The notes under the pieces are model-generated. The model had not been told where the DNA came from. It saw nothing but the letters and a program-made list of their open reading frames with translations, and searched no databases. 64,000 bases of DNA from Anaeromicrobium sediminis. GTDB taxonomy: Bacteria; Bacillota; Clostridia; Peptostreptococcales; Thermotaleaceae. The position numbers and the translations under genes were made by a program. Shown piece after piece: positions 1 to 64,000 of the stretch (its first letter is position 1; every line of letters starts with the position of its first letter). The DNA lies in contig NZ_NIBG01000007.1 of NCBI RefSeq assembly GCF_002270055.1, positions 124,001 through 188,000 of the forward strand. Reading direction: 5' to 3'.

Positions 1-35
1 TAAAGTAAAACTTAATTTCCTAACAAGTAAAAAAA
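1..35 (-). repeat. Partial copy of the terminator-abutting repeat, cut by the window edge
   Basis: Read on the minus strand, the sequence after the T-tract of the 6S RNA terminator is ACTTGTTAGGAAATT. This resembles the first bases of the repeat family (ACTTACTAGGAAATTATAA in the copy at 16472). Only the first 35 bases lie in the window, so membership is tentative. Confidence 0.5.
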
Positions 36-55
36 GAGAGGCATATGCCTCTCTT
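30..55 (-). terminator. Intrinsic terminator of 6S RNA
   Basis: A perfect hairpin with arms AAGAGAGGCAT and ATGCCTCTCTT is followed by a run of seven T on the minus strand. The partial repeat copy begins at this T run. Confidence 0.85.
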
Positions 56-248
56 AATATTCCAAAATACCGCTACTCTAATTTTGATACCTATCTCAAC
101 GATAGGTGGGTGCCCTCACAGATACTTCTTTGTCCTTGCCGATTCGGTCTCATAAGTCAATTTCACATCTAAATTTTGAACTCCCGTTTCTTAACTGTAG
201 GTTCAAAATAAGAGCTACACGAATACCCCAGATATATTTCTTTTTCTT
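34..248 (-). ncRNA. ssrS: 6S RNA
   Basis: The minus strand reads as a Firmicutes-type 6S RNA, which binds the sigma-A RNA polymerase holoenzyme as a promoter mimic in stationary phase. The central-bubble strand contains TTTTGAACCTACAG and TTAAGAAACGGGAGTTC. The closing side contains GGGCACCCACC. A sigma-A type promoter lies just upstream and an intrinsic terminator at the end, giving a transcript of about 215 nt. The identification rests on recalled family motifs; a covariance-model scan would settle it. Confidence 0.75.
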
Positions 249-254
249 GTATTC

Positions 255-282
255 ATTATAACAAATTTTTTGTAATTCGCAA
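255..282 (-). promoter_or_regulatory. Sigma-A promoter of 6S RNA
   Basis: On the minus strand TTGCGA is followed after 16 bp by a perfect TATAAT. This places the start of transcription near 248, consistent with the 5' end expected for the 6S RNA. Confidence 0.65.
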
Positions 283-375
283 ATACTTATTTAATGGAAA
301 TTTAGATTGATTTTTCTATTTGAGATTTTTTTAACACTTACGATATCTTTTTTAAAAAATTCAATTCTTATCTCC

Positions 376-795
376 CTATATTTTAATCTTTTTCACTAAT
401 ATATATCCTAACATGGCTCCTACCAGATTTAATATAATATCATCTATATCACAAGTGCCTACCCTATAAATATATTGAAGTAGTTCAATACTGCAAGTAG
501 TTATTAGGGCTAACATAAATATTTTTATATAATTATTAGTCTTATTATAGGCTAGTGGTAATAAAAATCCTAAAGGCATAAAAGCTACAATATTGCCCCC
601 AATATTAATTATTGTATTTCTTATACCATATTTTAAAAACGCATACTCAGAAATAGTACTAAATGGTATAACATTATAACTGACATGATAGGTAGTTCTC
701 CCATAATAGGGACTAAGAAACACTAGATAAAACAAATATATCAAGTATACTCCTAGTAATAATTTGCTCATCACATTTATATGTTTTTTCTTCAT
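376..795 (-). CDS. VanZ-like membrane protein
   Basis: A 139-residue protein with about four predicted membrane segments. It has the VanZ-like pattern NVIPFSTI near residue 40, GGNIVAFMPLGFLLPL near 66-81 and a C-terminal CDIDDIILNLVGAMLG. VanZ itself gives low-level teicoplanin resistance, but most single-domain VanZ-like proteins have no known function. Its start lies 12 bp after the stop of the metallophosphatase gene, with GGAGAAATATT before the ATG, so the two are probably cotranscribed. Length is normal for the short form of the family. Confidence 0.75.
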   Translation of the reverse strand: MKKKHINVMSKLLLGVYLIYLFYLVFLSPYYGRTTYHVSYNVIPFSTISEYAFLKYGIRNTIINIGGNIVAFMPLGFLLPLAYNKTNNYIKIFMLALITTCSIELLQYIYRVGTCDIDDIILNLVGAMLGYILVKKIKI

Positions 796-807
796 AATAT
801 TTCTCCA

Positions 808-1920
808 TTACTCACCAACAGAAATCTTTCTAGTTTCAATCCATCCATATTCATCCTTAAACCTGGCTAAAGCATATTTTCCATATATACCTGCCACCCT
901 TATTTCATCTCCCTTATTTACCGTTAAAAAATATTCCTGATAGTCTTGATTACAATAATATTCTTTTCCATCAAATTCTATCAATTCATTTTTAACATTT
1001 ATATATTCTCCATTATGAATTCTTTCACACAATGAAAATTCTTCTTTCTTTTCAATTATTCTAATTTTATTACATGGCCACCCTAATTTTTCAGGAATTT
1101 TTTCACTGCCTTTGTTTTCTTCAATAACCTTATATTTAGTAAAATCATCTATCTTTTCACTAGATATATTGTAATTTCCCCCGTCTTTTTCAATAATAAG
1201 AGCATTCATTTGGCCCTTTATTTTTACTGCGTAGCCACCATCTATACATATTATCCTTTTCTCTTTATCTATAATTACATCTCCGCTACCACTAAAACCC
1301 TTATAATTTGAAGTGGGCCAGTGGCCTACCACTACAATTTTATCACTTTTGTGACCCTTTTTATAAAATTCATCACAGGCTAACAAAGTTCTAAAGGAAC
1401 TGTCCTTCCAGTCATTAATATAATCTATACCACCATGTACAAATATGAACTTATCAAATTCCAGTCCTATTGGCAATGTGCTTATGAAATCTATATCCTC
1501 TTTATATACTTTATTAATTCTTATATGAAGTTCCTCTGGTGTAGTTTCATCCAAATTAACATTCAATTCACCTATCCAATCATCAAATATACTTCTATAA
1601 GGCTTATTTCCCATATATTTGTACATTTTTTCACAGTGGTTTATATCTTTCATGAGATAAGATATAAATGCCTCACAATTGCCTGATATTATTATTCTAT
1701 TTTTATGTTTTGATATTTTCTTCAGCTCTTCTAATAATTTTTTACTATAGGGACCCTTCTCTATGAAGTCTCCTAATATGATTAAATAATCATTTTCTGC
1801 TAATTTAACTTTCTCAGTTAATTTTTTATATGAATTTAGCCCACCATGAATATCACTCATGACTATTAATCTATACTTTTCATAAGTGGGAAGTTCAATT
1901 ATTCTACTCCTAACATCCAT
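808..1920 (-). CDS. Calcineurin-like metallophosphatase with C-terminal SH3-like region
   Basis: A 370-residue cytosolic protein. The N-terminal 250 residues carry the metallophosphoesterase motif series in order: SDIHGG, LGDFIEKGP, GNCE, VHGGIDY and VVGHWPT. This resembles the PP1/PP2A-like or diadenosine tetraphosphatase branch; two metals would be bound by the Asp, His and Asn residues. The last 90 residues look like an extra SH3-type region, with a pattern like GDEIRVAGIYGKYALARF. No signal peptide is visible, so it probably acts inside the cell on an unknown phosphorylated substrate. It heads a two-gene unit with the VanZ-like gene. Confidence 0.75.
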   Translation of the reverse strand: MDVRSRIIELPTYEKYRLIVMSDIHGGLNSYKKLTEKVKLAENDYLIILGDFIEKGPYSKKLLEELKKISKHKNRIIISGNCEAFISYLMKDINHCEKMYKYMGNKPYRSIFDDWIGELNVNLDETTPEELHIRINKVYKEDIDFISTLPIGLEFDKFIFVHGGIDYINDWKDSSFRTLLACDEFYKKGHKSDKIVVVGHWPTSNYKGFSGSGDVIIDKEKRIICIDGGYAVKIKGQMNALIIEKDGGNYNISSEKIDDFTKYKVIEENKGSEKIPEKLGWPCNKIRIIEKKEEFSLCERIHNGEYINVKNELIEFDGKEYYCNQDYQEYFLTVNKGDEIRVAGIYGKYALARFKDEYGWIETRKISVGE

Positions 1921-2102
1921 CTAGCTATCTCCCTTAGTCATTTTCTCTTATGTATTATTTCTATAATTCACACTAATAACCCTCTATAAAATAGAACTTT
2001 CCCTTAGATTCCATCCATAGGCTACTTCCCCCAATACTTTATCTCCTAATTTCTCACAAATTATTTAATTTCATAGTAAAGTTATTAATACTACTATATC
2101 CT

Positions 2103-2135
2103 AAAAAATCCTCTAACAATTTTTAGTTAGAGGAT
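2103..2135 (-). terminator. Intrinsic terminator of the CPBP protease gene
   Basis: On the minus strand ATCCTCTAAC and GTTAGAGGAT pair around a short loop and are followed by TTTTTT. It lies about 60 bp after the stop codon at 2198. Confidence 0.8.
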
Positions 2136-2197
2136 AGTAAATTGAATAACTATTTTTATGAACTTTATGAAAGATATTTTCAACATTACTTTTTTAA

Positions 2198-3025
2198 CTA
2201 TTCTATAATCTGATTTTTATCATTTTTAAATATAGTTACAAGTAATATAACTCCCATACTAAATAGACCTAATCCCAGTAAATTAAACCACATGGGTTGA
2301 AATTGTACTATTTCACCGCTTGTATTAAAGCCTGGTATTTCCACATTTATAATATAGGTAATTATAAAGGGAATGCTATTGTTAAACATATGACCTAAAA
2401 TACAAGGTATAATGGAGTTTGTTTTTACAAACCACCATCCTAATATAAGACCCAAGGGAAAGGCCACTACAAACTGCCAAATATTCATATGAACTAGGGC
2501 AAATAAAAATGCTGATACTATTACGGCTTTCTTAGGAGAATAGTGTTTCATGAATCCCTTTAAAATTATACCTCTAAATAATAGTTCTTCCACAATTGGC
2601 CCTACTATGACTATTGCAATAATTTTCTGCCACAAATTGTGCTCCTGACCAAACATATCTACAAATAGTTCTTTCCACATGCCCCTTATGGGAAATACAA
2701 CCTTTACTAAATTATCTATTTCAGATAATAATATTATTAGACCTGTTATGGATATTAGCATAAAAAACAATTTAAGTATGGTAACCTTTTTTGTATTAAA
2801 TAGTTTTTTTAGTTCAACTATATATCTCTTTTCACACCACTTTATTATAAAAATACAAGACACTATACTTATTATCATATTTTCTAAGGTTACTTCTAAT
2901 GTTTTGCCCATTATTTCATATAACATGCCCAATCCCATTACTACCATAATGTTAAACACAAATATATACATAATCAAAACTCTTATTGAATCCTTTATTT
3001 CTATATAAGTCTTTTTATTTTCCAC
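2198..3025 (-). CDS. CPBP family intramembrane metalloprotease
   Basis: About 275 residues with seven to eight predicted membrane segments. The CPBP (Abi/CAAX protease and bacteriocin-processing) motifs are present: EELLFRG near residue 145, FALVHMN near 177 and LGHMFNN near 215. These supply the Glu, His and Asn/His residues expected at the intramembrane active site. Bacterial members process or confer self-immunity to peptides, but the substrate here is unknown. AAGGAG sits 7 nt before a GTG at 3025 and only 4 nt before a TTG at 3028, so the GTG start is preferred. Confidence 0.8.
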   Translation of the reverse strand: MENKKTYIEIKDSIRVLIMYIFVFNIMVVMGLGMLYEIMGKTLEVTLENMIISIVSCIFIIKWCEKRYIVELKKLFNTKKVTILKLFFMLISITGLIILLSEIDNLVKVVFPIRGMWKELFVDMFGQEHNLWQKIIAIVIVGPIVEELLFRGIILKGFMKHYSPKKAVIVSAFLFALVHMNIWQFVVAFPLGLILGWWFVKTNSIIPCILGHMFNNSIPFIITYIINVEIPGFNTSGEIVQFQPMWFNLLGLGLFSMGVILLVTIFKNDKNQIIE

Positions 3026-3102
3026 CAAACTACTCCTTCCTATCTCATCTGACCTTTACATTAATTGCCATACAATTGATTATACTATATATTCTCACAG
3101 TA

Positions 3103-3274
3103 AAAAAGGCATACGACCTATGGGACTTTAAGGAACCCTATGGTTCCTTTCGACGATTACTAGCGTAATCTGAGCATCCTCCTTTAAATAGGCAGGGGAA
3201 TGCTTCCCCCACCCCCCTTCATTTTTTACTTATCCACATTTTTAAAAATTTATAATTTCCCTGTAATTAAAAAA
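3103..3274 (-). repeat. Terminator-abutting structured repeat, copy A
   Basis: A full-length copy read on the minus strand, starting at the T-tract of the D-aminopeptidase terminator. It contains the hairpins GGGGAAGCATTCCCC, GATTAC-GCTA-GTAATC and GGAACC-ATAG-GGTTCC. It ends with a hairpin around CATAGGTCGTATG followed by TTTTTT. The third hairpin differs from copies C and D (GATTGC/GCAATC) by a compensatory change. Confidence 0.85.
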
Positions 3275-3299
3275 GGTCACCCATATTTTATAGGCAACC
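3268..3299 (-). terminator. Probable terminator of the D-aminopeptidase gene
   Basis: On the minus strand GGTTGCC and GGTGACC can pair at all seven positions as RNA (two G-U pairs) and are followed by TTTTTT. The repeat begins at this T run. Confidence 0.6.
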
Positions 3300-3324
3300 C
3301 ATTTTTAATATATTATTCATCCAA

Positions 3325-4128
3325 TTATAGGACTACAAAGGAAATCATCCTTAATACATCAAAGTACTTATCTGTTTTATATAAAAGTTTAGTAGGACCT
3401 GTTTGTTCCATACCTGGATAAAATGACCCCGTATAAGCATCCTTATGCTTAGTAAATTCTAGTTCTACTTCAAATGACTTTGGTAGTTCTATCATACACT
3501 TACTAATATCTCCATCTAATGCTTTTTCCATTTTTTCCTCTATTAACTCCACTGCCAGTTCTGGGTGCATATTTATAGTAGCCTCTCCTATGCCCTTTTT
3601 AACGGGAACTACCTCTATATTTTTATTAATATCTTTTACATGGGCACATAAACGTTCATCTCCACTTACTAAAACCGTAGGTACTCCCACACTTGCAGCT
3701 GCATAAGCATGAATTAAAAATTCACTAGTTTCTATACCATTTATTTTCATACTAGCAATCTTGGTAGTATTCATCGTATGACTAAGGGGACTTCCATCGT
3801 TTCCAGATGCTGCATGGTATCCAATAAAAGCACAGGCATGAAATGTATCATCTATCCCTTCTACCATGGCAAATGGATGGCCACTCCAACCCCTTAGTAG
3901 TTTAGCATCTTTTGGTAAACTATCAGGATCTATATTTCTACCTGTTTCATGAGCGTCCTTTACCCATATATCTTTTGCTCCTTTATTCTTTGCTCCTGTA
4001 ATTGCTCCATTAACTTCCCTTTCCATTTGAATTCTTCCATTTTCATAATCAGAGTCTCCCTTTGACGTTTCACTCCAACTAGTTACACCTGTAATCCCCT
4101 CAATATCAGCACTAATATATATTTTCAT
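3325..4128 (-). CDS. M55 family D-aminopeptidase (DppA-like)
   Basis: About 267 residues, the usual length of DppA. The metal-binding pattern starts with YISADIEGITG, placing Asp8 and Glu10 as in Bacillus DppA when counted from the preferred start. KDAHETG and GYHAASG follow at the expected His positions. DppA is a zinc-dependent decameric D-aminopeptidase that releases N-terminal D-residues from short peptides, for example from peptidoglycan. GGGGG lies 8 nt before the ATG at 4128 and only 1 nt before the ATG at 4134, so the inner start is preferred. It stands alone, without the dpp oligopeptide transporter genes. Confidence 0.85.
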   Translation of the reverse strand: MKIYISADIEGITGVTSWSETSKGDSDYENGRIQMEREVNGAITGAKNKGAKDIWVKDAHETGRNIDPDSLPKDAKLLRGWSGHPFAMVEGIDDTFHACAFIGYHAASGNDGSPLSHTMNTTKIASMKINGIETSEFLIHAYAAASVGVPTVLVSGDERLCAHVKDINKNIEVVPVKKGIGEATINMHPELAVELIEEKMEKALDGDISKCMIELPKSFEVELEFTKHKDAYTGSFYPGMEQTGPTKLLYKTDKYFDVLRMISFVVL

Positions 4129-4281
4129 CTTCATACCCCCACATAAAAACTTTATTTCTCTAAATTATATTTCTTTATTTCTAGTTTAAAACCCTTTTCA
4201 TAATAATTAAGTTTTAGTAACCTATAATATCCATATGAATATATTGATATTATAGGAAAATTTTTATTAGGGGGGATTTTT

Positions 4282-4533
4282 GTGAAAAAGTTTAGAAAGA
4301 CGGCTCTTTTTCTCACCTTGGTACTAATCATGTCAATGGCATTTGTTGGTTGCGGTGACAAAGCCATGACTACAGTTCGGTTAGCAGAAGTTACTCACTC
4401 AGTATTCTACGCACCTCAATATGTGGCCATAACCAATGGTTTCTTTGAAGAAGAAGGAATAGAATTAGAAGTGATTAATGGCCAAGGTGCAGATAAAACT
4501 ATGACTGCTCTATTATCTGATAATGATACCTAA
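4282..4533 (+). pseudogene. 5' part of an interrupted ABC substrate-binding lipoprotein gene
   Basis: This encodes the first 81 residues of an NMT1/SsuA/TauA-type solute-binding lipoprotein. A GTG start is preceded by AGGGGGG. The signal peptide ends in a lipobox-like AFVGC, so the cysteine near residue 24 would be lipidated. HSVFYAPQYVAITNGFFEEE is the typical beginning of the family. Codon 81 ends at 4524; after it the reading frame enters the inserted element and stops at a TAA at 4531 inside the element's terminal repeat. The rest of the gene resumes at 12060. No permease or ATPase gene is adjacent, so the ligand cannot be inferred. Confidence 0.9.
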
Positions 4534-4546
4534 GGATAGGATTTTT
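4516..4546. other. Left attachment site (attL) of the serine-recombinase element
   Basis: The junction of host gene and element. TC at 4516-4517 and TAAT at 4521-4524 are shared, at the same offsets, with 12051-12052 and 12056-12059 at the other end. A 22-bp arm at 4525-4546 is the exact reverse complement of 12025-12046. The exact crossover dinucleotide is not decided by the sequence, but any point in this stretch gives the same restored gene length. Confidence 0.75.
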
Positions 4547-4690
4547 TCAAAAAAACCAAGTCATGATTTGATCCTAGTTTTAGATTAATTCTTATTCTAA
4601 CAATGTGATTTAATGCTATAATTTCAAATTTCATGATGGGAATGTACTTTCATAATGTATGATGTTAATGAGTATAGGATAAAGAAAAGA

Positions 4691-5320
4691 TTAACTTACG
4701 GATTTATTATAAATTAAATCTGTGTAGAGTGTGCTTTTATAGGATTCATATCTTAAACCTGAAAGGGTATAATTTTGCTTTTCTCTAAAAGCAAGGGAAG
4801 CAAAATTAGGGGTAGGACTGATTATTGTTTCTGCAAATATGTTCTTAATATTTTTTAATTTTAAATCCTTCATCAATCTTTTATAAAGAATGCTGCCAAT
4901 CCCATGTCCTGTTAAATTTGACAATATGGCTGTCTTATCTATGACCACAAAGTCATCTAACTTAGTTTTATCAAAATCTGGTCTCCAACATATATCTTCA
5001 ATCCAATTAGGATTACTTTCTAACCATTGTTCTTTTGTATATGCCATTAAAAATCCAACAACCCCGCTGTTTTCTGCAATATAAAAATGATCTAATTGAA
5101 GAATTTTCTCCATGAAAAAATTTTTATAGTGTTTGGGATTTGATGTATAATCATCCATCAAAAAACCTGCTTGGGATATCTTCGTTTTCTTGCCCACAGA
5201 ACAAGCCACACCATATATTTGAGATAAGTCCTTTTTTGAAGCTTTTCTTGTATTAAGTATATTTAATTTCTTAATACTGTTTTTTGTACTACAAGTTTCA
5301 TACAAGTTTACTAAATCCAT
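4691..5320 (-). CDS. GNAT family N-acetyltransferase
   Basis: A 209-residue protein carried at the left end of the element. The first 25 residues are outside the fold. Then come the beta-strand start LNTRKASKKDLSQIYGVA, FYIAENSGVVGFLMAY (strand 4) and the acetyl-CoA loop TGHGIGSILYKRLMKDL near residue 148. The substrate is unknown; the family acetylates amino groups of proteins or small molecules. A GGGGG box lies about 9 nt before the ATG. The gene points out of the element toward attL and seems to be separate from the signalling operon. Confidence 0.75.
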   Translation of the reverse strand: MDLVNLYETCSTKNSIKKLNILNTRKASKKDLSQIYGVACSVGKKTKISQAGFLMDDYTSNPKHYKNFFMEKILQLDHFYIAENSGVVGFLMAYTKEQWLESNPNWIEDICWRPDFDKTKLDDFVVIDKTAILSNLTGHGIGSILYKRLMKDLKLKNIKNIFAETIISPTPNFASLAFREKQNYTLSGLRYESYKSTLYTDLIYNKSVS

Positions 5321-5760
5321 ATAACTTTGTCCCCCTTTTTATTTTACAAGCTAAATACCGGATAAAAATACTTTTATCCCATTTTCATATTTTAACGCTT
5401 ACGCGGTTAATAACGGATTGTACTCGAAAGAGAATGTCTCCCCTCAAAAGGAATCCATCCAAAAGATTACCTCCTTCATTTCTCTCACGAAAGAATTCAG
5501 TAATTAGATACACCAATATAAACTGTTTTGAAAAAAAACAGCAAAATATAAAACTTTCATATATGGTTTTGATACTCAATGAAAAGAATAAAATATAAGA
5601 AAAACAATGAGAATTTATTCTTGTTTAAGAAATGATATCCTAAAGAAATGAATCTGTTTTGCAGATTGGAGTATATTAGGATAAGTTTACTAATATTCAT
5701 AGTATAGCATAAATTTCAGAATATTTCAAATATTATCCATAGAATTAAAGGACATTTAAA
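5321..5760. other. Intergenic stretch upstream of the element's acetyltransferase
   Basis: About 440 bp without a convincing gene. Short open frames on both strands lack ribosome binding sites and resemble no family I know. On the minus strand the stretch just upstream of the acetyltransferase contains GGATAAAAGTATTTTTATCC, a hairpin at about 5360-5380. Before that is a segment with ACCGCG and several purine-rich blocks that could form a leader RNA, but I could not match it to a riboswitch class. Confidence 0.4.
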
Positions 5761-5761
5761 T

Positions 5762-5889
5762 AAAAAAGACATACTCCGTAATCTGAGCATGCTCCTTTAA
5801 AGAGGCAGGGGAATTCTTCCCCCACACCCCCTTATTTTTTTACTTATTCACAGCTTTGAAAATTTATAATTTCCTAGTAAGTAAAAAAG
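5762..5889 (-). repeat. Terminator-abutting structured repeat, copy B (internally deleted)
   Basis: A copy of about 128 bp inside the mobile element, on the minus strand, directly after the terminator of the STAS gene. It keeps the first AT-rich stem and the G-rich hairpin GGGGAAGAATTCCCC. It then jumps from CAGATTACG to the terminal part TATGTCTTTTTT, so the third and fourth hairpins are missing. Confidence 0.8.
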
Positions 5890-5911
5890 CAAAGAATTTA
5901 ATCTTTGCTTT
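5883..5911 (-). terminator. Intrinsic terminator of the partner-switching operon
   Basis: On the minus strand AAAGCAAAGA and TCTTTGCTTT form a stem followed by T residues, immediately after the STAS gene. The T-tract runs straight into repeat copy B. Confidence 0.8.
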
Positions 5912-5916
5912 CTTTA

Positions 5917-6195
5917 TTATTTAATATTAAATACTTTATCTAATCTTGTTAATTCAAAGATCCTCATAACTTGTGAATTAATTGAATGAAGTTTAAGATT
6001 AGCATTTATTTCTTCACATTTTTTATATATTGATACTAATACGCCAAGCCCTGTACTATCAATAAATGTACATTCACTAAAATTAAGTGTAAAATCTCTT
6101 TCACCTTTGTTAATTAATAGAATTATTTCTTCTCTAAAATCAGAAGCCTCATCTACTGCAAAATTTTTAGGTATTATAATGTTTGATGTATTCAC
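5917..6195 (-). CDS. STAS domain anti-sigma factor antagonist
   Basis: A 92-residue single STAS domain, the usual length of SpoIIAA/RsbV-type proteins. The segment FIDSTGLGVL near residues 44-53 carries the conserved Ser that the partner kinase phosphorylates. In the unphosphorylated form such proteins bind the kinase and release its target. The GTG start follows GAGGTGA, 2 bp after the chemoreceptor stop codon, so it is the last gene of the operon. Which target protein is released is unknown, because no sigma factor gene is in the element. Confidence 0.88.
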   Translation of the reverse strand: MNTSNIIIPKNFAVDEASDFREEIILLINKGERDFTLNFSECTFIDSTGLGVLVSIYKKCEEINANLKLHSINSQVMRIFELTRLDKVFNIK

Positions 6196-6197
6196 TT

Positions 6198-8201
6198 TTA
6201 TTCACCTCGAATCTTAAATTTTACTACAAGATCATTTAGGCTATTAGCCATAGCACTAGTTTCTTCTGCGCTAGCAGCTAAATTCTCTACTACTGAAGAT
6301 TGTTCTTCCGTTGATTTAGCCACTTCTTCGCTATTTGTTGCTGTAGTTTCAGTAATGGTTGCAACAGAATCAATAAGATTTATGATTTGATCTGAACTTG
6401 CAACTTCATCTTTCGTCACATCTACTATTTGTTCAACGTCTTTCACTATTTGTTCTACTGCATTTATAATACTAACAAATGATTTGTCTGTTTCATTTGC
6501 TACGATTACACCATTTTCTACTACTTGCTTGCCTAAGTTCATGGATTTAACAGCAGCATTTATTTGAGTTACCATTTGATTTACTAATGAAGCTATTTCA
6601 TTTGCTTCAACACTTGTTTGTTCTGAAAGTTTTTTCACTTCATCTGCTACCACTGTAAATCCTCTGCCATGTTCGCCAGCTCTTGCAGCTTCAATAGCCG
6701 CATTTAATGCTAATAAATTTGTTTGATTTGAAATTTTATTGATTGTTTCAATAATTCCACTAACTTTATTAGAAAGTTCATTTAATTCTTTTAGTATATC
6801 TGCTGTTTCAGTTGATACTTTATTAATATTTTCAATAGCTTCAACTGTTTTTTCAACATTATTTCGTCCTTCCTCAGCAGCTATTTTAGTACCTCCTGAA
6901 TTATCTTTGGCTTTAATAGCTTTACTTTGTGCTATTTGAATTAAACTCGAAAGCTGAACTAACACTTCAGAAGTTTCAATTATAGTATTATTTTGATGTT
7001 CTGCATTTGCCGCAACTTCTTGTATATTGGCTGTAATCTGCTCAGTTGATGCACTTACTTCTTCTGTAGAAGCAGACACCTCTTCTGAGGCAGCCGCTAA
7101 ATCCTCTGCCCCTTTTCTAACATGACTTATTATATTTGATTGATGTTCTATCATTTGATTGAAATATTCACCTAATGTTTGTATTTCATCTTTTGTAGTT
7201 ATTTTTGATTCAACTGTTAAATCCCCATCCCCTGCTTTTATCATTAACTCTTCTAAATTTTTAATAGGATTTATTATATTTCTTGTTGTAATCATATAAG
7301 CTAAAAACATTGCAATAATCAATGCTGCAACAGTTATAATAATCGTATCCTTTTTAATAGCTGTTGCCACAGCCATGTACTCGTCATAATCGGCTGTTAC
7401 TGCTATAATCCAATTGTTTGAGGGAGTAAATCTTACGAATTTACGAACTCCTTCGTATTCATAATACCCTTCATCTGTTTTTCCTGATATCATTTTTTCT
7501 ACTAATTTATGTAATTGTTCATTATCTATATCTTTTATATTTTCTTTCAATATTTTTTCTTTTTTAGGATGATATACAAATAATCCATTTTTATCGATCA
7601 TATATGCATATCCATTTTCTCCTATTTTTATCTCAGAAGCATGTTTGTTTATATTTTCAAACTTAATTGTTCCAGTTATTGTTCCCACAATTTCATTATT
7701 AAGCTTTAAGGGATAAGCGATTGCTATTATAGGTTTTTTTGAAACTTTAGATATAATTACTTCACTTATATGTTTAGAGCCTTTTAAAGCACTTTGCACA
7801 TATAATCGATTACTTAAATCTATATTGTATTCCTTATCATCACTACTAATAACTCCTTTACCTGATTGATTTGTAATAATTATCTTTTCTATTTCCTCAT
7901 GATTTTCGTCTTGAAGAGTTTTTAAATATTTAAAAATTTCAGAGTGATCTTCAATGTTTCCTGTGGCAATTTTAGCAAAGTCCTTGTTATGACTTAAAAC
8001 TTGTACATATTTATCTACTGAGTTTACAGTTTGATTAATAGCTTTAGATGTTTCTTCAGTAATTTGTCTTAACTCTTCCTCCGTCAAATGTTCCATTGAA
8101 TTTGAAGCCATACTGCTAGATATAATGCCTAAAATAATAAGTGGAACTGAAATAAATATAAAAAACATTGATATTAACTTGGTCTTTAAGCTCATTTTCA
8201 T
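6198..8201 (-). CDS. Methyl-accepting chemotaxis protein with extracellular Cache domain
   Basis: A 667-residue transmembrane receptor. A membrane segment at about residues 10-33 precedes an extracellular double-Cache-type sensor to about 285. There is a second membrane segment at about 287-309, a HAMP domain, and a long cytoplasmic coiled coil. The conserved signalling tip [19 protein letters not shown] lies near residue 510. Such receptors normally control CheA. Here the gene sits between an RsbW-like kinase and a STAS antagonist, with no che genes nearby, so the receptor may feed the partner switch or simply share its regulation. GGGAG lies 8 nt before the ATG. Confidence 0.9.
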
Positions 8202-8220
8202 GTGTATTCTCCCTCCCCAA

Positions 8221-8604
8221 TTAATAACATAAATATTTTTGTATAATCAACATATTCCCTTTGTACTCAACGTTATCAGCCATACTTTTAATAAGAAATA
8301 ATCCTCTTCCTGAACCATCTAATAAATTTTCGTCTGATATTTCATTAGGGATAGTTATATTTTTTTGATTAGATCCTGAATCTTCTATTTCAAACTTTAA
8401 TTCATTATTGTTGTAAAAATATCTCAAATAAATAGACTTTTTATTGTTACTTTTATTTCCATGTTTATAGGCATTGGTTAAAGCTTCTGTAAGAATTAAT
8501 TTTATATCAAAATAATACTCAGAAGCATTTAAGTCCCTAATAACTTCTTCAATAATTTTTTTGTATTGAGTTAAATCGTACAAAACAAATTCTCTTTTTT
8601 TCAT
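8221..8604 (-). CDS. RsbW/SpoIIAB-like serine kinase (HATPase) anti-sigma factor
   Basis: A 127-residue GHKL ATPase domain without a transmembrane part. The N box [10 protein letters not shown] (near 45), G1 box EIEDSG (near 73) and G2 box [14 protein letters not shown] (near 97) are present. By family, it should phosphorylate the STAS protein of the same operon and otherwise hold a target protein such as a sigma factor. It lies 18 bp after the phosphatase gene and 19 bp before the chemoreceptor gene. Confidence 0.85.
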
Positions 8605-8622
8605 TTTTACGTGCTCCTTATT

Positions 8623-10053
8623 TTATTTAATTTCTACTGATAACAAAGTGCAATCATCTTTTATTCCGTCTACATTCTCCGATATATTTTTCAAGTGTTT
8701 ATTTAAATAATTTATTACATTAATTGGTGTAGCTTTTTCAATATATTTTTCAGTAATTTTTGTATTGTTAAATATAGATTCTAGTCCATCAGTAAAGAAA
8801 TAAAATTTATCGCCTCTATCAAAGTGAATTACCTGTTCATCAAATATGCTATCTTCAAACATTCCTAGAAAAGGTCCTTTGATAATTCGTTTTTCAATTA
8901 GATTATTTTTATGTTGAAATACGAATTCATTAATACCTGCTGCTGCTATTTTTGCTTCATTTTTTTTAAAGTCAAGACTAAAGCAACATACGGCAACGTA
9001 TCTTTCTCCTAAATAATCAATGACTTTCTTATTCAAATGATTGATTATAGTGTGTGGGTTTTGATCTTTTAAAATTGCTTCATGAAATAAAACATTAAAT
9101 GCAGATATACTAAGAGCAGCTGACATTCCTTTTCCACTTACATCACCAATTATTCCAACAATTAAATCTTCGTTTATTTTGTTAATATAAAAAAAATCTC
9201 CACTAACTGTTTTTGCTGGTACATAAAGAGTTTCTACATTAATTCTAGTTGATAAAGGAACTATTGTCTGAAAATTTCCTTTTTGAATTTTTGCAGCTGC
9301 ATTTAACTCTTTTTTCCTTTCAGTAACATCCCTAATTATTGAGAGAACTGCAGGCTTTCCTTGATAAATTAAATAGTTTGAACATACTTCCCCATCTATT
9401 ACACTCTTATTTTTGAGAGTAATCTTATAATCTAAGGTAGCTTTTTCCTTTTTAGTTTCAATTATCTGATTAATCCTCTTTTTAGCAGTTTCTGAATGAT
9501 CAGGTATTAATTCCCATACGTCCTTTCCAATAATTTCATCAAAATATTTTAATGCTACTTTATTTGCTAAAACAATTTTACCATCTACTGTAATAATTAT
9601 TGGATCGGGTAAAACATTCACTATTTCCTTATACCTTATTTCATTTTCTTCTACTATCTTTTCTAATGCTTTCTTTTTAGTAATATCTTGTGATTGGACA
9701 ATAACAAATCGTGCTTCTCCTAATTTATTTAATACGGGAGTATATTTATATTTCATATATTTATTTACTTCTGGAATAACTTTTTCTGTTTCTATTACTT
9801 TTTTAGTTTTGATAGCCTTTTCAAAAAAACAATTTAAGCATTTTTCATTTCTATTTAACATTTCATAACATTTTTTACCCTTAATTTTACTTTTAGTTGT
9901 ATTGTAAAATTTATAACCAGCTTGGTTATAGAACATAATTGTTTTATTGAGACTATATACTCCTACGACATCCGAAATGCTTCTAGCTATGATTTCTAAC
10001 AATTCTAAGTCATTAAAATCTACTTCTTCATCTTGTATAAATATTTCTTCCAT
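8623..10053 (-). CDS. PAS-PAS-PP2C (SpoIIE/RsbU type) serine phosphatase
   Basis: A 476-residue cytosolic protein. Two PAS domains (about 14-125 and 128-245) precede a PP2C-type phosphatase domain (about 250-474). The phosphatase motifs SGDFFYI, GIIGDVSGKGMSAALS and FFTDGLES carry the Asp residues expected to bind two Mn or Mg ions. The first PAS domain holds a small Cys cluster, GKKCYEMLNRNEKCLNC, that could bind a metal or sense redox. It should dephosphorylate the STAS protein and so turn the switch on. AGGAGTGA precedes the ATG; this is the first gene of the operon. Confidence 0.88.
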   Translation of the reverse strand: MEEIFIQDEEVDFNDLELLEIIARSISDVVGVYSLNKTIMFYNQAGYKFYNTTKSKIKGKKCYEMLNRNEKCLNCFFEKAIKTKKVIETEKVIPEVNKYMKYKYTPVLNKLGEARFVIVQSQDITKKKALEKIVEENEIRYKEIVNVLPDPIIITVDGKIVLANKVALKYFDEIIGKDVWELIPDHSETAKKRINQIIETKKEKATLDYKITLKNKSVIDGEVCSNYLIYQGKPAVLSIIRDVTERKKELNAAAKIQKGNFQTIVPLSTRINVETLYVPAKTVSGDFFYINKINEDLIVGIIGDVSGKGMSAALSISAFNVLFHEAILKDQNPHTIINHLNKKVIDYLGERYVAVCCFSLDFKKNEAKIAAAGINEFVFQHKNNLIEKRIIKGPFLGMFEDSIFDEQVIHFDRGDKFYFFTDGLESIFNNTKITEKYIEKATPINVINYLNKHLKNISENVDGIKDDCTLLSVEIK

Positions 10054-10105
10054 ACTATGTCACTCCTATTTTGTTAAACAATTATAAAGACATAAGTCTT
10101 TTTAA

Positions 10106-10146
10106 TATTACCATATAATCCAATTGATTTCTATTATATGGTAATA
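10106..10146. promoter_or_regulatory. 14-bp perfect inverted repeat between the phosphatase and recombinase genes
   Basis: TATTACCATATAAT (10106-10119) and ATTATATGGTAATA (10133-10146) are exact reverse complements around a 13-bp spacer. Each arm holds a TATAAT, one facing the recombinase and one facing the phosphatase gene. It could be an operator over a divergent promoter pair, or the promoters themselves. Confidence 0.5.
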
Positions 10147-10271
10147 AACTTATTAAATCATTATCATAAGTAGTCTTTTCCATTAATGTCTTTCACCCAT
10201 TTATAAATTTAGTAATAAATATTATGGCTATTTGCATATGTCTTAATATATCTACCTAAGAGGTGATTTTT

Positions 10272-11756
10272 TTGAAAGCAGCCCTGTATCTCCGTGTAAG
10301 TACTGAGGAGCAAGCTTCTGGTGGCCACTCTATCCAGGCCCAGCAACAAGAATTAATCAAATATTGTAGTGCCTTTGATTATGATATTTATAATTTTTAT
10401 ATTGATGCTGGATATTCTGCAAGTACTATGAATAGGCCCGCATTAAAAAAGTTATTAGGAGATTGTAAAAAATATGATATAGCCCTAGTATGGAGATTAG
10501 ACAGGCTTTCTAGAGATATGGCAGATCTAATGAAAATAATAGAAATATTTACAACCTATAATATAATATTTAAATCTAAAACAGAAAGCTTCGATACCTC
10601 CACTGCCTCTGGTAAATTAATGCTAAACATGCTAGGTTCCTTTGCTGAATTTGAAAGAGCTTCCATAAGTGAAAGAATTCAACTGGCTCATAAAAAAATA
10701 TTAAATGAAGGAAAATGGAGAGGTGGAAGACCTCCTTTAGGATATGAACTAACCCAAGATAAGACCCTAAAAATCAATAAAAATGAAGCTCAAATTATAA
10801 GAAAAATATTTGATCTTAGTGCAAATAAAAATATTGGTACTAGAAGTATAGCTATCCACCTTAATAATTTAGGATATTTGACTAGAAATAAGAAAGCTTT
10901 TAGCAGTTCTTCTATTGTTCGCATATTAAAAAACCCCACTTATTATGGTGAGATGGTCCATAAAAGACAACAATATATAAAAAAAGATGGCAAGAAAAAA
11001 GTAGTCTATTCAGATAACTATACTACCTATAAAGGACTATATGAGCCTATAATCTCTAAAGAAATATTTCTAAAATCTGAAATCAATATAAATAGAAGAA
11101 AACTAAATCGTGGAACCTCTTCTAAAATTCCAAATTTATTATCTGGTCTTATCTTTTGTGGAGATTGTAAGGAATATATGCTTAGAAACACCAGAAAAGA
11201 TGGGGAAGTATTTTTCACCTGTAAAAGTTATAAGCACTATGGAAAGTGTACTCACCATTACATATCAGAAAATATAATTATGAAAGAAATACAAAGAAGT
11301 ATTCAAAACCTAGAAGAATCTGAAAGCACAGTTTATGAAATGAATAAAAAGTTGATTAAGAAAAAAGATCATAAATTATATATTATCGAAAATGAAATTT
11401 CTACAATACAGGAAAGTATTCATAGTATTTCCAAGAGAAAGGATAAACTATTTGAACTCATTGAAAAAGAAATAATTACAGAAAAGGATTTTATAGAAAG
11501 AAAGAAAAAGCTATCTAAGAAAAATGAAGAAAAAAATAAACTCTTAAAGGAATTACAATCCAAACTAGATAATATACAAAATTATCAGGAAAATAAGGAT
11601 TTTATTCCCTATATAAAATCCTTTACTAAAGATTTTCATACCCTCTCTTTTAACTCAAAGAAGAAAATCTTAAATATTATCATTGAGCGTATAGAAATAT
11701 TTCATAATGATAGGCCCTATGGAAGAAAAAAAATTCATATCTATTATAAGATTTAA
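10272..11756 (+). CDS. Large serine recombinase (site-specific integrase)
   Basis: About 494 residues, the usual size of large serine integrases. The catalytic domain starts with LYLRVSTEEQA, holding the nucleophile Ser. It continues with WRLDRLSRD and GSFAEFERASISERI, which supply the catalytic Arg residues. A recombinase domain follows (GTRSIAIHLNNLGYLTRN). Next is a zinc ribbon with the cysteine pairs FCGDC and FTCKSYKHYGKC. A coiled coil at about 360-450 and a C-terminal tail end the protein. AAGAGGTGAT lies just before the TTG at 10272, so that start is preferred to the GTG at 10263 inside the ribosome binding site. It should excise and insert the element by recombination between attL and attR. 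Confidence 0.92.
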   Translation: MKAALYLRVSTEEQASGGHSIQAQQQELIKYCSAFDYDIYNFYIDAGYSASTMNRPALKKLLGDCKKYDIALVWRLDRLSRDMADLMKIIEIFTTYNIIFKSKTESFDTSTASGKLMLNMLGSFAEFERASISERIQLAHKKILNEGKWRGGRPPLGYELTQDKTLKINKNEAQIIRKIFDLSANKNIGTRSIAIHLNNLGYLTRNKKAFSSSSIVRILKNPTYYGEMVHKRQQYIKKDGKKKVVYSDNYTTYKGLYEPIISKEIFLKSEININRRKLNRGTSSKIPNLLSGLIFCGDCKEYMLRNTRKDGEVFFTCKSYKHYGKCTHHYISENIIMKEIQRSIQNLEESESTVYEMNKKLIKKKDHKLYIIENEISTIQESIHSISKRKDKLFELIEKEIITEKDFIERKKKLSKKNEEKNKLLKELQSKLDNIQNYQENKDFIPYIKSFTKDFHTLSFNSKKKILNIIIERIEIFHNDRPYGRKKIHIYYKI

Positions 11757-11762
11757 CTTGGA

Positions 11763-11800
11763 GACATTTAGTGCTTAGTATTATTCACTAAATGTCTTTT
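11763..11800. terminator. Bidirectional terminator between recombinase and small gene
   Basis: GACATTTAGTG and CACTAAATGTC form a perfect stem followed by TTTTT on the plus strand. The convergent small gene ends inside the stem. Confidence 0.8.
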
Positions 11801-12023
11801 TATCTGAACTCATATACTCTTCCAAAATAATATTCACCACATCATCTGGTATACCTCTTTTTCCCTTCTCATCTGGAGCTGTCATAAAAAAAGCTATGGA
11901 TGTGCCATAATCCTCTTTATACCTCTTCCCATAGGGTGTGTCTACCCAATTATCCATATGGACTCTCCCCTTCTCATTTACTACTAATACATATGAATAC
12001 TGCCTTTGTCCATATTCCCTCAA
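11781..12023 (-). CDS. Small uncharacterised protein at the right end of the element
   Basis: An 80-residue acidic and aromatic protein that I do not recognise, containing YVLVVNEKGRVHMDNWVDTP and a C-terminal helix DDVVNIILEEYM. No membrane segment or zinc motif is visible. The TTG start at 12023 is preceded by AAGGATAGG, which lies inside the 22-bp terminal arm, so its translation signal is part of the attachment site. Serine integrases often need a small directionality factor for excision, and such genes can lie close to the recombinase. That role here is only a guess from position. An earlier in-frame TGA on the minus strand bounds the frame. Confidence 0.55.
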   Translation of the reverse strand: MREYGQRQYSYVLVVNEKGRVHMDNWVDTPYGKRYKEDYGTSIAFFMTAPDEKGKRGIPDDVVNIILEEYMSSDKKTFSE

Positions 12024-12024
12024 T

Positions 12025-12059
12025 AAAAATCCTATCCTTAGGTATCTTTTTCATCTAAT
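12025..12059. other. Right attachment site (attR) of the serine-recombinase element
   Basis: The 22-bp arm 12025-12046 is the reverse complement of 4525-4546. After a 4-bp T stretch come TC (12051-12052) and TAAT (12056-12059), at the same spacing as in the left junction. The host gene resumes with CAA GTA GAT ATT GGA at 12060. In an excised circle the two arms would face each other across 13 bp, the symmetric layout expected of an attP. Confidence 0.75.
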
Positions 12060-12824
12060 CAAGTAGATATTGGATTTATGGGTCCTGAAGCCTCTGTTTA
12101 TGTATATAACAAGGGTAAGGATGACTATGCAGTTAACTTTGCTCAATTGACCCAAAGGGACGGATCATTTTTAGTGGCCAGGGAGCCTATGCCAAACTTT
12201 ACTTTCGATATGGTTAAGGGAAAAACTATTATAGGTGGTCGAAAAGGCGGTATGCCAGAAATGACTCTAGAATATGTTTTAAAATCTAACAAGGTAATGC
12301 CAGGTAAAGATGTAAATGTTAGAACAGATATACAATTCTCCGTAATGGCTGGAGCCTTTAAAGGTGGAGAAGGAGATTTTGTAACTCTGTTTGAACCCGT
12401 TGCTTCTTTAATGGAAAAGGAAGGTGCAGGACATATAGTGGCTTCAATCGGTAAGGAAGGTGGCTATATACCATATACTTGTTATTCTGCTAAGAAGAGT
12501 TTTATAGAAAATAATCCTGAGATTATTCAAAAGTTTACTAACGCTATCTATAAGGGAATGCAATGGGTAGAGGCCCATTCAGCAGAAGAAGTAGCAGCTG
12601 CCATATCTCCACAGTTCCCTGATGCAGATCTAGAAATATTAACAGAGGTTGTTAATAGATACAAGGCACAAGATACTTGGAAACCTGATTTGATTCTTAC
12701 AGAAGAAGGATTAAATCATATGATGGATATAGTTGAAATGGCTGGAGAACTAGACAAGAGAGCTCCTTATGATAAAATAGTTACTACTGAGTTTGCTAAA
12801 AAGGCTATGGATAGTATTAAATAA
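12060..12824 (+). pseudogene. 3' part of the interrupted ABC substrate-binding lipoprotein gene
   Basis: A continuous frame of 254 codons that continues the NMT1/SsuA-type binding protein. It begins QVDIGFMGPEASVYVYNKG, the typical segment after the ALLS of the 5' part. GKTIIGGRKGGMPEMTLEYV and ACTUALLY family-typical binding-cleft regions follow to the C-terminal helix. Joined to codons 1-81 it gives 335 residues, the usual length of the family. Alone it has no start codon with a ribosome binding site at the family N-terminus; the ATG at 12078 is an internal Met. The frame is intact over its whole length, which suggests a recent insertion or continued selection on the restored gene. Confidence 0.9.
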
Positions 12825-12831
12825 ATAATAT

Positions 12832-12856
12832 AGCAGGGATTTCTCCCTGCTTTTTC
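12832..12856 (+). terminator. Intrinsic terminator of the split lipoprotein gene
   Basis: AGCAGGGA and TCCCTGCT form a stem followed by TTTT, 8 bp after the stop codon. Confidence 0.85.
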
Positions 12857-12869
12857 TCTGTTCCTCTAT

Positions 12870-14561
12870 TTACTCTCCATTCAAATATAAGTACTGAATT
12901 CTGTCATTTTCCAAATCACAAACGTATATATTTCCATCCACATCAATTCCTATTGAAGATGGATAATTGAACTGTCCCTCTAATTCTCCATACTCTCCCC
13001 AGGATCCTACATTTCCATAGGGATCTATCCTTTGAATTCTATTATTTAAGGTATCTGCCACATATATGTTTCCATATTTATCTACTTCAACGGCTTTAGG
13101 TCCACTAAATTGTCCTAGTTCTTGACCATATTCTCCAATTACATCTATGGTACCATCTGTATTTATCTTTTGGATTCTATTATTTAAAGTATCCGCCACA
13201 TATATATTCCCATTTTCATCTACTGCCACATCAGATGGAAGTCTAAATTGACCTTTTTCTATGCCTTCTTCCCCCCACACGGTGACCTTACCTTTAATGT
13301 CAATCTTTTGAATTCTATTATTTTGAGTGTCTGCCACGTATATATTTCCATCCTTGTCTATATGAATTCCCTCTGGAAATATAAATTTGCCCTTTTCCGT
13401 TCCAAGACCTCCTATTACTCTGCTTCTTCCCTTTACACTAACCTTTCTTATCTGGCAATTATCCTTATCTATGAAATATAAGTTTCCCTTTTCATCTAAT
13501 TCTACACCTGATATTTTTCCTATTTTAATAGAATCACCGTCGAAAACTTGTACTTCTCCATTTCTCTTTACCTTATATAAATTATTTGTCCAAGTCTCTG
13601 ATATATATAAACTACCAAATTTGTCTACTGTAATTCCTTTAGGCTTACTTATTTTATTATGAGTATCCTGTTTCTCCCCTATTATTTCCCTCTCTCCATT
13701 TTCATATATTATTGTTATAGTTTTATCTGAGACAATATATATGTTGTCCTTCCTATCAATATACATATCCGTTGGGAAATCCATATTAGTTGGAATTCTC
13801 TCAATCTCACCCTTATTGGTTAACTTTATAATATTATTTATAAAATTATCTAATACATATATATTACCTTTATTATCTGCTTCTACTGATATGGGCATAT
13901 GTAAGTCCTTCTCTATTTTCTTATTGCCTTTTATATCATATATAGATCCATTTAAGTTCATCTCTTGAATCCTATTATTATTCATATCACTTATGTATAC
14001 TTTTTCATTCGTATAGACCACATCATTAGGGTCTTTTAAATTGCCTGATTTAGATCCATATTTACCGTAGGTATGTACCCTTTTATCCATATCTATTTTT
14101 CTAATCCTATGATTTTGAGTATCTGCCATATAGATATTTCCTTCATCATCTATAGTCATTCCCTTTGCAAATATATATCCTTCCTTCTCCGTATCAAACT
14201 TCTTATGCACTTTAAAATTTCCGTATTGGTTCATTACCTGTATCCTATAGTTTTTGGAATCTGCTATGTACAAATTATTATTTTTATCAATTGCCATATC
14301 TCCTATATCAATAAATTCACCAATTTTTGTACCCCTTTTCCCTAGGACTTCTATTCTTCTATCTTCATATATCTTATATATAGTATCCTCCGTTGTAGCC
14401 ACATAAATATTACCTTTACCATCTGCCACTATTTTATTCATATGCTCTAATTTCATAGATTCCCTTATCTTTTGTGGAAATATTTGAACAAACCTATCCT
14501 GGCTATGAACAGTTGTAGTTACGCACAAAATGAAACTAATTATCAGCAACATTCTCCTCAT
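12870..14561 (-). CDS. Secreted NHL-repeat beta-propeller protein
   Basis: A 563-residue protein with an N-terminal signal peptide (MRRMLLIISFILCVTTTVHS). After it the protein is made of about a dozen NHL-type repeats of 40-47 residues. Each has a GNIYVADTQNNRIQKI-like core, and the last four are the most regular. Enough repeats are present for two propellers. NHL propellers bind proteins, glycans or other ligands; no catalytic residues of the peptidylglycine lyase branch are obvious. It has no lipobox or LPXTG anchor. It stands alone, convergent with the split lipoprotein gene. Confidence 0.8.
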   Translation of the reverse strand: MRRMLLIISFILCVTTTVHSQDRFVQIFPQKIRESMKLEHMNKIVADGKGNIYVATTEDTIYKIYEDRRIEVLGKRGTKIGEFIDIGDMAIDKNNNLYIADSKNYRIQVMNQYGNFKVHKKFDTEKEGYIFAKGMTIDDEGNIYMADTQNHRIRKIDMDKRVHTYGKYGSKSGNLKDPNDVVYTNEKVYISDMNNNRIQEMNLNGSIYDIKGNKKIEKDLHMPISVEADNKGNIYVLDNFINNIIKLTNKGEIERIPTNMDFPTDMYIDRKDNIYIVSDKTITIIYENGEREIIGEKQDTHNKISKPKGITVDKFGSLYISETWTNNLYKVKRNGEVQVFDGDSIKIGKISGVELDEKGNLYFIDKDNCQIRKVSVKGRSRVIGGLGTEKGKFIFPEGIHIDKDGNIYVADTQNNRIQKIDIKGKVTVWGEEGIEKGQFRLPSDVAVDENGNIYVADTLNNRIQKINTDGTIDVIGEYGQELGQFSGPKAVEVDKYGNIYVADTLNNRIQRIDPYGNVGSWGEYGELEGQFNYPSSIGIDVDGNIYVCDLENDRIQYLYLNGE

Positions 14562-14734
14562 ATTTATCCCCTTCCCCTTTAATGAAATTATATCATTTTT
14601 CCAAATTTAAAAAGGTTTTTTTAACAAAAAACTCAAGTTTTTAACAAAATGTAACTTTTATGAATTGCAATAAAAAGGTAATTATATCCATTTATGTAAC
14701 ACCTTTCTAATTACCATGTCCAATTTTCTCAATA

Positions 14735-14763
14735 TTGCGATAAAAAATTCCATATGGTATACT
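14735..14763 (+). promoter_or_regulatory. Candidate sigma-A promoter of niaR
   Basis: TTGCGA at 14735 and TATACT at 14758 are separated by 17 bp. Just upstream, GGTAATTA (about 14679) and TAATTACC (about 14708) form an inverted repeat that could be a further control site. Confidence 0.5.
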
Positions 14764-14844
14764 TATAGGACGTAATAATACTTAATAAAAATGTGGTATT
14801 TTAATGGGTAAAATAATCTTAGTCATTAGAAGGGAGTATTACGC

Positions 14845-15357
14845 ATGAAATCCCAAGAAAGAAGAGAATCATTACTAAACTTGCTTATACAATCTAAGGC
14901 ACCCGTTACAGGATCTGAACTTGCCAAAGAATTCAAAGTAAGTAGACAAGTTATTGTACAAGACATAGCCCTTTTACGAGCTCGTGGAATAGATATCCTT
15001 GCAACCTCAAATGGCTATGTTATATTAAGTGATAATAAAATCCTAAAGGTTATAAAATGTAAACACAACGGTATTCATGAGCTGGAAGATGAACTTAATA
15101 CAATCATAGAATTAGGTGGTAAGATATTAGATGTAATCGTTAACCATCCTATTTATGGTGAAATTAAAACACCCCTTTGTATAGGTTCTAAATTTGAATT
15201 AAATGAATTCATTAAATCGGTAGAAGAAAAAAAAGCTCAGCCATTGTTTACTTTAACGGATGGAATTCATTTCCATACTATAGAAATACCTAATATAAAC
15301 ATATATAATAAAATAGTGGATTCTTTAAAGAATAAACATTACTTAATAAGTAAATAA
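14845..15357 (+). CDS. niaR: NiaR-type transcriptional repressor (HTH plus 3H domain)
   Basis: A 170-residue protein with an N-terminal winged helix (SELAKEFKVSRQVIVQDIALLRARG, about 24-48) and a C-terminal 3H domain. The three conserved His regions are HNGIHELEDEL, VNHPIYGEI and TDGIHFHTIE; in NiaR they bind a metal and the effector. NiaR of Firmicutes senses nicotinic acid and represses NAD synthesis and niacin uptake genes. It is followed by a transporter gene in the same direction, 70 bp downstream, the likely target. GGGAG precedes the ATG. Confidence 0.88.
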   Translation: MKSQERRESLLNLLIQSKAPVTGSELAKEFKVSRQVIVQDIALLRARGIDILATSNGYVILSDNKILKVIKCKHNGIHELEDELNTIIELGGKILDVIVNHPIYGEIKTPLCIGSKFELNEFIKSVEEKKAQPLFTLTDGIHFHTIEIPNINIYNKIVDSLKNKHYLISK

Positions 15358-15387
15358 TTTGTACATATTCATAATATTTTTTAATCC

Positions 15388-15405
15388 CATGTGACAAGAC
15401 ACATG
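15388..15405 (+). promoter_or_regulatory. Candidate NiaR operator upstream of the EIIC-like transporter
   Basis: A perfect inverted repeat CATGTG-ACAAGA-CACATG lies about 20 bp before the ribosome binding site of the transporter gene and right after niaR. The position fits an operator. Assignment to NiaR is an inference from neighbourhood; I did not match it to a recorded motif. Confidence 0.45.
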
Positions 15406-15427
15406 TATATACTTTGGAGGTATAGAA

Positions 15428-16432
15428 ATGAAAATGAAATTAAGAGATTACATAACAAAAGTTTTAAACGGAATGGCTTTAGGTTTATTCTCCTCCCTCA
15501 TAATTGGCCTTATATTAAAACAAATAGGTACCTTTACAAATTTATATCCTTTAGTTTTAGGCGGTAAAATTAGCCAGTATATGATGGGACCTGCCATAGG
15601 AGCAGGAGTAGCCTATAGTTTAAATGCGTCCCCCTTAGGCATTTTTTCTTGTATAATAACTGGGGCCATAGGAGCTAATACAGTTACCTTTACTGATTCG
15701 GTACCTGTTTTACACATAGGTGAACCAGTAGGTGCTTTAATAGCATCTTTAGTAAGTGCTGAGATTTCTAAATTAGTAAGTGGGAAAACTAAGCTAGATA
15801 TAATTGTTATTCCACTTACTACCATTATATCGGGCACTATTATAGCTACCACAATAGCTCCTGTTATTTCTAGATCCATGACATATCTAGGATATTTTAT
15901 AAACACCTTAACAGAGCTTCATCCATTACCAATGGGCCTATTAGTAGCAGTTTTTATGGGCATAATACTCACCTTACCTATAAGTAGTGCTGCTTTGTCT
16001 ATTTCACTTGGTTTAAGTGGCCTAGCAGCTGGAGCAGCCACCGTTGGTTGTGCATGTCAAATGGTAGGTTTCGCCATTTCTAGTTACAGAGAAAATAAGG
16101 TTGGAGGTTTAATCTCCCAAGGACTAGGCACTTCCATGTTACAAGTTCCTAATATAATTAAAAATCCTTGGATATGGCTTCCTCAAATAATTGCATCAGC
16201 TATTTTAGGACCCTTATCTACCATGGTATTTAAAATGACTAACAATAAGATAGGAGCTGGTATGGGAACAAGTGGATTAGTTGGCCAGTTTGCCACACTA
16301 GACACAATGGGAGAAGGTAGTTTATATGGAATCGGAATCCTTCATTTTATATTACCTGCCCTAATATGCTTTTTTATATCTGAGTATATGAGAAAAACAG
16401 GTTTAATAAAATTTGGAGATATGAAACTATAG
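15428..16432 (+). CDS. PTS EIIC-like membrane transporter
   Basis: A 334-residue protein with about ten predicted membrane segments, rich in Gly, Ala and Ser. It resembles the PTS_EIIC_2 type of stand-alone EIIC proteins, which lack EIIA and EIIB domains. Typical stretches are GPAIGAGVAYSLNASPLG, TLPISSAALSISLGLSGLA and MGTSGLVGQFATLDTMG. No PTS phosphoryl-transfer residues or partner subunits are visible here, so it may work as a secondary carrier. Its place after niaR and behind an inverted repeat suggests transport of nicotinate or a related precursor. GGAGGT precedes the ATG. Confidence 0.7.
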   Translation: MKMKLRDYITKVLNGMALGLFSSLIIGLILKQIGTFTNLYPLVLGGKISQYMMGPAIGAGVAYSLNASPLGIFSCIITGAIGANTVTFTDSVPVLHIGEPVGALIASLVSAEISKLVSGKTKLDIIVIPLTTIISGTIIATTIAPVISRSMTYLGYFINTLTELHPLPMGLLVAVFMGIILTLPISSAALSISLGLSGLAAGAATVGCACQMVGFAISSYRENKVGGLISQGLGTSMLQVPNIIKNPWIWLPQIIASAILGPLSTMVFKMTNNKIGAGMGTSGLVGQFATLDTMGEGSLYGIGILHFILPALICFFISEYMRKTGLIKFGDMKL

Positions 16433-16443
16433 AATAGAGAAAA

Positions 16444-16478
16444 GGGACGGCTATTATTTAATAGCCATCCCTTTTTTT
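16444..16478 (+). terminator. Intrinsic terminator of the EIIC-like gene
   Basis: GGGACGGCTATT and AATAGCCATCCC pair with one mismatch and are followed by seven T. Repeat copy C starts at this T run. Confidence 0.88.
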
Positions 16479-16647
16479 ACTTACTAGGAAATTATAAATT
16501 TTTAGAAACTGTGGATAGGTAAAAAAATAAGGGGTTGTAGGGGAAGAGTTCCCCTGCCCGCTTTAAAAGAAGGTGCTCAGATTGCGGTAGCAATCGTCGA
16601 AGGAAACCATAGGGTTTCCTAGCGAAGCATAGGTCGTATGCCTTTTT
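16472..16647 (+). repeat. Terminator-abutting structured repeat, copy C
   Basis: A full-length copy on the plus strand. In order: the AT-rich stem TTTTTTTACTTA with TAGGTAAAAAAA; GGGGAAGAGTTCCCC; GATTGC-GGTA-GCAATC; GGAAACC-ATAG-GGTTTCC; and GCATA-GGTCG-TATGC followed by TTTTTT. Its end touches the 3' end of the convergent YitT gene, so its last hairpin may also serve that gene from the other side. Confidence 0.88.
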
Positions 16648-17525
16648 TATATATTTTCTTCTACTAAAGACTCAAAATCCGCACCTTCGCCCCATACAGA
16701 ATTTACTGAAACCCCGTATAAAAAGGCGTGTGGGTCAACTTTAGCTATAAAATTCTTTATCAATATTACATCACGTGGGCTACATATACATATTATCTTT
16801 ACTCTACTTTCGTCCGTATAAGCACCCTTTATATCATATGTGCTTACGCCCCTTCGCATTGTATTTAAAATATATTCTATTATTTCCTCATATTCTTTAC
16901 TTACTATTTCAAGCTTAATTTTTTTCGACTTTAAACCAAATAATACAGCATCCATTGCCTTTACAAATATGAACTGAGTTACTATGGCATAAAGGGCAAT
17001 ATTCATATCATACACTATGGCTGATATGGCTATAACCATAGTATCTATTACTAATAGTATTTGACTCATACTAACAAAGGGTAGTATTCTCCTATGGAAG
17101 ATTTTAGCTATAGTATCTGTTCCTCCTAATGAGAATCCTCTCTTTAAAACGAGCCCACATCCTACTCCAGATATGACACCATAGTATATTGATGCTAGTA
17201 TTAAATCATTTTCTATAAACATAACATTAAATTCTTCAAATACCATTAATATTATTGGATATAACAAAGATAAAACAATTATTCTCTTGCCATCTTTCTT
17301 TCCCAAAAATATAAATGCACTGACTAATACTCCTAGGGATAGCACATAATAAATATAGGTATACTTAACGTGAATTATTCGATCTGCTATAATTGATATT
17401 CCCGTAATACCACCTGTAACTAAATTGTTAGGTTTTAATATGGACGTTATGGCAAAAGCCATTAAGGCACATCCAATGAAAATAAAAACATAATCAAGTA
17501 CTCTCTCTCTTACTGTTTTTTCCAT
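16647..17525 (-). CDS. YitT family membrane protein (DUF161 and DUF2179)
   Basis: About 292 residues. Five predicted membrane segments in the first 200 residues include the family stretch PNNLVTGGITGISIIAD and the repeat-like RGFSLGGTDTIAKI. A C-terminal soluble DUF2179 domain (about 215-290) contains RRGVSTYDIKGAYT and ends in HAFLYGVSVNSVWGEGAD. Function is unknown; related proteins are common in Firmicutes and some are sporulation-linked. AAAAGGGGTGATAGAT precedes the ATG at 17525; an upstream in-frame GTG at 17534 lies inside the ribosome binding site. Confidence 0.85.
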   Translation of the reverse strand: MEKTVRERVLDYVFIFIGCALMAFAITSILKPNNLVTGGITGISIIADRIIHVKYTYIYYVLSLGVLVSAFIFLGKKDGKRIIVLSLLYPIILMVFEEFNVMFIENDLILASIYYGVISGVGCGLVLKRGFSLGGTDTIAKIFHRRILPFVSMSQILLVIDTMVIAISAIVYDMNIALYAIVTQFIFVKAMDAVLFGLKSKKIKLEIVSKEYEEIIEYILNTMRRGVSTYDIKGAYTDESRVKIICICSPRDVILIKNFIAKVDPHAFLYGVSVNSVWGEGADFESLVEENI

Positions 17526-17626
17526 ATCTATCACCCCTTTTAAAAGAATATTCTCGTAAACTATATCATATTTTTTATACTAGTAAAATACTTTTTTAAT
17601 TTTTTAATATTCCCTTAACATATTTT

Positions 17627-18622
17627 TTAATTTCCAATGAAATCCCTCTTTATACCATACTCTAGAGATTCACTATATTTAAATATCCTATTTAATATCC
17701 TATCCTTTTCATGTCCTTTAGCTATCACTGGACAATAATCATTATATTCATCTGTAGATGATATTCTACAAGGAATTATCTTTCCATCACAATATAATTT
17801 CTTATCTTTTATGGTAAAAATACTTTGAAATATAAAAGTATCCTTATCCCTTGGATTTCTATTTCCTCCAAATACAAAGTTTCCTAGGCTATATACAATA
17901 TATCGATCCTTGTACCTTTCTATACCTTGAATAACATGGGGGTGATGTCCCACCACAATGTCAGCTCCATTATCTATTGCTAACCTTCCCAGTTCTTTTT
18001 GTATTTTATTTGGGTAATTAGTCCCCTCATTTCCCCAGTGAAAAGTCACTATTACAATGTCATTTTCCCTCTTTAAAGATTTTACATCTTCTATCATCTG
18101 ATTTTTTATATTTAAAGACCAACCCTTATATCCTAAAATTCCTATACTTACTTCATCTTTGTAACAACTAGCTATATAATCATTCCCATAATAAGTTATT
18201 CCATTATCATTTAATACTTTTACCGTATCTTCAAATCCTACCCTTCCAAAATCATAGGTATGATTATTCGATAAATTAACAACCTCAATACTTGCCCGTT
18301 TTAATATGTCCACATATTCATCCTTTCCTTTAAAACAAAACTTCTTTTGTGCTCTCTTTTTACTCTCTGTAAAGGTTCCTTCTAGGTTTACTATAGATAA
18401 GTTGTCCTTATCTAATATGTCCTCTACATTCTTGAAAAAATAACCATAATCATTATTTACCCTATCTAACATGTGGGGAAAAGAGTTATAGTATGAAAAA
18501 TTTGTATCATAACCTAAGGTACAATCTCCCATAAAATTAATAACAAATTTTTCTTCTCCATATGAAAAGTTAGGGGTAATGAATATTATTAATAGAATTA
18601 TGCCAAGTATTCGTTTAAACAC
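17627..18622 (-). CDS. CapA family (poly-gamma-glutamate synthesis type) metallophosphatase-fold protein
   Basis: About 331 residues. A hydrophobic signal sequence (FKRILGIILLIIFITPNFSYG) leads into the CapA fold. INFMGDCTLG, NLEGTFT, NLSNNHTYDFG, VTFHWGNEG, GHHPHVIQG and YSLGNFVFG are its metal-site motifs in the right order. CapA proteins take part in poly-gamma-glutamate capsule export or anchoring; single CapA-like proteins elsewhere have unproven roles. No capB or capC lies nearby. GGGAGG lies 7 nt before a GTG at 18622, so this start is preferred to the ATG at 18652. Confidence 0.82.
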   Translation of the reverse strand: MFKRILGIILLIIFITPNFSYGEEKFVINFMGDCTLGYDTNFSYYNSFPHMLDRVNNDYGYFFKNVEDILDKDNLSIVNLEGTFTESKKRAQKKFCFKGKDEYVDILKRASIEVVNLSNNHTYDFGRVGFEDTVKVLNDNGITYYGNDYIASCYKDEVSIGILGYKGWSLNIKNQMIEDVKSLKRENDIVIVTFHWGNEGTNYPNKIQKELGRLAIDNGADIVVGHHPHVIQGIERYKDRYIVYSLGNFVFGGNRNPRDKDTFIFQSIFTIKDKKLYCDGKIIPCRISSTDEYNDYCPVIAKGHEKDRILNRIFKYSESLEYGIKRDFIGN

Positions 18623-18697
18623 AAATAAACCTCCCAAAATATAATCACTCATATATATATGAAAGGTTTTTATTAAATATTATAATTTATTTTAGTC

Positions 18698-18729
18698 AAA
18701 AAAAGATTAGCCATTGGCTAATCTTTTTT
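18698..18729 (-). terminator. Intrinsic terminator of the 67-residue gene
   Basis: AAAAAGATTAGCCA and TGGCTAATCTTTTT form a long stem with T-tracts on both strands. The small gene's stop codon lies within it. Confidence 0.75.
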
Positions 18730-18921
18730 ATAACCACCTTCGTTAGTCCACTCAGGTGTGTTGAATTCATTTGAAAATTTTACTCTTTCTCCCTCTTCCC
18801 GAGACATTATATATGCATCTACTCCTTTATGTGCATATTCCTTTACCTTTGCTATAGCCTCTTCTCTACTCATGGGACTAGATATGTCATTCTGTGCATA
18901 AATTACATAGTCTCTATCCAT
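18718..18921 (-). CDS. Small uncharacterised protein
   Basis: A 67-residue charged, probably cytosolic protein beginning MDRDYVIYAQNDISSPMSRE, with a helix SREEAIAKVKEYAHKG. AGGAGG lies just before the ATG at 18921; a longer frame to 18969 has no such site. It is single and has its own terminator. I do not recognise the family. Confidence 0.65.
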   Translation of the reverse strand: MDRDYVIYAQNDISSPMSREEAIAKVKEYAHKGVDAYIMSREEGERVKFSNEFNTPEWTNEGGYKKD

Positions 18922-19040
18922 GCTTATACCTCCTAGAAAATATATAAAATCCTTTGTATTAATTGCCAATGTATGGTATTATATACATATAGTTTTAGTT
19001 ATTTTTTTAACAAAAATTTTATTCTATGAGGTGATGTTTA

Positions 19041-19157
19041 ATGTTAGTACGTTTAATTGGCTTAATATTAATTGTTCTTACTGTTAGGTACCTTTCGGCT
19101 TTAAATCGTATGGAAAGAGAAAGACAATATAAAGTTAGACATCACATAGATAATTAA
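19041..19157 (+). CDS. Small single-span membrane peptide
   Basis: A 38-residue frame: an N-terminal hydrophobic segment (LIGLILIVLTVRYLSAL) followed by a basic tail ending RHHIDN. GAGGTGA lies 6 nt before the ATG. It is convergent with peptidase T. Function is unknown; the good ribosome binding site and clear membrane segment support it. Confidence 0.5.
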   Translation: MLVRLIGLILIVLTVRYLSALNRMERERQYKVRHHIDN

Positions 19158-19170
19158 CAATTTATGTTAT

Positions 19171-20403
19171 TTATCTAACATTCTCTTCATATAGCTGGAC
19201 AATTTTTACTATTGTCTCAACTGCTTTTAACATGGACTGTACGGGAATATATTCAAACTTTCCATGAAAATTGTGACCTCCAGTGAATATATTAGGGCAA
19301 GGTAATCCCATAAATGATAATCTTGCTCCGTCTGTGCCACCTCTTATTGGTTTTATATTAGGCTTTATACCAACATTGTCCATAGCAATTTTAGCCATCT
19401 CCACTACTTCCATTACTGGTTCAATTTTTTCCCTCATGTTATAATATTGATCTTTCATTTCTAAACTAATTGTATTTTCACCATACTTGTCATTAATATA
19501 GTTTACAATTTTCTCAATTCTATTCTTTCTTTCTTTGAATTTTTCCATACTATGATCTCTTATAATATAATACATTTCCGCATTTTCAACGCTTCCCTTT
19601 ATATCATTTAAATGATAAAAACCTTCATACTTTTCTGTGGTAGCAGGTATTTCATTTAAAGGTATCATGGAATTTAATTCCATACCTATGAGGATGGCGT
19701 TCTTCATTTTATTTTTTGCAGTGCCAGGATGAACATTTACTCCATTTATCTTAATCTTTGCAGATGCAGCGTTGAAATTCTCATGTTCTAATTCACCAAT
19801 TTCCCCGCCATCTATTGTATATGCATATTTGGCATTAAACTTTTCCACATTGAATTTATCTGCTCCTCTTCCAATTTCTTCGTCAGGAGTAAAAGCAACT
19901 TTTATTTTTCCATGTTTTATATTAGGAGTATTTATTATGTATTCCATAGCAGTGACTATCTCAGCTATTCCAGCCTTATCATCTGCACCTAAAAGAGTAG
20001 TTCCATCTGTAGTTATAATATCTTGTCCCACATAATTTTTAAGTTCTGGAAATTCTTTTGGACATAATACAATATTTTTTTGTTCATTTAATATGATTTG
20101 TCCACCATCATAATCCTTAACAATTTGAGGTTTTACATCTTTTCCACTCATATCAGGGCTCGTATCCATATGGGCAATAAATCCAATGGTAGGAACTTCC
20201 CTTTGAGTATTTGCCTCTATAGTTCCATATACATAACCAAATTCATCCATATATACATCTGTAAGACCTATGTATTCTAATTCACCCTTTAATAGTTTAC
20301 CAAACCCAAACTGACTTTTAGTACTTGGGCAAGTGTCTGAATTTTCATCTGATGTAGTTTCATATTCCACATATTTTAAAAATCTGTCTATAATATTTTC
20401 CAT
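19171..20403 (-). CDS. pepT: Peptidase T (tripeptide aminopeptidase)
   Basis: A 410-residue M20B metallopeptidase that removes N-terminal residues from tripeptides in the cytosol. Zinc-site motifs are present: IAHMDTSPD near residue 78, GADDKAGIAEI near 139, PDEEIGRGAD with the catalytic Glu pair near 173, DGGEIGELE near 197 and GGHNFHGKFE near 380. The lid domain sits between about 208 and 315. Length matches the family. It is a single gene with the ATG preceded by GGACGTG. Confidence 0.93.
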   Translation of the reverse strand: MENIIDRFLKYVEYETTSDENSDTCPSTKSQFGFGKLLKGELEYIGLTDVYMDEFGYVYGTIEANTQREVPTIGFIAHMDTSPDMSGKDVKPQIVKDYDGGQIILNEQKNIVLCPKEFPELKNYVGQDIITTDGTTLLGADDKAGIAEIVTAMEYIINTPNIKHGKIKVAFTPDEEIGRGADKFNVEKFNAKYAYTIDGGEIGELEHENFNAASAKIKINGVNVHPGTAKNKMKNAILIGMELNSMIPLNEIPATTEKYEGFYHLNDIKGSVENAEMYYIIRDHSMEKFKERKNRIEKIVNYINDKYGENTISLEMKDQYYNMREKIEPVMEVVEMAKIAMDNVGIKPNIKPIRGGTDGARLSFMGLPCPNIFTGGHNFHGKFEYIPVQSMLKAVETIVKIVQLYEENVR

Positions 20404-20587
20404 TACTAAACACGTCCTTTTTTCTCATAGCTTTTATAATTAAACTATTTTAATATTTTTACCTGCTTTGCTACTTTTTATAATTAAAAGAAAAGTTTTA
20501 ATATTTATTTATTATTTACCCATCAGTCTATATATTATTTTTAAACTCACTTGGAAACACTAAATAATATATAAGGAGGAATTTTTC

Positions 20588-20740
20588 ATGAATAAAGAAT
20601 ATTTAAATTCACTTTCTGTATTAAACTATGCAGATTTAACTGAGGAACAATTATCTGTAATCCAAAATTTCGAAAAAGAATTTAACTCAAAATTTAAAAC
20701 CGAAAACAACGCTACATTTTTTATGATTATGCAGCAATAA
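20588..20740 (+). CDS. Small acidic peptide of unknown function
   Basis: A 50-residue frame with a strong AAGGAGG ribosome binding site 8 nt before the ATG. It is followed by a terminator-like hairpin at 20766. The sequence (YADLTEEQLSVIQNFEKEFN) looks helical and acidic, and the tail is FFMIMQQ. I do not recognise it. Being single, strongly initiated and short, it could be a regulator, a toxin-like peptide or a spore-related small protein. Confidence 0.6.
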   Translation: MNKEYLNSLSVLNYADLTEEQLSVIQNFEKEFNSKFKTENNATFFMIMQQ

Positions 20741-20765
20741 AAAATCCATGTACTATTTAATTAAG

Positions 20766-20817
20766 GGCGGTTACTTCTACATAGTTCCACTAAGGAATGT
20801 TCTAAAAATAACCGCCT
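20766..20817 (+). terminator. Hairpin after the 50-residue gene
   Basis: GGCGGTTA and TAACCGCC pair across about 35 nt and are followed by TCTTTATT. The convergent MBL gene ends at 20823, so it may serve both genes. Confidence 0.6.
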
Positions 20818-20822
20818 CTTTA

Positions 20823-21458
20823 TTATTTTTTGTACTCTAGAAACTCTCTATTATGCTTTCTCACATATTCCATAGTGGCTGAAATGTCATGACCTGGGTA
20901 AATAGTAACATCATTATTTAATCTTTTATCCAGTTTATCTAAAGAATAGGCCATGTCTCTTACACTCCCCCCTGGTAAGTCCATTCTACCTATATCCGTA
21001 TCAAATATGGTATCTCCTGTAAATATTATTTTTTCTTTTTTAATATATAGGCATATGCTCCCTGGTGTATGACCTGGTGTATGGATTACTTCCATATTTA
21101 TAGATCCAACGTTTATAATGTCTTTTTCTTTCAACCTAATATGACCTTTAAATTCAATTCCCTTATTATGATATTTAGACCTATTTATTTCACTAGAAAT
21201 TAATCCATCTTCATCTAGTTCATGGATATATACTTTTGATTTATATTTATTTCGTAAATACTCTACTGCTCCTATGTGATCATAATGACAATGGGTTAAT
21301 ATTATACTCTCCAAAAGAATATTTTTTTGATCTATAAAATTACTTATTACTTTTCCATTATCCCCTGGATCGATTATACATCCTTTAAGACTATCCTCAT
21401 CATATATTACATAAGCATTAGTGTCTAAACTACCTACAACAAACCTCTTTAATTTCAT
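20823..21458 (-). CDS. MBL-fold metallohydrolase (glyoxalase II-like)
   Basis: A 211-residue protein of the metallo-beta-lactamase fold. The two-metal site motifs are THCHYDHIG near 55, HTPGHTPGS near 130, FTGDTIFDTDIGRMDLPGG near 150 and YPGHD near 192. The GRMDLPGG stretch is typical of stand-alone YcbL/GloB-like hydrolases, which act on thioesters such as lactoylglutathione; the natural substrate in an anaerobe is uncertain. AGGAGGGG precedes the ATG. It is transcribed alone. Confidence 0.85.
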   Translation of the reverse strand: MKLKRFVVGSLDTNAYVIYDEDSLKGCIIDPGDNGKVISNFIDQKNILLESIILTHCHYDHIGAVEYLRNKYKSKVYIHELDEDGLISSEINRSKYHNKGIEFKGHIRLKEKDIINVGSINMEVIHTPGHTPGSICLYIKKEKIIFTGDTIFDTDIGRMDLPGGSVRDMAYSLDKLDKRLNNDVTIYPGHDISATMEYVRKHNREFLEYKK

Positions 21459-21515
21459 AATACCCCTCCTATCCTAATATACATCTATATCTTACCATAG
21501 TTTAATAATAATCTA

Positions 21516-21604
21516 AAAAAATAGTCAGGAAAAATATCCTAACTATTTTTTAGTCCTTCTTTTGTCTACTATTTAAATAAAAGCCAATTTTAAAATTGAC
21601 TTTT
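21516..21604 (-). terminator. Two hairpins downstream of the 92-residue gene
   Basis: AAAGTCAATTTT and AAAATTGGCTTTT overlap the stop of the 92-residue gene. A second stem (AAAAAATAGTTAGGA with TCCTGACTATTTTTT) lies 50 bp further. Either can stop transcription on the minus strand. Confidence 0.65.
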
Positions 21605-21881
21605 ATCTTTTCATAAGCCTTATGAAATGATCTAATTTTTTTTCTTGCTCTCTGTCTAATAATCCCATTCTTTTTAATAACTTCATTTTTTTAATTAATG
21701 CGTTTTTTTCTGAAGCAGAAAATTTATTTATCATTTTCATCATTTCTCTTTCTATTTCATCTTCACTTTTATCTTTATATTTATCTGCTATTTCATTAAA
21801 GCTTGCCATATCACTACTAGATGCGTTGTATTGTTTTGCCACCTTTTCTAATTTCTTTTTCATTTTTCTTAAATCTTTCAT
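21603..21881 (-). CDS. Small lysine-rich helical protein
   Basis: A 92-residue, Lys- and Met-rich protein predicted to be all helix (for example KMKKKLEKVAKQYN and DEIEREMMKMINKFSASEKN). There is no membrane segment. It starts 17 bp after the 138-residue gene with AAAGGAGG before the ATG, so the two are one unit. I do not recognise the family. It lies just downstream of the spore germination pair, which is weak context for a sporulation role. Confidence 0.65.
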   Translation of the reverse strand: MKDLRKMKKKLEKVAKQYNASSSDMASFNEIADKYKDKSEDEIEREMMKMINKFSASEKNALIKKMKLLKRMGLLDREQEKKLDHFIRLMKR

Positions 21882-21897
21882 AAATATCCTCCTTTAC

Positions 21898-22314
21898 TTA
21901 TTGAGGTAAAAAATAAGTTTTACTTCTGAACATATAGAAAAAAGCCAATTTTGAGAACATACTTGTATCTATTTCTTCATTTAACTCTTCTTCATTTCTA
22001 TAAGGTCTTCTTCTTCTTCCTCTAAAGGAACCTCTCATGTGAGATCTTATGCTCCGTTGTAAATATGCAGCCCTAATTTTAACTTCATCTGTTACATATT
22101 CATTTCTCATTCTTCTTACTAAAGTCAAATCTCTATCATACATATTAAGAGCTACCCTATCCATTCCTTTAATCATATAATCTAATTCTTCTTCTATATT
22201 CTCATCACTTTCATATACATAGTAACTCAAAAAACTATTCAATCCTTTTAACTGAGGGTCATCCTTTATCTGTTCCCCTAGCATTTCCATAAAATTCATA
22301 TCTTCCACATTCAT
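21898..22314 (-). CDS. Uncharacterised protein with a basic Arg-rich segment
   Basis: A 138-residue protein, acidic in the first half and basic in the middle, with RSHMRGSFRGRRRRPYRNEE near residues 90-109. The end FFYMFRSKTYFLPQ is hydrophobic. No known domain is recognised. The start is uncertain: GAGGG abuts the ATG at 22314 and lies 6 nt before a GTG at 22308. It is the first gene of a pair with the 92-residue gene. Confidence 0.6.
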   Translation of the reverse strand: MNVEDMNFMEMLGEQIKDDPQLKGLNSFLSYYVYESDENIEEELDYMIKGMDRVALNMYDRDLTLVRRMRNEYVTDEVKIRAAYLQRSIRSHMRGSFRGRRRRPYRNEEELNEEIDTSMFSKLAFFYMFRSKTYFLPQ

Positions 22315-22387
22315 CCCTCACTTCCTTATACTCTGCTAATACATACTATGTACTTACCTTTTTATAGGTGACAAGGTTGTCTTATAG

Positions 22388-22421
22388 CACTAAAAAAAGC
22401 TCCCTACTGGGAGCTTTTAGT
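22388..22421 (-). terminator. Intrinsic terminator of the sleB-ypeB operon
   Basis: AAGCTCCC and GGGAGCTT pair around TACT, extended by flanking CACTAAAA and TTTTAGTG, with T residues on the minus strand, directly after the ypeB stop codon. Confidence 0.85.
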
Positions 22422-22427
22422 GTGATC

Positions 22428-23765
22428 CTATAATACTAATACACCATCATCCTTTACTATAACTTGTAATATTTTTTCTTCCATACCTGTTAATGCATTT
22501 ATATATATTAAGAAGGTATCTTTTTTATAAGTTACTTTAAGTTCATAACATAATTTTTCTCCATAGGCATCAGTTGGAATTACAGTTAATCTAGAACTTT
22601 CTACCACACCTCTAGAACTCAATCTACTTATGGCCTGCTTTTCACCTATTAAACCTTCTTTATTTAAATCTCTATTCTTGTGATTAAACAAATATCCTTG
22701 ACTCTCATATCCTAGTACATTTCCATTTTCTAAAGAAATCTTTACTTTTATTAAATCTGGATATATTATGACCTTATCTTGCTCATATGCAAAGTTTACT
22801 ACGACTTGATTATCATATTCCATATAATAAGTTGTGGCCATATTCTTTATTCCCTTTGTATCTAAAAAATCTTTAGCTTTTTTTATAGCTTCCTCTCTGC
22901 TGAATTTTTTCTTTAAGCCTTCTTCATTAGATAGCATCCAGATTACGTGTCCACCCTTTTTTGTTATAGCAGATGATATTCTATTTCCATTATTATTTAG
23001 TACTACTAAATAACTTTTTTCATTCATATATTTAATATCCTCTACCCTTTCTACTTTAGCTTTCCTGTAGTTAAAGAAAGATTTAGCTTTCTCTATGGCC
23101 ATATCCTTAGATATTTCTTTTCCTGTAACTTGAAAGTTTCTATCTCCAATATGTTCTGAGAAGGGTCCATCATATATTAAGGTAGGATATTGTTGAATTC
23201 TTTCATCCATATAAGCGAAATTATCTGTATTAACCTTAGTAGCTCCTAATTCTTTATTAATCTCTCTATTCATACCATATAAGCTTACACCATTATCTTC
23301 CATATACCTTTGAGCTACAATTAATTCTTTAGTTATTTCATTAGAGTAATTATGCAATTCCTCTAATACATTTAATTCTTCCGTACTTAGTATTCTTCCA
23401 TTTAAATTTTTTTGAGCTAATGCTTTACTTAAATCTCCTATTTGACTTAAAAATTTCTGAGTTTTCAATAGTTGAGATCCGGCCACTGGTAATTGACATA
23501 ATTTTTCCTGAGCATCATAGGATAAATTACTTATATCTGACAGTAACATGACCTTTTCATTTGAAGTGGATGATACAATAGTTTTAGCCAAGTTAGACTG
23601 TATATCTTCTAAATTCACCACCATGTCTGCAAACATTCTTTGATATTGATTTTCTAAGTATATATTATATTGCCTATTTTTATTATATTGACCATATCCC
23701 CATAAAAAAGATATTATTAACAATCCACTTAGTACTACATACGGAACAACATTTTTATTTTTCAT
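22428..23765 (-). CDS. ypeB: YpeB, SleB-stabilising spore germination protein
   Basis: About 445 residues with a single N-terminal membrane anchor (VVPYVVLSGLLIISFLWGYG). The rest is exported, with PepSY-like repeats around 220-300, 305-375 and 380-440 (KAKSFFNYRKAKVERVEDI, SREEAIKKAKDFLDTKG). YpeB is made in the forespore and is needed for stability and control of the cortex-lytic enzyme SleB. AAAGGAGG precedes the ATG at 23765, which lies 14 bp after the sleB stop; a longer frame to 23837 would overlap sleB and is not preferred. Confidence 0.92.
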   Translation of the reverse strand: MKNKNVVPYVVLSGLLIISFLWGYGQYNKNRQYNIYLENQYQRMFADMVVNLEDIQSNLAKTIVSSTSNEKVMLLSDISNLSYDAQEKLCQLPVAGSQLLKTQKFLSQIGDLSKALAQKNLNGRILSTEELNVLEELHNYSNEITKELIVAQRYMEDNGVSLYGMNREINKELGATKVNTDNFAYMDERIQQYPTLIYDGPFSEHIGDRNFQVTGKEISKDMAIEKAKSFFNYRKAKVERVEDIKYMNEKSYLVVLNNNGNRISSAITKKGGHVIWMLSNEEGLKKKFSREEAIKKAKDFLDTKGIKNMATTYYMEYDNQVVVNFAYEQDKVIIYPDLIKVKISLENGNVLGYESQGYLFNHKNRDLNKEGLIGEKQAISRLSSRGVVESSRLTVIPTDAYGEKLCYELKVTYKKDTFLIYINALTGMEEKILQVIVKDDGVLVL

Positions 23766-23779
23766 TATGTACCTCCTTT

Positions 23780-24676
23780 CTATTTTGCAAACGAATGATT
23801 CCCAATTGTAATTAGAGGAGTTTTTGATAACATCCACTTATTCTGAGCTGTTTTAGGATTCCAATAATATATGCATCCTCCTGTAGGGTCCCATCCATTT
23901 AGTGCATCCTTAGCAGCCTTATAAGAATCATTTTGAGGATCTAAATATATTTGTCCATCATCTACTGCAGTAAAAGCTCCTGGTTCATATACTACTCCAG
24001 CTATGGAATTTGGAAAGGATGGATGTTTTACTCTGTTTAATACTACTGCTCCTACAGCAACCTTACCCGTATATATTTCTCCCCTTGCTTCTCCATTTAT
24101 AACCATAGCTAAAAGTTTCACATCATTATCATTGGTAATCCCCCCATTAGATGCTTTATAGTTTTTATCTGCTGGAACGGAATCCATACCTAACGCTTTC
24201 CTAGTGGCAGGGCCTATATACCCATCTACAACCAATCCATTGTCCCTTTGAAACTTTGTTACAGCTTCATAAGTACCATCTCCATAAATACCATCAGCAG
24301 TTCCTGCGTAATATCCCTTAGTTTTTAATATTTCTTGTGCCTTTTTAACAATAGTATTTACACCTTTATTACTAATTCCCGTGTCCCTACTTAATTCATT
24401 ATAAAGGCCTAATTGCTTTAAGGTATATGTACCTACTACACCATCAGCCTTTAGTCCATTTTTCTTTTGAAAATATACTACTGCATTATACGTAGCATTT
24501 CCAAATACACCATCAGCTTTTCCCCTTAAATACCCCCACTCTATGAGTCTTTCTTGTACCCTTTTTACATCATCTCCTGAATTTCCCCAATAAAGGGTTC
24601 TAGCATGGGAATCCAATCCTACAAAGCTAATTAAAACCAGTAGGGCAACTAATAAAAAAAGCCTTCTATTTTTCAT
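23780..24676 (-). CDS. sleB: Spore cortex-lytic enzyme SleB
   Basis: A 298-residue protein with a signal sequence (LFLLVALLVLISFVGLDSHA). Two PG_binding_1 repeats follow at about 30-92 and 102-165 (VKRVQERLIEWGYLRGKADG and KAQEILKTKGYYAGTADG). The C-terminal Hydrolase_2 domain from about 185 carries the catalytic Glu of INGEARGEIYTGKVAVGAVV. SleB is a lytic transglycosylase that degrades muramic-lactam-containing cortex on germination. Most SleB proteins have one binding repeat; two is less usual. Strong AGGAGG site; first gene of the sleB-ypeB operon. Confidence 0.92.
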   Translation of the reverse strand: MKNRRLFLLVALLVLISFVGLDSHARTLYWGNSGDDVKRVQERLIEWGYLRGKADGVFGNATYNAVVYFQKKNGLKADGVVGTYTLKQLGLYNELSRDTGISNKGVNTIVKKAQEILKTKGYYAGTADGIYGDGTYEAVTKFQRDNGLVVDGYIGPATRKALGMDSVPADKNYKASNGGITNDNDVKLLAMVINGEARGEIYTGKVAVGAVVLNRVKHPSFPNSIAGVVYEPGAFTAVDDGQIYLDPQNDSYKAAKDALNGWDPTGGCIYYWNPKTAQNKWMLSKTPLITIGNHSFAK

Positions 24677-24756
24677 AATTCTTACCTCCTAACATAATTA
24701 TATTTTCTCTTAAGCTTTTTCCCTTTATTCTCAAAGGCGGAAAATTTTTCGAAAAA

Positions 24757-24793
24757 AAAGAGAAACTAGGATTTTCTCCTAATTTCTCTTTTT
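24757..24793 (-). terminator. Intrinsic terminator of the flavoprotein gene
   Basis: AAAAAGAGAAATTAGGA and TCCTAGTTTCTCTTTTT pair with one mismatch and end in a T run, 30 bp after the stop codon. Confidence 0.85.
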
Positions 24794-24820
24794 AATAATT
24801 CTTTTAATTATGGTACTGTT

Positions 24821-26008
24821 TTATACTAATTCCTTTCCTAGTTCTACCCCTGCATCATAGCACATTTTTAAATCTTCATCTGTAGGTACGTATTTAACTT
24901 CAATACCTTCCCTTATTAACTCTACTTGTATTTTAGTCATTTTTTCTTCTATGTTTCTAACTGCACCTTTTCCCCAACCATAAGAACCAAAGGCTAGTCC
25001 TACTTTTTTCTTTGGTCTAAGCCCTACTAATTCCTCTAACACATAGGCCATATCTGGAATCATAGTATTATTTATAGTAGATGAACCTATTAATAGGGCA
25101 CTAGCATCTAATATATCTGTCATTATGTCATTTGCATCGCTAATGGATGCCTTATAAAGTTTTACTTCTACACCTTCACTTACTAAACCATCTAGTAAGG
25201 CCTTGGCCATTTTTTCTGTACTGTTCCACATAGTTTCATATACTATAACAGCTTTTTTCTCTGACTGGAAATTACCCCATTTTAAGTATTCTTCTACTAT
25301 CTTCTCTGGATTAGTTCTCCATATGATCCCATGACTTGGGGCTATCATATCTATTTCTAATCCCATATCCATTATTTCTTTTATCTTTCTTACCACATTT
25401 TGACCCATAGGCATTAATATATTAGCATAATATTTCTTTGCCTCAGCCATTAATTCTGGCAAATCATGCTCATCATCAAATAGTTTAGTGCTGGCTATAT
25501 GTTGGCCAAAAGCATCATTTGGTAAAAGTAATTTTTCTTCTTCTATGTAAGAGAACATACTATCAGGCCAATGAAGTAGTGGTGCCTCAATAAATTTTAT
25601 ACTCTTTTCTCCTAGTGAAATTACATCTCCAGTTTTAACTATTTCATACTCATATTCTCCAAAATAATGATGCATCATAGCATCTTTTCCCTTTGCTGAA
25701 CAAAATACCTTTGCATTAGGTATGTACTCCATTATTTCTGGGAAACTTCCAGAATGATCCGGCTCCACATGATTTATTACCACATAATCAATTTTGGAGG
25801 GATCTACTATTTTCTTTATATTTTCTATTAACCTATCTGAAAAGTGATTGTCAACTATGTCTACTAACGTAATTTTTTCATCCATTATTAAGTAAGAGTT
25901 ATAGCTTGTCCCCTTATGGGTATGAAAGGATGGTCCATGGAAATTTCTAATATTCCAATCTACTGCACCAACCCAATATATACCTTTTTTTATTTCCTTT
26001 ATTGACAT
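24821..26008 (-). CDS. FprA-type A flavoprotein (flavodiiron protein)
   Basis: About 395 residues. An MBL-type diiron domain (about 1-245) holds NHVEPDHSGSFPE, the H-x-E-x-D-H ligand set, followed by the ligand regions FIEAPLLHWPDSM and APSHGIIW. A flavodoxin domain (about 250-395) has the FMN loops YETMWNSTEKMA and GSSTINNTMIP. Such enzymes reduce O2 to water or NO to N2O in the cytosol of anaerobes, using rubredoxin. No rubredoxin gene is adjacent. GGAAGGAG precedes the ATG at 26008, preferred to the start at 26032. Confidence 0.92.
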   Translation of the reverse strand: MSIKEIKKGIYWVGAVDWNIRNFHGPSFHTHKGTSYNSYLIMDEKITLVDIVDNHFSDRLIENIKKIVDPSKIDYVVINHVEPDHSGSFPEIMEYIPNAKVFCSAKGKDAMMHHYFGEYEYEIVKTGDVISLGEKSIKFIEAPLLHWPDSMFSYIEEEKLLLPNDAFGQHIASTKLFDDEHDLPELMAEAKKYYANILMPMGQNVVRKIKEIMDMGLEIDMIAPSHGIIWRTNPEKIVEEYLKWGNFQSEKKAVIVYETMWNSTEKMAKALLDGLVSEGVEVKLYKASISDANDIMTDILDASALLIGSSTINNTMIPDMAYVLEELVGLRPKKKVGLAFGSYGWGKGAVRNIEEKMTKIQVELIREGIEVKYVPTDEDLKMCYDAGVELGKELV

Positions 26009-26081
26009 ATTAAAACTCCTTCCGTTACACATATTAAAACAATTTTAACACATTTTCTAACACCCTGCCCCTAGACAAAAA

Positions 26082-26107
26082 AATAATGGCCATACAGCCA
26101 CTATTTA
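26082..26107 (-). terminator. Intrinsic terminator after the 35-residue gene
   Basis: AATAGTGGC and GCCATTATT pair around TGTATG and are followed by TTTTTTT on the minus strand. Confidence 0.65.
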
Positions 26108-26212
26108 CCTGAATAATAAATTTGTTAAATTTGTTATCCCTACAGTTACTCCTGATAATAGGACAAAGAAAATTGATCCTACAATTAATTTTTTTACATC
26201 GCTCATAATCAT
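26105..26212 (-). CDS. Small single-span membrane peptide
   Basis: A 35-residue frame with one clear membrane segment (LIVGSIFFVLLSGVTVGITN). GAAAGGAA lies 9-11 nt upstream, a weak site, and a second Met is at residue 3. A terminator hairpin overlaps the stop codon, as for several real genes in this window. Function unknown. Confidence 0.45.
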   Translation of the reverse strand: MIMSDVKKLIVGSIFFVLLSGVTVGITNLTNLLFR

Positions 26213-26391
26213 AATGCTTTTTTCCTTTCGAATAATATTGATAATAACACTTATATTTTTAGCTTTATTGATTAATTTTATTCACCATCGCACATGGTTT
26301 TTTCTCTCTATAGTATATATACCATATATTATCCATAACAATCAACGAAAATCGTATTACAAATTAATGACTTTTTCGCCATTTTTTCTTC

Positions 26392-27522
26392 CTAGAAGAA
26401 TTTTTTCTCTATTCTATCAAAACACTCCTTTAAAGTATCTAGATTATTGCTTACACACATCCTTACAAAACCTTCTCCACAGTTTCCAAATACGTTCCCT
26501 GGTATCATTCTAATATGACATTCCTTTAAAATTTTTCTACAAAATTCAAATGATGTGAAACCTGTTTTTTTAATATTTAAAAATATATAAAAACTTCCTT
26601 CTGGTTTTTCTCCGTGGATATTTTTAATATCTCCTATTCTCTTTATAACATAATCAATTCTATCTTCATATAGTTCTTTTATATTATTCTCTATTCTGGC
26701 TTTATTCCTGAGGGCGTATATACCAGCCCTTTGCGATATACTTGACGGAGTATAACAAACTCCTTCATTTATATTTTTCATACAATTAATTATATATTCA
26801 GGTCCTATGGCATACCCTACTCTCCATCCAGTCATGGCGTAATTTTTAGAGAAGCTATTTACTACCATACTCATGTCCTCATAACCCTTTATATCTAGTA
26901 ATGAAGAGAAAGTATTATTATAGTCAAAGGCAGAATAAACTTCATCTGATATTACTAATATGTTGTGTAGTCTAGCAACTTGTAAAATGCTTTCTAATAT
27001 GTGCCTGTCATATATGGCACCTGTAGGATTATTAGGACTATTTAATAATATGGCCTTCGTCTTTTGGGTAATATTTTCTAATAATTCATTTGTATCTATA
27101 TTAAAATTATTTTCCTCATAAGTGGAAACCGAAACACATTTACCACCTACTAATTCTATTTGATCCTTGTATGCAGTAAAGGCAGGTTCAAATATAATTA
27201 CTTCATCTCCCTTATCTATAATAGCTTCTAGAGCTAAATAAAGTCCATGGCTAGCCCCTGCCGTAACCATTACATTTTCTTCCTTTGTGTTTTCATACAA
27301 TTTTACGACTTCCTTAATAAGGGCCTTGTCGCCTAAAGGATCCGTGTATTTAGTATGACCTATTCTGCCATCTAAAAAGGCCCTATCCATCACATGTTCA
27401 TCCGTTATAATATCATGCTCTCCTACACTCAAATCTATTAAATCATCATAGGTTTCATTCAGTCCATCTATTTCAGCTATTACTACTCCTTTTTTATTTA
27501 AATATCTTTTAGACAAAAACAT
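26392..27522 (-). CDS. PLP-dependent class I/II aminotransferase
   Basis: A 376-residue fold-type I aminotransferase of the PatA/AraT branch. GASHGLYLALEAI near 93, NSPNNPTGAIY near 161, VISDEVYSAFDY near 194 and NSFSKNYAMTGWRVGY with the PLP lysine near 228 are all present. It should transfer the amino group of an amino acid to 2-oxoglutarate. It lies next to, and codirectional with, a polar amino acid ABC transporter, but a terminator separates them. AAGGAGGAG precedes the ATG. Confidence 0.88.
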   Translation of the reverse strand: MFLSKRYLNKKGVVIAEIDGLNETYDDLIDLSVGEHDIITDEHVMDRAFLDGRIGHTKYTDPLGDKALIKEVVKLYENTKEENVMVTAGASHGLYLALEAIIDKGDEVIIFEPAFTAYKDQIELVGGKCVSVSTYEENNFNIDTNELLENITQKTKAILLNSPNNPTGAIYDRHILESILQVARLHNILVISDEVYSAFDYNNTFSSLLDIKGYEDMSMVVNSFSKNYAMTGWRVGYAIGPEYIINCMKNINEGVCYTPSSISQRAGIYALRNKARIENNIKELYEDRIDYVIKRIGDIKNIHGEKPEGSFYIFLNIKKTGFTSFEFCRKILKECHIRMIPGNVFGNCGEGFVRMCVSNNLDTLKECFDRIEKKFF

Positions 27523-27556
27523 AATACTCCTCCTTATAATAATGGATTTGAAAAAA

Positions 27557-27584
27557 AGTACTAGTCTATAGCCAAACTAGCACT
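27557..27584 (-). terminator. Intrinsic terminator of the amino acid ABC transporter operon
   Basis: AGTGCTAGT and ACTAGTACT pair with one mismatch and are followed by seven T, just after the ATPase stop codon. Confidence 0.8.
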
Positions 27585-27590
27585 TAATAT

Positions 27591-28313
27591 CTACAATACT
27601 TTTCTTAAAAAATCTTGTGTTCTTCCATGTTTGGGATCATTAAATAACTCTACAGGAGTTCCCTCTTCTATTATATTTCCTTCATCCATAAATATTACCC
27701 TATCTCCAACTTCCTTTGCAAATCCCATTTCATGAGTAACTACTACCATGGTCATTCCCTCTGATGCCAACTCCTTCATTACATCTAAAACTTCCCCTAC
27801 CATTTCTGGGTCTAATGCTGAAGTAGGTTCATCAAATAACATTACATCCGGTTGCATAGCTAAGGCTCTTGCTATGGCTATACGTTGCTTTTGGCCTCCA
27901 GACAATTGATTTGGATATGCATTTGCTTTATCAGAAAGACCAACTCTCTCTAATAAATCCATGGCAATTTTTGTAGCTTCCTTTTCATCTATTCCCTTTA
28001 GCTGCATAGGAGCTAAGGTAATATTTTTTAATACGGTCATATGTGGAAATAAATTAAATTGCTGAAATACCATTCCCATTTTTTGTCTAGTCTTATTTAT
28101 ATCATTTTTACTATCTGTAATAGAATCCCCTTCAAATATGATAGTTCCATCTGTAGGCTGTTCTAATAAGTTCAAACATCTTAAAAAAGTACTTTTTCCA
28201 GATCCTGATGGACCTATAACAACCACAACTTCTCCCTTTTTAATATGTTCATTAATTCCCTTTAATACATGTAATTTGCCAAATTTTTTGTGAAGGTTAG
28301 ATATGTGAATCAC
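27591..28313 (-). CDS. Polar amino acid ABC transporter ATPase
   Basis: A 240-residue GlnQ/HisP-type ATPase on the inner face of the membrane. Walker [11 protein letters not shown]-loop [14 protein letters not shown], signature [15 protein letters not shown], Walker [15 protein letters not shown] and the switch His in VTHEMGFA are complete. It energises uptake with the adjacent permease and binding protein. Its GTG start overlaps the end of the permease gene by 17 bp, so translation is coupled. Confidence 0.93.
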
Positions 28314-28974
28314 CGGCTCTTAACCCCCTTTCAATTTTTCCTAATAATTTAGATATGCTAAATGTAATTATAAAATATATGATTGCCGCTGGAATAAGTG
28401 GAGCAAAAGGCTGATAAGATATACCTCTTATAGTCTCTGTATTATACATTAAGTCATGAATTCCAACAACAGATACGATTGCTGATTCTTTAATTAAAAC
28501 TACAAACTCATTACCTAAGGCTGGTAATATATTTTTAAACGCCTGAGGAATTATAATATATTTCATAGCCGTAGAATGGGACATTCCTAATGATCTAGCT
28601 GCTTCCATTTGACCCTTATCTATAGACAATATACCAGCTCTAATTATTTCAGCCACATAGGCTGCACTGTTTAAAGATACTGCCACAATACCAGCAAATA
28701 CATCTGGCAATTCTACTCCTAATACTATAGGTAATCCATAATAAACCATTAATAATTGCACAAATAAAGGTGTACCCCTTACTACCTCAATATAAATTGA
28801 TGCTATTTTACTAAGTATTTCTATGTTAAAAATTTTGAATTTAGATAATTTCAGTAAAGCTAATATAACTCCTAATATAGTACCTAATATAACTCCAAAG
28901 AAAGATAAAAATAATGTTATACTAGTTCCTGAAAGATAAAACTTATAATATTTTGCTAAAAATTCTAGTTCCAA
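28297..28974 (-). CDS. Polar amino acid ABC transporter permease
   Basis: About 225 residues with five predicted membrane segments. The HisMQ-type cytoplasmic loop near 130-160 reads [23 protein letters not shown], the contact for the ATPase. [17 protein letters not shown] is the characteristic first conserved region. It likely acts as a homodimer. GGAGGTGA lies 5 nt before a TTG at 28974, so that start is preferred to the TTG at 28989. Confidence 0.92.
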
Positions 28975-29002
28975 AACGGTCACCTCCAAATGAAAAATTG
29001 AA

Positions 29003-29040
29003 GCATTTTGTCAGGCTATATCCTGCCAAAATGCCTTATT
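29003..29040 (-). terminator. Attenuating hairpin between binding protein and permease genes
   Basis: GCATTTTGGCAGG and CCTGACAAAATGC form a strong stem with only a weak T-tract after it (TTCAATTTTTC). It lies between the binding protein and permease. Such hairpins commonly protect the binding protein message and lower permease and ATPase synthesis. Confidence 0.6.
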
Positions 29041-29042
29041 GC

Positions 29043-29861
29043 CTATTCTCCTGATAATTCAATAGCTTCTATAATAAATTCTTTTAGCTTTCCACTTTCC
29101 TTTAATTTATCAATTGCTTTATCCATTATTTTTACTAATTCTTCATTCCCCTTATCTATGGCAATAGCTGATCCATCTTCACCATTTCCAAATTCCATAC
29201 CAGCTAAAGCTAATTTAGGATTTTGCTTGGCATATGCTTCTGCCACAAATTCTGATACTACTATGGAATCTATTTTTTTATTTTCAAGTTCTAATACTAA
29301 ATTAGTTAATTTTCCTAAAGATTTAAGCTCAATATCTTTCAATTCATTTTTAGCTAAGTCTTCTTGGATAGAAGACTTTTGTGCTCCTACCTTTGTTCCT
29401 TTAAAATCGTCTACCGTATTATACTTATCTTTATCTTCTACTCTTACTAATACCTTGTTTACACCCTTATAGTAAATTTGTGTAAAATCTACACTTTTCT
29501 TTCTCTCTTCTGTTGGAGACATACCTGCTACTATGAAATCTATTTTTCCAGCCTTTAGACCTGCTAATAATCCATCAAATTTCATGTCTTTAATCTCAAG
29601 TTCTACACCTAATTCTTCTGCCATTGCCTTTGCAATTTCAATGTCAAATCCTACAATAGTGTCTTCTCCATTTATTTCTTTATGGAATTCATAAGGTGGA
29701 TAATCAGCACTAGTCCCAAGTACTATTTTTCCTTTTTCCTTTATTAGATCTACCTTACTTACTTCCTTACTCGCTTCCTTATTTTGTCCGCATCCTGCTA
29801 AACTAAAGATCATTGTGAATACTAATAATGAAGCCATTAAAATTTTTATATACTTTTTCAT
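29043..29861 (-). CDS. Polar amino acid ABC transporter substrate-binding lipoprotein
   Basis: A 272-residue SBP_bac_3 lipoprotein with a lipobox LAGC near residue 24 and then the ligand domain. LGTSADYPPYEF is the typical first strand, GFDIEIAKAMAEELGV follows, and the ligand carboxylate-binding Arg is expected in the TEERKKSVDFT region. Ligand identity (glutamine, arginine, cystine or other) cannot be fixed. First gene of the operon, with GGGGAGG before the ATG. A possible arginine-type box lies upstream at 30040. Confidence 0.92.
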   Translation of the reverse strand: MKKYIKILMASLLVFTMIFSLAGCGQNKEASKEVSKVDLIKEKGKIVLGTSADYPPYEFHKEINGEDTIVGFDIEIAKAMAEELGVELEIKDMKFDGLLAGLKAGKIDFIVAGMSPTEERKKSVDFTQIYYKGVNKVLVRVEDKDKYNTVDDFKGTKVGAQKSSIQEDLAKNELKDIELKSLGKLTNLVLELENKKIDSIVVSEFVAEAYAKQNPKLALAGMEFGNGEDGSAIAIDKGNEELVKIMDKAIDKLKESGKLKEFIIEAIELSGE

Positions 29862-30039
29862 TTTTTATTCCTCCCCATTTATTTATGATTAAAGTAAATA
29901 TTATTTTCTCTGATGTGGATTATTATACGTAATATTTAATAATTATGCAATACCTTTTTTAAAATTTTTCCTATTTTTTTATAAAAATTCTTTTTTTATG
30001 TATAATACTCACTTTTTATGCACAAACTCATGTATATCG

Positions 30040-30053
30040 TGCATATTTATTCA
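30040..30053 (-). promoter_or_regulatory. Possible ArgR-like box upstream of the amino acid transporter
   Basis: On the minus strand TGAATAAATATGCA resembles the general ARG box pattern, a TGAAT then A/T-rich then ATTCA palindrome, with two mismatches in the right half. It lies about 180 bp before the binding protein start. The match is weak. Confidence 0.25.
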
Positions 30054-30075
30054 TTTTATACAGGATTTTATGCAT

Positions 30076-30250
30076 AAAAAATGCATACGTCGTATGCTTC
30101 GTTATGGAACCCTATGGTTCCCTTCGACGATTGCTATCGCAATCTGAACACCTTCCTTCAAATAGGCAGGGGAATACTTCCCCCACACCCCCTTGTTTTT
30201 TTACTTACCCACAGTTGTGAAAATTTAGAATTGTAGAGTAAGTAAAAAAA
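30076..30250 (-). repeat. Terminator-abutting structured repeat, copy D
   Basis: A full-length copy on the minus strand after the terminator of the chemoreceptor gene at 30273. Stem 1 is TTTTTTTACTTAC with GTAAGTAAAAAAA (13 bp). Then come GGGGAAGTATTCCCC, GATTGC-GATA-GCAATC, GGAACC-ATAG-GGTTCC and GCATAC-GAC-GTATGC followed by TTTTTT. It fills much of the 411-bp gap between the transporter and the chemoreceptor. Confidence 0.88.
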
Positions 30251-30277
30251 CTAGCTTTTAAAAGCTAGTTTTTTATA
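30243..30277 (-). terminator. Intrinsic terminator of the second chemoreceptor gene
   Basis: AAACTAGCTTTT and AAAAGCTAGTTT pair perfectly and end in a T run that leads into repeat copy D. The chemoreceptor's stop codon lies at the edge of the stem. Confidence 0.85.
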
Positions 30278-32276
30278 ATTTAAATTCATTTACTTGTTCC
30301 TTCATTTCAAGGGTCATGTCACTTAAGGTTTGTGCTGTTGCTGATACTTCTTCCATAGAAGCATTCATTTGTTGTGAAGAAGCTGCAATTTCTTCTGATG
30401 CTGCAGAAATTTCTTCTGCAATAGAAGTAGATTCTTTGACCTTTTCTAGTATAGTATTTTTTTCATCCTCTATATTACTAGTAGAAATATTTACACCTTC
30501 TATTTTAGGAATAATTTCATTTATAGCACCTATAATGTTTTTAAAGGATCCAATAACAACATCCATTACAGTTCCTTGATTTTCTAACTCACCATTCATA
30601 ATATTAGTAGTCTCTACAATCACATGAGTATCATTTGAAATATTTTCAACCAATACATTAATATTTTGAGATGAATTTTTGGTTTGTTCTGCTAGTTTTC
30701 TAATTTCTTCAGCAACAACAGCAAATCCTTTTCCTTCTTCTCCAGCCCTTGCTGCTTCAATAGCAGCATTGAGTGCCAATAGGTTTGTCTGTTCTGCAAT
30801 ATCATTAATAATATTTGTGATTTCATTTATTTGATAAATATTTTCTCCTAGTTTTGAAATCTTTTGAGCAAAATCATTGAAAGAGTTCCTCATTTCACTT
30901 ACAGAGTCTATCATTCTTTCCATGTGCCCATTATTTTTTACAGCCATGGTATTGATCTCTTTTGAATTACCATCCACATCTTTTATAGCTTGTATAATAT
31001 CATTTAATTCTTTACTGAATACATATAATGTGTTATTAATCTCTGTTAAGCTCTCTTCCTGTGAAGTTGTTCCTTGGGTGATCCCTTGAATTGAACTTGC
31101 AATATTCTCAGATGATGCTGTTATTTCTTCTGCATTAGAGGTTAATTGAGATGATATTTCCTCTGTTTTATATGCTTGTTCTTTCATACTACCTATTGTA
31201 TTTTTTAAATTCCCTACCATATGATTAAAGGTAGAAGCAAGTATTCCCAGCTCATCATTAGATTCTATAGGAATTTCTATATCTAATTGCCCCTGTCCTA
31301 TCATTTTCGCTTGATCTACAAGGGTCATGACCCTTTTTACTATACTATTTGAAATTCTATAGAATATGAAAGCCATAATAAGAAAAGCAATCAATGCAAT
31401 CATAAATATATTTATCATCATCTTTTGAATGGTTTTATGTAAATCTTCCATGGATAATCCAATATTTAAAGCCCCTATATGTACATTATTCTTATATACA
31501 GGTACGGAAATATCATAGTTATTTCCTAGTTCCTTTACATAAATATTTTCTCCTGTGTTAGCTGCTTTACTTCCTTCATCTTCTATTGTTGTATTCACTT
31601 TATCTTCTTGGCTATGGGCTATAATTTTTAAATTTTTATCAATAAGTCCTGCGTAGGCGATTCCTTCTTTTTTTGATAAATCCTCCACTAATGTTTGGGG
31701 ACTGGCCTTTTCTCTTAATTCATTAATATTATTTGCAAGAATTCCGACTTGAATCATTCCCCCATTTTTCTTTTCCACATATCCATATTTATAGTAATCA
31801 TTTGTTTCTCTACTTTTCCTTATTTTTTCCATTAATTCATTCTGTTTACCACTCAAAACAACATAAGATATATGATCAGGGCCAAAAACAGCTCCTACAC
31901 TTGTTGAAAGATTGGCATATATAATATTTCCATCTGCATCTGTAACATTGATTTCATCTACTTGAAAAGATTTTGCCATTTCTACTAAATATTCATTATT
32001 AATTTCACTAGCTTCATTGGATAGAAAATTCCCCATATTTCTTATTCTATTTTCTACATTTTCGTTAATCATATCCACAGTAACACTGCTTCTTTCCATT
32101 TCATAAGATATTTGTTTTGCTAAATCAATTCCATCAGACTTCATTTGATCCATTAGTTTATTTTTTGTAATTTGAATAGTTACAATGGATATTGATAGCA
32201 TTACTATAAATAGTAGTATCAATGGAATTGTAAGCATTTTAAATTTGATTGAAGTATTCTTTGATAGCTTACTCAT
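30273..32276 (-). CDS. Methyl-accepting chemotaxis protein
   Basis: A 667-residue receptor. A membrane segment at about 12-33, an extracellular sensor region to about 285, a second membrane segment ([17 protein letters not shown]), HAMP, and a cytoplasmic signalling domain with [20 protein letters not shown] near residue 507. Its ligand is unknown and no che genes are near. Same length as the receptor in the mobile element, but the sensor parts differ. GAGGAGGGG precedes the ATG. Confidence 0.9.
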
Positions 32277-32404
32277 TATAAATGTCCCCTCCTCTTAAAA
32301 CTTCAAATATTTCTATGGGCCATAAGGCCTATAGACATTATATATTCATTATAATTCTTCATATGTAATTATACAACATTATATCCTATAATTCCCTATA
32401 AACG

Positions 32405-32554
32405 AAAAGGTATACGACCTATGGTTCCCACAGGCGTATGCTACTGCAGTCTGAACACCTTCCTTTAAAGCGAGCAGGGGATGTTCCCCCACCCCCTTAA
32501 TTTTTTACCTATCCATAGTTTTGAAAATTTATAATTTCATAGTAAGTAAAAAAA
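32405..32554 (-). repeat. Terminator-abutting structured repeat, copy E (shortened)
   Basis: A copy of about 150 bp on the minus strand, after the terminator hairpin of the glycerophosphodiesterase gene. Stem 1 and the G-rich hairpin GGGGAACATCCCC are kept. The third hairpin is eroded (GACTGCAGTAGCATAC). The fourth and fifth are merged into GGAACCATAGGTCGTATACC. Confidence 0.8.
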
Positions 32555-34396
32555 CTCAGGAACTAAAATTAATCCCTGAGTTATACTTTCTATAATTCTT
32601 TTTAAAGATAAATTATCTTCTTTTTTTCTATCTACTACCTTTTTTATTACCTTAGGCATATCTGTAATAATATTATCCACTCCCATATTAATTAACTCCT
32701 CTGCCACTGTCTCATCATTCACTGTCCACACATGAATTTCTTTTCCAGCCATGTGAATTCTTTTAACTACCTTTTTTGTTACTACAGAAGCCTCCATGCT
32801 ATACAAATCCACATTTAATTTTTCCAAATTCCCTAAAACAAAATACATTACATATCCGGTCTTTATATTAGGATTATTTTTTTTTACTCCTTGTAACATT
32901 TCATAGTCAAAGGAGGTTATAACACATTCATTTACAAACTCTTCTTCTTCAATTAACTTTACAAGTGATTTTATTAATTTTTTTTCATGACCATTTCTCT
33001 TTACTTCTATATTTAATTTTATTTTGTCTTTACTAGCCCTTATTACATCTCTTAGAAGTGGAATTCTCTCATTCTCATATTCTTTAGAAAACCAACTTCC
33101 CACATCATAATTTTTCATCTCTTCATAGGATAAATCCCATATATTTTTATTTATTCCTACTGTTCTACTTAAGTTAGTGTCATGACTAAGTATTATTTCT
33201 CCATCCTTAGTTTCTTGTACATCTATTTCCGCAAAGCTAGCGCCTTCATCTATAGCTGCCCTTATTGCTGACAAGGTATTTTCTGGAGCAATTTTAGAAC
33301 TCCCCCTATGGGCTGTTACATGTACACTAAACAAATTATTCATATTTTCCATTAAAATAGATACTACTCCATATACAATAACTAGACTAAATATAAGAAA
33401 TGTAGTAAATATAATAAGCTTTGGTTTATTAAACTTGAAAAACTTAGATAATATATTATAGTTGAAACTATCAACCTCTACAGGAATATTATTTTCATTA
33501 ATATATGCTAAATCAAAATAAAGCCTTGTTAACATACATACATGAATAGGTGTAAATACAAATGTGGATAAAAATAATAAAAAGGCTCCCCAAAAGGTGT
33601 ATAAACCTATTATTATGGCTCCAAATATGGACTTTATTCCAAATAGATATATTATTAGAAAATAAATTAAAGCGTATGAAGCAATTATTGAACCTATAAC
33701 CATACCTACAAATATCTCAAATACTATAACTGTGCTTACTATATTCCTAAAGTTCTTTTTCACTAATTTGAAACTGATCTTTATACTATCCCAAACTTTC
33801 ATATTTTCAATAATGGTTATATGAAGAACAAACATAGATTTAATACTTATAATAAGCCCAACCACGACTAGTATTGTAAGACATATAGTTAATAGGGTAC
33901 TGTCTAATAGATAGTCCTCTATAAAGGATGGAATACTCAAATCATTTATAAAACTTGTACTAATTCCTATACCTAAAAAGGGCGTTAGCAAGAGAAAATA
34001 AATTAGTAAACATACACCTCCTAAACTAAATATCTTTGGAAACCTCTTTAATGCATTTACACTGGCTCCAATGGGGTTAATATGTTTTTTAAAATACTGT
34101 TTCTTAGATATGACTATTAAGCCTCCAATTTCAGATAATAATCCTATGCTAGATATTAAAAACATTAATAATACACATATAACTCCATAAGGACTATATA
34201 TGAATTTAATTATTTCACTATTTACTAGTACACTTATTCCCCCTTTGTTCATAAAATAATTCATCATTATTGTCATAAGAGGAATCAGTACCCCAGCTAT
34301 TATGGCTTTATTAATAGCTTCATAAGTTATATATACTTTATAGTTATCTTTAAAGTCTTTAAATGTATCTTTTGAAAATACAATCTTATCTTTCAT
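32537..34396 (-). CDS. Membrane-anchored glycerophosphodiester phosphodiesterase
   Basis: About 619 residues. The first 350 form a GPDPase_memb-type domain with about eight membrane segments. From about 357 a GDPD TIM barrel begins with TAHRGSSKIAPENTLSA, EIDVQETKDGEIILSHD and LNIEVKR, the catalytic His and metal-binding Glu and Asp set, and ends near HVWTVNDETVAEELINMGVDNIITDMP. It should hydrolyse glycerophosphodiesters or lipoteichoic-type polymers at the outer face. AGGAG precedes the ATG at 34396, preferred to 34420. The last 14 residues are encoded by the gene's own terminator and the start of repeat E. Confidence 0.88.
   Translation of the reverse strand: MKDKIVFSKDTFKDFKDNYKVYITYEAINKAIIAGVLIPLMTIMMNYFMNKGGISVLVNSEIIKFIYSPYGVICVLLMFLISSIGLLSEIGGLIVISKKQYFKKHINPIGASVNALKRFPKIFSLGGVCLLIYFLLLTPFLGIGISTSFINDLSIPSFIEDYLLDSTLLTICLTILVVVGLIISIKSMFVLHITIIENMKVWDSIKISFKLVKKNFRNIVSTVIVFEIFVGMVIGSIIASYALIYFLIIYLFGIKSIFGAIIIGLYTFWGAFLLFLSTFVFTPIHVCMLTRLYFDLAYINENNIPVEVDSFNYNILSKFFKFNKPKLIIFTTFLIFSLVIVYGVVSILMENMNNLFSVHVTAHRGSSKIAPENTLSAIRAAIDEGASFAEIDVQETKDGEIILSHDTNLSRTVGINKNIWDLSYEEMKNYDVGSWFSKEYENERIPLLRDVIRASKDKIKLNIEVKRNGHEKKLIKSLVKLIEEEEFVNECVITSFDYEMLQGVKKNNPNIKTGYVMYFVLGNLEKLNVDLYSMEASVVTKKVVKRIHMAGKEIHVWTVNDETVAEELINMGVDNIITDMPKVIKKVVDRKKEDNLSLKRIIESITQGLILVPEFFYLL
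32545..32583 (-). terminator. Terminator hairpin lying inside the end of the glycerophosphodiesterase frame
   Basis: AACTCAGG and CCTGAGTT pair and are followed by TTTTTT. The reading frame runs through both arms and stops 8 bp later inside repeat copy E. Confidence 0.7.
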
Positions 34397-34494
34397 ATAC
34401 CCATTACTCCTAATCTCCATTGTTTATGTATTATGTAATTTTTTTAGTATTGTCTTATCTATAATATTAATGTTATTCTTCATTCTATAATATA

Positions 34495-34535
34495 ACAGAA
34501 AAAGAGATGCCATAAAAGCATCTCTTTTTCTGTTA
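34495..34535. terminator. Intrinsic terminator of the CDF transporter gene
   Basis: AAAGAGATGC and GCATCTCTTT pair around CATAAAA, with T-tracts on both strands. Confidence 0.85.
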
Positions 34536-34560
34536 TATTTTTATAATACCATATGCCTTC

Positions 34561-35481
34561 TTAAACCTTTCTTCTTTTGCATTGTTTACATTCATAGGAT
34601 CCCTTATGGATACATGGATCAATATGAACTATTATTTCATTTATATTAGCAAAATTATCCTTTATATCTTTCTGGGCAATATCTCCTATCCTATGGCCTT
34701 CATACACGGTAATATTCGGATCAACACATATATTTATGTCTAGATTAGCCTTAGACCCATGCTTTCTTCCCCTAAGCTGATTTATATCTCTTACACCTTT
34801 AATTTCCTTAACCTTATCTTTTATTTGTTCTATTTCTTCTTCACCTATACTTCCGTCCATTAGTTCATGTACTGCCTGTAATAAAAGTTCAATTCCTACC
34901 TTTACAACTATTACAGATACTATTATTCCGGCCAAAGGATCTAAATAACTATACCCTAATCTTGATCCTATTATACCAATTAAGGCGGCTATGGATGAGA
35001 AGGCATCGGACCTATGATGCCAAGCATCTGACATCATGGCATTACTATTTATCTTTTTAGCAGCACTTATAGTAATTCTATATTGATATTCCTTTATTAA
35101 TACGGATATTATTGCAACTATTATAGTATAGAACTCAGGCTGAGCATAAGTTTTATGTATTATGGTATTAATACTGTGATAACCTATTTGTGCTCCTGTT
35201 GTAGCTAATACTAAAGCCAATAAAAAAGATGCTATGGATTCTGCCTTTTCATGGCCATATGGATGTTCTTCATCCCTAGGTTTAGACGAAATAAATAAAC
35301 TAATTATAATACCCATAGAAGTTATTACATCACTCAATGAGTGTAAACCATCGGCTACCATAGCGCTACTATTTCCCCAAAGTCCTCCTATAACTTTTAT
35401 AATTGTCAACAATACGTTTAAGGCAATTGTAATGGCAAGTACCTTATTTCCTAATTTTATTCTTTCCCCATCATTTAACAT
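34561..35481 (-). CDS. Cation diffusion facilitator (CDF) transporter
   Basis: A 306-residue protein with six predicted membrane segments in the first 205 residues and a cytoplasmic CDF dimerisation domain after that. The metal-site motifs HSLSDV (near 44) and DAWHHRSDA (near 152) fit the HxxxD/HxxxD pattern of Zn, Fe or Mn exporters. An unusual tail ends in the Cys- and Lys-rich ECKQCKRRKV, which could bind metal. GGGAGAG precedes the ATG. It is transcribed alone. Confidence 0.9.
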   Translation of the reverse strand: MLNDGERIKLGNKVLAITIALNVLLTIIKVIGGLWGNSSAMVADGLHSLSDVITSMGIIISLFISSKPRDEEHPYGHEKAESIASFLLALVLATTGAQIGYHSINTIIHKTYAQPEFYTIIVAIISVLIKEYQYRITISAAKKINSNAMMSDAWHHRSDAFSSIAALIGIIGSRLGYSYLDPLAGIIVSVIVVKVGIELLLQAVHELMDGSIGEEEIEQIKDKVKEIKGVRDINQLRGRKHGSKANLDINICVDPNITVYEGHRIGDIAQKDIKDNFANINEIIVHIDPCIHKGSYECKQCKRRKV

Positions 35482-35786
35482 TTTTTAATTCTCTCCCATT
35501 CTCAAATGACATAACATTATTATATTATATACTCTTACAAGTCTTTTGTATACTATTTTTTTCCATTTGATCTATTAACTTCCATTCTCAATTGATAACA
35601 ATTTGAAGATTAAAACCTTTCTCCCTATTAAAGGTATTTTACATTCCATTCATTAATACCCATAATTCAAAATAATATCTAATATTATAATTCCATTTAT
35701 TCCGTATCATATTATAGGAAATTTCCCCAATTTAACTCTGGAATCATTTCCCTATCAATTAATAATATATTTAAAAACACATTTCA
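35482..35786. other. AT-rich intergenic stretch
   Basis: About 300 bp between the CDF start and the racemase terminator. It is AT-rich with several TATAAT-like hexamers, and probably holds the CDF promoter. I see no open frame with a ribosome binding site and no structured RNA. Confidence 0.5.
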
Positions 35787-35792
35787 AAATAA

Positions 35793-35826
35793 AAGACAGT
35801 CTTCCCATTTTAGGAAGACTGTCTTA
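35793..35826 (-). terminator. Intrinsic terminator of the NhaC-peptidase-racemase operon
   Basis: AAGACAGTCTTCC and GGAAGACTGTCTT form a perfect 13-bp stem with T residues after it on the minus strand, 4 bp after the racemase stop codon. Confidence 0.9.
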
Positions 35827-35829
35827 AAC

Positions 35830-36534
35830 TTAAGCTAATTCCATTTCTGAAAAAGCAAACTTTATGGCACTTTTAGCTAATACGTCCATAGGATCCACAT
35901 AAACACCTTCTAAATTATACATTTCCTGTGCAATGGACAATTCTGTGCATCCTAGTATAAATACATTAACACCTTCAGTTTTCATATGATTTATAGTTTC
36001 ATAAATTTTTTTAACATGGTAATCCTCTTCTCCAGCTTTAATTCCATAAATCAAGTCTGTAACATATTCCTGATATATACCATGGGGTTTAACTAAATTA
36101 AGTTCGTAAGCTATGGCTATTTCATCATATATGCCCGATTTAGACGTGCCCTCAGTAGAAAGTAACCCTATGTTCTTTTCTCCAGGATAAGTTTCTACTA
36201 TATTTTTAATAGTCTCTTCTATCATGTGTATAAACTCAATATCTATGGCCTTTACTATGTCCGAATAAAAATAGTGGGCCGTATTACAAGGCATTATTAT
36301 ACAATCTGCCCCCATCTGTTCTAATTTTTCAGCCGATTCTATTAAATATGGTCGTGGATCTTCTCCATGTCCCGTTATATAATCAGTCCTATCTGGAATA
36401 TAAGTATTATTATCTATAAATATTCTAACATGATCTTGATCACAATCTGCATCTGTAAAACTTATTATTTTTTTAAATAAACTTGCCGTAGCCATAGGTC
36501 CCATTCCACCTAGTATACCAATATTTTTTCTCAT
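35830..36534 (-). CDS. Aspartate/glutamate racemase family protein
   Basis: A 234-residue protein with GGMGPMATASLF at the N-terminus and the two catalytic cysteine motifs MPCNTAHYF (near 82) and LGCTELSIA (near 196). The family interconverts L- and D-aspartate or glutamate without cofactor; some members act on hydantoins. Last gene of the sigma-54 operon, 12 bp after the P1 peptidase gene, with GGGGGAT before the ATG. A paralogue lies at 54514 next to another amino acid transporter. Confidence 0.88.
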   Translation of the reverse strand: MRKNIGILGGMGPMATASLFKKIISFTDADCDQDHVRIFIDNNTYIPDRTDYITGHGEDPRPYLIESAEKLEQMGADCIIMPCNTAHYFYSDIVKAIDIEFIHMIEETIKNIVETYPGEKNIGLLSTEGTSKSGIYDEIAIAYELNLVKPHGIYQEYVTDLIYGIKAGEEDYHVKKIYETINHMKTEGVNVFILGCTELSIAQEMYNLEGVYVDPMDVLAKSAIKFAFSEMELA

Positions 36535-36546
36535 TCTCTTATCCCC

Positions 36547-37596
36547 CTATTTCATGAAATCCATATAGTTTCTAAGGCCTTCTCTGTAATTCCCATCTCT
36601 TCCTTTTACAGTTTCAGCACATATCATGGAGTTTATGATAGCTTCTTCTACACTTTCAGCACAGGCTCTAAATAATATGTCTATTTTATCTTCATTTATT
36701 ACTTTAATATCCACTATATGATCTTTTTCATAATGATGTATTTTATTGGCTGTACTAAAACCTATTACTATATCTCCACTACCATTTCCAAATAGAGATC
36801 CTGTTTTACTAAGTCCAACGCCTGCCCTTTTACAGATTCTCCTTAATTGCCTAGAAGATAGGGGCACATCTGTGGCAATTATCATAATTATAGATCCCTT
36901 ATCTCCATCCTCCTGAGATTTTTCCAGTTCATATATTTTTTCTCCAACATTATAACCCTCTATTGTTAAATCCCTTTTTTCACCCATATTGGATAAAACC
37001 AAAGCTCCTATTGTATATTCCATATGTCCTAACATAAACACTCTAGAAGATGAACCTATTCCTCCCTTTAGCTTATAGGCAGACATGCCTCTACCAGCTC
37101 CTACTGATCCTTCTTCAAATAATTCATCTGCCTTTTCTAAAGCACCTATTACATGTTTTTCAGTTATATATCCACCTCTTATATCATTTAAATATCCATC
37201 ATTACATTCACATACAATAGGATTTATAGTTCCTGTTGAAACTCCTATATCTTCATTCTCCCTTAACATGTATTTTACTAAGGAGTCAAATCCAATTCCC
37301 ACACTAAGGGTATTGGTTAGTATTATGGGTGTTTCTAAAGTTCCTAGTTCATTTATTTGCATAAGTCCTGTACTTTTTCCAAATCCATTTATAACATATG
37401 TGGCTGCCACTAATTTTTCTTTAAAAAGATTTCCTTCATGGGGAACTATGGCCGTGACCCCTGTTTGAATGTGATCATCATTTAATGTATAATTCCCTAC
37501 TTTTACTCCTAAAACATCTGTTATTAAATTATTCTTACCTGGCTTTAATCTGCCAATATTAATTTCATAATCTCTAATTCTTTTGTTAACTGTCAT
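36547..37596 (-). CDS. P1 family (DmpA-like) peptidase
   Basis: A 349-residue protein of the DmpA/BapA fold. SVGAGRGMSAYKLKGGIGSSSRV near 162-184 is typical, with the GS step at which members cleave themselves and the Ser that becomes the nucleophile. VKVGNYTLNDDHIQTGVTAIV and NGFGKSTGLMQINELG are earlier conserved parts. The family removes N-terminal D- or L-amino acids, or beta-amino acids, from short peptides. Together with the transporter and racemase this suggests use of D-amino-acid-containing peptides. GAGGGGGAG precedes the ATG. Confidence 0.88.
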   Translation of the reverse strand: MTVNKRIRDYEINIGRLKPGKNNLITDVLGVKVGNYTLNDDHIQTGVTAIVPHEGNLFKEKLVAATYVINGFGKSTGLMQINELGTLETPIILTNTLSVGIGFDSLVKYMLRENEDIGVSTGTINPIVCECNDGYLNDIRGGYITEKHVIGALEKADELFEEGSVGAGRGMSAYKLKGGIGSSSRVFMLGHMEYTIGALVLSNMGEKRDLTIEGYNVGEKIYELEKSQEDGDKGSIIMIIATDVPLSSRQLRRICKRAGVGLSKTGSLFGNGSGDIVIGFSTANKIHHYEKDHIVDIKVINEDKIDILFRACAESVEEAIINSMICAETVKGRDGNYREGLRNYMDFMK

Positions 37597-37618
37597 GCTC
37601 CCCCTCTTTTCTGTCTTT

Positions 37619-39037
37619 TTATTTAGATAATGCCTTTACAGGTTCATTGTTTTCACCAACAAATGTACGTCCCCATCCTGTTACTATGGAAAAACCAATT
37701 ACTACTAGTAAAGCCCAACAATATATAATCCATGGTGCCATTTGTGTAGGAGTTAAAGCTGGTACTAAATCTCCAAATTGTCCACTAGCCTCCTTTGCCA
37801 AGGACTGGGCCAATAATAAAGCTGGAGTCCAAGGTAAGGAATAGGCTAGGGTACAAGCCGTTGCATCTAATAGATTAGCCCTTCTATAGGGATGAATTTT
37901 GTATTTTTCACCTAAGGGCTTAGCATAGGATGTTCCTATGGCTAAAATCGGAGGTGCATTAAGTCCCATAATAGCTGACATTATACTTACTAGTAATGCT
38001 ATTGATGCTTCCACTGCAGCTACAGTTTTTACGAACTTTTCTGCCAATTCTAATAATTTCTTATCTCCTCCACCAGCTTTCATAATGTGTACACAGGATA
38101 ATATGAGTAAAGCCAATATACATATTTCTATCATTCCAGCCACGCCATTTACTAAAACTCCACCTACAGCTCCATCCTTTATATAGAACAGATTTGAAAA
38201 ACTATTTAACCCAAAAGGTATGGCTATACAAATAGATACTATAGTACCTATAGTTGTAGCATATATAATATCTCCCTTTTTAATGGCAATATAAATGGTA
38301 ATAGCTGCTGGAATTAACATTATGAGTCCTTTTGGATTCATGTACCTAGCTAATGTCTCATATGGTACATTAGATACACTTCCTCCACCACCAAACATAA
38401 CTATTATTATTAAAGTCATTATGGATGCCGTAATGGAATATCTTAATCTGGACTTTACAACGCCACCCACATCAGCTCCTTGGCTAGCTGCAGAACATAT
38501 GGTTGTATCCGATACAGGAGCTAGATTATCCCCAAATGCTCCTCCTCCTACAATAGCCCCTGCAAGTATAACTGGATTTGCTCCTAATAATACTCCAGCT
38601 GGATATAATACGGACATACCTGCCACTATTGTTCCAAAACCAGTTCCTGCAGCAGTAGCAAATAGTGCAGAAGATAAAAATGTAATAATTACAAATACCA
38701 TGCCTTTAGCTCCCACATGATAAGCTCCCCAAATTACACCTTGTACTAGTCCTGATGATCTTAATACGGATGCAAATACTCCAGCAAAGATCCAACAGGC
38801 TATTGGTATGATGGCAATCTTATCAGCCATACCTTCTATGACAGTTTCTGAATACTTAATCTTATCCTTAGCTAAAAAGAATGTAATCATTATTCCAGCC
38901 ATGGAACCAACCCACATTCCCTTTACATCAGGTGCTTTTAATACAGAAATATAGATGGCCACAAATAAAAAGATGAAAAATGGTAAGAAAGAAGTCCAGG
39001 GACCTCCATAAAATGATAATTGCTTTTCTTTACTCAT
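37619..39037 (-). CDS. NhaC family Na+/H+ antiporter or amino acid transporter
   Basis: A 472-residue protein with about eleven membrane segments. NhaC-type features include IIPIACWIFAGVFASVLRSSG, AGTGFGTIVAGMSVLYPAG, GGGAFGDNLAPVSDTTICSA and ATACTLAYSLPWTPALLLA. NhaC-like proteins exchange sodium for protons, but several relatives next to amino acid enzymes move amino or organic acids with sodium. The operon with a peptidase and a racemase favours a nutrient carrier. A sigma-54 promoter precedes it; AAAAGGAGG lies before the ATG. Confidence 0.87.
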   Translation of the reverse strand: MSKEKQLSFYGGPWTSFLPFFIFLFVAIYISVLKAPDVKGMWVGSMAGIMITFFLAKDKIKYSETVIEGMADKIAIIPIACWIFAGVFASVLRSSGLVQGVIWGAYHVGAKGMVFVIITFLSSALFATAAGTGFGTIVAGMSVLYPAGVLLGANPVILAGAIVGGGAFGDNLAPVSDTTICSAASQGADVGGVVKSRLRYSITASIMTLIIIVMFGGGGSVSNVPYETLARYMNPKGLIMLIPAAITIYIAIKKGDIIYATTIGTIVSICIAIPFGLNSFSNLFYIKDGAVGGVLVNGVAGMIEICILALLILSCVHIMKAGGGDKKLLELAEKFVKTVAAVEASIALLVSIMSAIMGLNAPPILAIGTSYAKPLGEKYKIHPYRRANLLDATACTLAYSLPWTPALLLAQSLAKEASGQFGDLVPALTPTQMAPWIIYCWALLVVIGFSIVTGWGRTFVGENNEPVKALSK

Positions 39038-39073
39038 TACATATCCTCCTTTTTCATTTTAATTATTCTAAAA

Positions 39074-39089
39074 AGCAATTATCATGCCA
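39074..39089 (-). promoter_or_regulatory. Sigma-54 (-24/-12) promoter of the NhaC-peptidase-racemase operon
   Basis: On the minus strand TGGCATGATAATTGCT matches the sigma-54 consensus, with GG at -24 and GC at -12 exactly 10 bp apart. It lies about 40 bp before the NhaC start and downstream of a sigma-54 activator gene. Confidence 0.85.
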
Positions 39090-39162
39090 TATGTATGACC
39101 TACTGCACCATATGATTTTACAGAAGTTAAGTCGTGTCATCATTTTGTAAATTCCGAAAATT

Positions 39163-39197
39163 TGAAATTTATTTCACTCCTAATGAAATAGATTTCA
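39163..39197 (-). promoter_or_regulatory. Two palindromic upstream activator sites
   Basis: TGAAAT-TT-ATTTCA (39163-39176) and TGAAAT-AG-ATTTCA (39184-39197) are near-identical palindromes with centres 21 bp apart, two helical turns. They lie about 75-125 bp upstream of the -24/-12 promoter, where an NtrC-type activator would bind. One overlaps the stop codon of the activator gene. Confidence 0.75.
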
Positions 39198-40508
39198 CTT
39201 TCTCACAATATTATATTCTTTTATTTTATTAAATAGTTGTCTTTTGCTTATGTTCAATTTTTCTGCAGCATATGCCACATTATAATCATGGGCCTTTAAT
39301 ACTCCTGTTATATATTCTTGTTCTAAATTTTTTCTATATTCCTTTAAGCTTTTGTATTCTTCTATTGACCTTTCCCTTATGGATATATCTCTTTTTCTCA
39401 TTATTCCATCTTCTGACAAAACTACTAATCTCTCTATAATATTCTTAAGTTCCCTTATATTTCCTGGGTAATTATAATTTAATAAAAATTCCATGAGACT
39501 ATCTTCAACCTTATGTATGGTTTTATCCATATTTTTCTCACTTTTTCCAATGAAAAATTCAATAAAATCTTCTATATCTTCCCTTCTATCCCTTAAGGAT
39601 GGTATGTCTACAACAATGGTACTTATCCTATAAAATAAGTCCTTTCTAAATTTATTTTCTTCTATAAGTCTGTAAATATTTCTATTTGTAGCACATATTA
39701 ACCTAAAATCTACTTTTATAGTTTCATTACTGCCAATTCTCTCTATTTCTTTATTTTCCAAAGTTCTTAAAATTTTAACTTGGGTATTTAATCCCAGGTC
39801 TCCTATTTCATCTAAAAACAAAGTGCTTCCATGAGCTGCCTCAAATTTCCCTATTCTATCCTTTAATGCACCTGTGAAGGCCCCCTTATGGTACCCAAAC
39901 AATTCAGATTCGATTAAATTTTCAGAAAAAGAATTGCAGTTTACAGCCCTAAGTTTTCCTTCTTTTCTATTACTATTATTGTGAATATAATTTACTAATA
40001 CATCCTTACCTACCCCTGATTCTCCTAGTAGTAAAATATTCACATTCCTATCGGCAGTTTTCTTACAAATCCTTAGAACATCATTAAATGTCTTATTTTT
40101 ACTTTTAAGGATATGATTATTATCTATATTCTCATTTCTCAAGTTCTTTTCTATTGATTTAATTTCTTCTATTATTTTTTTTGGACTACATCCCTTTATG
40201 AAATAGGTTTCCGCCCCTCTTTTCATGGCACAAACGGCATTTTCTATAGTTCCATATCCTGTTATAATTATGACCTTAGTACTTTCATTTACTGACTTTA
40301 TTCCTCTTAGTAGTTCCATACCATCCATCTTAGGCATTTTCAAATCACTAAATACTATATGATACTCATTATTTTTAACCTTAAATAGGGCCTCTTCCCC
40401 ATCTTTAGCTTCATGAACATTGTAACCCTCGTCTTCTAGTATTATTTTTAAAGTTTCCCTATAATTTTTTTCATCATCTACAACTAATATGTTCATACCT
40501 TTATCCAT
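39195..40508 (-). CDS. Sigma-54-dependent NtrC-type response regulator
   Basis: About 437 residues. A receiver domain (1-120) with the phospho-acceptor Asp in FSDLKMPKMDG. An AAA+ domain (about 140-365) with Walker A GESGVGKD, the sigma-54 contact loop GAFTGA and Walker B LFLDEIGDL. A Fis-type helix-turn-helix at the C-terminus ends in YNVAYAAEKLNISKRQLFNKIKEY. When phosphorylated it should open the -24/-12 promoter found just downstream. AGAGGTGA lies 5 nt before the ATG at 40508, which overlaps the end of the kinase gene. Confidence 0.93.
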   Translation of the reverse strand: MDKGMNILVVDDEKNYRETLKIILEDEGYNVHEAKDGEEALFKVKNNEYHIVFSDLKMPKMDGMELLRGIKSVNESTKVIIITGYGTIENAVCAMKRGAETYFIKGCSPKKIIEEIKSIEKNLRNENIDNNHILKSKNKTFNDVLRICKKTADRNVNILLLGESGVGKDVLVNYIHNNSNRKEGKLRAVNCNSFSENLIESELFGYHKGAFTGALKDRIGKFEAAHGSTLFLDEIGDLGLNTQVKILRTLENKEIERIGSNETIKVDFRLICATNRNIYRLIEENKFRKDLFYRISTIVVDIPSLRDRREDIEDFIEFFIGKSEKNMDKTIHKVEDSLMEFLLNYNYPGNIRELKNIIERLVVLSEDGIMRKRDISIRERSIEEYKSLKEYRKNLEQEYITGVLKAHDYNVAYAAEKLNISKRQLFNKIKEYNIVRK

Positions 40509-42504
40509 TACAATCACCTCTTAAAGGTAGCCTTACTTTAAAAGTAGTTCCTTCTCCAACTTTGCTTTTAACGCGTATGTCTCCTCCATTTTTTTTCACT
40601 TCATTATATACTATATAAAGTCCCAATCCAGTACCCTCATTGGGTCCTTTTGTTGTAAAAAATGGATTAAATATGTTCTCCAAATCCTCTTTCTTTATTC
40701 CACTTCCCGTGTCTATACATTTAATTATTAAATCTTCATTTGTTGTTTTAATATCTATAATTATGGTTCCTCCATCTTTCATAGCATAAATACTATTAGA
40801 TATTAAATTTATCAATATGTGCTTAATAGATTCTTCGTTTATGTATATATAACTTCTCTTTCCTATTATCTTTCCTTTTATATTATTTTTTTTCATTATA
40901 AGTTCTTCTAATTGGATTATATTCTCTATAATTTTTTTAATTTCTATCTTTCTTATTTCCATATTTGTCATCCTAGAAAAATTGAGTAAATTATCTATTA
41001 TATTACTTGCTCTATTAACAGACTCATCTATGACGTTTATGGCCCTTTCTATCTTTTCTTCATATTTTATATTCTTCTTTAATATATAAAGATAGTTCAC
41101 AATGACTCCTAAGGGGTTTCTTATTTCATGGGCCACCCCTGCAGCTAACTGGCCTACTGCCATCATCTTATTAGACTGTAGCATCTTTTTTTCACTTAAT
41201 TTCCCCTTTGTTATATCCTTTATCATTATGAGTATTCTAATTTCATTGTCCTCTAGGAAAAAGGTATTTAACTCATATATTCTATTTTTCCACTCATATT
41301 CCATAACCACATTTTCATTTTTATTTATAATTTCCTTTAAATATTCTTCATCATATGGAAATAATTTGTCTTTAAATAAAATGAGCTCATTATTTATTAT
41401 TTCGTCCTTATCCTTATGGACAAATTGGCATAAACTCTTGTTTACGTCCCTTATTATTAATTCCTCATCTATAACTATCATAAAATTAGTTAGTCCATCA
41501 AAAATTGTTTGTAAATTCTTTTTACTATTATAAATTTCTATAGTTTGCTTCCTTACTTCCCTCTTTAAATTTTTATTCCATATACACAATATATATATGG
41601 CCATTAAAAATATTATGGAAAATATGAATAAAAACAACTTTATTTTATTAAATACACCATCCTTAACTATGGGAGTTGATATACCAAACCATTTTTGCTG
41701 AATTTTTACCATTACACCCTTTTTTCTTAAAGCATATATGGATTTATTTATTATATTGAGTAGAATTTTATCTTTCTTATTTACTGCTAATACAGTTTCA
41801 TTTTCATACATATGATTGTCTAATATTTTTAACATGTTCTTTCTACTGGATTTTTCCACGAAATAGCTTATTACAGGCTCATCCCCAACAACAGCATCTG
41901 CTTTATTATTAAGTATAAGCTCAATAGCTTCATTTATATCCTTAGTATATATAAAGGTTATACCCCTAGTATTTTTTTTCAAGAACTCTATGGCATAATC
42001 ACCCCGAGGAACAGCCACCCTTTTATTAGGTAAATTTAAATAGGATTTAATGTTTCTCTCATTTCCCCTAGTTAATATTACTCCCCTCATATTGTATATG
42101 GGATCTGAAAATAAGTAGTGTTTACTTCTCTCTTTAGATTCAAACATATCACATATTTGAGTTTCTTTATTTTTTAATGCTACTAGGGCCTTATCCCATA
42201 CGTAGGGTTTTATCTTAATATCCTTTTCAATTTCTATAGATAAAGCTCTCATATAATCTATAACAATTCCTTTATATTGATTGTCTTCTTCATCTAAGAA
42301 TCTAAGAGGGGGAGCATTCTTATCTCCCCCATAAATAATAACCTTATTTTCCTTTAGCCAATTCTTTTCCTCTAGGGTAAATTCATTTAAAGAAAATATT
42401 TCCTTCCATATGCTGCTACCCAATTCTTTCTGTAGATATATATTTATTCCTAATAATATGATTATAACTCCTAAGAAAAAAGAGTATATTATTTTTCTTT
42501 TCAT
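40501..42504 (-). CDS. Sensor histidine kinase with extracellular amino-acid-binding-type domain
   Basis: About 667 residues. A membrane anchor (IIYSFFLGVIIILLGINIYL). An SBP_bac_3-like sensor of about 220 residues (GGDKNAPPLRFLDEEDNQYKG to GVMVKIQQKWFG). A second membrane segment (LFLFIFSIIFLMAIYIL), a PAS domain, a dimerisation helix with the phospho-acceptor His in GVAHEIRNPLG, and a GHKL ATPase with ISNSIYAMKDGG and GTGLGLYIV. The sensor likely reads an amino acid outside the cell and phosphorylates the sigma-54 activator. AGGTGATAATT precedes the ATG at 42504. Confidence 0.92.
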   Translation of the reverse strand: MKRKIIYSFFLGVIIILLGINIYLQKELGSSIWKEIFSLNEFTLEEKNWLKENKVIIYGGDKNAPPLRFLDEEDNQYKGIVIDYMRALSIEIEKDIKIKPYVWDKALVALKNKETQICDMFESKERSKHYLFSDPIYNMRGVILTRGNERNIKSYLNLPNKRVAVPRGDYAIEFLKKNTRGITFIYTKDINEAIELILNNKADAVVGDEPVISYFVEKSSRKNMLKILDNHMYENETVLAVNKKDKILLNIINKSIYALRKKGVMVKIQQKWFGISTPIVKDGVFNKIKLFLFIFSIIFLMAIYILCIWNKNLKREVRKQTIEIYNSKKNLQTIFDGLTNFMIVIDEELIIRDVNKSLCQFVHKDKDEIINNELILFKDKLFPYDEEYLKEIINKNENVVMEYEWKNRIYELNTFFLEDNEIRILIMIKDITKGKLSEKKMLQSNKMMAVGQLAAGVAHEIRNPLGVIVNYLYILKKNIKYEEKIERAINVIDESVNRASNIIDNLLNFSRMTNMEIRKIEIKKIIENIIQLEELIMKKNNIKGKIIGKRSYIYINEESIKHILINLISNSIYAMKDGGTIIIDIKTTNEDLIIKCIDTGSGIKKEDLENIFNPFFTTKGPNEGTGLGLYIVYNEVKKNGGDIRVKSKVGEGTTFKVRLPLRGDCNG

Positions 42505-42531
42505 AATTATCACCTAGAATCACACTATCTT

Positions 42532-43563
42532 CTATTGAGGAAAAAATGTTTTTATGGACTCTATTACATGATCTAGTTCTTCCCTATTCACCCAATAATT
42601 AGTAACAAATCTATACATTCCATCTTCTGGTGGATTTATTAATATATTTTTATCTCTCATATATTGTACAAATTCGTCCACATCATGGTGAATTTTCTCC
42701 ATATTACAAAATACCATGTTTATATGTATCTCCTCTAAATTAACTTCTATACCTGTTATCTCCTTTAGTTTTTTTCCTAAATATTTGGCATTTTCATGGT
42801 CTTCATCAATTCTTTTAACCATTTCCTTTAATGCCACAAGGCCTGCAGATGCTAAAAAGCCTACTTGCCTTAATCCTCCACCCATTAATTTCCTATTTTT
42901 CCTTGCCTTTAATATAAAGTCTTTACTTCCAGCTAATATGGATCCTACAGGAGCACATAATCCCTTTGATAGACAAAACATTACAGAATCACAATATTTT
43001 GTAATGTCTATTACCTCTACTCCTAAACTAGCTGCCGCATTAAAAACTCTAGCTCCATCTAAGTGTACAGGTATCTCATATTTCTTAGCAATTTCATAGA
43101 TTTCTTTCATATTATCTATTGGTACAACCTTTCCTACGGAATGGGCATTTTCCATACATATTAATCCTGTATGAGGGAAATGTATATCATCCTCTTTTCT
43201 TATCTTTCTTTCAATTCTAAGAGGATCCATTATACCACCATCCGTATCTACAGTTCTCAATTGAACCCCTGCTATTACAGATGCAGCTCCTACTTCATGG
43301 GCAACTATATGACAATCATCTCCTAATATTACCTCATCTCCCCTTTTACAATGGGTAAATAAAGATAATTGATTTCCAAAGGTTCCACTTGGTACAAACA
43401 AAGCTGCCTCTTTGCCCACTAATTTTGCTGCATATTTTTCTAGCTCTTTCACCGTAGGATCATCTTCATATACATCATCCCCAACTATGGCCTTAAACAT
43501 GGCTTCTCTCATTTTGCTAGTTGGTTTTGTTACCGTATCACTTCTCAAATCTATTATCTTCAT
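42532..43563 (-). CDS. Low-specificity threonine aldolase
   Basis: A 343-residue fold-type I PLP enzyme that splits threonine or allo-threonine into glycine and acetaldehyde. IDLRSDTVTKPT at the start, GDDVYEDDPTV, HLDGARVFNAA with the PLP Asp, and FCLSKGLCAPVGS with the PLP lysine near residue 203 are all present. It is the first gene in front of the sensor kinase, 27 bp apart, so the sensor may respond to a related amino acid. GGAGGAGAT precedes the ATG. Confidence 0.92.
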   Translation of the reverse strand: MKIIDLRSDTVTKPTSKMREAMFKAIVGDDVYEDDPTVKELEKYAAKLVGKEAALFVPSGTFGNQLSLFTHCKRGDEVILGDDCHIVAHEVGAASVIAGVQLRTVDTDGGIMDPLRIERKIRKEDDIHFPHTGLICMENAHSVGKVVPIDNMKEIYEIAKKYEIPVHLDGARVFNAAASLGVEVIDITKYCDSVMFCLSKGLCAPVGSILAGSKDFILKARKNRKLMGGGLRQVGFLASAGLVALKEMVKRIDEDHENAKYLGKKLKEITGIEVNLEEIHINMVFCNMEKIHHDVDEFVQYMRDKNILINPPEDGMYRFVTNYWVNREELDHVIESIKTFFPQ

Positions 43564-43696
43564 GCTTATCTCCTCCTAAGTTAGATCTTAAAATAAATTC
43601 TTCTTCATAGAATTATTCTATAAATTTAAATTTTATCCTTTAAATAGTGTTTACACTTTTGGTATAATAATTTAATCACTAAAAGGAGGGATTCAA

Positions 43697-45310
43697 ATGT
43701 CAGCATTAGTGTTTGGTCACAAAAACCCTGATACAGATTCAATAACTTCGGCCATTGCCTTTTCCCATTTAAAAAATCAATTAGGTCTTAACTCTATCCC
43801 TTGTGTATTAGGGTCTATTAATAAGGAATCAAAATATGTATTAGACTATTTTAATGTGGATGAACCAATTTATATAGACAATGTAAAAACCCAATTAGAA
43901 GATTTAAATTTAAAAAAAGTGACAGGCCTTTATCCAGAGGCATCAATCTTAACAGCTTATAAGAGTATGCAAGATAATAAATTAAAAACTCTACCTATTA
44001 TAAATGAAGATGGAAAGTTACTAGGTATAACTACCATGTATGATATAGCCGTATCTTCCATAAAGGGAAACTTTTATCATTTAAATACAACCTTGTCTAA
44101 TGTGGCAAAGGGATTAGATGGAACTATTATTACGGGAGATGAGAGAATTTTAGATGGAAACATATTAGTTGCGGCCTTCTACTATGAAAGTTTAAAGGGA
44201 AGATTATCTTCAAATACTATAGTTATAGTTGGAGATAGATATGACATTATAGAATATTCATTAGAATCTAATGTACAACTGTTAATCATTACTGGCAATC
44301 AAGAGATTCCAGCAGAATACATAGAAGATGGAAAGAAAAGAAATATTCCTATAATTTCAGTGCCTACGGATACATATATTACATCAAAAATAATAAATCA
44401 GTGTAATTTTGTATCATCAATTATGAAAAGAAAAGACCTTGTAAAATTTAAGCTTACAGATTATACAGAAGAAATAAAAGATGAGATGGTTAATACTAAT
44501 TTTAGTAATTATCCTGTAGTAGATGAAAACCATATATTCAAAGGTTTCATAAGTAGAAAACACTTATTAAGCCCTGTAGGTAAAAATGTGATCCTTGTAG
44601 ATCATAACGAATATGGACAAAGTGCTGAAGGTTTAAAGGAAGCTAATATTCTTGAAATAGTAGACCATCACAAATTAGGAGATATAGCTACAACTACTCC
44701 AATTAACTTTAGAAATATTCCGGTAGGTAGTACATGTACTGTTGTATATAGTTTATTTAAGGAAAACAATATAGAAATTCCTAAGACTATTGCAGGCGTA
44801 TTGTTATCAGGTATCATATCTGATACTCTTTTCTTTAAATCTCCTACTACTACCTTCTTTGATAAAGAAGCAGTAGACGCATTAAATAAAATATTAAATT
44901 TAAATTTAGAGGAATTCTCCACTAACATGTTTAAGGCAGGTACTTCTTTAGAGGGCCAAACTATTGAGGAAATATTCTTTAAAGACTTTAAAGAATTTGA
45001 TATTGAAGGATTTAAAGTGGGAGTAGGACAAGTATTTACTCTAGCCGTTGAAGACATATTAAATAAAAAAGAAGAATTTTTAGAATTTATAAACTCCATA
45101 CACCATGCTAAGGATTATCACCTTACCCTATTGCTAGCTACGGATATTATTAATGAAGGATCTTATTTATTGTTTGAATCTAACAATAAGCAAATTATTC
45201 CTATAGCCTTTAATGTGGATAATATACAGGGAGTATTCTCTTCAGGAGTAGTTTCTAGAAAGAAACAAGTAATTCCTAGAATTACAGATGCAATAAATAC
45301 ATTAAAATAA
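43697..45310 (+). CDS. ppaC: Manganese-dependent inorganic pyrophosphatase with CBS and DRTGG domains
   Basis: A 537-residue family II pyrophosphatase. FGHKNPDTDSITSAIA supplies the first metal ligands. CBS domain halves lie at about 70-125 and 245-295, with a DRTGG-type insert between them. EIVDHHKLGD and the C-terminal DHHA2 domain (about 400-535) with SRKKQVIPRITDA follow. The CBS insert makes such enzymes sensitive to AMP, ADP or diadenosine polyphosphates. AAAGGAGGG precedes the ATG. TATAAT near 43660 is a likely -10 box. Transcribed alone, divergent from the threonine aldolase gene. Confidence 0.93.
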   Translation: MSALVFGHKNPDTDSITSAIAFSHLKNQLGLNSIPCVLGSINKESKYVLDYFNVDEPIYIDNVKTQLEDLNLKKVTGLYPEASILTAYKSMQDNKLKTLPIINEDGKLLGITTMYDIAVSSIKGNFYHLNTTLSNVAKGLDGTIITGDERILDGNILVAAFYYESLKGRLSSNTIVIVGDRYDIIEYSLESNVQLLIITGNQEIPAEYIEDGKKRNIPIISVPTDTYITSKIINQCNFVSSIMKRKDLVKFKLTDYTEEIKDEMVNTNFSNYPVVDENHIFKGFISRKHLLSPVGKNVILVDHNEYGQSAEGLKEANILEIVDHHKLGDIATTTPINFRNIPVGSTCTVVYSLFKENNIEIPKTIAGVLLSGIISDTLFFKSPTTTFFDKEAVDALNKILNLNLEEFSTNMFKAGTSLEGQTIEEIFFKDFKEFDIEGFKVGVGQVFTLAVEDILNKKEEFLEFINSIHHAKDYHLTLLLATDIINEGSYLLFESNNKQIIPIAFNVDNIQGVFSSGVVSRKKQVIPRITDAINTLK

Positions 45311-45312
45311 AA

Positions 45313-45353
45313 CCATAAAGAAAGTCCCTAGTTTATAGGGACTTTCTTTATGG
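45313..45353. terminator. Intrinsic terminator of the pyrophosphatase gene
   Basis: A perfect 18-bp stem: CCATAAAGAAAGTCCCTA with its reverse complement, loop GTTTA. The gene ends 3 bp before. Confidence 0.8.
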
Positions 45354-45397
45354 ACAAAAAATAATTTAATAATAATATGATTTAACAATAAAAGTTA

Positions 45398-46141
45398 TTA
45401 GATTGATTTATTTATTAATAATTTAAATACTTCTAATTGCTTCCTATGAACCTTTGACATCATTTCAGGATGCCATTGTACTCCTAGCACAAACTTATAA
45501 CCCTTATGCTCTATTGCTTCTATTATATTGTCACTGGCCCAAGCAATCTTTTTTATGCCTTTTCCTAACTTCTTTAATGATTGATGATGAACACTGTTAA
45601 CCCATATTTCTTTTTGACCAAATGCCTCATATAAACTGCTATCTTCTACTATTTTTATCTTGTGACTTACTTCATATCTAGGTAATATGTTAGACATATG
45701 TTTCAAATCTGTATCCAATTGACTATATATGTCTTGATATAGATTTCCTCCAAAGTGTACATTAATCAATTGACAACCTCTACAAATTCCTAATATAGGT
45801 TTATCTCTTTTTAATACGGCTTTTAATAATTTCAGTTCAAACATATCCCTTTTGGTATTGATATGATCTATATTTTTATGGAGTTCTTCATCATAATGTT
45901 TTGGATGTATATCAGATCCTCCTGTAAATAAAAATCCATCCATCTTATCTACTATGGCTTCTATGTAATCATCATCCATAATAAGTGGAATAGCTACAGG
46001 AATTCCTCCAGCCCTCTTAACACATTCTGAATAATCCATAGTACTCATTAGCATATTTTGATCAACCATTCCCCTTACCCTTCCATTTAAATGTTCATGA
46101 GCATTAACATGATATGTAGTCAATCCTATAGTAGGCTTCAT
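45398..46141 (-). CDS. Class I glutamine amidotransferase-like (peptidase C26) hydrolase
   Basis: About 247 residues of the PuuD/gamma-glutamyl-GABA hydrolase type. The nucleophile Cys sits in PILGICRGCQLINVHFGG near residue 115, and the His and Glu of the triad are in GVQWHPE near 225. GFLFTGGSDIHP is the usual third motif. It should hydrolyse gamma-glutamyl amides. The substrate is unknown, as no polyamine genes are near. GAGGTGG precedes the ATG at 46141, preferred to the GTG at 46153. Confidence 0.88.
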   Translation of the reverse strand: MKPTIGLTTYHVNAHEHLNGRVRGMVDQNMLMSTMDYSECVKRAGGIPVAIPLIMDDDYIEAIVDKMDGFLFTGGSDIHPKHYDEELHKNIDHINTKRDMFELKLLKAVLKRDKPILGICRGCQLINVHFGGNLYQDIYSQLDTDLKHMSNILPRYEVSHKIKIVEDSSLYEAFGQKEIWVNSVHHQSLKKLGKGIKKIAWASDNIIEAIEHKGYKFVLGVQWHPEMMSKVHRKQLEVFKLLINKSI

Positions 46142-46233
46142 ATACAATCCCACCTCTTTATCCTTTTATTATGCTATATTAGACTATCAAAAATAATATG
46201 CCCTTTTTATTTATGATTCCCTAATAAAACAAA

Positions 46234-46262
46234 AAAACATGGACAAATTAATCCATGTTTTT
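46234..46262. terminator. Intrinsic terminator of the rRNA methyltransferase gene
   Basis: AAAACATGGA and TCCATGTTTT pair around CAAATTAA, with T runs on both strands. Confidence 0.8.
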
Positions 46263-46265
46263 AGC

Positions 46266-47462
46266 TTATTTTAACTTTTTAATAAAAGCTACCTTTAAAT
46301 AATTACCCTCTTTAAAGTTTTTATTTACTCTGAAATCTGAAGGTAGGGAGAATTGTTCTAATATTTTATATTTTCCCTTCATTTCTTTAAATGCAGTTTC
46401 TATAAATCCTTTAAACTTTTTCATATCAAAGGTACTACAATTGGTAGATGCCACTATTACTCCATTATTCTCTGTTATGGCTATGGCTTCCTTTAATAAA
46501 TCCTTGTAATCCTTTGACGCACTAAATTTAAACTTTTTAGATTTTGCAAAGCTTGGTGGATCTAGGATTACCATATCAAATTTCAATTCCTTTTTAACAG
46601 CATATTTAAAATAGTTAAATACATCTTCTACTACTATGTCTTCAGCTTCATAATCTATATTATTTATGGAAAAATGCTCTATGGTCTTACTTAAACTCCT
46701 ATTAGCCAAATCCACACTAGTAGTTTTTTTAGCTCCCCCTAGGGCTGCAAATATGGAAAATGCCCCCGTATAAGAAAAAGTATTAAGAACAGTCTTTCCC
46801 TTTGCATATTTATCCCTAATAGTCCTTCTCACATCCCTTTGGTCTAAAAACACTCCTACCATGGCTCCCTCATTAAGGTATATAGCAAAATTTACACCAT
46901 TTTCCTTAACTATAATAGGATTTTCTGCCTTTTCACCCATTACAAAATCATTATCTTCTATGTATTTACCTGATGTATCAAATCTCTTCTTTTCATATAT
47001 TCCTTTAAATTCAACTAATTTCTTTAAAGAATTTATTACTTCATCTCTAAACTTATATATTCCTTTACTATACCAATTTATAAGATAGTACCCATCAAAA
47101 TATTCAACAGTAAAGCCTCCAATTCCATCTCCTTCTCCATTGAATACCCTAAATGCCGTAGTATTTTTACTACTATAAAAGGATACCCTTTTATTTAAAG
47201 CTGATACTAGTTTCTTTTCAAAGAATTTAATATCTATCTTTTCATTTTCCTTAGTAGTTAAAACCCAACCTAGCCCTTTGTTTTGTTTTCCGTAATATCC
47301 TCTTCCTATAAACTTGTTTTTTTCTGTCACAAGCTTTATTATTTCACCTTCATTTTTCAAATCATTTCCATTTATTAATGCTTCCTTAAAAATTAATGGA
47401 TATCCATTTTTAAATTTGTCTGCAAATTTTGATTTAACTTTTAATATAATTTCTCTGCTCAT
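46266..47462 (-). CDS. Class I SAM-dependent rRNA methyltransferase (RlmI-like)
   Basis: A 398-residue protein with an N-terminal PUA domain (about 1-80) and a Rossmann methyltransferase (about 170-398). GVFLDQRDVRRTI, VLNTFSYTGAFSIFAALGGA (SAM-binding loop) and DMVILDPPSFAKSK are typical of RlmI/RlmK-type 23S rRNA m5C methyltransferases, and the later STNCSTFD supplies a candidate catalytic Cys. Length and domain order match. Single gene; GATAGGATGGAATT precedes the ATG. Confidence 0.88.
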   Translation of the reverse strand: MSREIILKVKSKFADKFKNGYPLIFKEALINGNDLKNEGEIIKLVTEKNKFIGRGYYGKQNKGLGWVLTTKENEKIDIKFFEKKLVSALNKRVSFYSSKNTTAFRVFNGEGDGIGGFTVEYFDGYYLINWYSKGIYKFRDEVINSLKKLVEFKGIYEKKRFDTSGKYIEDNDFVMGEKAENPIIVKENGVNFAIYLNEGAMVGVFLDQRDVRRTIRDKYAKGKTVLNTFSYTGAFSIFAALGGAKKTTSVDLANRSLSKTIEHFSINNIDYEAEDIVVEDVFNYFKYAVKKELKFDMVILDPPSFAKSKKFKFSASKDYKDLLKEAIAITENNGVIVASTNCSTFDMKKFKGFIETAFKEMKGKYKILEQFSLPSDFRVNKNFKEGNYLKVAFIKKLK

Positions 47463-47542
47463 AATTCCATCCTATCTATTCTTTTTCAATACCTACTATT
47501 ATATCTATTTTATCCCAAATTGCCTATATGTTATTTTATAAT

Positions 47543-48088
47543 TTAATTTTCTTCAGAATAAATTTCTTTTCCATCTTCTAACAAACTAATTTTTTTAATA
47601 ATTCTATTAGTTCCTCTCCTAGATATATTATCTATTAAAACCCCTTCTCCATTAAGGGATATTTGAATTCCTATGGGATCATTTTCTCCCTTTTCATGAA
47701 AATCAATCCTCACATCTGTAGCTCTTTTTAATAATTCTTCATCTAATATGAATACAACAAAATGGGTACGGTCCATATCCTTGAATTGAAAATATATTAA
47801 TTTATCTTCTTTATCTTCTGGTACAACCGTGTCCACGTTTATATATTTAATTTCTTTATTTTCCTTATTTAATATGAATCTTGCTACTCCTCGTTCTTTT
47901 TTTCTTTTAAAAAGAGTAATTCTACTATGTACTAATTCTACTTCACTTATACTAGTCATTTTATTTTCATCTAAATAATCATATATCTGTGTTTCAATAT
48001 CCCTATTATCTTTAAAAGTATTTTCAGAACTGACTCCACAAGATGTAAATAATACTACCATACAAAATAATAAAACTATTTTTTTCAC
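47543..48088 (-). CDS. Small lipoprotein of unknown function
   Basis: About 181 residues. A signal peptide with lipobox LFTSCG near residue 17 leads into an exported domain of mixed strand and helix. AAAGGAACA precedes a GTG at 48088; the longer frame to 48148 would run into the acetyltransferase gene and lacks a signal peptide at its start. It follows the acetyltransferase gene by 38 bp and may be cotranscribed. No family recognised. Confidence 0.65.
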   Translation of the reverse strand: MKKIVLLFCMVVLFTSCGVSSENTFKDNRDIETQIYDYLDENKMTSISEVELVHSRITLFKRKKERGVARFILNKENKEIKYINVDTVVPEDKEDKLIYFQFKDMDRTHFVVFILDEELLKRATDVRIDFHEKGENDPIGIQISLNGEGVLIDNISRRGTNRIIKKISLLEDGKEIYSEEN

Positions 48089-48126
48089 TGTTCCTTTCAA
48101 ATAACATTCACTCCCATATGACCATA

Positions 48127-48630
48127 TTAATTTTTTTCTAATATCCATTTATAAAACTTTTCATCTTCCTCATACAAGTCCATTCCTACCTTTAAAAGTA
48201 CCCTTTGAGAAGGCACATTATGTTTTTGTGTAACTGCAAATACGGATTTTGTCTCTTCCTGTTCAAATGCCCATTTAATAATAGTATTTAGTGCCTCTGT
48301 CATATAGGATTTCCCTCTATATTCTTCTTCCATGCCATACCCAACTTCTATCTTACCATCCTTATCTGGTATATGCTTAAATCCTACCCTTCCTACGACA
48401 CGATTTTCTTCTTTCAATATTATTTGCCAGTAGGTGTAGAACAGATAGTTTTTAGGATCTTTTTTTATATTATTTATTTTTATTTTATATACAATTCTCA
48501 TGAGATTGCTTAGTTGTCCATTAGATTTCAGTCCAGCTTTTCTTTCTACCAATTCCTTATCTACAAGACTATTCTCTAATTCCTTTAAAGTTAGTGGTAC
48601 TAATCTTAATCTATGTGAATTCAATTCCAT
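48127..48630 (-). CDS. RimJ/RimL-like GNAT N-acetyltransferase
   Basis: About 167 residues. The fold begins LNSHRLRLVPLTLKEL. RVVGRVGFKHIPDKDGKIEVGYGMEEEYRGKSYMTEAL covers strands 4-5 and the acetyl-CoA loop, and KHNVPSQRVLLKVGM is the usual last helix. RimJ/RimL-type enzymes acetylate protein N-termini or small amines; the substrate is unknown. The ATG at 48630 is preferred to a TTG one codon upstream. Confidence 0.82.
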   Translation of the reverse strand: MELNSHRLRLVPLTLKELENSLVDKELVERKAGLKSNGQLSNLMRIVYKIKINNIKKDPKNYLFYTYWQIILKEENRVVGRVGFKHIPDKDGKIEVGYGMEEEYRGKSYMTEALNTIIKWAFEQEETKSVFAVTQKHNVPSQRVLLKVGMDLYEEDEKFYKWILEKN

Positions 48631-48828
48631 CAATAGGCCACCTACTTTCCCCTTAATAATCTTTCATATTTAACCCCAAATAAATTATATTATAAAAAAG
48701 TCTTTATTATAAAGATTTTTTGGAAAATGTTCCATTGAAATTTTAGTATATAATAAATTAGGATTTTTTACACACACCAGGTTTTTCGGTATAATTTGGA
48801 TAAAGTGATTTTATAGGAGGTATTTAAC

Positions 48829-49449
48829 TTGGGCTTAATTCCATTATTTATATCTGTAATTATTTATTCAATACAAGGTCTTTCTAGAAGTTTACAACGA
48901 TATATGGGATACTACTTAATAGAGGATTCTCCCCTTGTTACAGCTTTATTTGCACTAATTGTAACATTGTTTCAATTCGAGAAGCTCATTACTGACCCTA
49001 GTGATTTCAGTTCTGTAGACTACAGATTTTTACTAGGATTTGTAGTTATTATGGCATTAGTCACTATATCTAATCGCCTTAGGGTAAAAACACTTCGCAT
49101 ATATAATATACCTAAAGATATAGTCATAGATATATTAAATGAAAATTTTAAAAAGCATAAATTAAATTTAGTTAGGGATAATGATACTTATTCATCCTAT
49201 AAAGTAGATGACACTAATATTAATTTTAAATTAGATGATAGTATGCTTGTTGGAGATGGTTTAGTTCTTCGACTAAATGGATATAAGGAAATATTAGATT
49301 TCCATAGCTTTTGGGATAATTTAAAATATGACTTAGAAAATGAACTATCACCTGAAGATAATAATATTAATCCATCAGAATTAATATTATCACTTATAGG
49401 ATTATTTATTATAGTTTATTTTTCTTATGCTATAAACTTTGGAATATAA
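48829..49449 (+). CDS. Uncharacterised membrane protein
   Basis: A 206-residue protein with about three membrane segments in the first 85 residues. A soluble part of about 100 residues follows (DIVIDILNENFKKHKLNLV), and a last membrane segment (LSLIGLFIIVYFSYAI). AGGAGG lies 8 nt before a TTG start. No family recognised. Its own terminator follows at 49514. Confidence 0.65.
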   Translation: MGLIPLFISVIIYSIQGLSRSLQRYMGYYLIEDSPLVTALFALIVTLFQFEKLITDPSDFSSVDYRFLLGFVVIMALVTISNRLRVKTLRIYNIPKDIVIDILNENFKKHKLNLVRDNDTYSSYKVDDTNINFKLDDSMLVGDGLVLRLNGYKEILDFHSFWDNLKYDLENELSPEDNNINPSELILSLIGLFIIVYFSYAINFGI

Positions 49450-49513
49450 TATAAAAAATACTATTCTACATTAATAAAATGAGGATAGGCCCATTGAAAA
49501 GTAAAGTAATCAT

Positions 49514-49545
49514 AATCTTTTATCTATTAGATAAAAGATTTTTTT
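49514..49545 (+). terminator. Intrinsic terminator of the 206-residue membrane protein gene
   Basis: AATCTTTTATC and GATAAAAGATT pair perfectly around TATTA and are followed by TTTTT. Confidence 0.88.
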
Positions 49546-49663
49546 ATTGGATAAAAAACCTAATGATTTAACTGACCTTTGTCATACATTTATAAAGTAT
49601 ATATAAGTAACAAAATTGGTAAAATAAAAATGACATTTTAGAACAAACAAGGGCGGTATAATA

Positions 49664-50167
49664 ATGCATATAATCGTTTCTCTTTTATTTATGATAGTTG
49701 CTTTCAAGTGGGGAGATTTGAAAAATTGGAAATTATATTATCCTACAATCTTATATTTTGCTATTGGTGATTTGGCCTATAACTTTTTAACATGTAATAA
49801 TCCCCTTTGGATATATGAGTCTCCAATTTTTACACACACATTTAGTGATTTACTAGTACTATCTATAGCTTTTCCTTCTTTTGTTTTAGTTTTTTTACCA
49901 CATTATCCGGATGGATTTATGAATCAAATAATTTATATAGGAATCTGTGTGTTTATTTGTTCAATATTAGAGTATATTTCCTATTCTCTAGGTTACTTTT
50001 CTTATCACAATGGATGGAGTATTTGGTGGTCAGCTATACTTTATTGTATTGCTTTCCCCCTATTGATTCTTCACTATAAAAAACCCCTTTTGGTTTGGCC
50101 TATATCCATTGTATTAGCTCTTGGTACTTTATTATTATTTGATATACCTTTAAAAATCTTAAAGTAG
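49664..50167 (+). CDS. CBO0543-like multi-span membrane protein
   Basis: A 167-residue protein with five predicted membrane segments. It has the features of the CBO0543 family of clostridial and bacillar membrane proteins: KWGDLKNWKLYYPTILYFAIGD near the start and the acidic and Trp-rich helix NGWSIWWSAILY. Function is unknown. GGGCGG is a weak ribosome binding site. It forms a pair with the next gene, which has the same layout. Confidence 0.7.
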   Translation: MHIIVSLLFMIVAFKWGDLKNWKLYYPTILYFAIGDLAYNFLTCNNPLWIYESPIFTHTFSDLLVLSIAFPSFVLVFLPHYPDGFMNQIIYIGICVFICSILEYISYSLGYFSYHNGWSIWWSAILYCIAFPLLILHYKKPLLVWPISIVLALGTLLLFDIPLKILK

Positions 50168-50214
50168 AGCTTTTAGACAACAGGATATAATAAATAATTG
50201 TATGGAGGTTAATA

Positions 50215-50781
50215 ATGAACAGTCAATATCCTTCTTGGGAGCATATAGTAGAACTTCGCATAAAGTTAAGAGATGCCAATTTATCATATTGGTTTCATCA
50301 TGATTTGTTTTCATTCGGCTGGTGGATAATTGTGTTTTTAACTATAGCTCCTTGGATAATATGGTGGAAGCTTGTGAATAAATCACGACTAACAGAAATA
50401 TTGTTATATGGATCTTTTATATCAATATTAACAACAGTCTTAGATGTACTTGGTGCTACTTTTGTTCTTTGGGGATATCCTACTATGTTAGAGCCAGGAG
50501 TACCGCCTATGGTTCCTGCTAATTTGTCAGTTTTCCCTGTAGGTTATATGTTATTATATCAATATTTCCCCAAATGGATAAAATTTTTAATTGCTGCTAC
50601 AGGCATGTCTTTTATCTTTTCTTTTATTGGAGAACCTGTTTTGGCATGGTTAAATATATATGAGAATAATAATTGGAAATCTATATATTCTTTTCCTATT
50701 TATATAATAATTGCACTATTCTTTAAATACATAATTGAAAGAATCATATCAAGACAGAGAATTGAACAAATTAAGAAATAA
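50215..50781 (+). CDS. CBO0543-like multi-span membrane protein
   Basis: A 188-residue protein with five to six membrane segments, starting after a soluble N-terminal helix (SWEHIVELRIKLRD). FVLWGYPTMLEPGVPPMVPANLSVFPVGY is split here into shorter family-typical parts such as LEPGVPPMVP and ANLSVFPVGYMLLYQY. Similar layout to the upstream gene, 47 bp away, with TGGAGG before the ATG. Function unknown. Confidence 0.7.
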   Translation: MNSQYPSWEHIVELRIKLRDANLSYWFHHDLFSFGWWIIVFLTIAPWIIWWKLVNKSRLTEILLYGSFISILTTVLDVLGATFVLWGYPTMLEPGVPPMVPANLSVFPVGYMLLYQYFPKWIKFLIAATGMSFIFSFIGEPVLAWLNIYENNNWKSIYSFPIYIIIALFFKYIIERIISRQRIEQIKK

Positions 50782-50801
50782 ATATTTAAACATTCCAAGA
50801 A

Positions 50802-50850
50802 AAATACGTTAGAAATTAGGAATCAGATTCCATTTCTAACGTATTTTTTG
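50802..50850 (+). terminator. Intrinsic terminator after the membrane protein pair
   Basis: ATACGTTAGAAAT and ATTTCTAACGTAT pair, continued by GGAATC and GATTCC, and end in TTTTTT. Confidence 0.9.
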
Positions 50851-50881
50851 TCTTAGGTCTAGTTGGTTTTCCCAAGAAGTT

Positions 50882-50910
50882 TTACACAAATATGTTTTTA
50901 TTTTGTGTAA
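50882..50910 (+). promoter_or_regulatory. 9-bp inverted repeat upstream of the sensor kinase gene
   Basis: TTACACAAA and TTTGTGTAA are perfect reverse complements separated by 11 bp, about 37 bp before the TATAAT at 50947. The position suits a repressor or activator site; the protein is unknown. Confidence 0.5.
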
Positions 50911-50946
50911 CTAGAAATTTATTGAAGTGTTTTGGTACTATTATAG

Positions 50947-50952
50947 TATAAT
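50947..50952 (+). promoter_or_regulatory. -10 box of the two-component operon
   Basis: A perfect TATAAT lies 44 bp before the preferred TTG start of the kinase gene. A -35 box is weak (TTGAAG about 19 bp upstream). Its position argues against starts at 50927 or 50954. Confidence 0.5.
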
Positions 50953-50995
50953 AATGAAAAAAGATAATAATAAAACTGAATTGAGGAGTGATACT

Positions 50996-52303
50996 TTGGA
51001 TGTTATTAAAGCAAATCGACGGAAAATTGAAAATATATTTGCCATGTGCATTTTAACAGTTTTCATGGGGCAAATCTATATAAGCCCTTATACTTACGGT
51101 TTTAGGTTATCTTTAGCTGTTGTTGTATTGTCTTTATTTCTATTATATTTTAAGGATTATAACGAACTTCTTATTTGCACATTGGTAGGATTTTTAATGT
51201 TTGCCTTTAGGGGTATGATTACATATCTAAGTAGCGGCAACTTAACTTTAAGCGATGTGGCCATGATATATATACCTGTAATTGCCTTCTATATCCCCTT
51301 TGGATTACTCTTTCGTCTATTAGAAGTACGAGCCATGTCTAATAGACCCCTTAATTTCATGCTGAGTCTATGGGTTTGTGATTCCTTTTCAAACTTAATT
51401 GAAGCCTGCTTTCGTAAGGTTTGGACATCAGGCCCCTTTGATAAGATTGTTATGGCCATCATCATAATGGGAGGGTTAAGAACCATTGTGACTTATATGG
51501 TTTATTGGTTGAGTAATTACTATGTGAGTCGATTTAAAATAGATCAAAAAGAAAAGTATTATAAAGAACTAGTCCTATTTACATCACGATTAAAAACAGA
51601 ACTTTTTTTCTTAAAGAAATCAAGAAGCGAAATAGAAAGCACAGTATCCTTCCTCCATGAATATTATCAGAAGGTCAATGACCCAGATTTAAAGGGACCA
51701 CTTCTTAAAATTGCAAAGGATATACATGAGGTAAAAAAGGATTATCTTCGAGTTATAGCTGGTATGGAATCGGCTTTTACTATGAAAAGTCCAATTAACT
51801 ATATGAGTAATAGGGATATACTCTTTATCATTAAAGATAACATGGTTAAAATTGCACAAAAGCAACATAAGAAAATAATTGTAACAGTTGACTATAATAC
51901 TTTATTTACCTTAAAGGAATATTATCCAATTATATCTATCTTAAATAATTTAACCATTAATAGCATAGATGCAATTCATAACTATGGACATGTTTATATT
52001 GATTGTCTTTACACAGATGATTTAATTAGATTTAGGGTTAAAGATAATGGAGTAGGTATAAGAGAAGATAAATTAGATGCCATATTTGGAGCTGGATACT
52101 CAACTAAATATGATAAAGTCACAGGAGAAATGTCTAGTGGTATTGGTTTAACACATGTGGAACAAATTGTAAAAAAACATTTTGAAGGTCATATTAGTGT
52201 AAGGTCTGAGTTAGGTAATTTTACAGAATTTATTGTGGAAATACCTTATGTAAAAGTTGGTGGAGGTCTATCAAATGATACATTCAATTTACGTTGTAGA
52301 TGA
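50996..52303 (+). CDS. GlnK-like membrane sensor histidine kinase
   Basis: About 435 residues. Six or so membrane segments in the first 180 residues, then a coiled linker and a GHKL ATPase domain (NNLTINSIDAIHNYG as N box, VKDNGVGI as G1, SSGIGLTHVEQIV as G2). The partner regulator is of the YcbB/GlnL type, and the layout matches Bacillus GlnK-GlnL, which senses glutamine. The usual phospho-acceptor region is divergent (SFLHEYYQKV). TTGAGGAG lies 8 nt before the TTG at 50996; longer frames start upstream of or within the promoter. The regulator gene overlaps its end. Confidence 0.8.
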   Translation: MDVIKANRRKIENIFAMCILTVFMGQIYISPYTYGFRLSLAVVVLSLFLLYFKDYNELLICTLVGFLMFAFRGMITYLSSGNLTLSDVAMIYIPVIAFYIPFGLLFRLLEVRAMSNRPLNFMLSLWVCDSFSNLIEACFRKVWTSGPFDKIVMAIIIMGGLRTIVTYMVYWLSNYYVSRFKIDQKEKYYKELVLFTSRLKTELFFLKKSRSEIESTVSFLHEYYQKVNDPDLKGPLLKIAKDIHEVKKDYLRVIAGMESAFTMKSPINYMSNRDILFIIKDNMVKIAQKQHKKIIVTVDYNTLFTLKEYYPIISILNNLTINSIDAIHNYGHVYIDCLYTDDLIRFRVKDNGVGIREDKLDAIFGAGYSTKYDKVTGEMSSGIGLTHVEQIVKKHFEGHISVRSELGNFTEFIVEIPYVKVGGGLSNDTFNLRCR

Positions 52304-53141
52304 TGATATAAGTATAGTAAATGTTTTAAATAACTTAATAGATGAACATTACCCAGGCTCCTTTACTGGCATGGCCACTACAGGTAATAAAGCAATAGAA
52401 GAAATAATTAAACTTAAACCAGATATTGTTTTGCTTGATTACCTACTTCCCGATAAGGATGGTCTTGAAGTCATTAGAGAAATTCAAAGTGTATATTTAC
52501 CTGTAATTATTATGATTTCAGAGGTTTCTGATAAAAATATGATTGCAAAGGCATATAATAATCATATTGAATTTTTTATTAATAAGCCTATAAATGTTAT
52601 AGAAGTCATGGCCGTAATAAACAAGGCTAAAAAATATTTAATGATGGAAAATACTATAGATTACTTTAGGGAAGCATTTACAAACCTTAATTATTTATCA
52701 ACCTTTGAATCTAGAAAAAGACCTATTAGTAGGCATGAAAAAATCAAAAGGCTTTATAGTAAGTTAGGTATTATAGGAGAAAGTGGTTGTGAAGATCTTA
52801 TTAATGCTCTTATGTGGGTTCTTGAGTTAAATGGTAATAAATATAGGCTTTCAGATATGTACAAATCCCTTGTGGAAAATCCTGAGGATAAAAGTCAGTT
52901 ATATGCAATTGAGCAACGGATACGGCGTACTATTACAAAGGCATTTAACACTATGGCTTCCCTTGGTGTGGAAGATTATCTAAATCCCGTCTTTGAAAAT
53001 TACAGTGCTCAAATATTTGATTTTAATGAATTACGTAAACAGATGAATTATTTAAAAGGTCGATCCCAGGAACAAGGAAAAATTAATATAAGAAAATTCA
53101 TTGAAAGCAGTATTGTAATCTTAAATAATGTGTGTGAATAA
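52275..53141 (+). CDS. GlnL-like response regulator (receiver plus YcbB domain)
   Basis: About 288 residues. The receiver domain (1-120) has YVVDDDISIV and the acceptor Asp in VLLDYLLPDKDG. The C-terminal part (about 130-285) is of the YcbB type found in Bacillus GlnL, with AIEQRIRRTITKAFNTMASLG as the probable DNA-binding helix region. GGAGG precedes the ATG at 52275, inside the kinase gene. It likely controls the symporter and racemase downstream. Confidence 0.85.
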   Translation: MIHSIYVVDDDISIVNVLNNLIDEHYPGSFTGMATTGNKAIEEIIKLKPDIVLLDYLLPDKDGLEVIREIQSVYLPVIIMISEVSDKNMIAKAYNNHIEFFINKPINVIEVMAVINKAKKYLMMENTIDYFREAFTNLNYLSTFESRKRPISRHEKIKRLYSKLGIIGESGCEDLINALMWVLELNGNKYRLSDMYKSLVENPEDKSQLYAIEQRIRRTITKAFNTMASLGVEDYLNPVFENYSAQIFDFNELRKQMNYLKGRSQEQGKINIRKFIESSIVILNNVCE

Positions 53142-53183
53142 ACAAAATTTAAAATAGTCAGAAAATAATAAGTCTGTAGTAGT

Positions 53184-53203
53184 CTTTTTCTGTCTTTTTC
53201 CGT
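53184..53203 (+). promoter_or_regulatory. Tandem 10-bp direct repeats upstream of the symporter gene
   Basis: CTTTTTCTGT and CTTTTTCCGT follow each other directly, one helical turn apart, about 70 bp before the symporter start and just upstream of a TATAAT. Tandem repeats one turn apart suit binding by a dimeric regulator such as the GlnL-like protein; the link is inferred. Confidence 0.5.
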
Positions 53204-53270
53204 CTGAAAGAATGTATTTTTATATTAACAAAATATAATAGACAAAAAATATTTAGAAGGGAATGAAGAT

Positions 53271-54503
53271 ATGAAAAAAATGAAATTAACTACGAAAATC
53301 TTTCTTGGACTTATTATTGGTATTCTTGTTGGTTTATTAATGCAAGGTACACCAGATGTGGCTCAGACATACATAAAGCCATTTGGTACGTTATTCATTA
53401 ACATGATTAAAATGATTATTGTACCATTAGTATTTTCATCACTAATTGTAGGTGCTGCAAGTATTGGAGACGTAAAATCTCTTGGTAGAATTGGTGGAAA
53501 AACGGTTATTTATTATTTAGTAACAACAGCTGTTGCCGTTTCTATTGGATTATTTTTAGGTAAAGTAATGAACCCAGGTGCTGGACTCACTATTCCTGTA
53601 GGCGCAGAACAGGCTGCTAAAGAAGCTCCTTCCGTTGTTTCTACATTACTTAATATTATTCCTAAAAATCCTCTAAAGGGATTAGTTGATGGAAATATAC
53701 TTCAAGTTATTACTTTTGCTTTATTCTTAGGTGTGGGATGTACTGCCGTTTCGGAGGATAAATCTAAACCTTTTGTTAACTTCTTTGATAGTCTTGCAGA
53801 AATCATGTATAAGATTACAGCCTTTATTATGGAACTTGCTCCTTATGGAATCTTTGCATTAATTGTTCCTGTAGTATCTCAATATGGAATAGATGTATTA
53901 AAACCACTTAGTATGGTAATTTTAGCAGTTTATATTGGTTGTGTATTACATGCAGTTTTAGTATATTCAACAGCTGTAAAAATCTTTGCCAATATAAGCC
54001 CAATAAAATTCTTTAAGGGAATTGCCCCAGCTGCAATTACAGCCTTTAGTACAACAAGTTCATCAGGAACACTACCTGTAACAATTAAATCAACTCGTGA
54101 AAATTTAGGAGTTTCAGAAAAAATCACAAGTTTCGTTCTTCCTTTAGGCGCCACTATAAATATGGATGGTACAGCGTTATATCAAGGTGTATGTGCACTA
54201 TTTATAGCACAAGTATATGGAGTAGAATTAACCCTTGCTCAAATGGCAACTATCATATTAACTGCCACATTAGGTTCTATCGGAACAGCTGGCGTACCTG
54301 GTGGTGGATTCATAATGTTAACTCTTGTATTACAGTCAGTAGGATTACCTCTTGAAGGTCTTGTTCTAATTGCAGGTATTGATAGAATACTAGATATGGC
54401 AAGAACATCTGTTAATGTAATAGGTGACGCATCATGTGCAGTAGTTGTTGCATCTACAGAAAACAACTTAGAACCTACTAGTTCTGAAATATCTAGTAAG
54501 TAA
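53271..54503 (+). CDS. Sodium or proton:glutamate/dicarboxylate symporter (DAACS family)
   Basis: A 410-residue protein with the eight-helix, two-hairpin layout of GltP/GltT-type carriers. Hairpin 1 carries the Ser-rich AFSTTSSSGTLPVT (near 260). TM7 carries GATINMDGTALYQG (the NMDGT motif). Hairpin 2 is GSIGTAGVPGGGFIML and TM8 has DRILDMARTSVNVIGD with the substrate-binding Arg or Asn. It imports acidic amino acids or C4-dicarboxylates. It sits between its likely regulator and a racemase for the same kind of substrate. Confidence 0.93.
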   Translation: MKKMKLTTKIFLGLIIGILVGLLMQGTPDVAQTYIKPFGTLFINMIKMIIVPLVFSSLIVGAASIGDVKSLGRIGGKTVIYYLVTTAVAVSIGLFLGKVMNPGAGLTIPVGAEQAAKEAPSVVSTLLNIIPKNPLKGLVDGNILQVITFALFLGVGCTAVSEDKSKPFVNFFDSLAEIMYKITAFIMELAPYGIFALIVPVVSQYGIDVLKPLSMVILAVYIGCVLHAVLVYSTAVKIFANISPIKFFKGIAPAAITAFSTTSSSGTLPVTIKSTRENLGVSEKITSFVLPLGATINMDGTALYQGVCALFIAQVYGVELTLAQMATIILTATLGSIGTAGVPGGGFIMLTLVLQSVGLPLEGLVLIAGIDRILDMARTSVNVIGDASCAVVVASTENNLEPTSSEISSK

Positions 54504-54513
54504 TGGTGATCCT

Positions 54514-55242
54514 ATGAAAAAGACAGTAGGCATTGTAGGTGGTATGGGGCCAATGGCCACCATTGATTTATTCAAAAAAATTGTTCATAATACCCCTGCC
54601 GATTCAGATCAAAGTCACCTTCATATAGTTATAGATAATAATACATCCATACCAGATCGATCCACTTATATTTTAAGTGGTGGTGAAAATCCAACCAGTG
54701 AAATTTCATCGTCTGCTAGAAATTTAATATCAATTGGGGCAAATATTATTATAATGCCGTGTAATACAGCCCATTATTTTTATGATGATGTTTATGAAAC
54801 TATTGAGGATTTAATTATGGATAAGGATGTTATCTTTATCCATATGATAGAAGAAACGGCAAACCATGTTTCTAATAATATGGAAGAGAATGGAAAGGTC
54901 TATCTTTTAGCTACTAAAGGTACTTATAAATCCATGATCTACAAAGAAGCTTTCAAAGCTCGTAATATTGAACTTATAGAGCCTACAGTTACTCTTAAGC
55001 AAAAGGTTATGGATATGATTTACGATTATAAAAATGGAACATTTGACTATACTCGTGATGATTTGTATGATTTTAAAAATGATGCTTTATCTAGAGGGGC
55101 AAAGAAGATAATTCTTGGTTGTACAGAATTACCTCTTATCTTTCAAAAGTTTAATTTAGTTGAAGATACTATAGACCCTACTGAAATACTAGCTAAGGCA
55201 GCTATTGAAAAAGCTAATACAGTGGCATTAGAGACTATATAA
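54514..55242 (+). CDS. Aspartate/glutamate racemase family protein
   Basis: A 242-residue paralogue of the racemase at 35830. The motifs GGMGPMATIDLF, MPCNTAHYF (first catalytic Cys, near 85) and LGCTELPLI (second, near 205) are conserved. It starts 10 bp after the symporter stop, so the two are cotranscribed, and probably converts imported or endogenous D/L acidic amino acids. GGTGAT precedes the ATG. Confidence 0.9.
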   Translation: MKKTVGIVGGMGPMATIDLFKKIVHNTPADSDQSHLHIVIDNNTSIPDRSTYILSGGENPTSEISSSARNLISIGANIIIMPCNTAHYFYDDVYETIEDLIMDKDVIFIHMIEETANHVSNNMEENGKVYLLATKGTYKSMIYKEAFKARNIELIEPTVTLKQKVMDMIYDYKNGTFDYTRDDLYDFKNDALSRGAKKIILGCTELPLIFQKFNLVEDTIDPTEILAKAAIEKANTVALETI

Positions 55243-55262
55243 AAGAAATAAAAATCAATTAG

Positions 55263-55292
55263 AAGCCCATGAAATTAATCATGGGCTTTATC
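55263..55292. terminator. Intrinsic terminator of the symporter-racemase operon
   Basis: AAGCCCATGA and TCATGGGCTT pair perfectly around AATTAA, followed by TAT and then a T-poor stretch on the plus strand. Confidence 0.7.
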
Positions 55293-55331
55293 TATGATCT
55301 AATACCTTTAAAATATTATGGATTTTTAATT

Positions 55332-56999
55332 TTATACTGTTATATGTTTTATATAGTTATCTATATTTCTAATAATTTTACATTTCCTTAAAAATTCTTC
55401 ATCTTCTATTTTAGAAATATATTCATTTATTAGGGGAGATTTCATATATACATAGTTAAATCTATCTACTGAGTATAGTTTTTTCCCACTTTTAATACAA
55501 TCTTCAAAAAATATTTTAACAGTCCTAACAGTCATATCCGTAAATTTTATTTGTTTCCATATTTCTTTCTTCATAATAAAAGCTGACTCACATAGTGAAT
55601 TGACGTATTGATTTTCCAAATTAGGAAATCTAATTGCTAAGGTCTTACTTCCTTCCACATAAGAGTAGTATGTTTGTTTACCAACAATATGTGCATCTGT
55701 ATACTCAAAAGCATCCATTAAGTCACCTAAAAATTCTGGAGCATAGTAGTCATCATCTTCAAACTTAGATATATAAGGATACCTTGCCTTGTTTATGGCA
55801 AAATTAAAACATTCACCTAATGATTTTCGTTCATTCATTATGAATACTTTTACATGATCATAGGGTTTCTTCCATTCTTCCACCTTCATAGAATTATTGT
55901 TTAAAATAATAATTAATTCTTTCTTTTTATAATTTTGTCTTTCAAAATTTGAAAATACATTTTCTATTTTGTTTGGACTATTGATACAAGCAATAATAGA
56001 TACACCTGGTATTTCTCTCTTTTTATAGCCTAAACCCATTTTTTCCAAAATAGTTTCCATTCTATGTCTATAAGTATGTTTTTTAAATACTTCTCTTTGC
56101 CCTCGTATTGATAATCGATCTCTTAATTCTTTATGATAAAGTAAAAATTTTAAATATTTTTTTACATCTTCCTCTGTCTTACATAGCGTAACAATATTTG
56201 AAAACATTTTTTCTATTCCTATTGAATAACTACTAATAACATTCGTTCCACATGCTAGTAATTCAAATACTCTCCTTGAAAACATAGTAATGCTACTTTT
56301 GATAAAATTAACATTTAAAAATATATAATATTTTTTATATATTGAAGCTATTTTCAAATAAGGAATAGGTTTCTTAATATATGGCTGATACAAATCTGGG
56401 AATCCATAACGATATTTAAACCTACTATAATACATTCGGTCATAGATATGCAACCCATACTGCAAGGCTGGTTTTAATAACATTTCCATATTCTTTTCTC
56501 TTTGAGAATGTTTTTTATGCCAAGTTCCTGCAAAAGCAACTTTTCCAAGTGGATTTTTACCTTTATCTATTGGATTATGCAATTTGGGCTGTGCAGCAAA
56601 GAGCAATACATATACATTATTATGTCCTAATATTTTTTTATATCTTTCTATACATCCTTCATCCGTTGTAAATACATAATCAAAATGTTTTGCCGTTTTA
56701 ATGAAATTTTCAAAAAATATAGGATCTTCCTTATTCCAAAAAACAGTAGGAATATTCATGTCATTGCATGCATTTATCAGATCTTCCATTCTATTGTTTT
56801 CTCCAGTAACTGTATGTCTCCATCTACCTTCTTTTCCTAACCATGCAGATTCAACAAAGAGGAAATCTGGATCTTCATTAATCAATTGATATTTCCATTT
56901 TTCTATATCTAATTGAATAAGATTACATTCATATTTTAAGCATTCATAACTAAATTCATCTAAAATTGAGACTACTTTTAATTTATTTATGTTATTCAA
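55332..56999 (-). CDS. CgeB-type glycosyltransferase fused to a GT2 domain
   Basis: A 555-residue protein. The first 330 residues resemble CgeB spore maturation glycosyltransferases (DUF3880-like VVSILDEFSYECLKYECNLI, then a GT4-like half with RRVFELLACGTNVISSYSIG). From about 335 a GT2-type domain begins with GVSIIACINSPNKIENVFSNF and carries a DDDYYAPEF region (FEDDDYYAPEFLGDLMDAF) as the nucleotide-sugar site. CgeB of Bacillus glycosylates the outer spore surface. The TTG start at 56999 follows GAGGGAATGA. It is a paralogue of the gene at 60441 and lies in a surface-polysaccharide cluster. Confidence 0.85.
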   Translation of the reverse strand: MNNINKLKVVSILDEFSYECLKYECNLIQLDIEKWKYQLINEDPDFLFVESAWLGKEGRWRHTVTGENNRMEDLINACNDMNIPTVFWNKEDPIFFENFIKTAKHFDYVFTTDEGCIERYKKILGHNNVYVLLFAAQPKLHNPIDKGKNPLGKVAFAGTWHKKHSQREKNMEMLLKPALQYGLHIYDRMYYSRFKYRYGFPDLYQPYIKKPIPYLKIASIYKKYYIFLNVNFIKSSITMFSRRVFELLACGTNVISSYSIGIEKMFSNIVTLCKTEEDVKKYLKFLLYHKELRDRLSIRGQREVFKKHTYRHRMETILEKMGLGYKKREIPGVSIIACINSPNKIENVFSNFERQNYKKKELIIILNNNSMKVEEWKKPYDHVKVFIMNERKSLGECFNFAINKARYPYISKFEDDDYYAPEFLGDLMDAFEYTDAHIVGKQTYYSYVEGSKTLAIRFPNLENQYVNSLCESAFIMKKEIWKQIKFTDMTVRTVKIFFEDCIKSGKKLYSVDRFNYVYMKSPLINEYISKIEDEEFLRKCKIIRNIDNYIKHITV

Positions 57000-57040
57000 C
57001 GAATCATTCCCTCACTTTCTTTCTAGAAATAACTATGGGC

Positions 57041-58297
57041 CTAATGTAAATTGCCAAAGTTAACTACTTTAATATATTGGGAATCATAATCATCTGTATT
57101 TATAATATTTTTTGTATCAAATACTATGGGAGTTCTCATATTTTTTATAAATTTATAATAATTTAATTCTCTAAAGATATCATGATCGGTTAATATTAAA
57201 ATCATATCAGCATCTTTTACAGAATCATTAATTGATAGAATTTCAATATTTTTATTGTTCACATAGGGGTCATAAATAGTTACTATATAATGATTTTCTT
57301 TAAGAAGATTAATAATATCTAGTGCAGGACTTTCTCTTACATCGTCAATGTTTCCTTTATAAGTAATTCCCCAAACTGCTATTTTAGGACTCTTTATTCC
57401 ATCAAGTAATTGATTTACTTTTGATACTACATAACTAGGCATACTATTATTTATATCTCTTGCTAAAGAAATTATCTTTGCTAAATCAGGACATTTCTTA
57501 ATGATAAAATGTGGGTCTACAGCTATACAATGTCCCCCTACTCCGGGACCAGGATGATGTACGTTAACTCGAGGATGGTTATTTGCCAATTCTATTACTT
57601 TATGGACATCAACATTAAGTCTATCACATATTTTTGCTAACTCATTGGATAAAGCTATATTTACATCTCTAAATACATTTTCAACTACCTTTGACATTTC
57701 AGCAGTCTTTATATCTGTTTTTAGTATTTTACCTTTTACAAAATTGATATAAATTTCTTCTGCTTTTTCGGCACAAGTTGAAGTATATCCACCAATTATT
57801 CTATTATTAAAAATTATTTCTTCCATAATTTTCGTAGGCAATACTCTTTCTGGACAATGGGCTAAGTAAACATCTATTCCCACATTAAAACCAGCTTTTT
57901 CTATAATTGGTCGAATAACTTCCTCTGTTGTATTTGGAGGAATTGTAGATTCAATAATTACTAAATTACCTTTGTTTAAATATGGGATAATCGAATTTAC
58001 TGCTGATATGACATAACTTAGGTCACAAGTTTTATCTTCTCTTAGGGGAGTTGGTACATCTATCATAAAGGCATCAGCTTTTTCCGGATTCATTTTTGCA
58101 ATTATGCGTTTTTTACTTACCATATCTTTTATAATTTGATTTAAGTTTGGTTCTCCAATATGAATTTCTCCTCTATTTATTGTTTTAATAACTTCTTTAT
58201 TTATATCTACACCAACGACTTGGTATCCACTTAATGCAAGAACTGCACAAGTAGGTAATCCAATATAACCAAGACCTATTACGCATATTTTATTCAT
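57041..58297 (-). CDS. UDP-N-acetyl-D-mannosamine dehydrogenase (WecC type)
   Basis: A 418-residue nucleotide-sugar dehydrogenase. The NAD-binding CVIGLGYIGLPTCAVLALSG at the start, VNVHHPGPGVGGHCIAVDPH with the catalytic Cys near residue 255, and the C-terminal SDR-like domain (IAVWGITYKGNIDDVRESPA) are present. WecC-type enzymes oxidise UDP-ManNAc to the uronate used in surface polymers. No UDP-GlcNAc epimerase gene is in the window. GGAGGAAGATATAGA precedes the ATG at 58297. It is 41 bp upstream of the CgeB-type gene, codirectional. Confidence 0.88.
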   Translation of the reverse strand: MNKICVIGLGYIGLPTCAVLALSGYQVVGVDINKEVIKTINRGEIHIGEPNLNQIIKDMVSKKRIIAKMNPEKADAFMIDVPTPLREDKTCDLSYVISAVNSIIPYLNKGNLVIIESTIPPNTTEEVIRPIIEKAGFNVGIDVYLAHCPERVLPTKIMEEIIFNNRIIGGYTSTCAEKAEEIYINFVKGKILKTDIKTAEMSKVVENVFRDVNIALSNELAKICDRLNVDVHKVIELANNHPRVNVHHPGPGVGGHCIAVDPHFIIKKCPDLAKIISLARDINNSMPSYVVSKVNQLLDGIKSPKIAVWGITYKGNIDDVRESPALDIINLLKENHYIVTIYDPYVNNKNIEILSINDSVKDADMILILTDHDIFRELNYYKFIKNMRTPIVFDTKNIINTDDYDSQYIKVVNFGNLH

Positions 58298-58621
58298 TCT
58301 ATATCTTCCTCCATAAATTAATGGTCTTTTTAAAATACTCAATTTTTTAGAATTTCTTGCTTTTTTAAGAAAGATTAGGATCCTTATAATACTTATGGTG
58401 ATACATTTTTCTAAGCCTAACAGTATTATATATATATATGATTTATGACTAAATATTGTACTATGTACTATGATATTTGCTGATATATTGGTGAAAAGAT
58501 ACTACTTTTATCATATTGGGTGGGATATGTCTATAAAAGTAACCACTAAATGCATAATTTCATAATATATAGTGTTACTACTTAGTATAAGTAAATTAAT
58601 TACAAAGTAGGTGGAGTAATT
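58298..58621. other. Divergent promoter region of the polysaccharide locus
   Basis: A 324-bp AT-rich stretch between divergent genes. It includes a run of alternating TA near 58427-58442 and no open frame. A candidate sigma-K type promoter lies in it at 58543-58570. Confidence 0.55.
58543..58570 (+). promoter_or_regulatory. Candidate sigma-K-type promoter
   Basis: ACC at 58543 and CATAATATA at 58562 are 16 bp apart, close to the mother-cell sigma-K pattern (AC then CATANNNTA). It lies 51 bp before the GTG start of the deacetylase-like gene. Such short matches occur by chance in AT-rich DNA, so this is only a candidate. Confidence 0.35.
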
Positions 58622-59419
58622 GTGGCTGTAGATAAAAAATCAAATAATAATATATGTGATATATGGGGAAGTGAACCAATATTTTCTTTTACTGTTGACG
58701 TAGACTGGGCTTCAGAGGATGCCATAAAGTATTGTCACAGTATATTGGAACAACATAAAATAAGACCTACTTATTTCTTAACACATCCAAGTAAGTTTTT
58801 ATATAGTCTACTAGAAGGCGGTAGTATTAATGCAGGTATTCATCCTAACTTTATTAGCGGCAGTAGCCATGGTAATTCATATACTGAAGTAATTAATTAC
58901 TGTATGCATCTGTTACCAAATGCAGAGTGTTTCAGATCACATCGATATTATGATGTTAATGACATAACTGACGCTTTTTATGGACTTGGACTTCGTTATG
59001 ATTCTAATCTATGTACACGTTTTCAAAAAGTTAATCCCTTTATACACAGGTCGGGACTAATAAGATTTCCAGTCTATTTTGAAGATGGAGCATATTTACT
59101 ACATGAGAAAAGTTTAAACTTTAATTCCGTTGAAAAAAAATTATTTAGTTCTGCCGGGTTAATGGTGATAAATATTCACCCAATGCATATGGTCTTAAAT
59201 TCTCCCAATTTTTCATACGCTCAAAAAGTAAAAAATCTTTTATCTTCTAAAGAATGGAATTCATTAACTTATGAAGATTTTAAAAAATTGAAATATGCAG
59301 GATTAGGTATTAGAGATTTTTTAATCAATTTATTTAAATTTGTTAATAAGAATAATTATAAAATTTACACTTTGAAGGAATTATACGAAATTATTAAGAT
59401 TCATAATTATCTAGAGTAA
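58622..59419 (+). CDS. Polysaccharide deacetylase-like protein (WbmS type)
   Basis: A 265-residue NodB-like barrel protein. PIFSFTVDVDWASEDAI has the Asp pair expected of the metal-site motif and PTYFLTHPSKF is the next strand. NAGIHPNFISGSSHG supplies the metal-binding His residues, and MVINIHPMHMVLNSPNF is the last motif. It resembles the WbmS branch found in surface-sugar clusters. Its substrate is probably an acetamido sugar of the local glycan. AGGTGGAG precedes the GTG start. First gene of the plus-strand group, 42 bp before the acetyltransferase. Confidence 0.75.
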   Translation: MAVDKKSNNNICDIWGSEPIFSFTVDVDWASEDAIKYCHSILEQHKIRPTYFLTHPSKFLYSLLEGGSINAGIHPNFISGSSHGNSYTEVINYCMHLLPNAECFRSHRYYDVNDITDAFYGLGLRYDSNLCTRFQKVNPFIHRSGLIRFPVYFEDGAYLLHEKSLNFNSVEKKLFSSAGLMVINIHPMHMVLNSPNFSYAQKVKNLLSSKEWNSLTYEDFKKLKYAGLGIRDFLINLFKFVNKNNYKIYTLKELYEIIKIHNYLE

Positions 59420-59461
59420 CTAAATTTAATGTTACTTAAGGGTAATATAAGAGGTGGGAAA

Positions 59462-60160
59462 ATGATAAGTAAAACTGCAAAAGTAGGAAATAATTTCAAT
59501 ATAGGAAAAAACTGTATTATAGGTGAAAATGTTGTTATTCATAACAATGTTACTATATATGATAATACTATAATAGGTGACAATACAGAAATATTTGATA
59601 ATGCCGTACTTGGAAGACCACCTAGATCTGCTGGTAACTTGGTTCATAAATTAAAAGATGATTATTCAAATCTAGTAATAGGAAAAAATTGTTCCATAGG
59701 TGTAGGAGCTGTAGTATATGTGGGGACTGTGATAGGTAATAATGTTTTACTATGTGACTATTGTAGTATACGTGAAGAATGTAAAATAGATGACTATACC
59801 ACATTAGGAAGACATGTAGCAGTAAATCATAGTGTTACTATTGGAAAAAGAACAAAAATTATCGATAATGCATGTTTAGGATCTTACTTAATTGTGGAGG
59901 ATGATGTGTTTATTAGTGCAGGTGTAATTTTTACTAATGATAATGAAATGCGTTTGAGTGGAAAGCAATTAGACAAAACATCAGGACCTTGTATTAAGAA
60001 GGGATGTAGAATAGGAGGAAATTCTATTTTTTTACCTGGAGTGATAGTTGGAGAGAATTCAGTAATTGGAGCTGGGTCTGTTGTAACAAAAGATATACCC
60101 AGTGGAACTGTAGCAATGGGAATACCTGCAAGAATTAAGAAATCTAATTCCTTAGAATAA
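59462..60160 (+). CDS. Left-handed beta-helix (hexapeptide) acyltransferase
   Basis: About 232 residues made largely of hexapeptide repeats ([20 protein letters not shown], then [21 protein letters not shown]), with a loop around [17 protein letters not shown]. The end [20 protein letters not shown] is followed by [11 protein letters not shown], as in sugar N-acetyltransferases of the WbpD/WlbB type. It should be a trimer that acetylates an amino sugar from acetyl-CoA. GAGGTGGG precedes the ATG at 59462. Together with the deacetylase-like gene it can remodel N-acyl groups on the glycan. Confidence 0.85.
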
Positions 60161-60440
60161 AAAGGCACATTGACTACTTTACTTTCTAACTCTCAAACAT
60201 ATAACTATTCCTAGTCTATAGATTTTAATTTCGGGTATGTATATCTTTTAAGGTATGCATACTCAATTTATGATTTTGGCATTAATTGAACAACTGGTGA
60301 ATTGAAGAAAGTATATAGTTTTTCTGCAACAAAGTGCATATATAATCATAGAAATAAAATATGGAAATATCTTTGGTTTAGCTAAATTACTAGTAATTTT
60401 GAAAATAGTCCTTAATATCAATTAATAATGAGGTGAAGAA

Positions 60441-62270
60441 ATGACTAAATATGTGAAAATACTTACTACTACTACAAAAGCATATTCTGAACCAGTTAAT
60501 AACTCTTACGCAAAATTGATACCAACATATATGTCTAGAGAAAAAAGGAAAGATGCTTATACAAAAAATACACTAAAAAAAGATACTGTTAACCAATTGA
60601 AGGTAGCCTGCATTTTAGATGAATTTAGTTATGAATGTTTTAAGTATGAATGCAATCTAATCCCTTTAGGTACTTATAACTGGAAGCAAACCTTAATTAA
60701 AGAAAAACCACATTTCCTATTAGTTGAATCAGCTTGGACGGGTTTCAAAGGACAATGGAGGGGTAAAATAATAAACTTGAAAAATAATCAAAATAACAAA
60801 TTGAAAGATTTGGTTAATTGGTGTAATAAAAATAACATACCTACAGTCTTCTGGAATAAAGAAGACCCTGGGCACTTTGAAGAGTTCATAGCAGCAGCTA
60901 AACTTTTTGATTATATTTTCACTACTGACTCTAATTGTATATCTAAATACAAAAAAGTAATTAGTCATGATAATATCTATCCCTTACCATTTGCAGCTCA
61001 ACCTAAAATCCATAATCCAATCAACAAAGACAAAGATAAATTAGGAAAAGTAGCTTATGCTGGTAGTTGGTATGCTAAAAAGTTAGCTCAGAGACAAAAG
61101 GACTTAGAAAATTTATTAAAACCCTCATTTAAATATGGACTACATATTTATGATAGATTCTATAATTACACAAAATCCAATGATTATAAATTTCCATATA
61201 TATACCGACCTTATATTAAGGGGTATCTTCCCTATGAACAGATGATTAATACTTATAAAAAGTATGATATTTTTCTAAATGTTAATTCCTCACGTAATAG
61301 TCCAACCATGTTTTCAAGAAGAGTCTTTGAATTATTAGCATGCGGAACTAATATTCTTAGCGGTTATTCAATAGGAGTAAAAAATTTATTTTCAGATATG
61401 GTTAAAATATGTGAAACACAACAAGATACAGAAAAATATTTGAAAATCCTATTAGAAAATAAGGTTTTAAGAGATAAATTATCAATATTAGGGCAACGAG
61501 AAATACTCGGCAATCACACTTATAAGCATAGGCTCGAAACAATAGCTGATAAGATTAACATAAATTATAAAAAAGAAGATCACCCAGGGGTATCAATAAT
61601 TACATGTACTAATCGTCCTAATAATATTGATAATATATTCCAAAATTATCAGATACAAAACTATAATAAGAAAGAATTTATTATTATTATAAACAGTAAT
61701 ACTATTGATATTGGTAAATATAAAGAAAAGGCTAAAGAACATAAAAATGTACGAGTATTTCAATTAGATGAAAAAACGTCTCTAGGAAAATGCTTAAACT
61801 ACGGAGTAGAACAATCAAAATTTGAAATCATCTCAAAGTTTGATGATGATGACTACTATGCCCCTAACTATTTAATTGATATAATTAATGCTTTTACTTA
61901 TACCAATGCATCAGTAGTTGGCAAATATTCAGCTTATGTATACTTTGAAAACAAAAAAATTTTAGCCTTAATGCATCCTAATACAGAAAATAGATATATG
62001 GAATTTGTAACTGGTTCAACATTAACTTTCAAGAAAGAAGTATTTAATAAAGTGAAATTTATTAATAAATCCAAAAGTGAAGATACACAGTTTTTAAAAG
62101 ACTGTACAGCTAATGGTTTTAATATATATACAATCGATAGGTTTAATCATGTATTTTGTAGAAAATCTTCTCTAGAAAAACATAGTTGGAAAATAAGTGA
62201 TGATGAATTATTAAAAAAATGTAAAATCATTGCCCATACAGATAATTATAAAGAAATTATTACTATATAG
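60441..62270 (+). CDS. CgeB-type glycosyltransferase fused to a GT2 domain
   Basis: A 609-residue paralogue of the protein at 55332, in the opposite orientation, with an extra 50-residue N-terminal stretch. The CgeB-like half starts VACILDEFSYECFKYECNLI and includes RRVFELLACGTNILSGYSIG. The GT2 half starts GVSIITCTNRPNNIDNIFQN and has SKFDDDDYYAPNYLIDI. The core regions are almost identical in pattern to the paralogue, but the acceptor-side regions differ, so the two may add different sugars. AGGTGAAGAA precedes the ATG. Confidence 0.85.
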   Translation: MTKYVKILTTTTKAYSEPVNNSYAKLIPTYMSREKRKDAYTKNTLKKDTVNQLKVACILDEFSYECFKYECNLIPLGTYNWKQTLIKEKPHFLLVESAWTGFKGQWRGKIINLKNNQNNKLKDLVNWCNKNNIPTVFWNKEDPGHFEEFIAAAKLFDYIFTTDSNCISKYKKVISHDNIYPLPFAAQPKIHNPINKDKDKLGKVAYAGSWYAKKLAQRQKDLENLLKPSFKYGLHIYDRFYNYTKSNDYKFPYIYRPYIKGYLPYEQMINTYKKYDIFLNVNSSRNSPTMFSRRVFELLACGTNILSGYSIGVKNLFSDMVKICETQQDTEKYLKILLENKVLRDKLSILGQREILGNHTYKHRLETIADKININYKKEDHPGVSIITCTNRPNNIDNIFQNYQIQNYNKKEFIIIINSNTIDIGKYKEKAKEHKNVRVFQLDEKTSLGKCLNYGVEQSKFEIISKFDDDDYYAPNYLIDIINAFTYTNASVVGKYSAYVYFENKKILALMHPNTENRYMEFVTGSTLTFKKEVFNKVKFINKSKSEDTQFLKDCTANGFNIYTIDRFNHVFCRKSSLEKHSWKISDDELLKKCKIIAHTDNYKEIITI

Positions 62271-62316
62271 ACATACTTTGTAAAAGATATTATTAGCACA
62301 ATAGGAGGTATAAGAA

Positions 62317-63780
62317 ATGATAACTGTTAGAGTACAATGGCCCGAAATAAAAAAAGATACTGTAAGATTTTTCTGGCATACAAATAAAACTGTCCCCTTA
62401 TTTAGAAAAAATAATTTCTATTTTAAATATGAAGGGTTAAATATTGAAAAAATGCCTATTGAAGTTTACTGGAATGCTTTTCTTGCTCTGATGATTCCAG
62501 TGTTTAATATTTGTAAAGAAGATGTTTTATTTATTTTTCCTCATAGTATCCCATCTTTTATGGCTGAAACTTGGATAAATTTTCATAGCGCTAGTAACAT
62601 TACAATATCCCCTTTATCAGATAAATCCTCTATAGAATTGAGTACAAATCATGACAACTCTACAAATGTTAATTCTAAAGTAGGTGTTCTCTTTGGAGGA
62701 GGAAAAGATTCCAGTTGTACTTTCTCTATTCTTTCGGAAGTACATGGAATTGAAAATATATTGCTTATTTCCTATGTATTTGGTTATGATAAATATGCTA
62801 CAAATAAAATTGACAAAAGAAGAGAAAATATGATTCTAAATCCTCTAAAAAAAGATTTAAATGTTAAGATACAAAAGATAGTTTCTGATTTTCAATCAAC
62901 TTTGAAAGATCAATCTGCTTTTTATAGTCCTCATACAGCTCTATTCACAGGTACAGTTTTACCAGTGATTATTAAGTATAATATTTCTCTTTTAACTCAC
63001 AGTAATGAGTTTGTTAACTATTCAACTGGAATTTATAATTCTAATATTACTAGATTTAATTTTAGACTGTCTCGTCCAGAGTATGATAATTACTTGTCAG
63101 CACGTATTAATTCATTTTTTAAAACTGATGTTTCAATTAAAAATATAAGTTATTCTCTTTCAGATTTAGCATCATTCAAAATTTTAGCACAAAGATACCC
63201 TCACATACTTAAACATATTATGATGTGTGAAACTATTGAAAATCCAAATATAAAGTGGTGTAAAAATTGTTTTAAATGTGCTAAATATGTCTTTTATAGT
63301 CTATATACTGGTCATGAACAACATGACATTGACATTGACTACTTCTTTTCAAAAAGTTCATATATAAAAGATGTATTAGAAAGTACAAAAAATCTACAAC
63401 CTACGGAAAATGGCAACTATCCATTTCATCCTTCTATAGGTTACTTTGAAACCTTCTATCATATGATGGCATCAATTAACCCTGAAGATGTTAAAAAGAG
63501 AACTTCTCAAAAGGGTTATCGTAATTTTATGATTCTTAAGAACCGATATGGTAATAAGAAATTTCCTGTTTATGACAGTTTTATTGAACCAGCATTTAAA
63601 AAATTATCACTTCCTTTTTCTAAAGAAATTCGAAAAATTATTACTACCCATTGTCCAGAAATTGAGAAACTCCCAGAATATTTTCTATTAGAAGGCATTA
63701 AGGTTACAATTGATTATAATTTAAATTGTCATGTGCCTAAAATTTTTAATGTGAATCATGAAAAAAAACTACCTCGATAG
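62317..63780 (+). CDS. PP-loop ATPase with cysteine cluster, in a polysaccharide locus
   Basis: A 487-residue protein of uncertain function. The segment VGVLFGGGKDSSCTFSILSE near residues 128-147 is a PP-loop (N-type ATP pyrophosphatase). CETIENPNIKWCKNCFKCAK near 303-322 supplies four Cys that could bind zinc, as in QueC-like proteins. The N-terminal 125 and C-terminal 150 residues have no recognised domain. PP-loop enzymes activate a carbonyl by adenylation before amide formation or thiolation. In a glycan cluster it might amidate a uronic acid, for example the WecC product. AGGAGG precedes the ATG; 46 bp after the CgeB-type gene. Confidence 0.7.
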   Translation: MITVRVQWPEIKKDTVRFFWHTNKTVPLFRKNNFYFKYEGLNIEKMPIEVYWNAFLALMIPVFNICKEDVLFIFPHSIPSFMAETWINFHSASNITISPLSDKSSIELSTNHDNSTNVNSKVGVLFGGGKDSSCTFSILSEVHGIENILLISYVFGYDKYATNKIDKRRENMILNPLKKDLNVKIQKIVSDFQSTLKDQSAFYSPHTALFTGTVLPVIIKYNISLLTHSNEFVNYSTGIYNSNITRFNFRLSRPEYDNYLSARINSFFKTDVSIKNISYSLSDLASFKILAQRYPHILKHIMMCETIENPNIKWCKNCFKCAKYVFYSLYTGHEQHDIDIDYFFSKSSYIKDVLESTKNLQPTENGNYPFHPSIGYFETFYHMMASINPEDVKKRTSQKGYRNFMILKNRYGNKKFPVYDSFIEPAFKKLSLPFSKEIRKIITTHCPEIEKLPEYFLLEGIKVTIDYNLNCHVPKIFNVNHEKKLPR

Positions 63781-63800
63781 TTCTTGCAAGTCTTGGTATA

Positions 63801-63838
63801 AAAATATCCTCCTAATATTTTATTAGAAGGATATTTTA
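63801..63838 (+). terminator. Intrinsic terminator of the polysaccharide gene group
   Basis: AAAATATCCTCCTAATA and TATTAGAAGGATATTTT pair with one mismatch, 20 bp after the PP-loop gene stop. Confidence 0.8.
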
Positions 63839-63908
63839 TACAATTTAAAATATATTAAAGTTCAGTGCTGCTATTTGGAAAGACCTAGACTTATTTTAAT
63901 ATCTTTGT

Positions 63909-63998
63909 TTAGTAATAATAATTGCAATTATATTTAATTTCCAACTCATCAATATTATTTTCTTTAAGCTTTTTTTCGATTACTGCTTTTTTTTCATT
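63909..63998 (-). CDS. C-terminal end of a gene cut by the window edge
   Basis: On the minus strand an open frame enters from the right edge and runs about 29 codons to a TAA at 63909. It encodes a charged helix (VIEKKLKENNIDELEIK) and the end YNCNYYY. Too little is visible to name it. Confidence 0.4.
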   Translation of the reverse strand, partial: NEKKAVIEKKLKENNIDELEIKYNCNYYY

Positions 63999-64000
63999 GT

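Follow-up and report, generated by a model that had tools for sequence, protein, structure and literature searches.

A compact serine-recombinase element splitting a ytlA-like lipoprotein gene, probably excised in the mother cell

Few sporulation genes are named as developmentally rebuilt in the literature that we searched: sigK, spsM, spoVFB, gerE, yabG and spoVR. In the skin elements of sigK (skin in B. subtilis, skinCd in C. difficile) a serine-recombinase element splits a mother-cell gene, and excision of skinCd is reported to be driven by CD1234, a directionality factor of only 72 aa that was identified as such together with CD1231 in E. coli assays (PMC5025042). B. cereus ATCC10987 carries gin in gerE, described as a non-phage element whose large serine recombinase (LSR) is GirC and whose small factor is GirX (42 aa). 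Its att sites contain an inverted repeat that is imperfect, and the attP sites of serine recombinases are there said to be symmetric about a central dinucleotide (PMC5595907). SP-beta in spsM, vfbin in spoVFB and yin in yabG are likewise intervening elements in sporulation genes (PMC10747680; for SP-beta also PMC4191935).

The locus described here has the layout of the skin elements, differing in its host gene, which is ytlA-like instead of sigK. Compared with gin, which spans 28.6 kb and carries three recombinases, our element is 7.5 kb long, has one recombinase and signalling cargo, and lies in a transporter gene. A ytlA-like host gene is not reported as interrupted in the literature searched.

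The split gene and its element

In the 64-kb window (the whole stretch of DNA analysed), Pfam identifies 4282-4517 and 12056-12824 as two pieces of one NMT1-family lipoprotein. Both frames are open, in agreement with the sequence-only reading, which had proposed a lipoprotein gene split in frame. The features of the locus, in window positions, are as follows.

4217..4245, + strand: split-gene promoter of sigma-K type, GTAAC (AC at 4220-4221), N16, AATATATT
4282..4517, + strand: 5' part of the ytlA-like lipoprotein gene, through core TC
4516..4517, + strand: attL core dinucleotide TC
4525..4546, + strand: left attP half-site arm, with a perfect inverted copy at 12025-12046
4691..5320, - strand: GNAT acetyltransferase (Pfam PF00583)
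5917..6195, - strand: STAS anti-sigma-factor antagonist (Pfam PF01740; TIGR00377 above cut-off)
6198..8201, - strand: chemoreceptor-like protein with dCache, HAMP and MCP signalling domains (Pfam)
8221..8604, - strand: HATPase_c_2 protein like the anti-sigma-factor kinases RsbW/SpoIIAB (Pfam; NCBIfam below cut-offs)
8623..10053, - strand: PAS-PAS-SpoIIE-type phosphatase (Pfam)
10263..11756, + strand: LSR, 497 aa, with Pfam Resolvase, Recombinase and Zn-ribbon (Zn_ribbon_recom) domains
11781..11960, - strand: conserved small protein, 59 aa, candidate recombination directionality factor, with counterparts at this end of the G013 and G015 elements
12025..12046, - strand: right attP half-site arm, inverted copy of 4525-4546
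12054..12055, + strand: attR core dinucleotide TC
12056..12824, + strand: 3' part of the ytlA-like lipoprotein gene, stop codon included, frame open

The sequence ATCT is common to both junctions. The crossover is best placed at the TC within it (4516-4517 and 12054-12055), because these two bases flank the midpoint of the attP palindrome. With this crossover the element measures 7,538 bp, and cutting it out exactly leaves an in-frame gene of the length usual for the family, 335 codons including the stop (334 aa), which reads ALLSNQVDIG across the joint as does the intact relative L014. The shared TC and the 335-codon joined gene had been anticipated, whereas the 7,535-bp excision through TAAT that was put forward with them does not hold: the resulting protein (ALLSDNQ) is one residue longer than the family and the crossover lies off the palindrome centre.

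Together, the two element ends make up an almost perfect palindrome around the core TC, in the manner of attP half-sites. Of 25 half-site positions 22 match, whereas 200,000 random pairs drawn from the window average 7.2 matches and never exceed 18. At the same codon elsewhere the match is 20/25 in G013 and 16/25 in G015, the latter within the random-pair range. The arms proper are 22 nt long, perfectly inverted, and lie within the longest inverted repeat found in 4400-12200; they are not mentioned in the sequence-only reading.

A search of the organism's own genome for the split-gene orthologue returned only the two fragments, together with two distant paralogues (28% and 21% identity). This finding, and the fact that neither end of the gene is duplicated at the locus, argue against the target having been restored by a replacement gene end carried on the element, with no need for excision. 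Gene remnants of this form do occur, in G028 (a full copy plus extra 3' copies), in G446 (where a 5' fragment accompanies a full copy) and in the organism's own ytlC, present as one truncated and one full copy, but we regard this explanation as very improbable here. An assembly artefact or chimera might be suspected in a 55-contig draft genome. The junctions are, however, internal to a 204-kb contig, and two other assemblies have this recombinase family at that codon too, which leaves an artefact with almost no credibility.

The LSR gene ends 298 bp short of the right core and its product carries all three recombinase domains, bearing out the earlier placement of a large serine recombinase near the right element end. 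Its best NCBIfam matches are CcrB, CcrC (Ccr of SCC) and XisF (of the fdxN element), all far below the curated cut-offs, so that it is assigned to none of these. At a membership threshold of E <= 1e-75 its family is found in 3 of 393 genomes including this one, in every case at codon 80 (codon 79-80) of the gene.

The remaining genes, judged by their products, indicate a compact, non-phage element. A PHROGs scan of six element proteins, with the MCP ORF left out, matched families of integrases, invertases and proteins of unknown function, besides a single transcriptional regulator, and contained no phage structural or replication family; this sets the element apart from SP-beta, vfbin and yin, which are prophages or prophage-like. 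The Pfam matches of the MCP ORF above cut-off are chemoreceptor domains. No relaxase or conjugation family is present among the Pfam matches of the seven element ORFs, and temperate prophages and integrative conjugative elements, which would be recognized by phage genes and by relaxase or conjugation genes, respectively, were rejected on the ORFs scanned. A phage origin was also set aside: an alignment of the three site-80 LSRs gave 35 pattern matches in viral_contigs, none confirmed as a relative, and matched 240 phage records (E <= 1e-30), all below 60% identity and at most 36% identical among the 10 matches listed. Defence cargo, considered on Pfam results alone, was discarded. The signalling genes have what we take to be their counterpart in RsbU-RsbW-RsbV partner-switching modules, which likewise combine SpoIIE-type phosphatase, HATPase_c_2 and STAS proteins, but here the STAS and HATPase genes are separated by that of the chemoreceptor, and no sigma factor occurs among the element ORFs scanned.

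A small ORF is present at the right end of all three site-80 elements. The 59-aa protein has no match in the profile libraries searched and, from its position and conservation, is the candidate directionality factor. The sequence ATA-N17-CATA lies upstream of the small ORF in all three elements (three related sequences), and a sigma-E-like motif precedes the recombinase in two of them. A sigma-K promoter for the small ORF was rejected, as AC-N15-17-[CA]ATANNNT is found upstream in 0/3 and the ATA-type (sigma-E-like) sequence in 3/3. A SpoIIID-like sequence upstream was also set aside, since matches to the B. subtilis consensus are frequent by chance.

Sporulation link of the host gene

The split gene resembles ytlA, a gene of the mother-cell sigma-K class, with putative orthology to B. 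subtilis YtlA. In B. subtilis ytlA, ytlC and ytlD are listed as sigma-K genes (PMC3416734), and in C. difficile 630 sigma-K promoters are listed for ytlC and for a 'Fragment of ABC-type transport system' (CD1891) (PMC3789822). The orthologue is carried by 102 of the 393 genomes of the order; spoIVA is over cut-off in 99 of these carriers and not in 3, as compared with 60 and 231, respectively, of the non-carriers. Upstream of the gene, the pattern GTAAC-N15-17-[CA]ATANNNT is present in 33 of 38 genomes (mean 0.17, maximum 2 in 200 shuffled sets), a count made on related sequences with a pattern set after a first look at the upstream regions. The five misses are G072, G083, L076, L098 and L139, all but L098 having the AC form without the full GTAAC; G210, where the locus ends too soon, was left out. 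Because of the spoIVA distribution, the sigma-K-type promoter and the published regulon lists, we count the gene as sporulation-specific. Its product is probably the lipoprotein that binds substrate for YtlACD, a sporulation transporter that would be used late in spore formation.

Split copies in related genomes

Most orthologues in the order are uninterrupted, and 19 of the 102, as judged by eye from the match table, are split, at codons ~80, ~176, ~190 or ~250. Outside these 19 stand G028 and the partial matches of G097, G106, G209 and G377. Junctions were read at base level for 15 sites in 13 of the 19 split genomes; the gene halves lie on different contigs in G072, G119 and G158. Twelve of the 13 have an LSR within the split or next to it, the exception being G119, whose contigs end. 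The recombinases cluster by codon, with 56-77% identity within groups and 19-44% between them. At least five groups (about three deeper clades by identity) occur at no fewer than five ytlA codons: four were read in this order, and another family adds one near codon 68. The search of relatives thus yielded both things proposed for it, the intact gene and an element of the same family at codon 80 in two other genomes. The recombinases of these site-80 elements differ by 23-30% between genomes, which disfavours the recent insertion once suggested, at least for the element family.

These data bear on the simplest rival, in which a selfish LSR element has disrupted a dispensable gene whose halves are now decaying relics. 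That the gene is uninterrupted in most carriers of the order agrees with it, as does the cargo, which differs from that of both site-80 relatives (G013 and G015, whose excised circles would measure 3.7 kb), so that the element moves or exchanges parts. Selection, in contrast, argues against it. In genus g44, where a split copy is common to six species, dN/dS is 0.076 and 0.039 for the two halves, indicating strong purifying selection on both; the values come from eight genomes of another genus, with another att site than this locus. Synonymous divergence of gene and recombinase is correlated (Pearson 0.92, Spearman 0.79; 15 non-independent pairs). Because both halves are constrained and the recombinase diverges in step, the split gene of this genus appears still to be used. 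Stops were seen in four halves (G119, G210, G173, G253), none among the eight genomes; in G119, G210 and G173 the stop is on the element side of the junction.

In the lineage of our organism synonymous sites are near saturation. Its 3' half matches intact copies in conservation (pN 0.09-0.12 to relatives; 0.06-0.12 among intact copies), and the earlier observation that the downstream half has neither frameshift nor stop is upheld. In its 5' half, amino-acid change reaches or slightly exceeds the highest values for intact copies (pN 0.15-0.22 against 0.06-0.20), a result compatible with slight relaxation and, again, with plain disruption. Both halves are nevertheless open, and a single sporulation gene carries several recombinase groups; we consider plain disruption unlikely, though it is the strongest of the rivals.

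Predicted excision and other split genes

We favour, with fair confidence, a skin/gin-like element that is excised in the mother cell, rebuilding the ytlA-like gene; that the element is excised in this organism, when and in which cell this happens, and what the 59-aa protein does are what we infer. Vegetative cells would carry the split gene. During sporulation, the recombinase and a directionality factor, probably the 59-aa protein, would act in the mother cell to recombine the TC cores, releasing a 7,538-bp circle and leaving the exact 334-aa gene behind its sigma-K-type promoter. The element would be retained in the forespore and so be inherited at little cost. The skin-type comparison drawn in the sequence-only reading gains weight from the sigma-K, mother-cell class of the gene and from the purifying selection on the split copies of genus g44.

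LSRs can integrate and, with a factor, excise. The element might thus leave and return in growing cells, giving a mixed population, and the joined gene would be scarless. With a sigma-K-type promoter, however, the excised gene would be expected to be silent in such cells, and frequent re-integration of a non-replicating circle seems unlikely; phase variation accordingly strikes us as a poor prospect. The like splitting of the same transporter genes in many relatives points instead to rebuilding of the gene in the spore-making cell alone.

The sigK gene of the same genome is also split by an element with two LSRs, which are only 24-28% identical to the LSR described here. In four relatives ytlC is split beside an LSR, and these recombinases, found at one ytlC codon, are related to the ytlA ones. 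If mother-cell excision is correct, ytlA, with ytlC in relatives, adds a transporter targeted by several recombinase groups to the rebuilt genes, offers a handle on the preference of elements for sporulation genes and on the coupling of excision to the mother cell, and explains the sigma-K-dependent 'gene fragment' of C. difficile.

Ethanolamine-utilisation (eut) genes lie between the split ytlC halves in two Clostridioides-like genomes; gene order and eut gene lengths point to genus g44 being Clostridioides. Published locus tags suggest the same eut/ytlC arrangement in C. difficile 630, and a metabolic operon of that genus may then sit on such an element. In a broader proposal, to which we give roughly even odds, integrative elements of spore formers share the YtlACD genes as a safe harbour, because a gene needed only in the dying mother cell can be rebuilt there by excision; the mother cell would then delete the eut operon at each sporulation.

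The element and its probable crossover site

The two parts of the interrupted gene, at 4282-4517 and 12056-12824, both match the NMT1 lipoprotein family in Pfam, bearing out the sequence-only reading that halves of one family flank the 7.5-kb element. The bacterium's own genome holds no second copy, only the two pieces and two distant paralogues (28% and 21% identity). The element encodes one large serine recombinase (LSR), a GNAT acetyltransferase, a phosphatase with PAS domains, a HATPase_c_2 protein, a STAS protein and a dCache chemoreceptor (Pfam); the phosphatase, HATPase_c_2 and STAS genes, with the chemoreceptor gene among them, look like a partner-switching-type module. No phage structural or replication families were matched by six element proteins in PHROGs, where the hits were to integrase, invertase and uncharacterised families plus a single regulator, and Pfam identified no conjugation genes among seven element ORFs. 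Phage relatives of the LSR comprise 240 records, all below 60% identity and at most 36% among the matches listed. A small ORF is also present, taken as 59 aa because conservation in relatives covers that part only.

Small ORF of the element
11781-11960, minus strand, 59-aa ORF at the right end of the element, length set by the conserved part

The longest inverted repeat found in the region is the pairing of the two element ends. Joined as they would be in an excised circle (attP), these ends form a palindrome centred between the T and C of the TC shared by both junctions. The half-sites match at 22 of 25 positions; 200,000 pairs drawn at random within the window match at 7.2 on average and 18 at most. 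Such symmetry about a central dinucleotide is described for attP sites of phage serine recombinases in the paper on gin, the intervening element of B. cereus gerE (PMC5595907). Crossover at TC would remove 7,538 bp and give the joined reading ALLSNQVDIG, which is that of an intact relative (L014). The in-frame joining proposed earlier stands, while the proposed loss of 7,535 bp and reading of ALLSDN give way to these values, since they do not fit the palindrome centre.

Among 393 genomes of the order, three encode LSRs of the window's family (E <= 1e-75), one of the three being the window's own, and each copy lies at this codon (~80) of the gene. The search of relatives suggested by the sequence-only reading located elements of this family at the same codon in G013 and G015, with LSRs 70 and 77% identical to the window's. 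These elements are smaller (3,725 bp in G013, 3,723 bp in G015). Both retain the small ORF, likewise at the right end, but their cargo differs, with one chemoreceptor-type gene in each; the attP half-sites match at 20/25 positions in G013 and only 16/25 in G015. The LSR, small ORF and ends are constant and the remainder varies.

Sporulation and a possible mode of excision

Our provisional naming of the gene as ytlA rests on gene context and published work. Directly before the orthologue of Clostridium ihumii (L139) come genes for an ABC ATPase and a BPD_transp_1 permease. In published tables, ytlA, ytlC and ytlD are among the sigma-K genes (PMC3416734), and the sigma-K part for C. difficile 630 includes ytlC (CD1927), the permease CD1904 (no promoter assigned) and CD1891, labelled 'Fragment of ABC-type transport system' in a table that likewise calls sigK a fragment (PMC3789822). 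Across the 393 genomes, spoIVA is over the cut-off in 99 carriers of the gene and not in 3; among non-carriers the numbers are 60 and 231.

The pattern GTAAC-N15-17-[CA]ATANNNT lies upstream of the gene in 33 of 38 regions (200 shuffled sets: mean 0.17, maximum 2), and 37 of the 38 have a less strict pattern that requires only AC-N15-17 (shuffled mean 5.7, maximum 13). Sigma-K promoters are described as having AC as the -35 element with a shared -10 (PMC3789822). Because the pattern was set after looking at the sequences and the 38 regions are related to one another, we take the motif to show conservation rather than sigma-K use.

In skinCd, the intervening element of C. difficile sigK, a constitutive LSR awaits a 72-aa factor under sigma-E/SpoIIID control (PMC5025042), and gin has the 42-aa GirX (PMC5595907). 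By analogy with these two, the 59-aa protein is the best candidate for the LSR's factor. All three codon-80 elements have the motif ATA-N17-CATA upstream of the 59-aa ORF, and two of the three have it upstream of the LSR, a conservation that is no more than suggestive. Excision in the mother cell would yield an intact lipoprotein gene, and the spore would retain the element. The open-access literature, preprints aside, yielded in its available portions no earlier report of an element in ytlA or ytlC; one paper names ytlC as one of the sporulation genes that occur in phages, with integration not mentioned in the portions available (PMC10294663).

Other insertion sites and selection on split copies

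The orthologue is present in 102 of 393 genomes (E <= 1e-22) and in separated pieces in 19 of these, as judged, with the codons, from the match table; for 15 junctions, spread over 13 genomes, the sequence was read to the single base. Splits fall at codons ~80 (3 genomes), ~176 (11), ~190 (3) and ~250 (4), with two splits each in G015 and G067. LSR identity (BLAST) is 56-77% within one codon and 19-44% between codons, ranges that exclude an extra LSR of G210 (48-50% to the codon-176 group). The codon-176 and codon-190 groups are distant relatives (40-44%), and the separate LSR groups therefore fall in fewer, deeper clades. A class-wide search, with the gene in 142 of 391 genomes, indicates a further site in another family, f51, at about codon 68: both halves with an LSR between them in G631, and an LSR adjoining the 3' half in G574. 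The 5' half is absent from the stretches examined in G649, G679 and G696 of this family. These f51 codon-68 LSRs share 41-43% identity with the codon-250 group.

In G210 a third ytlA piece (residues 215-334, from codon ~215) lies beside the further LSR (L070 2345-3874) and may mark an additional site. Two codon-250 elements each carry a Spore_permease gene (L054 5114-6214; L059 4574-5686), a sporulation-related cargo (Pfam: spore germination protein). Alongside a full ytlA, G028 (L071, L072) has repeats of the 3' part that begin at codon ~185, and G446 (L181) has a 5' fragment reaching codon ~81; these extra copies are possibly traces of elements bringing a replacement gene end.

In genus g44 the gene is interrupted at codon 176 in six genomes, each from a different species, and intact in two; the LSRs of the six are related (82-90% identity to that of G065).

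dN/dS in genus g44 (5' part; 3' part)
Six split copies, 15 pairs: 0.076; 0.039
Split-intact pairs: 0.123; 0.081
Single intact pair: 0.139; 0.109
LSR: 0.115

Without rejoining of the gene, selection of this kind on a 3' half remote from its start would be difficult to maintain. Gene and LSR have diverged in parallel at synonymous sites (Pearson 0.92, Spearman 0.79; 15 non-independent pairs), as would be expected of an element resident throughout; separate late insertions instead of one long-resident element retain a residual probability. In the window's lineage synonymous sites are near saturation. There, pN to relatives is 0.09-0.12 for the 3' half (0.06-0.12 among intact copies) and 0.15-0.22 for the 5' half (0.06-0.20), the latter reaching or slightly exceeding the top of the intact range.

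Interrupted ytlC and sigK

Matches to ytlC stop near codon 205 in all five genomes examined. In G065, G103, G107 and G015 the missing 3' end adjoins an LSR, and the permease gene comes next; the G006 stretch examined lacks this 3' end.

Split ytlC loci of four relatives, LSR adjoining
L200 1840-6903
L203 and L205
L204 and L206
L201 and L207

The ytlC parts are 24 kb apart in G103 and 28 kb apart in G107, where EutA, EutB, EutC, EutH and EutP (Pfam) lie between them and the LSR beside the 3' part. All seven ORFs tested from this G107 stretch recur in the same G103 stretch at 97-99% identity, and none of the seven was found within the 20 kb of G065 searched. Ethanolamine (eut) genes separate the ytlC parts in both G107 and G103. 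Published tags of C. difficile 630 have the order ytlC CD1927, eut genes CD1926-CD1907 (PMC3483176), recombinase CD1905 (PMC2784873) and permease CD1904, from which we infer the same arrangement as in G103 and G107. In G065 the ytlC parts are only ~4.3 kb apart, with a release-factor-3-like gene between.

In the window's own genome a permease gene follows a full ytlC, and a truncated ytlC copy lies ~9 kb from the full one (the two at L166 708-1490 and 10225-10902, G000:C34). The copies share 94.6% DNA identity along 691 nt that include the upstream region, a layout that suggests restoration of the gene by an insertion. This genome's sigK is also split (L153 7663-8031 and 15238-15480, G000:C1), by an element with two LSRs: one is 43-46% identical to the codon-250 group, while the second shares 39-43% identity with the codon-176 and codon-190 groups.

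LSRs of the sigK element
L153 8082-9728, minus strand
L153 12163-13692, minus strand

Another serine recombinase of this genome (L156 8268-9971) is located where an ORF (9923-10978, minus strand) ends; this ORF looks like a shortened comM/yifB.
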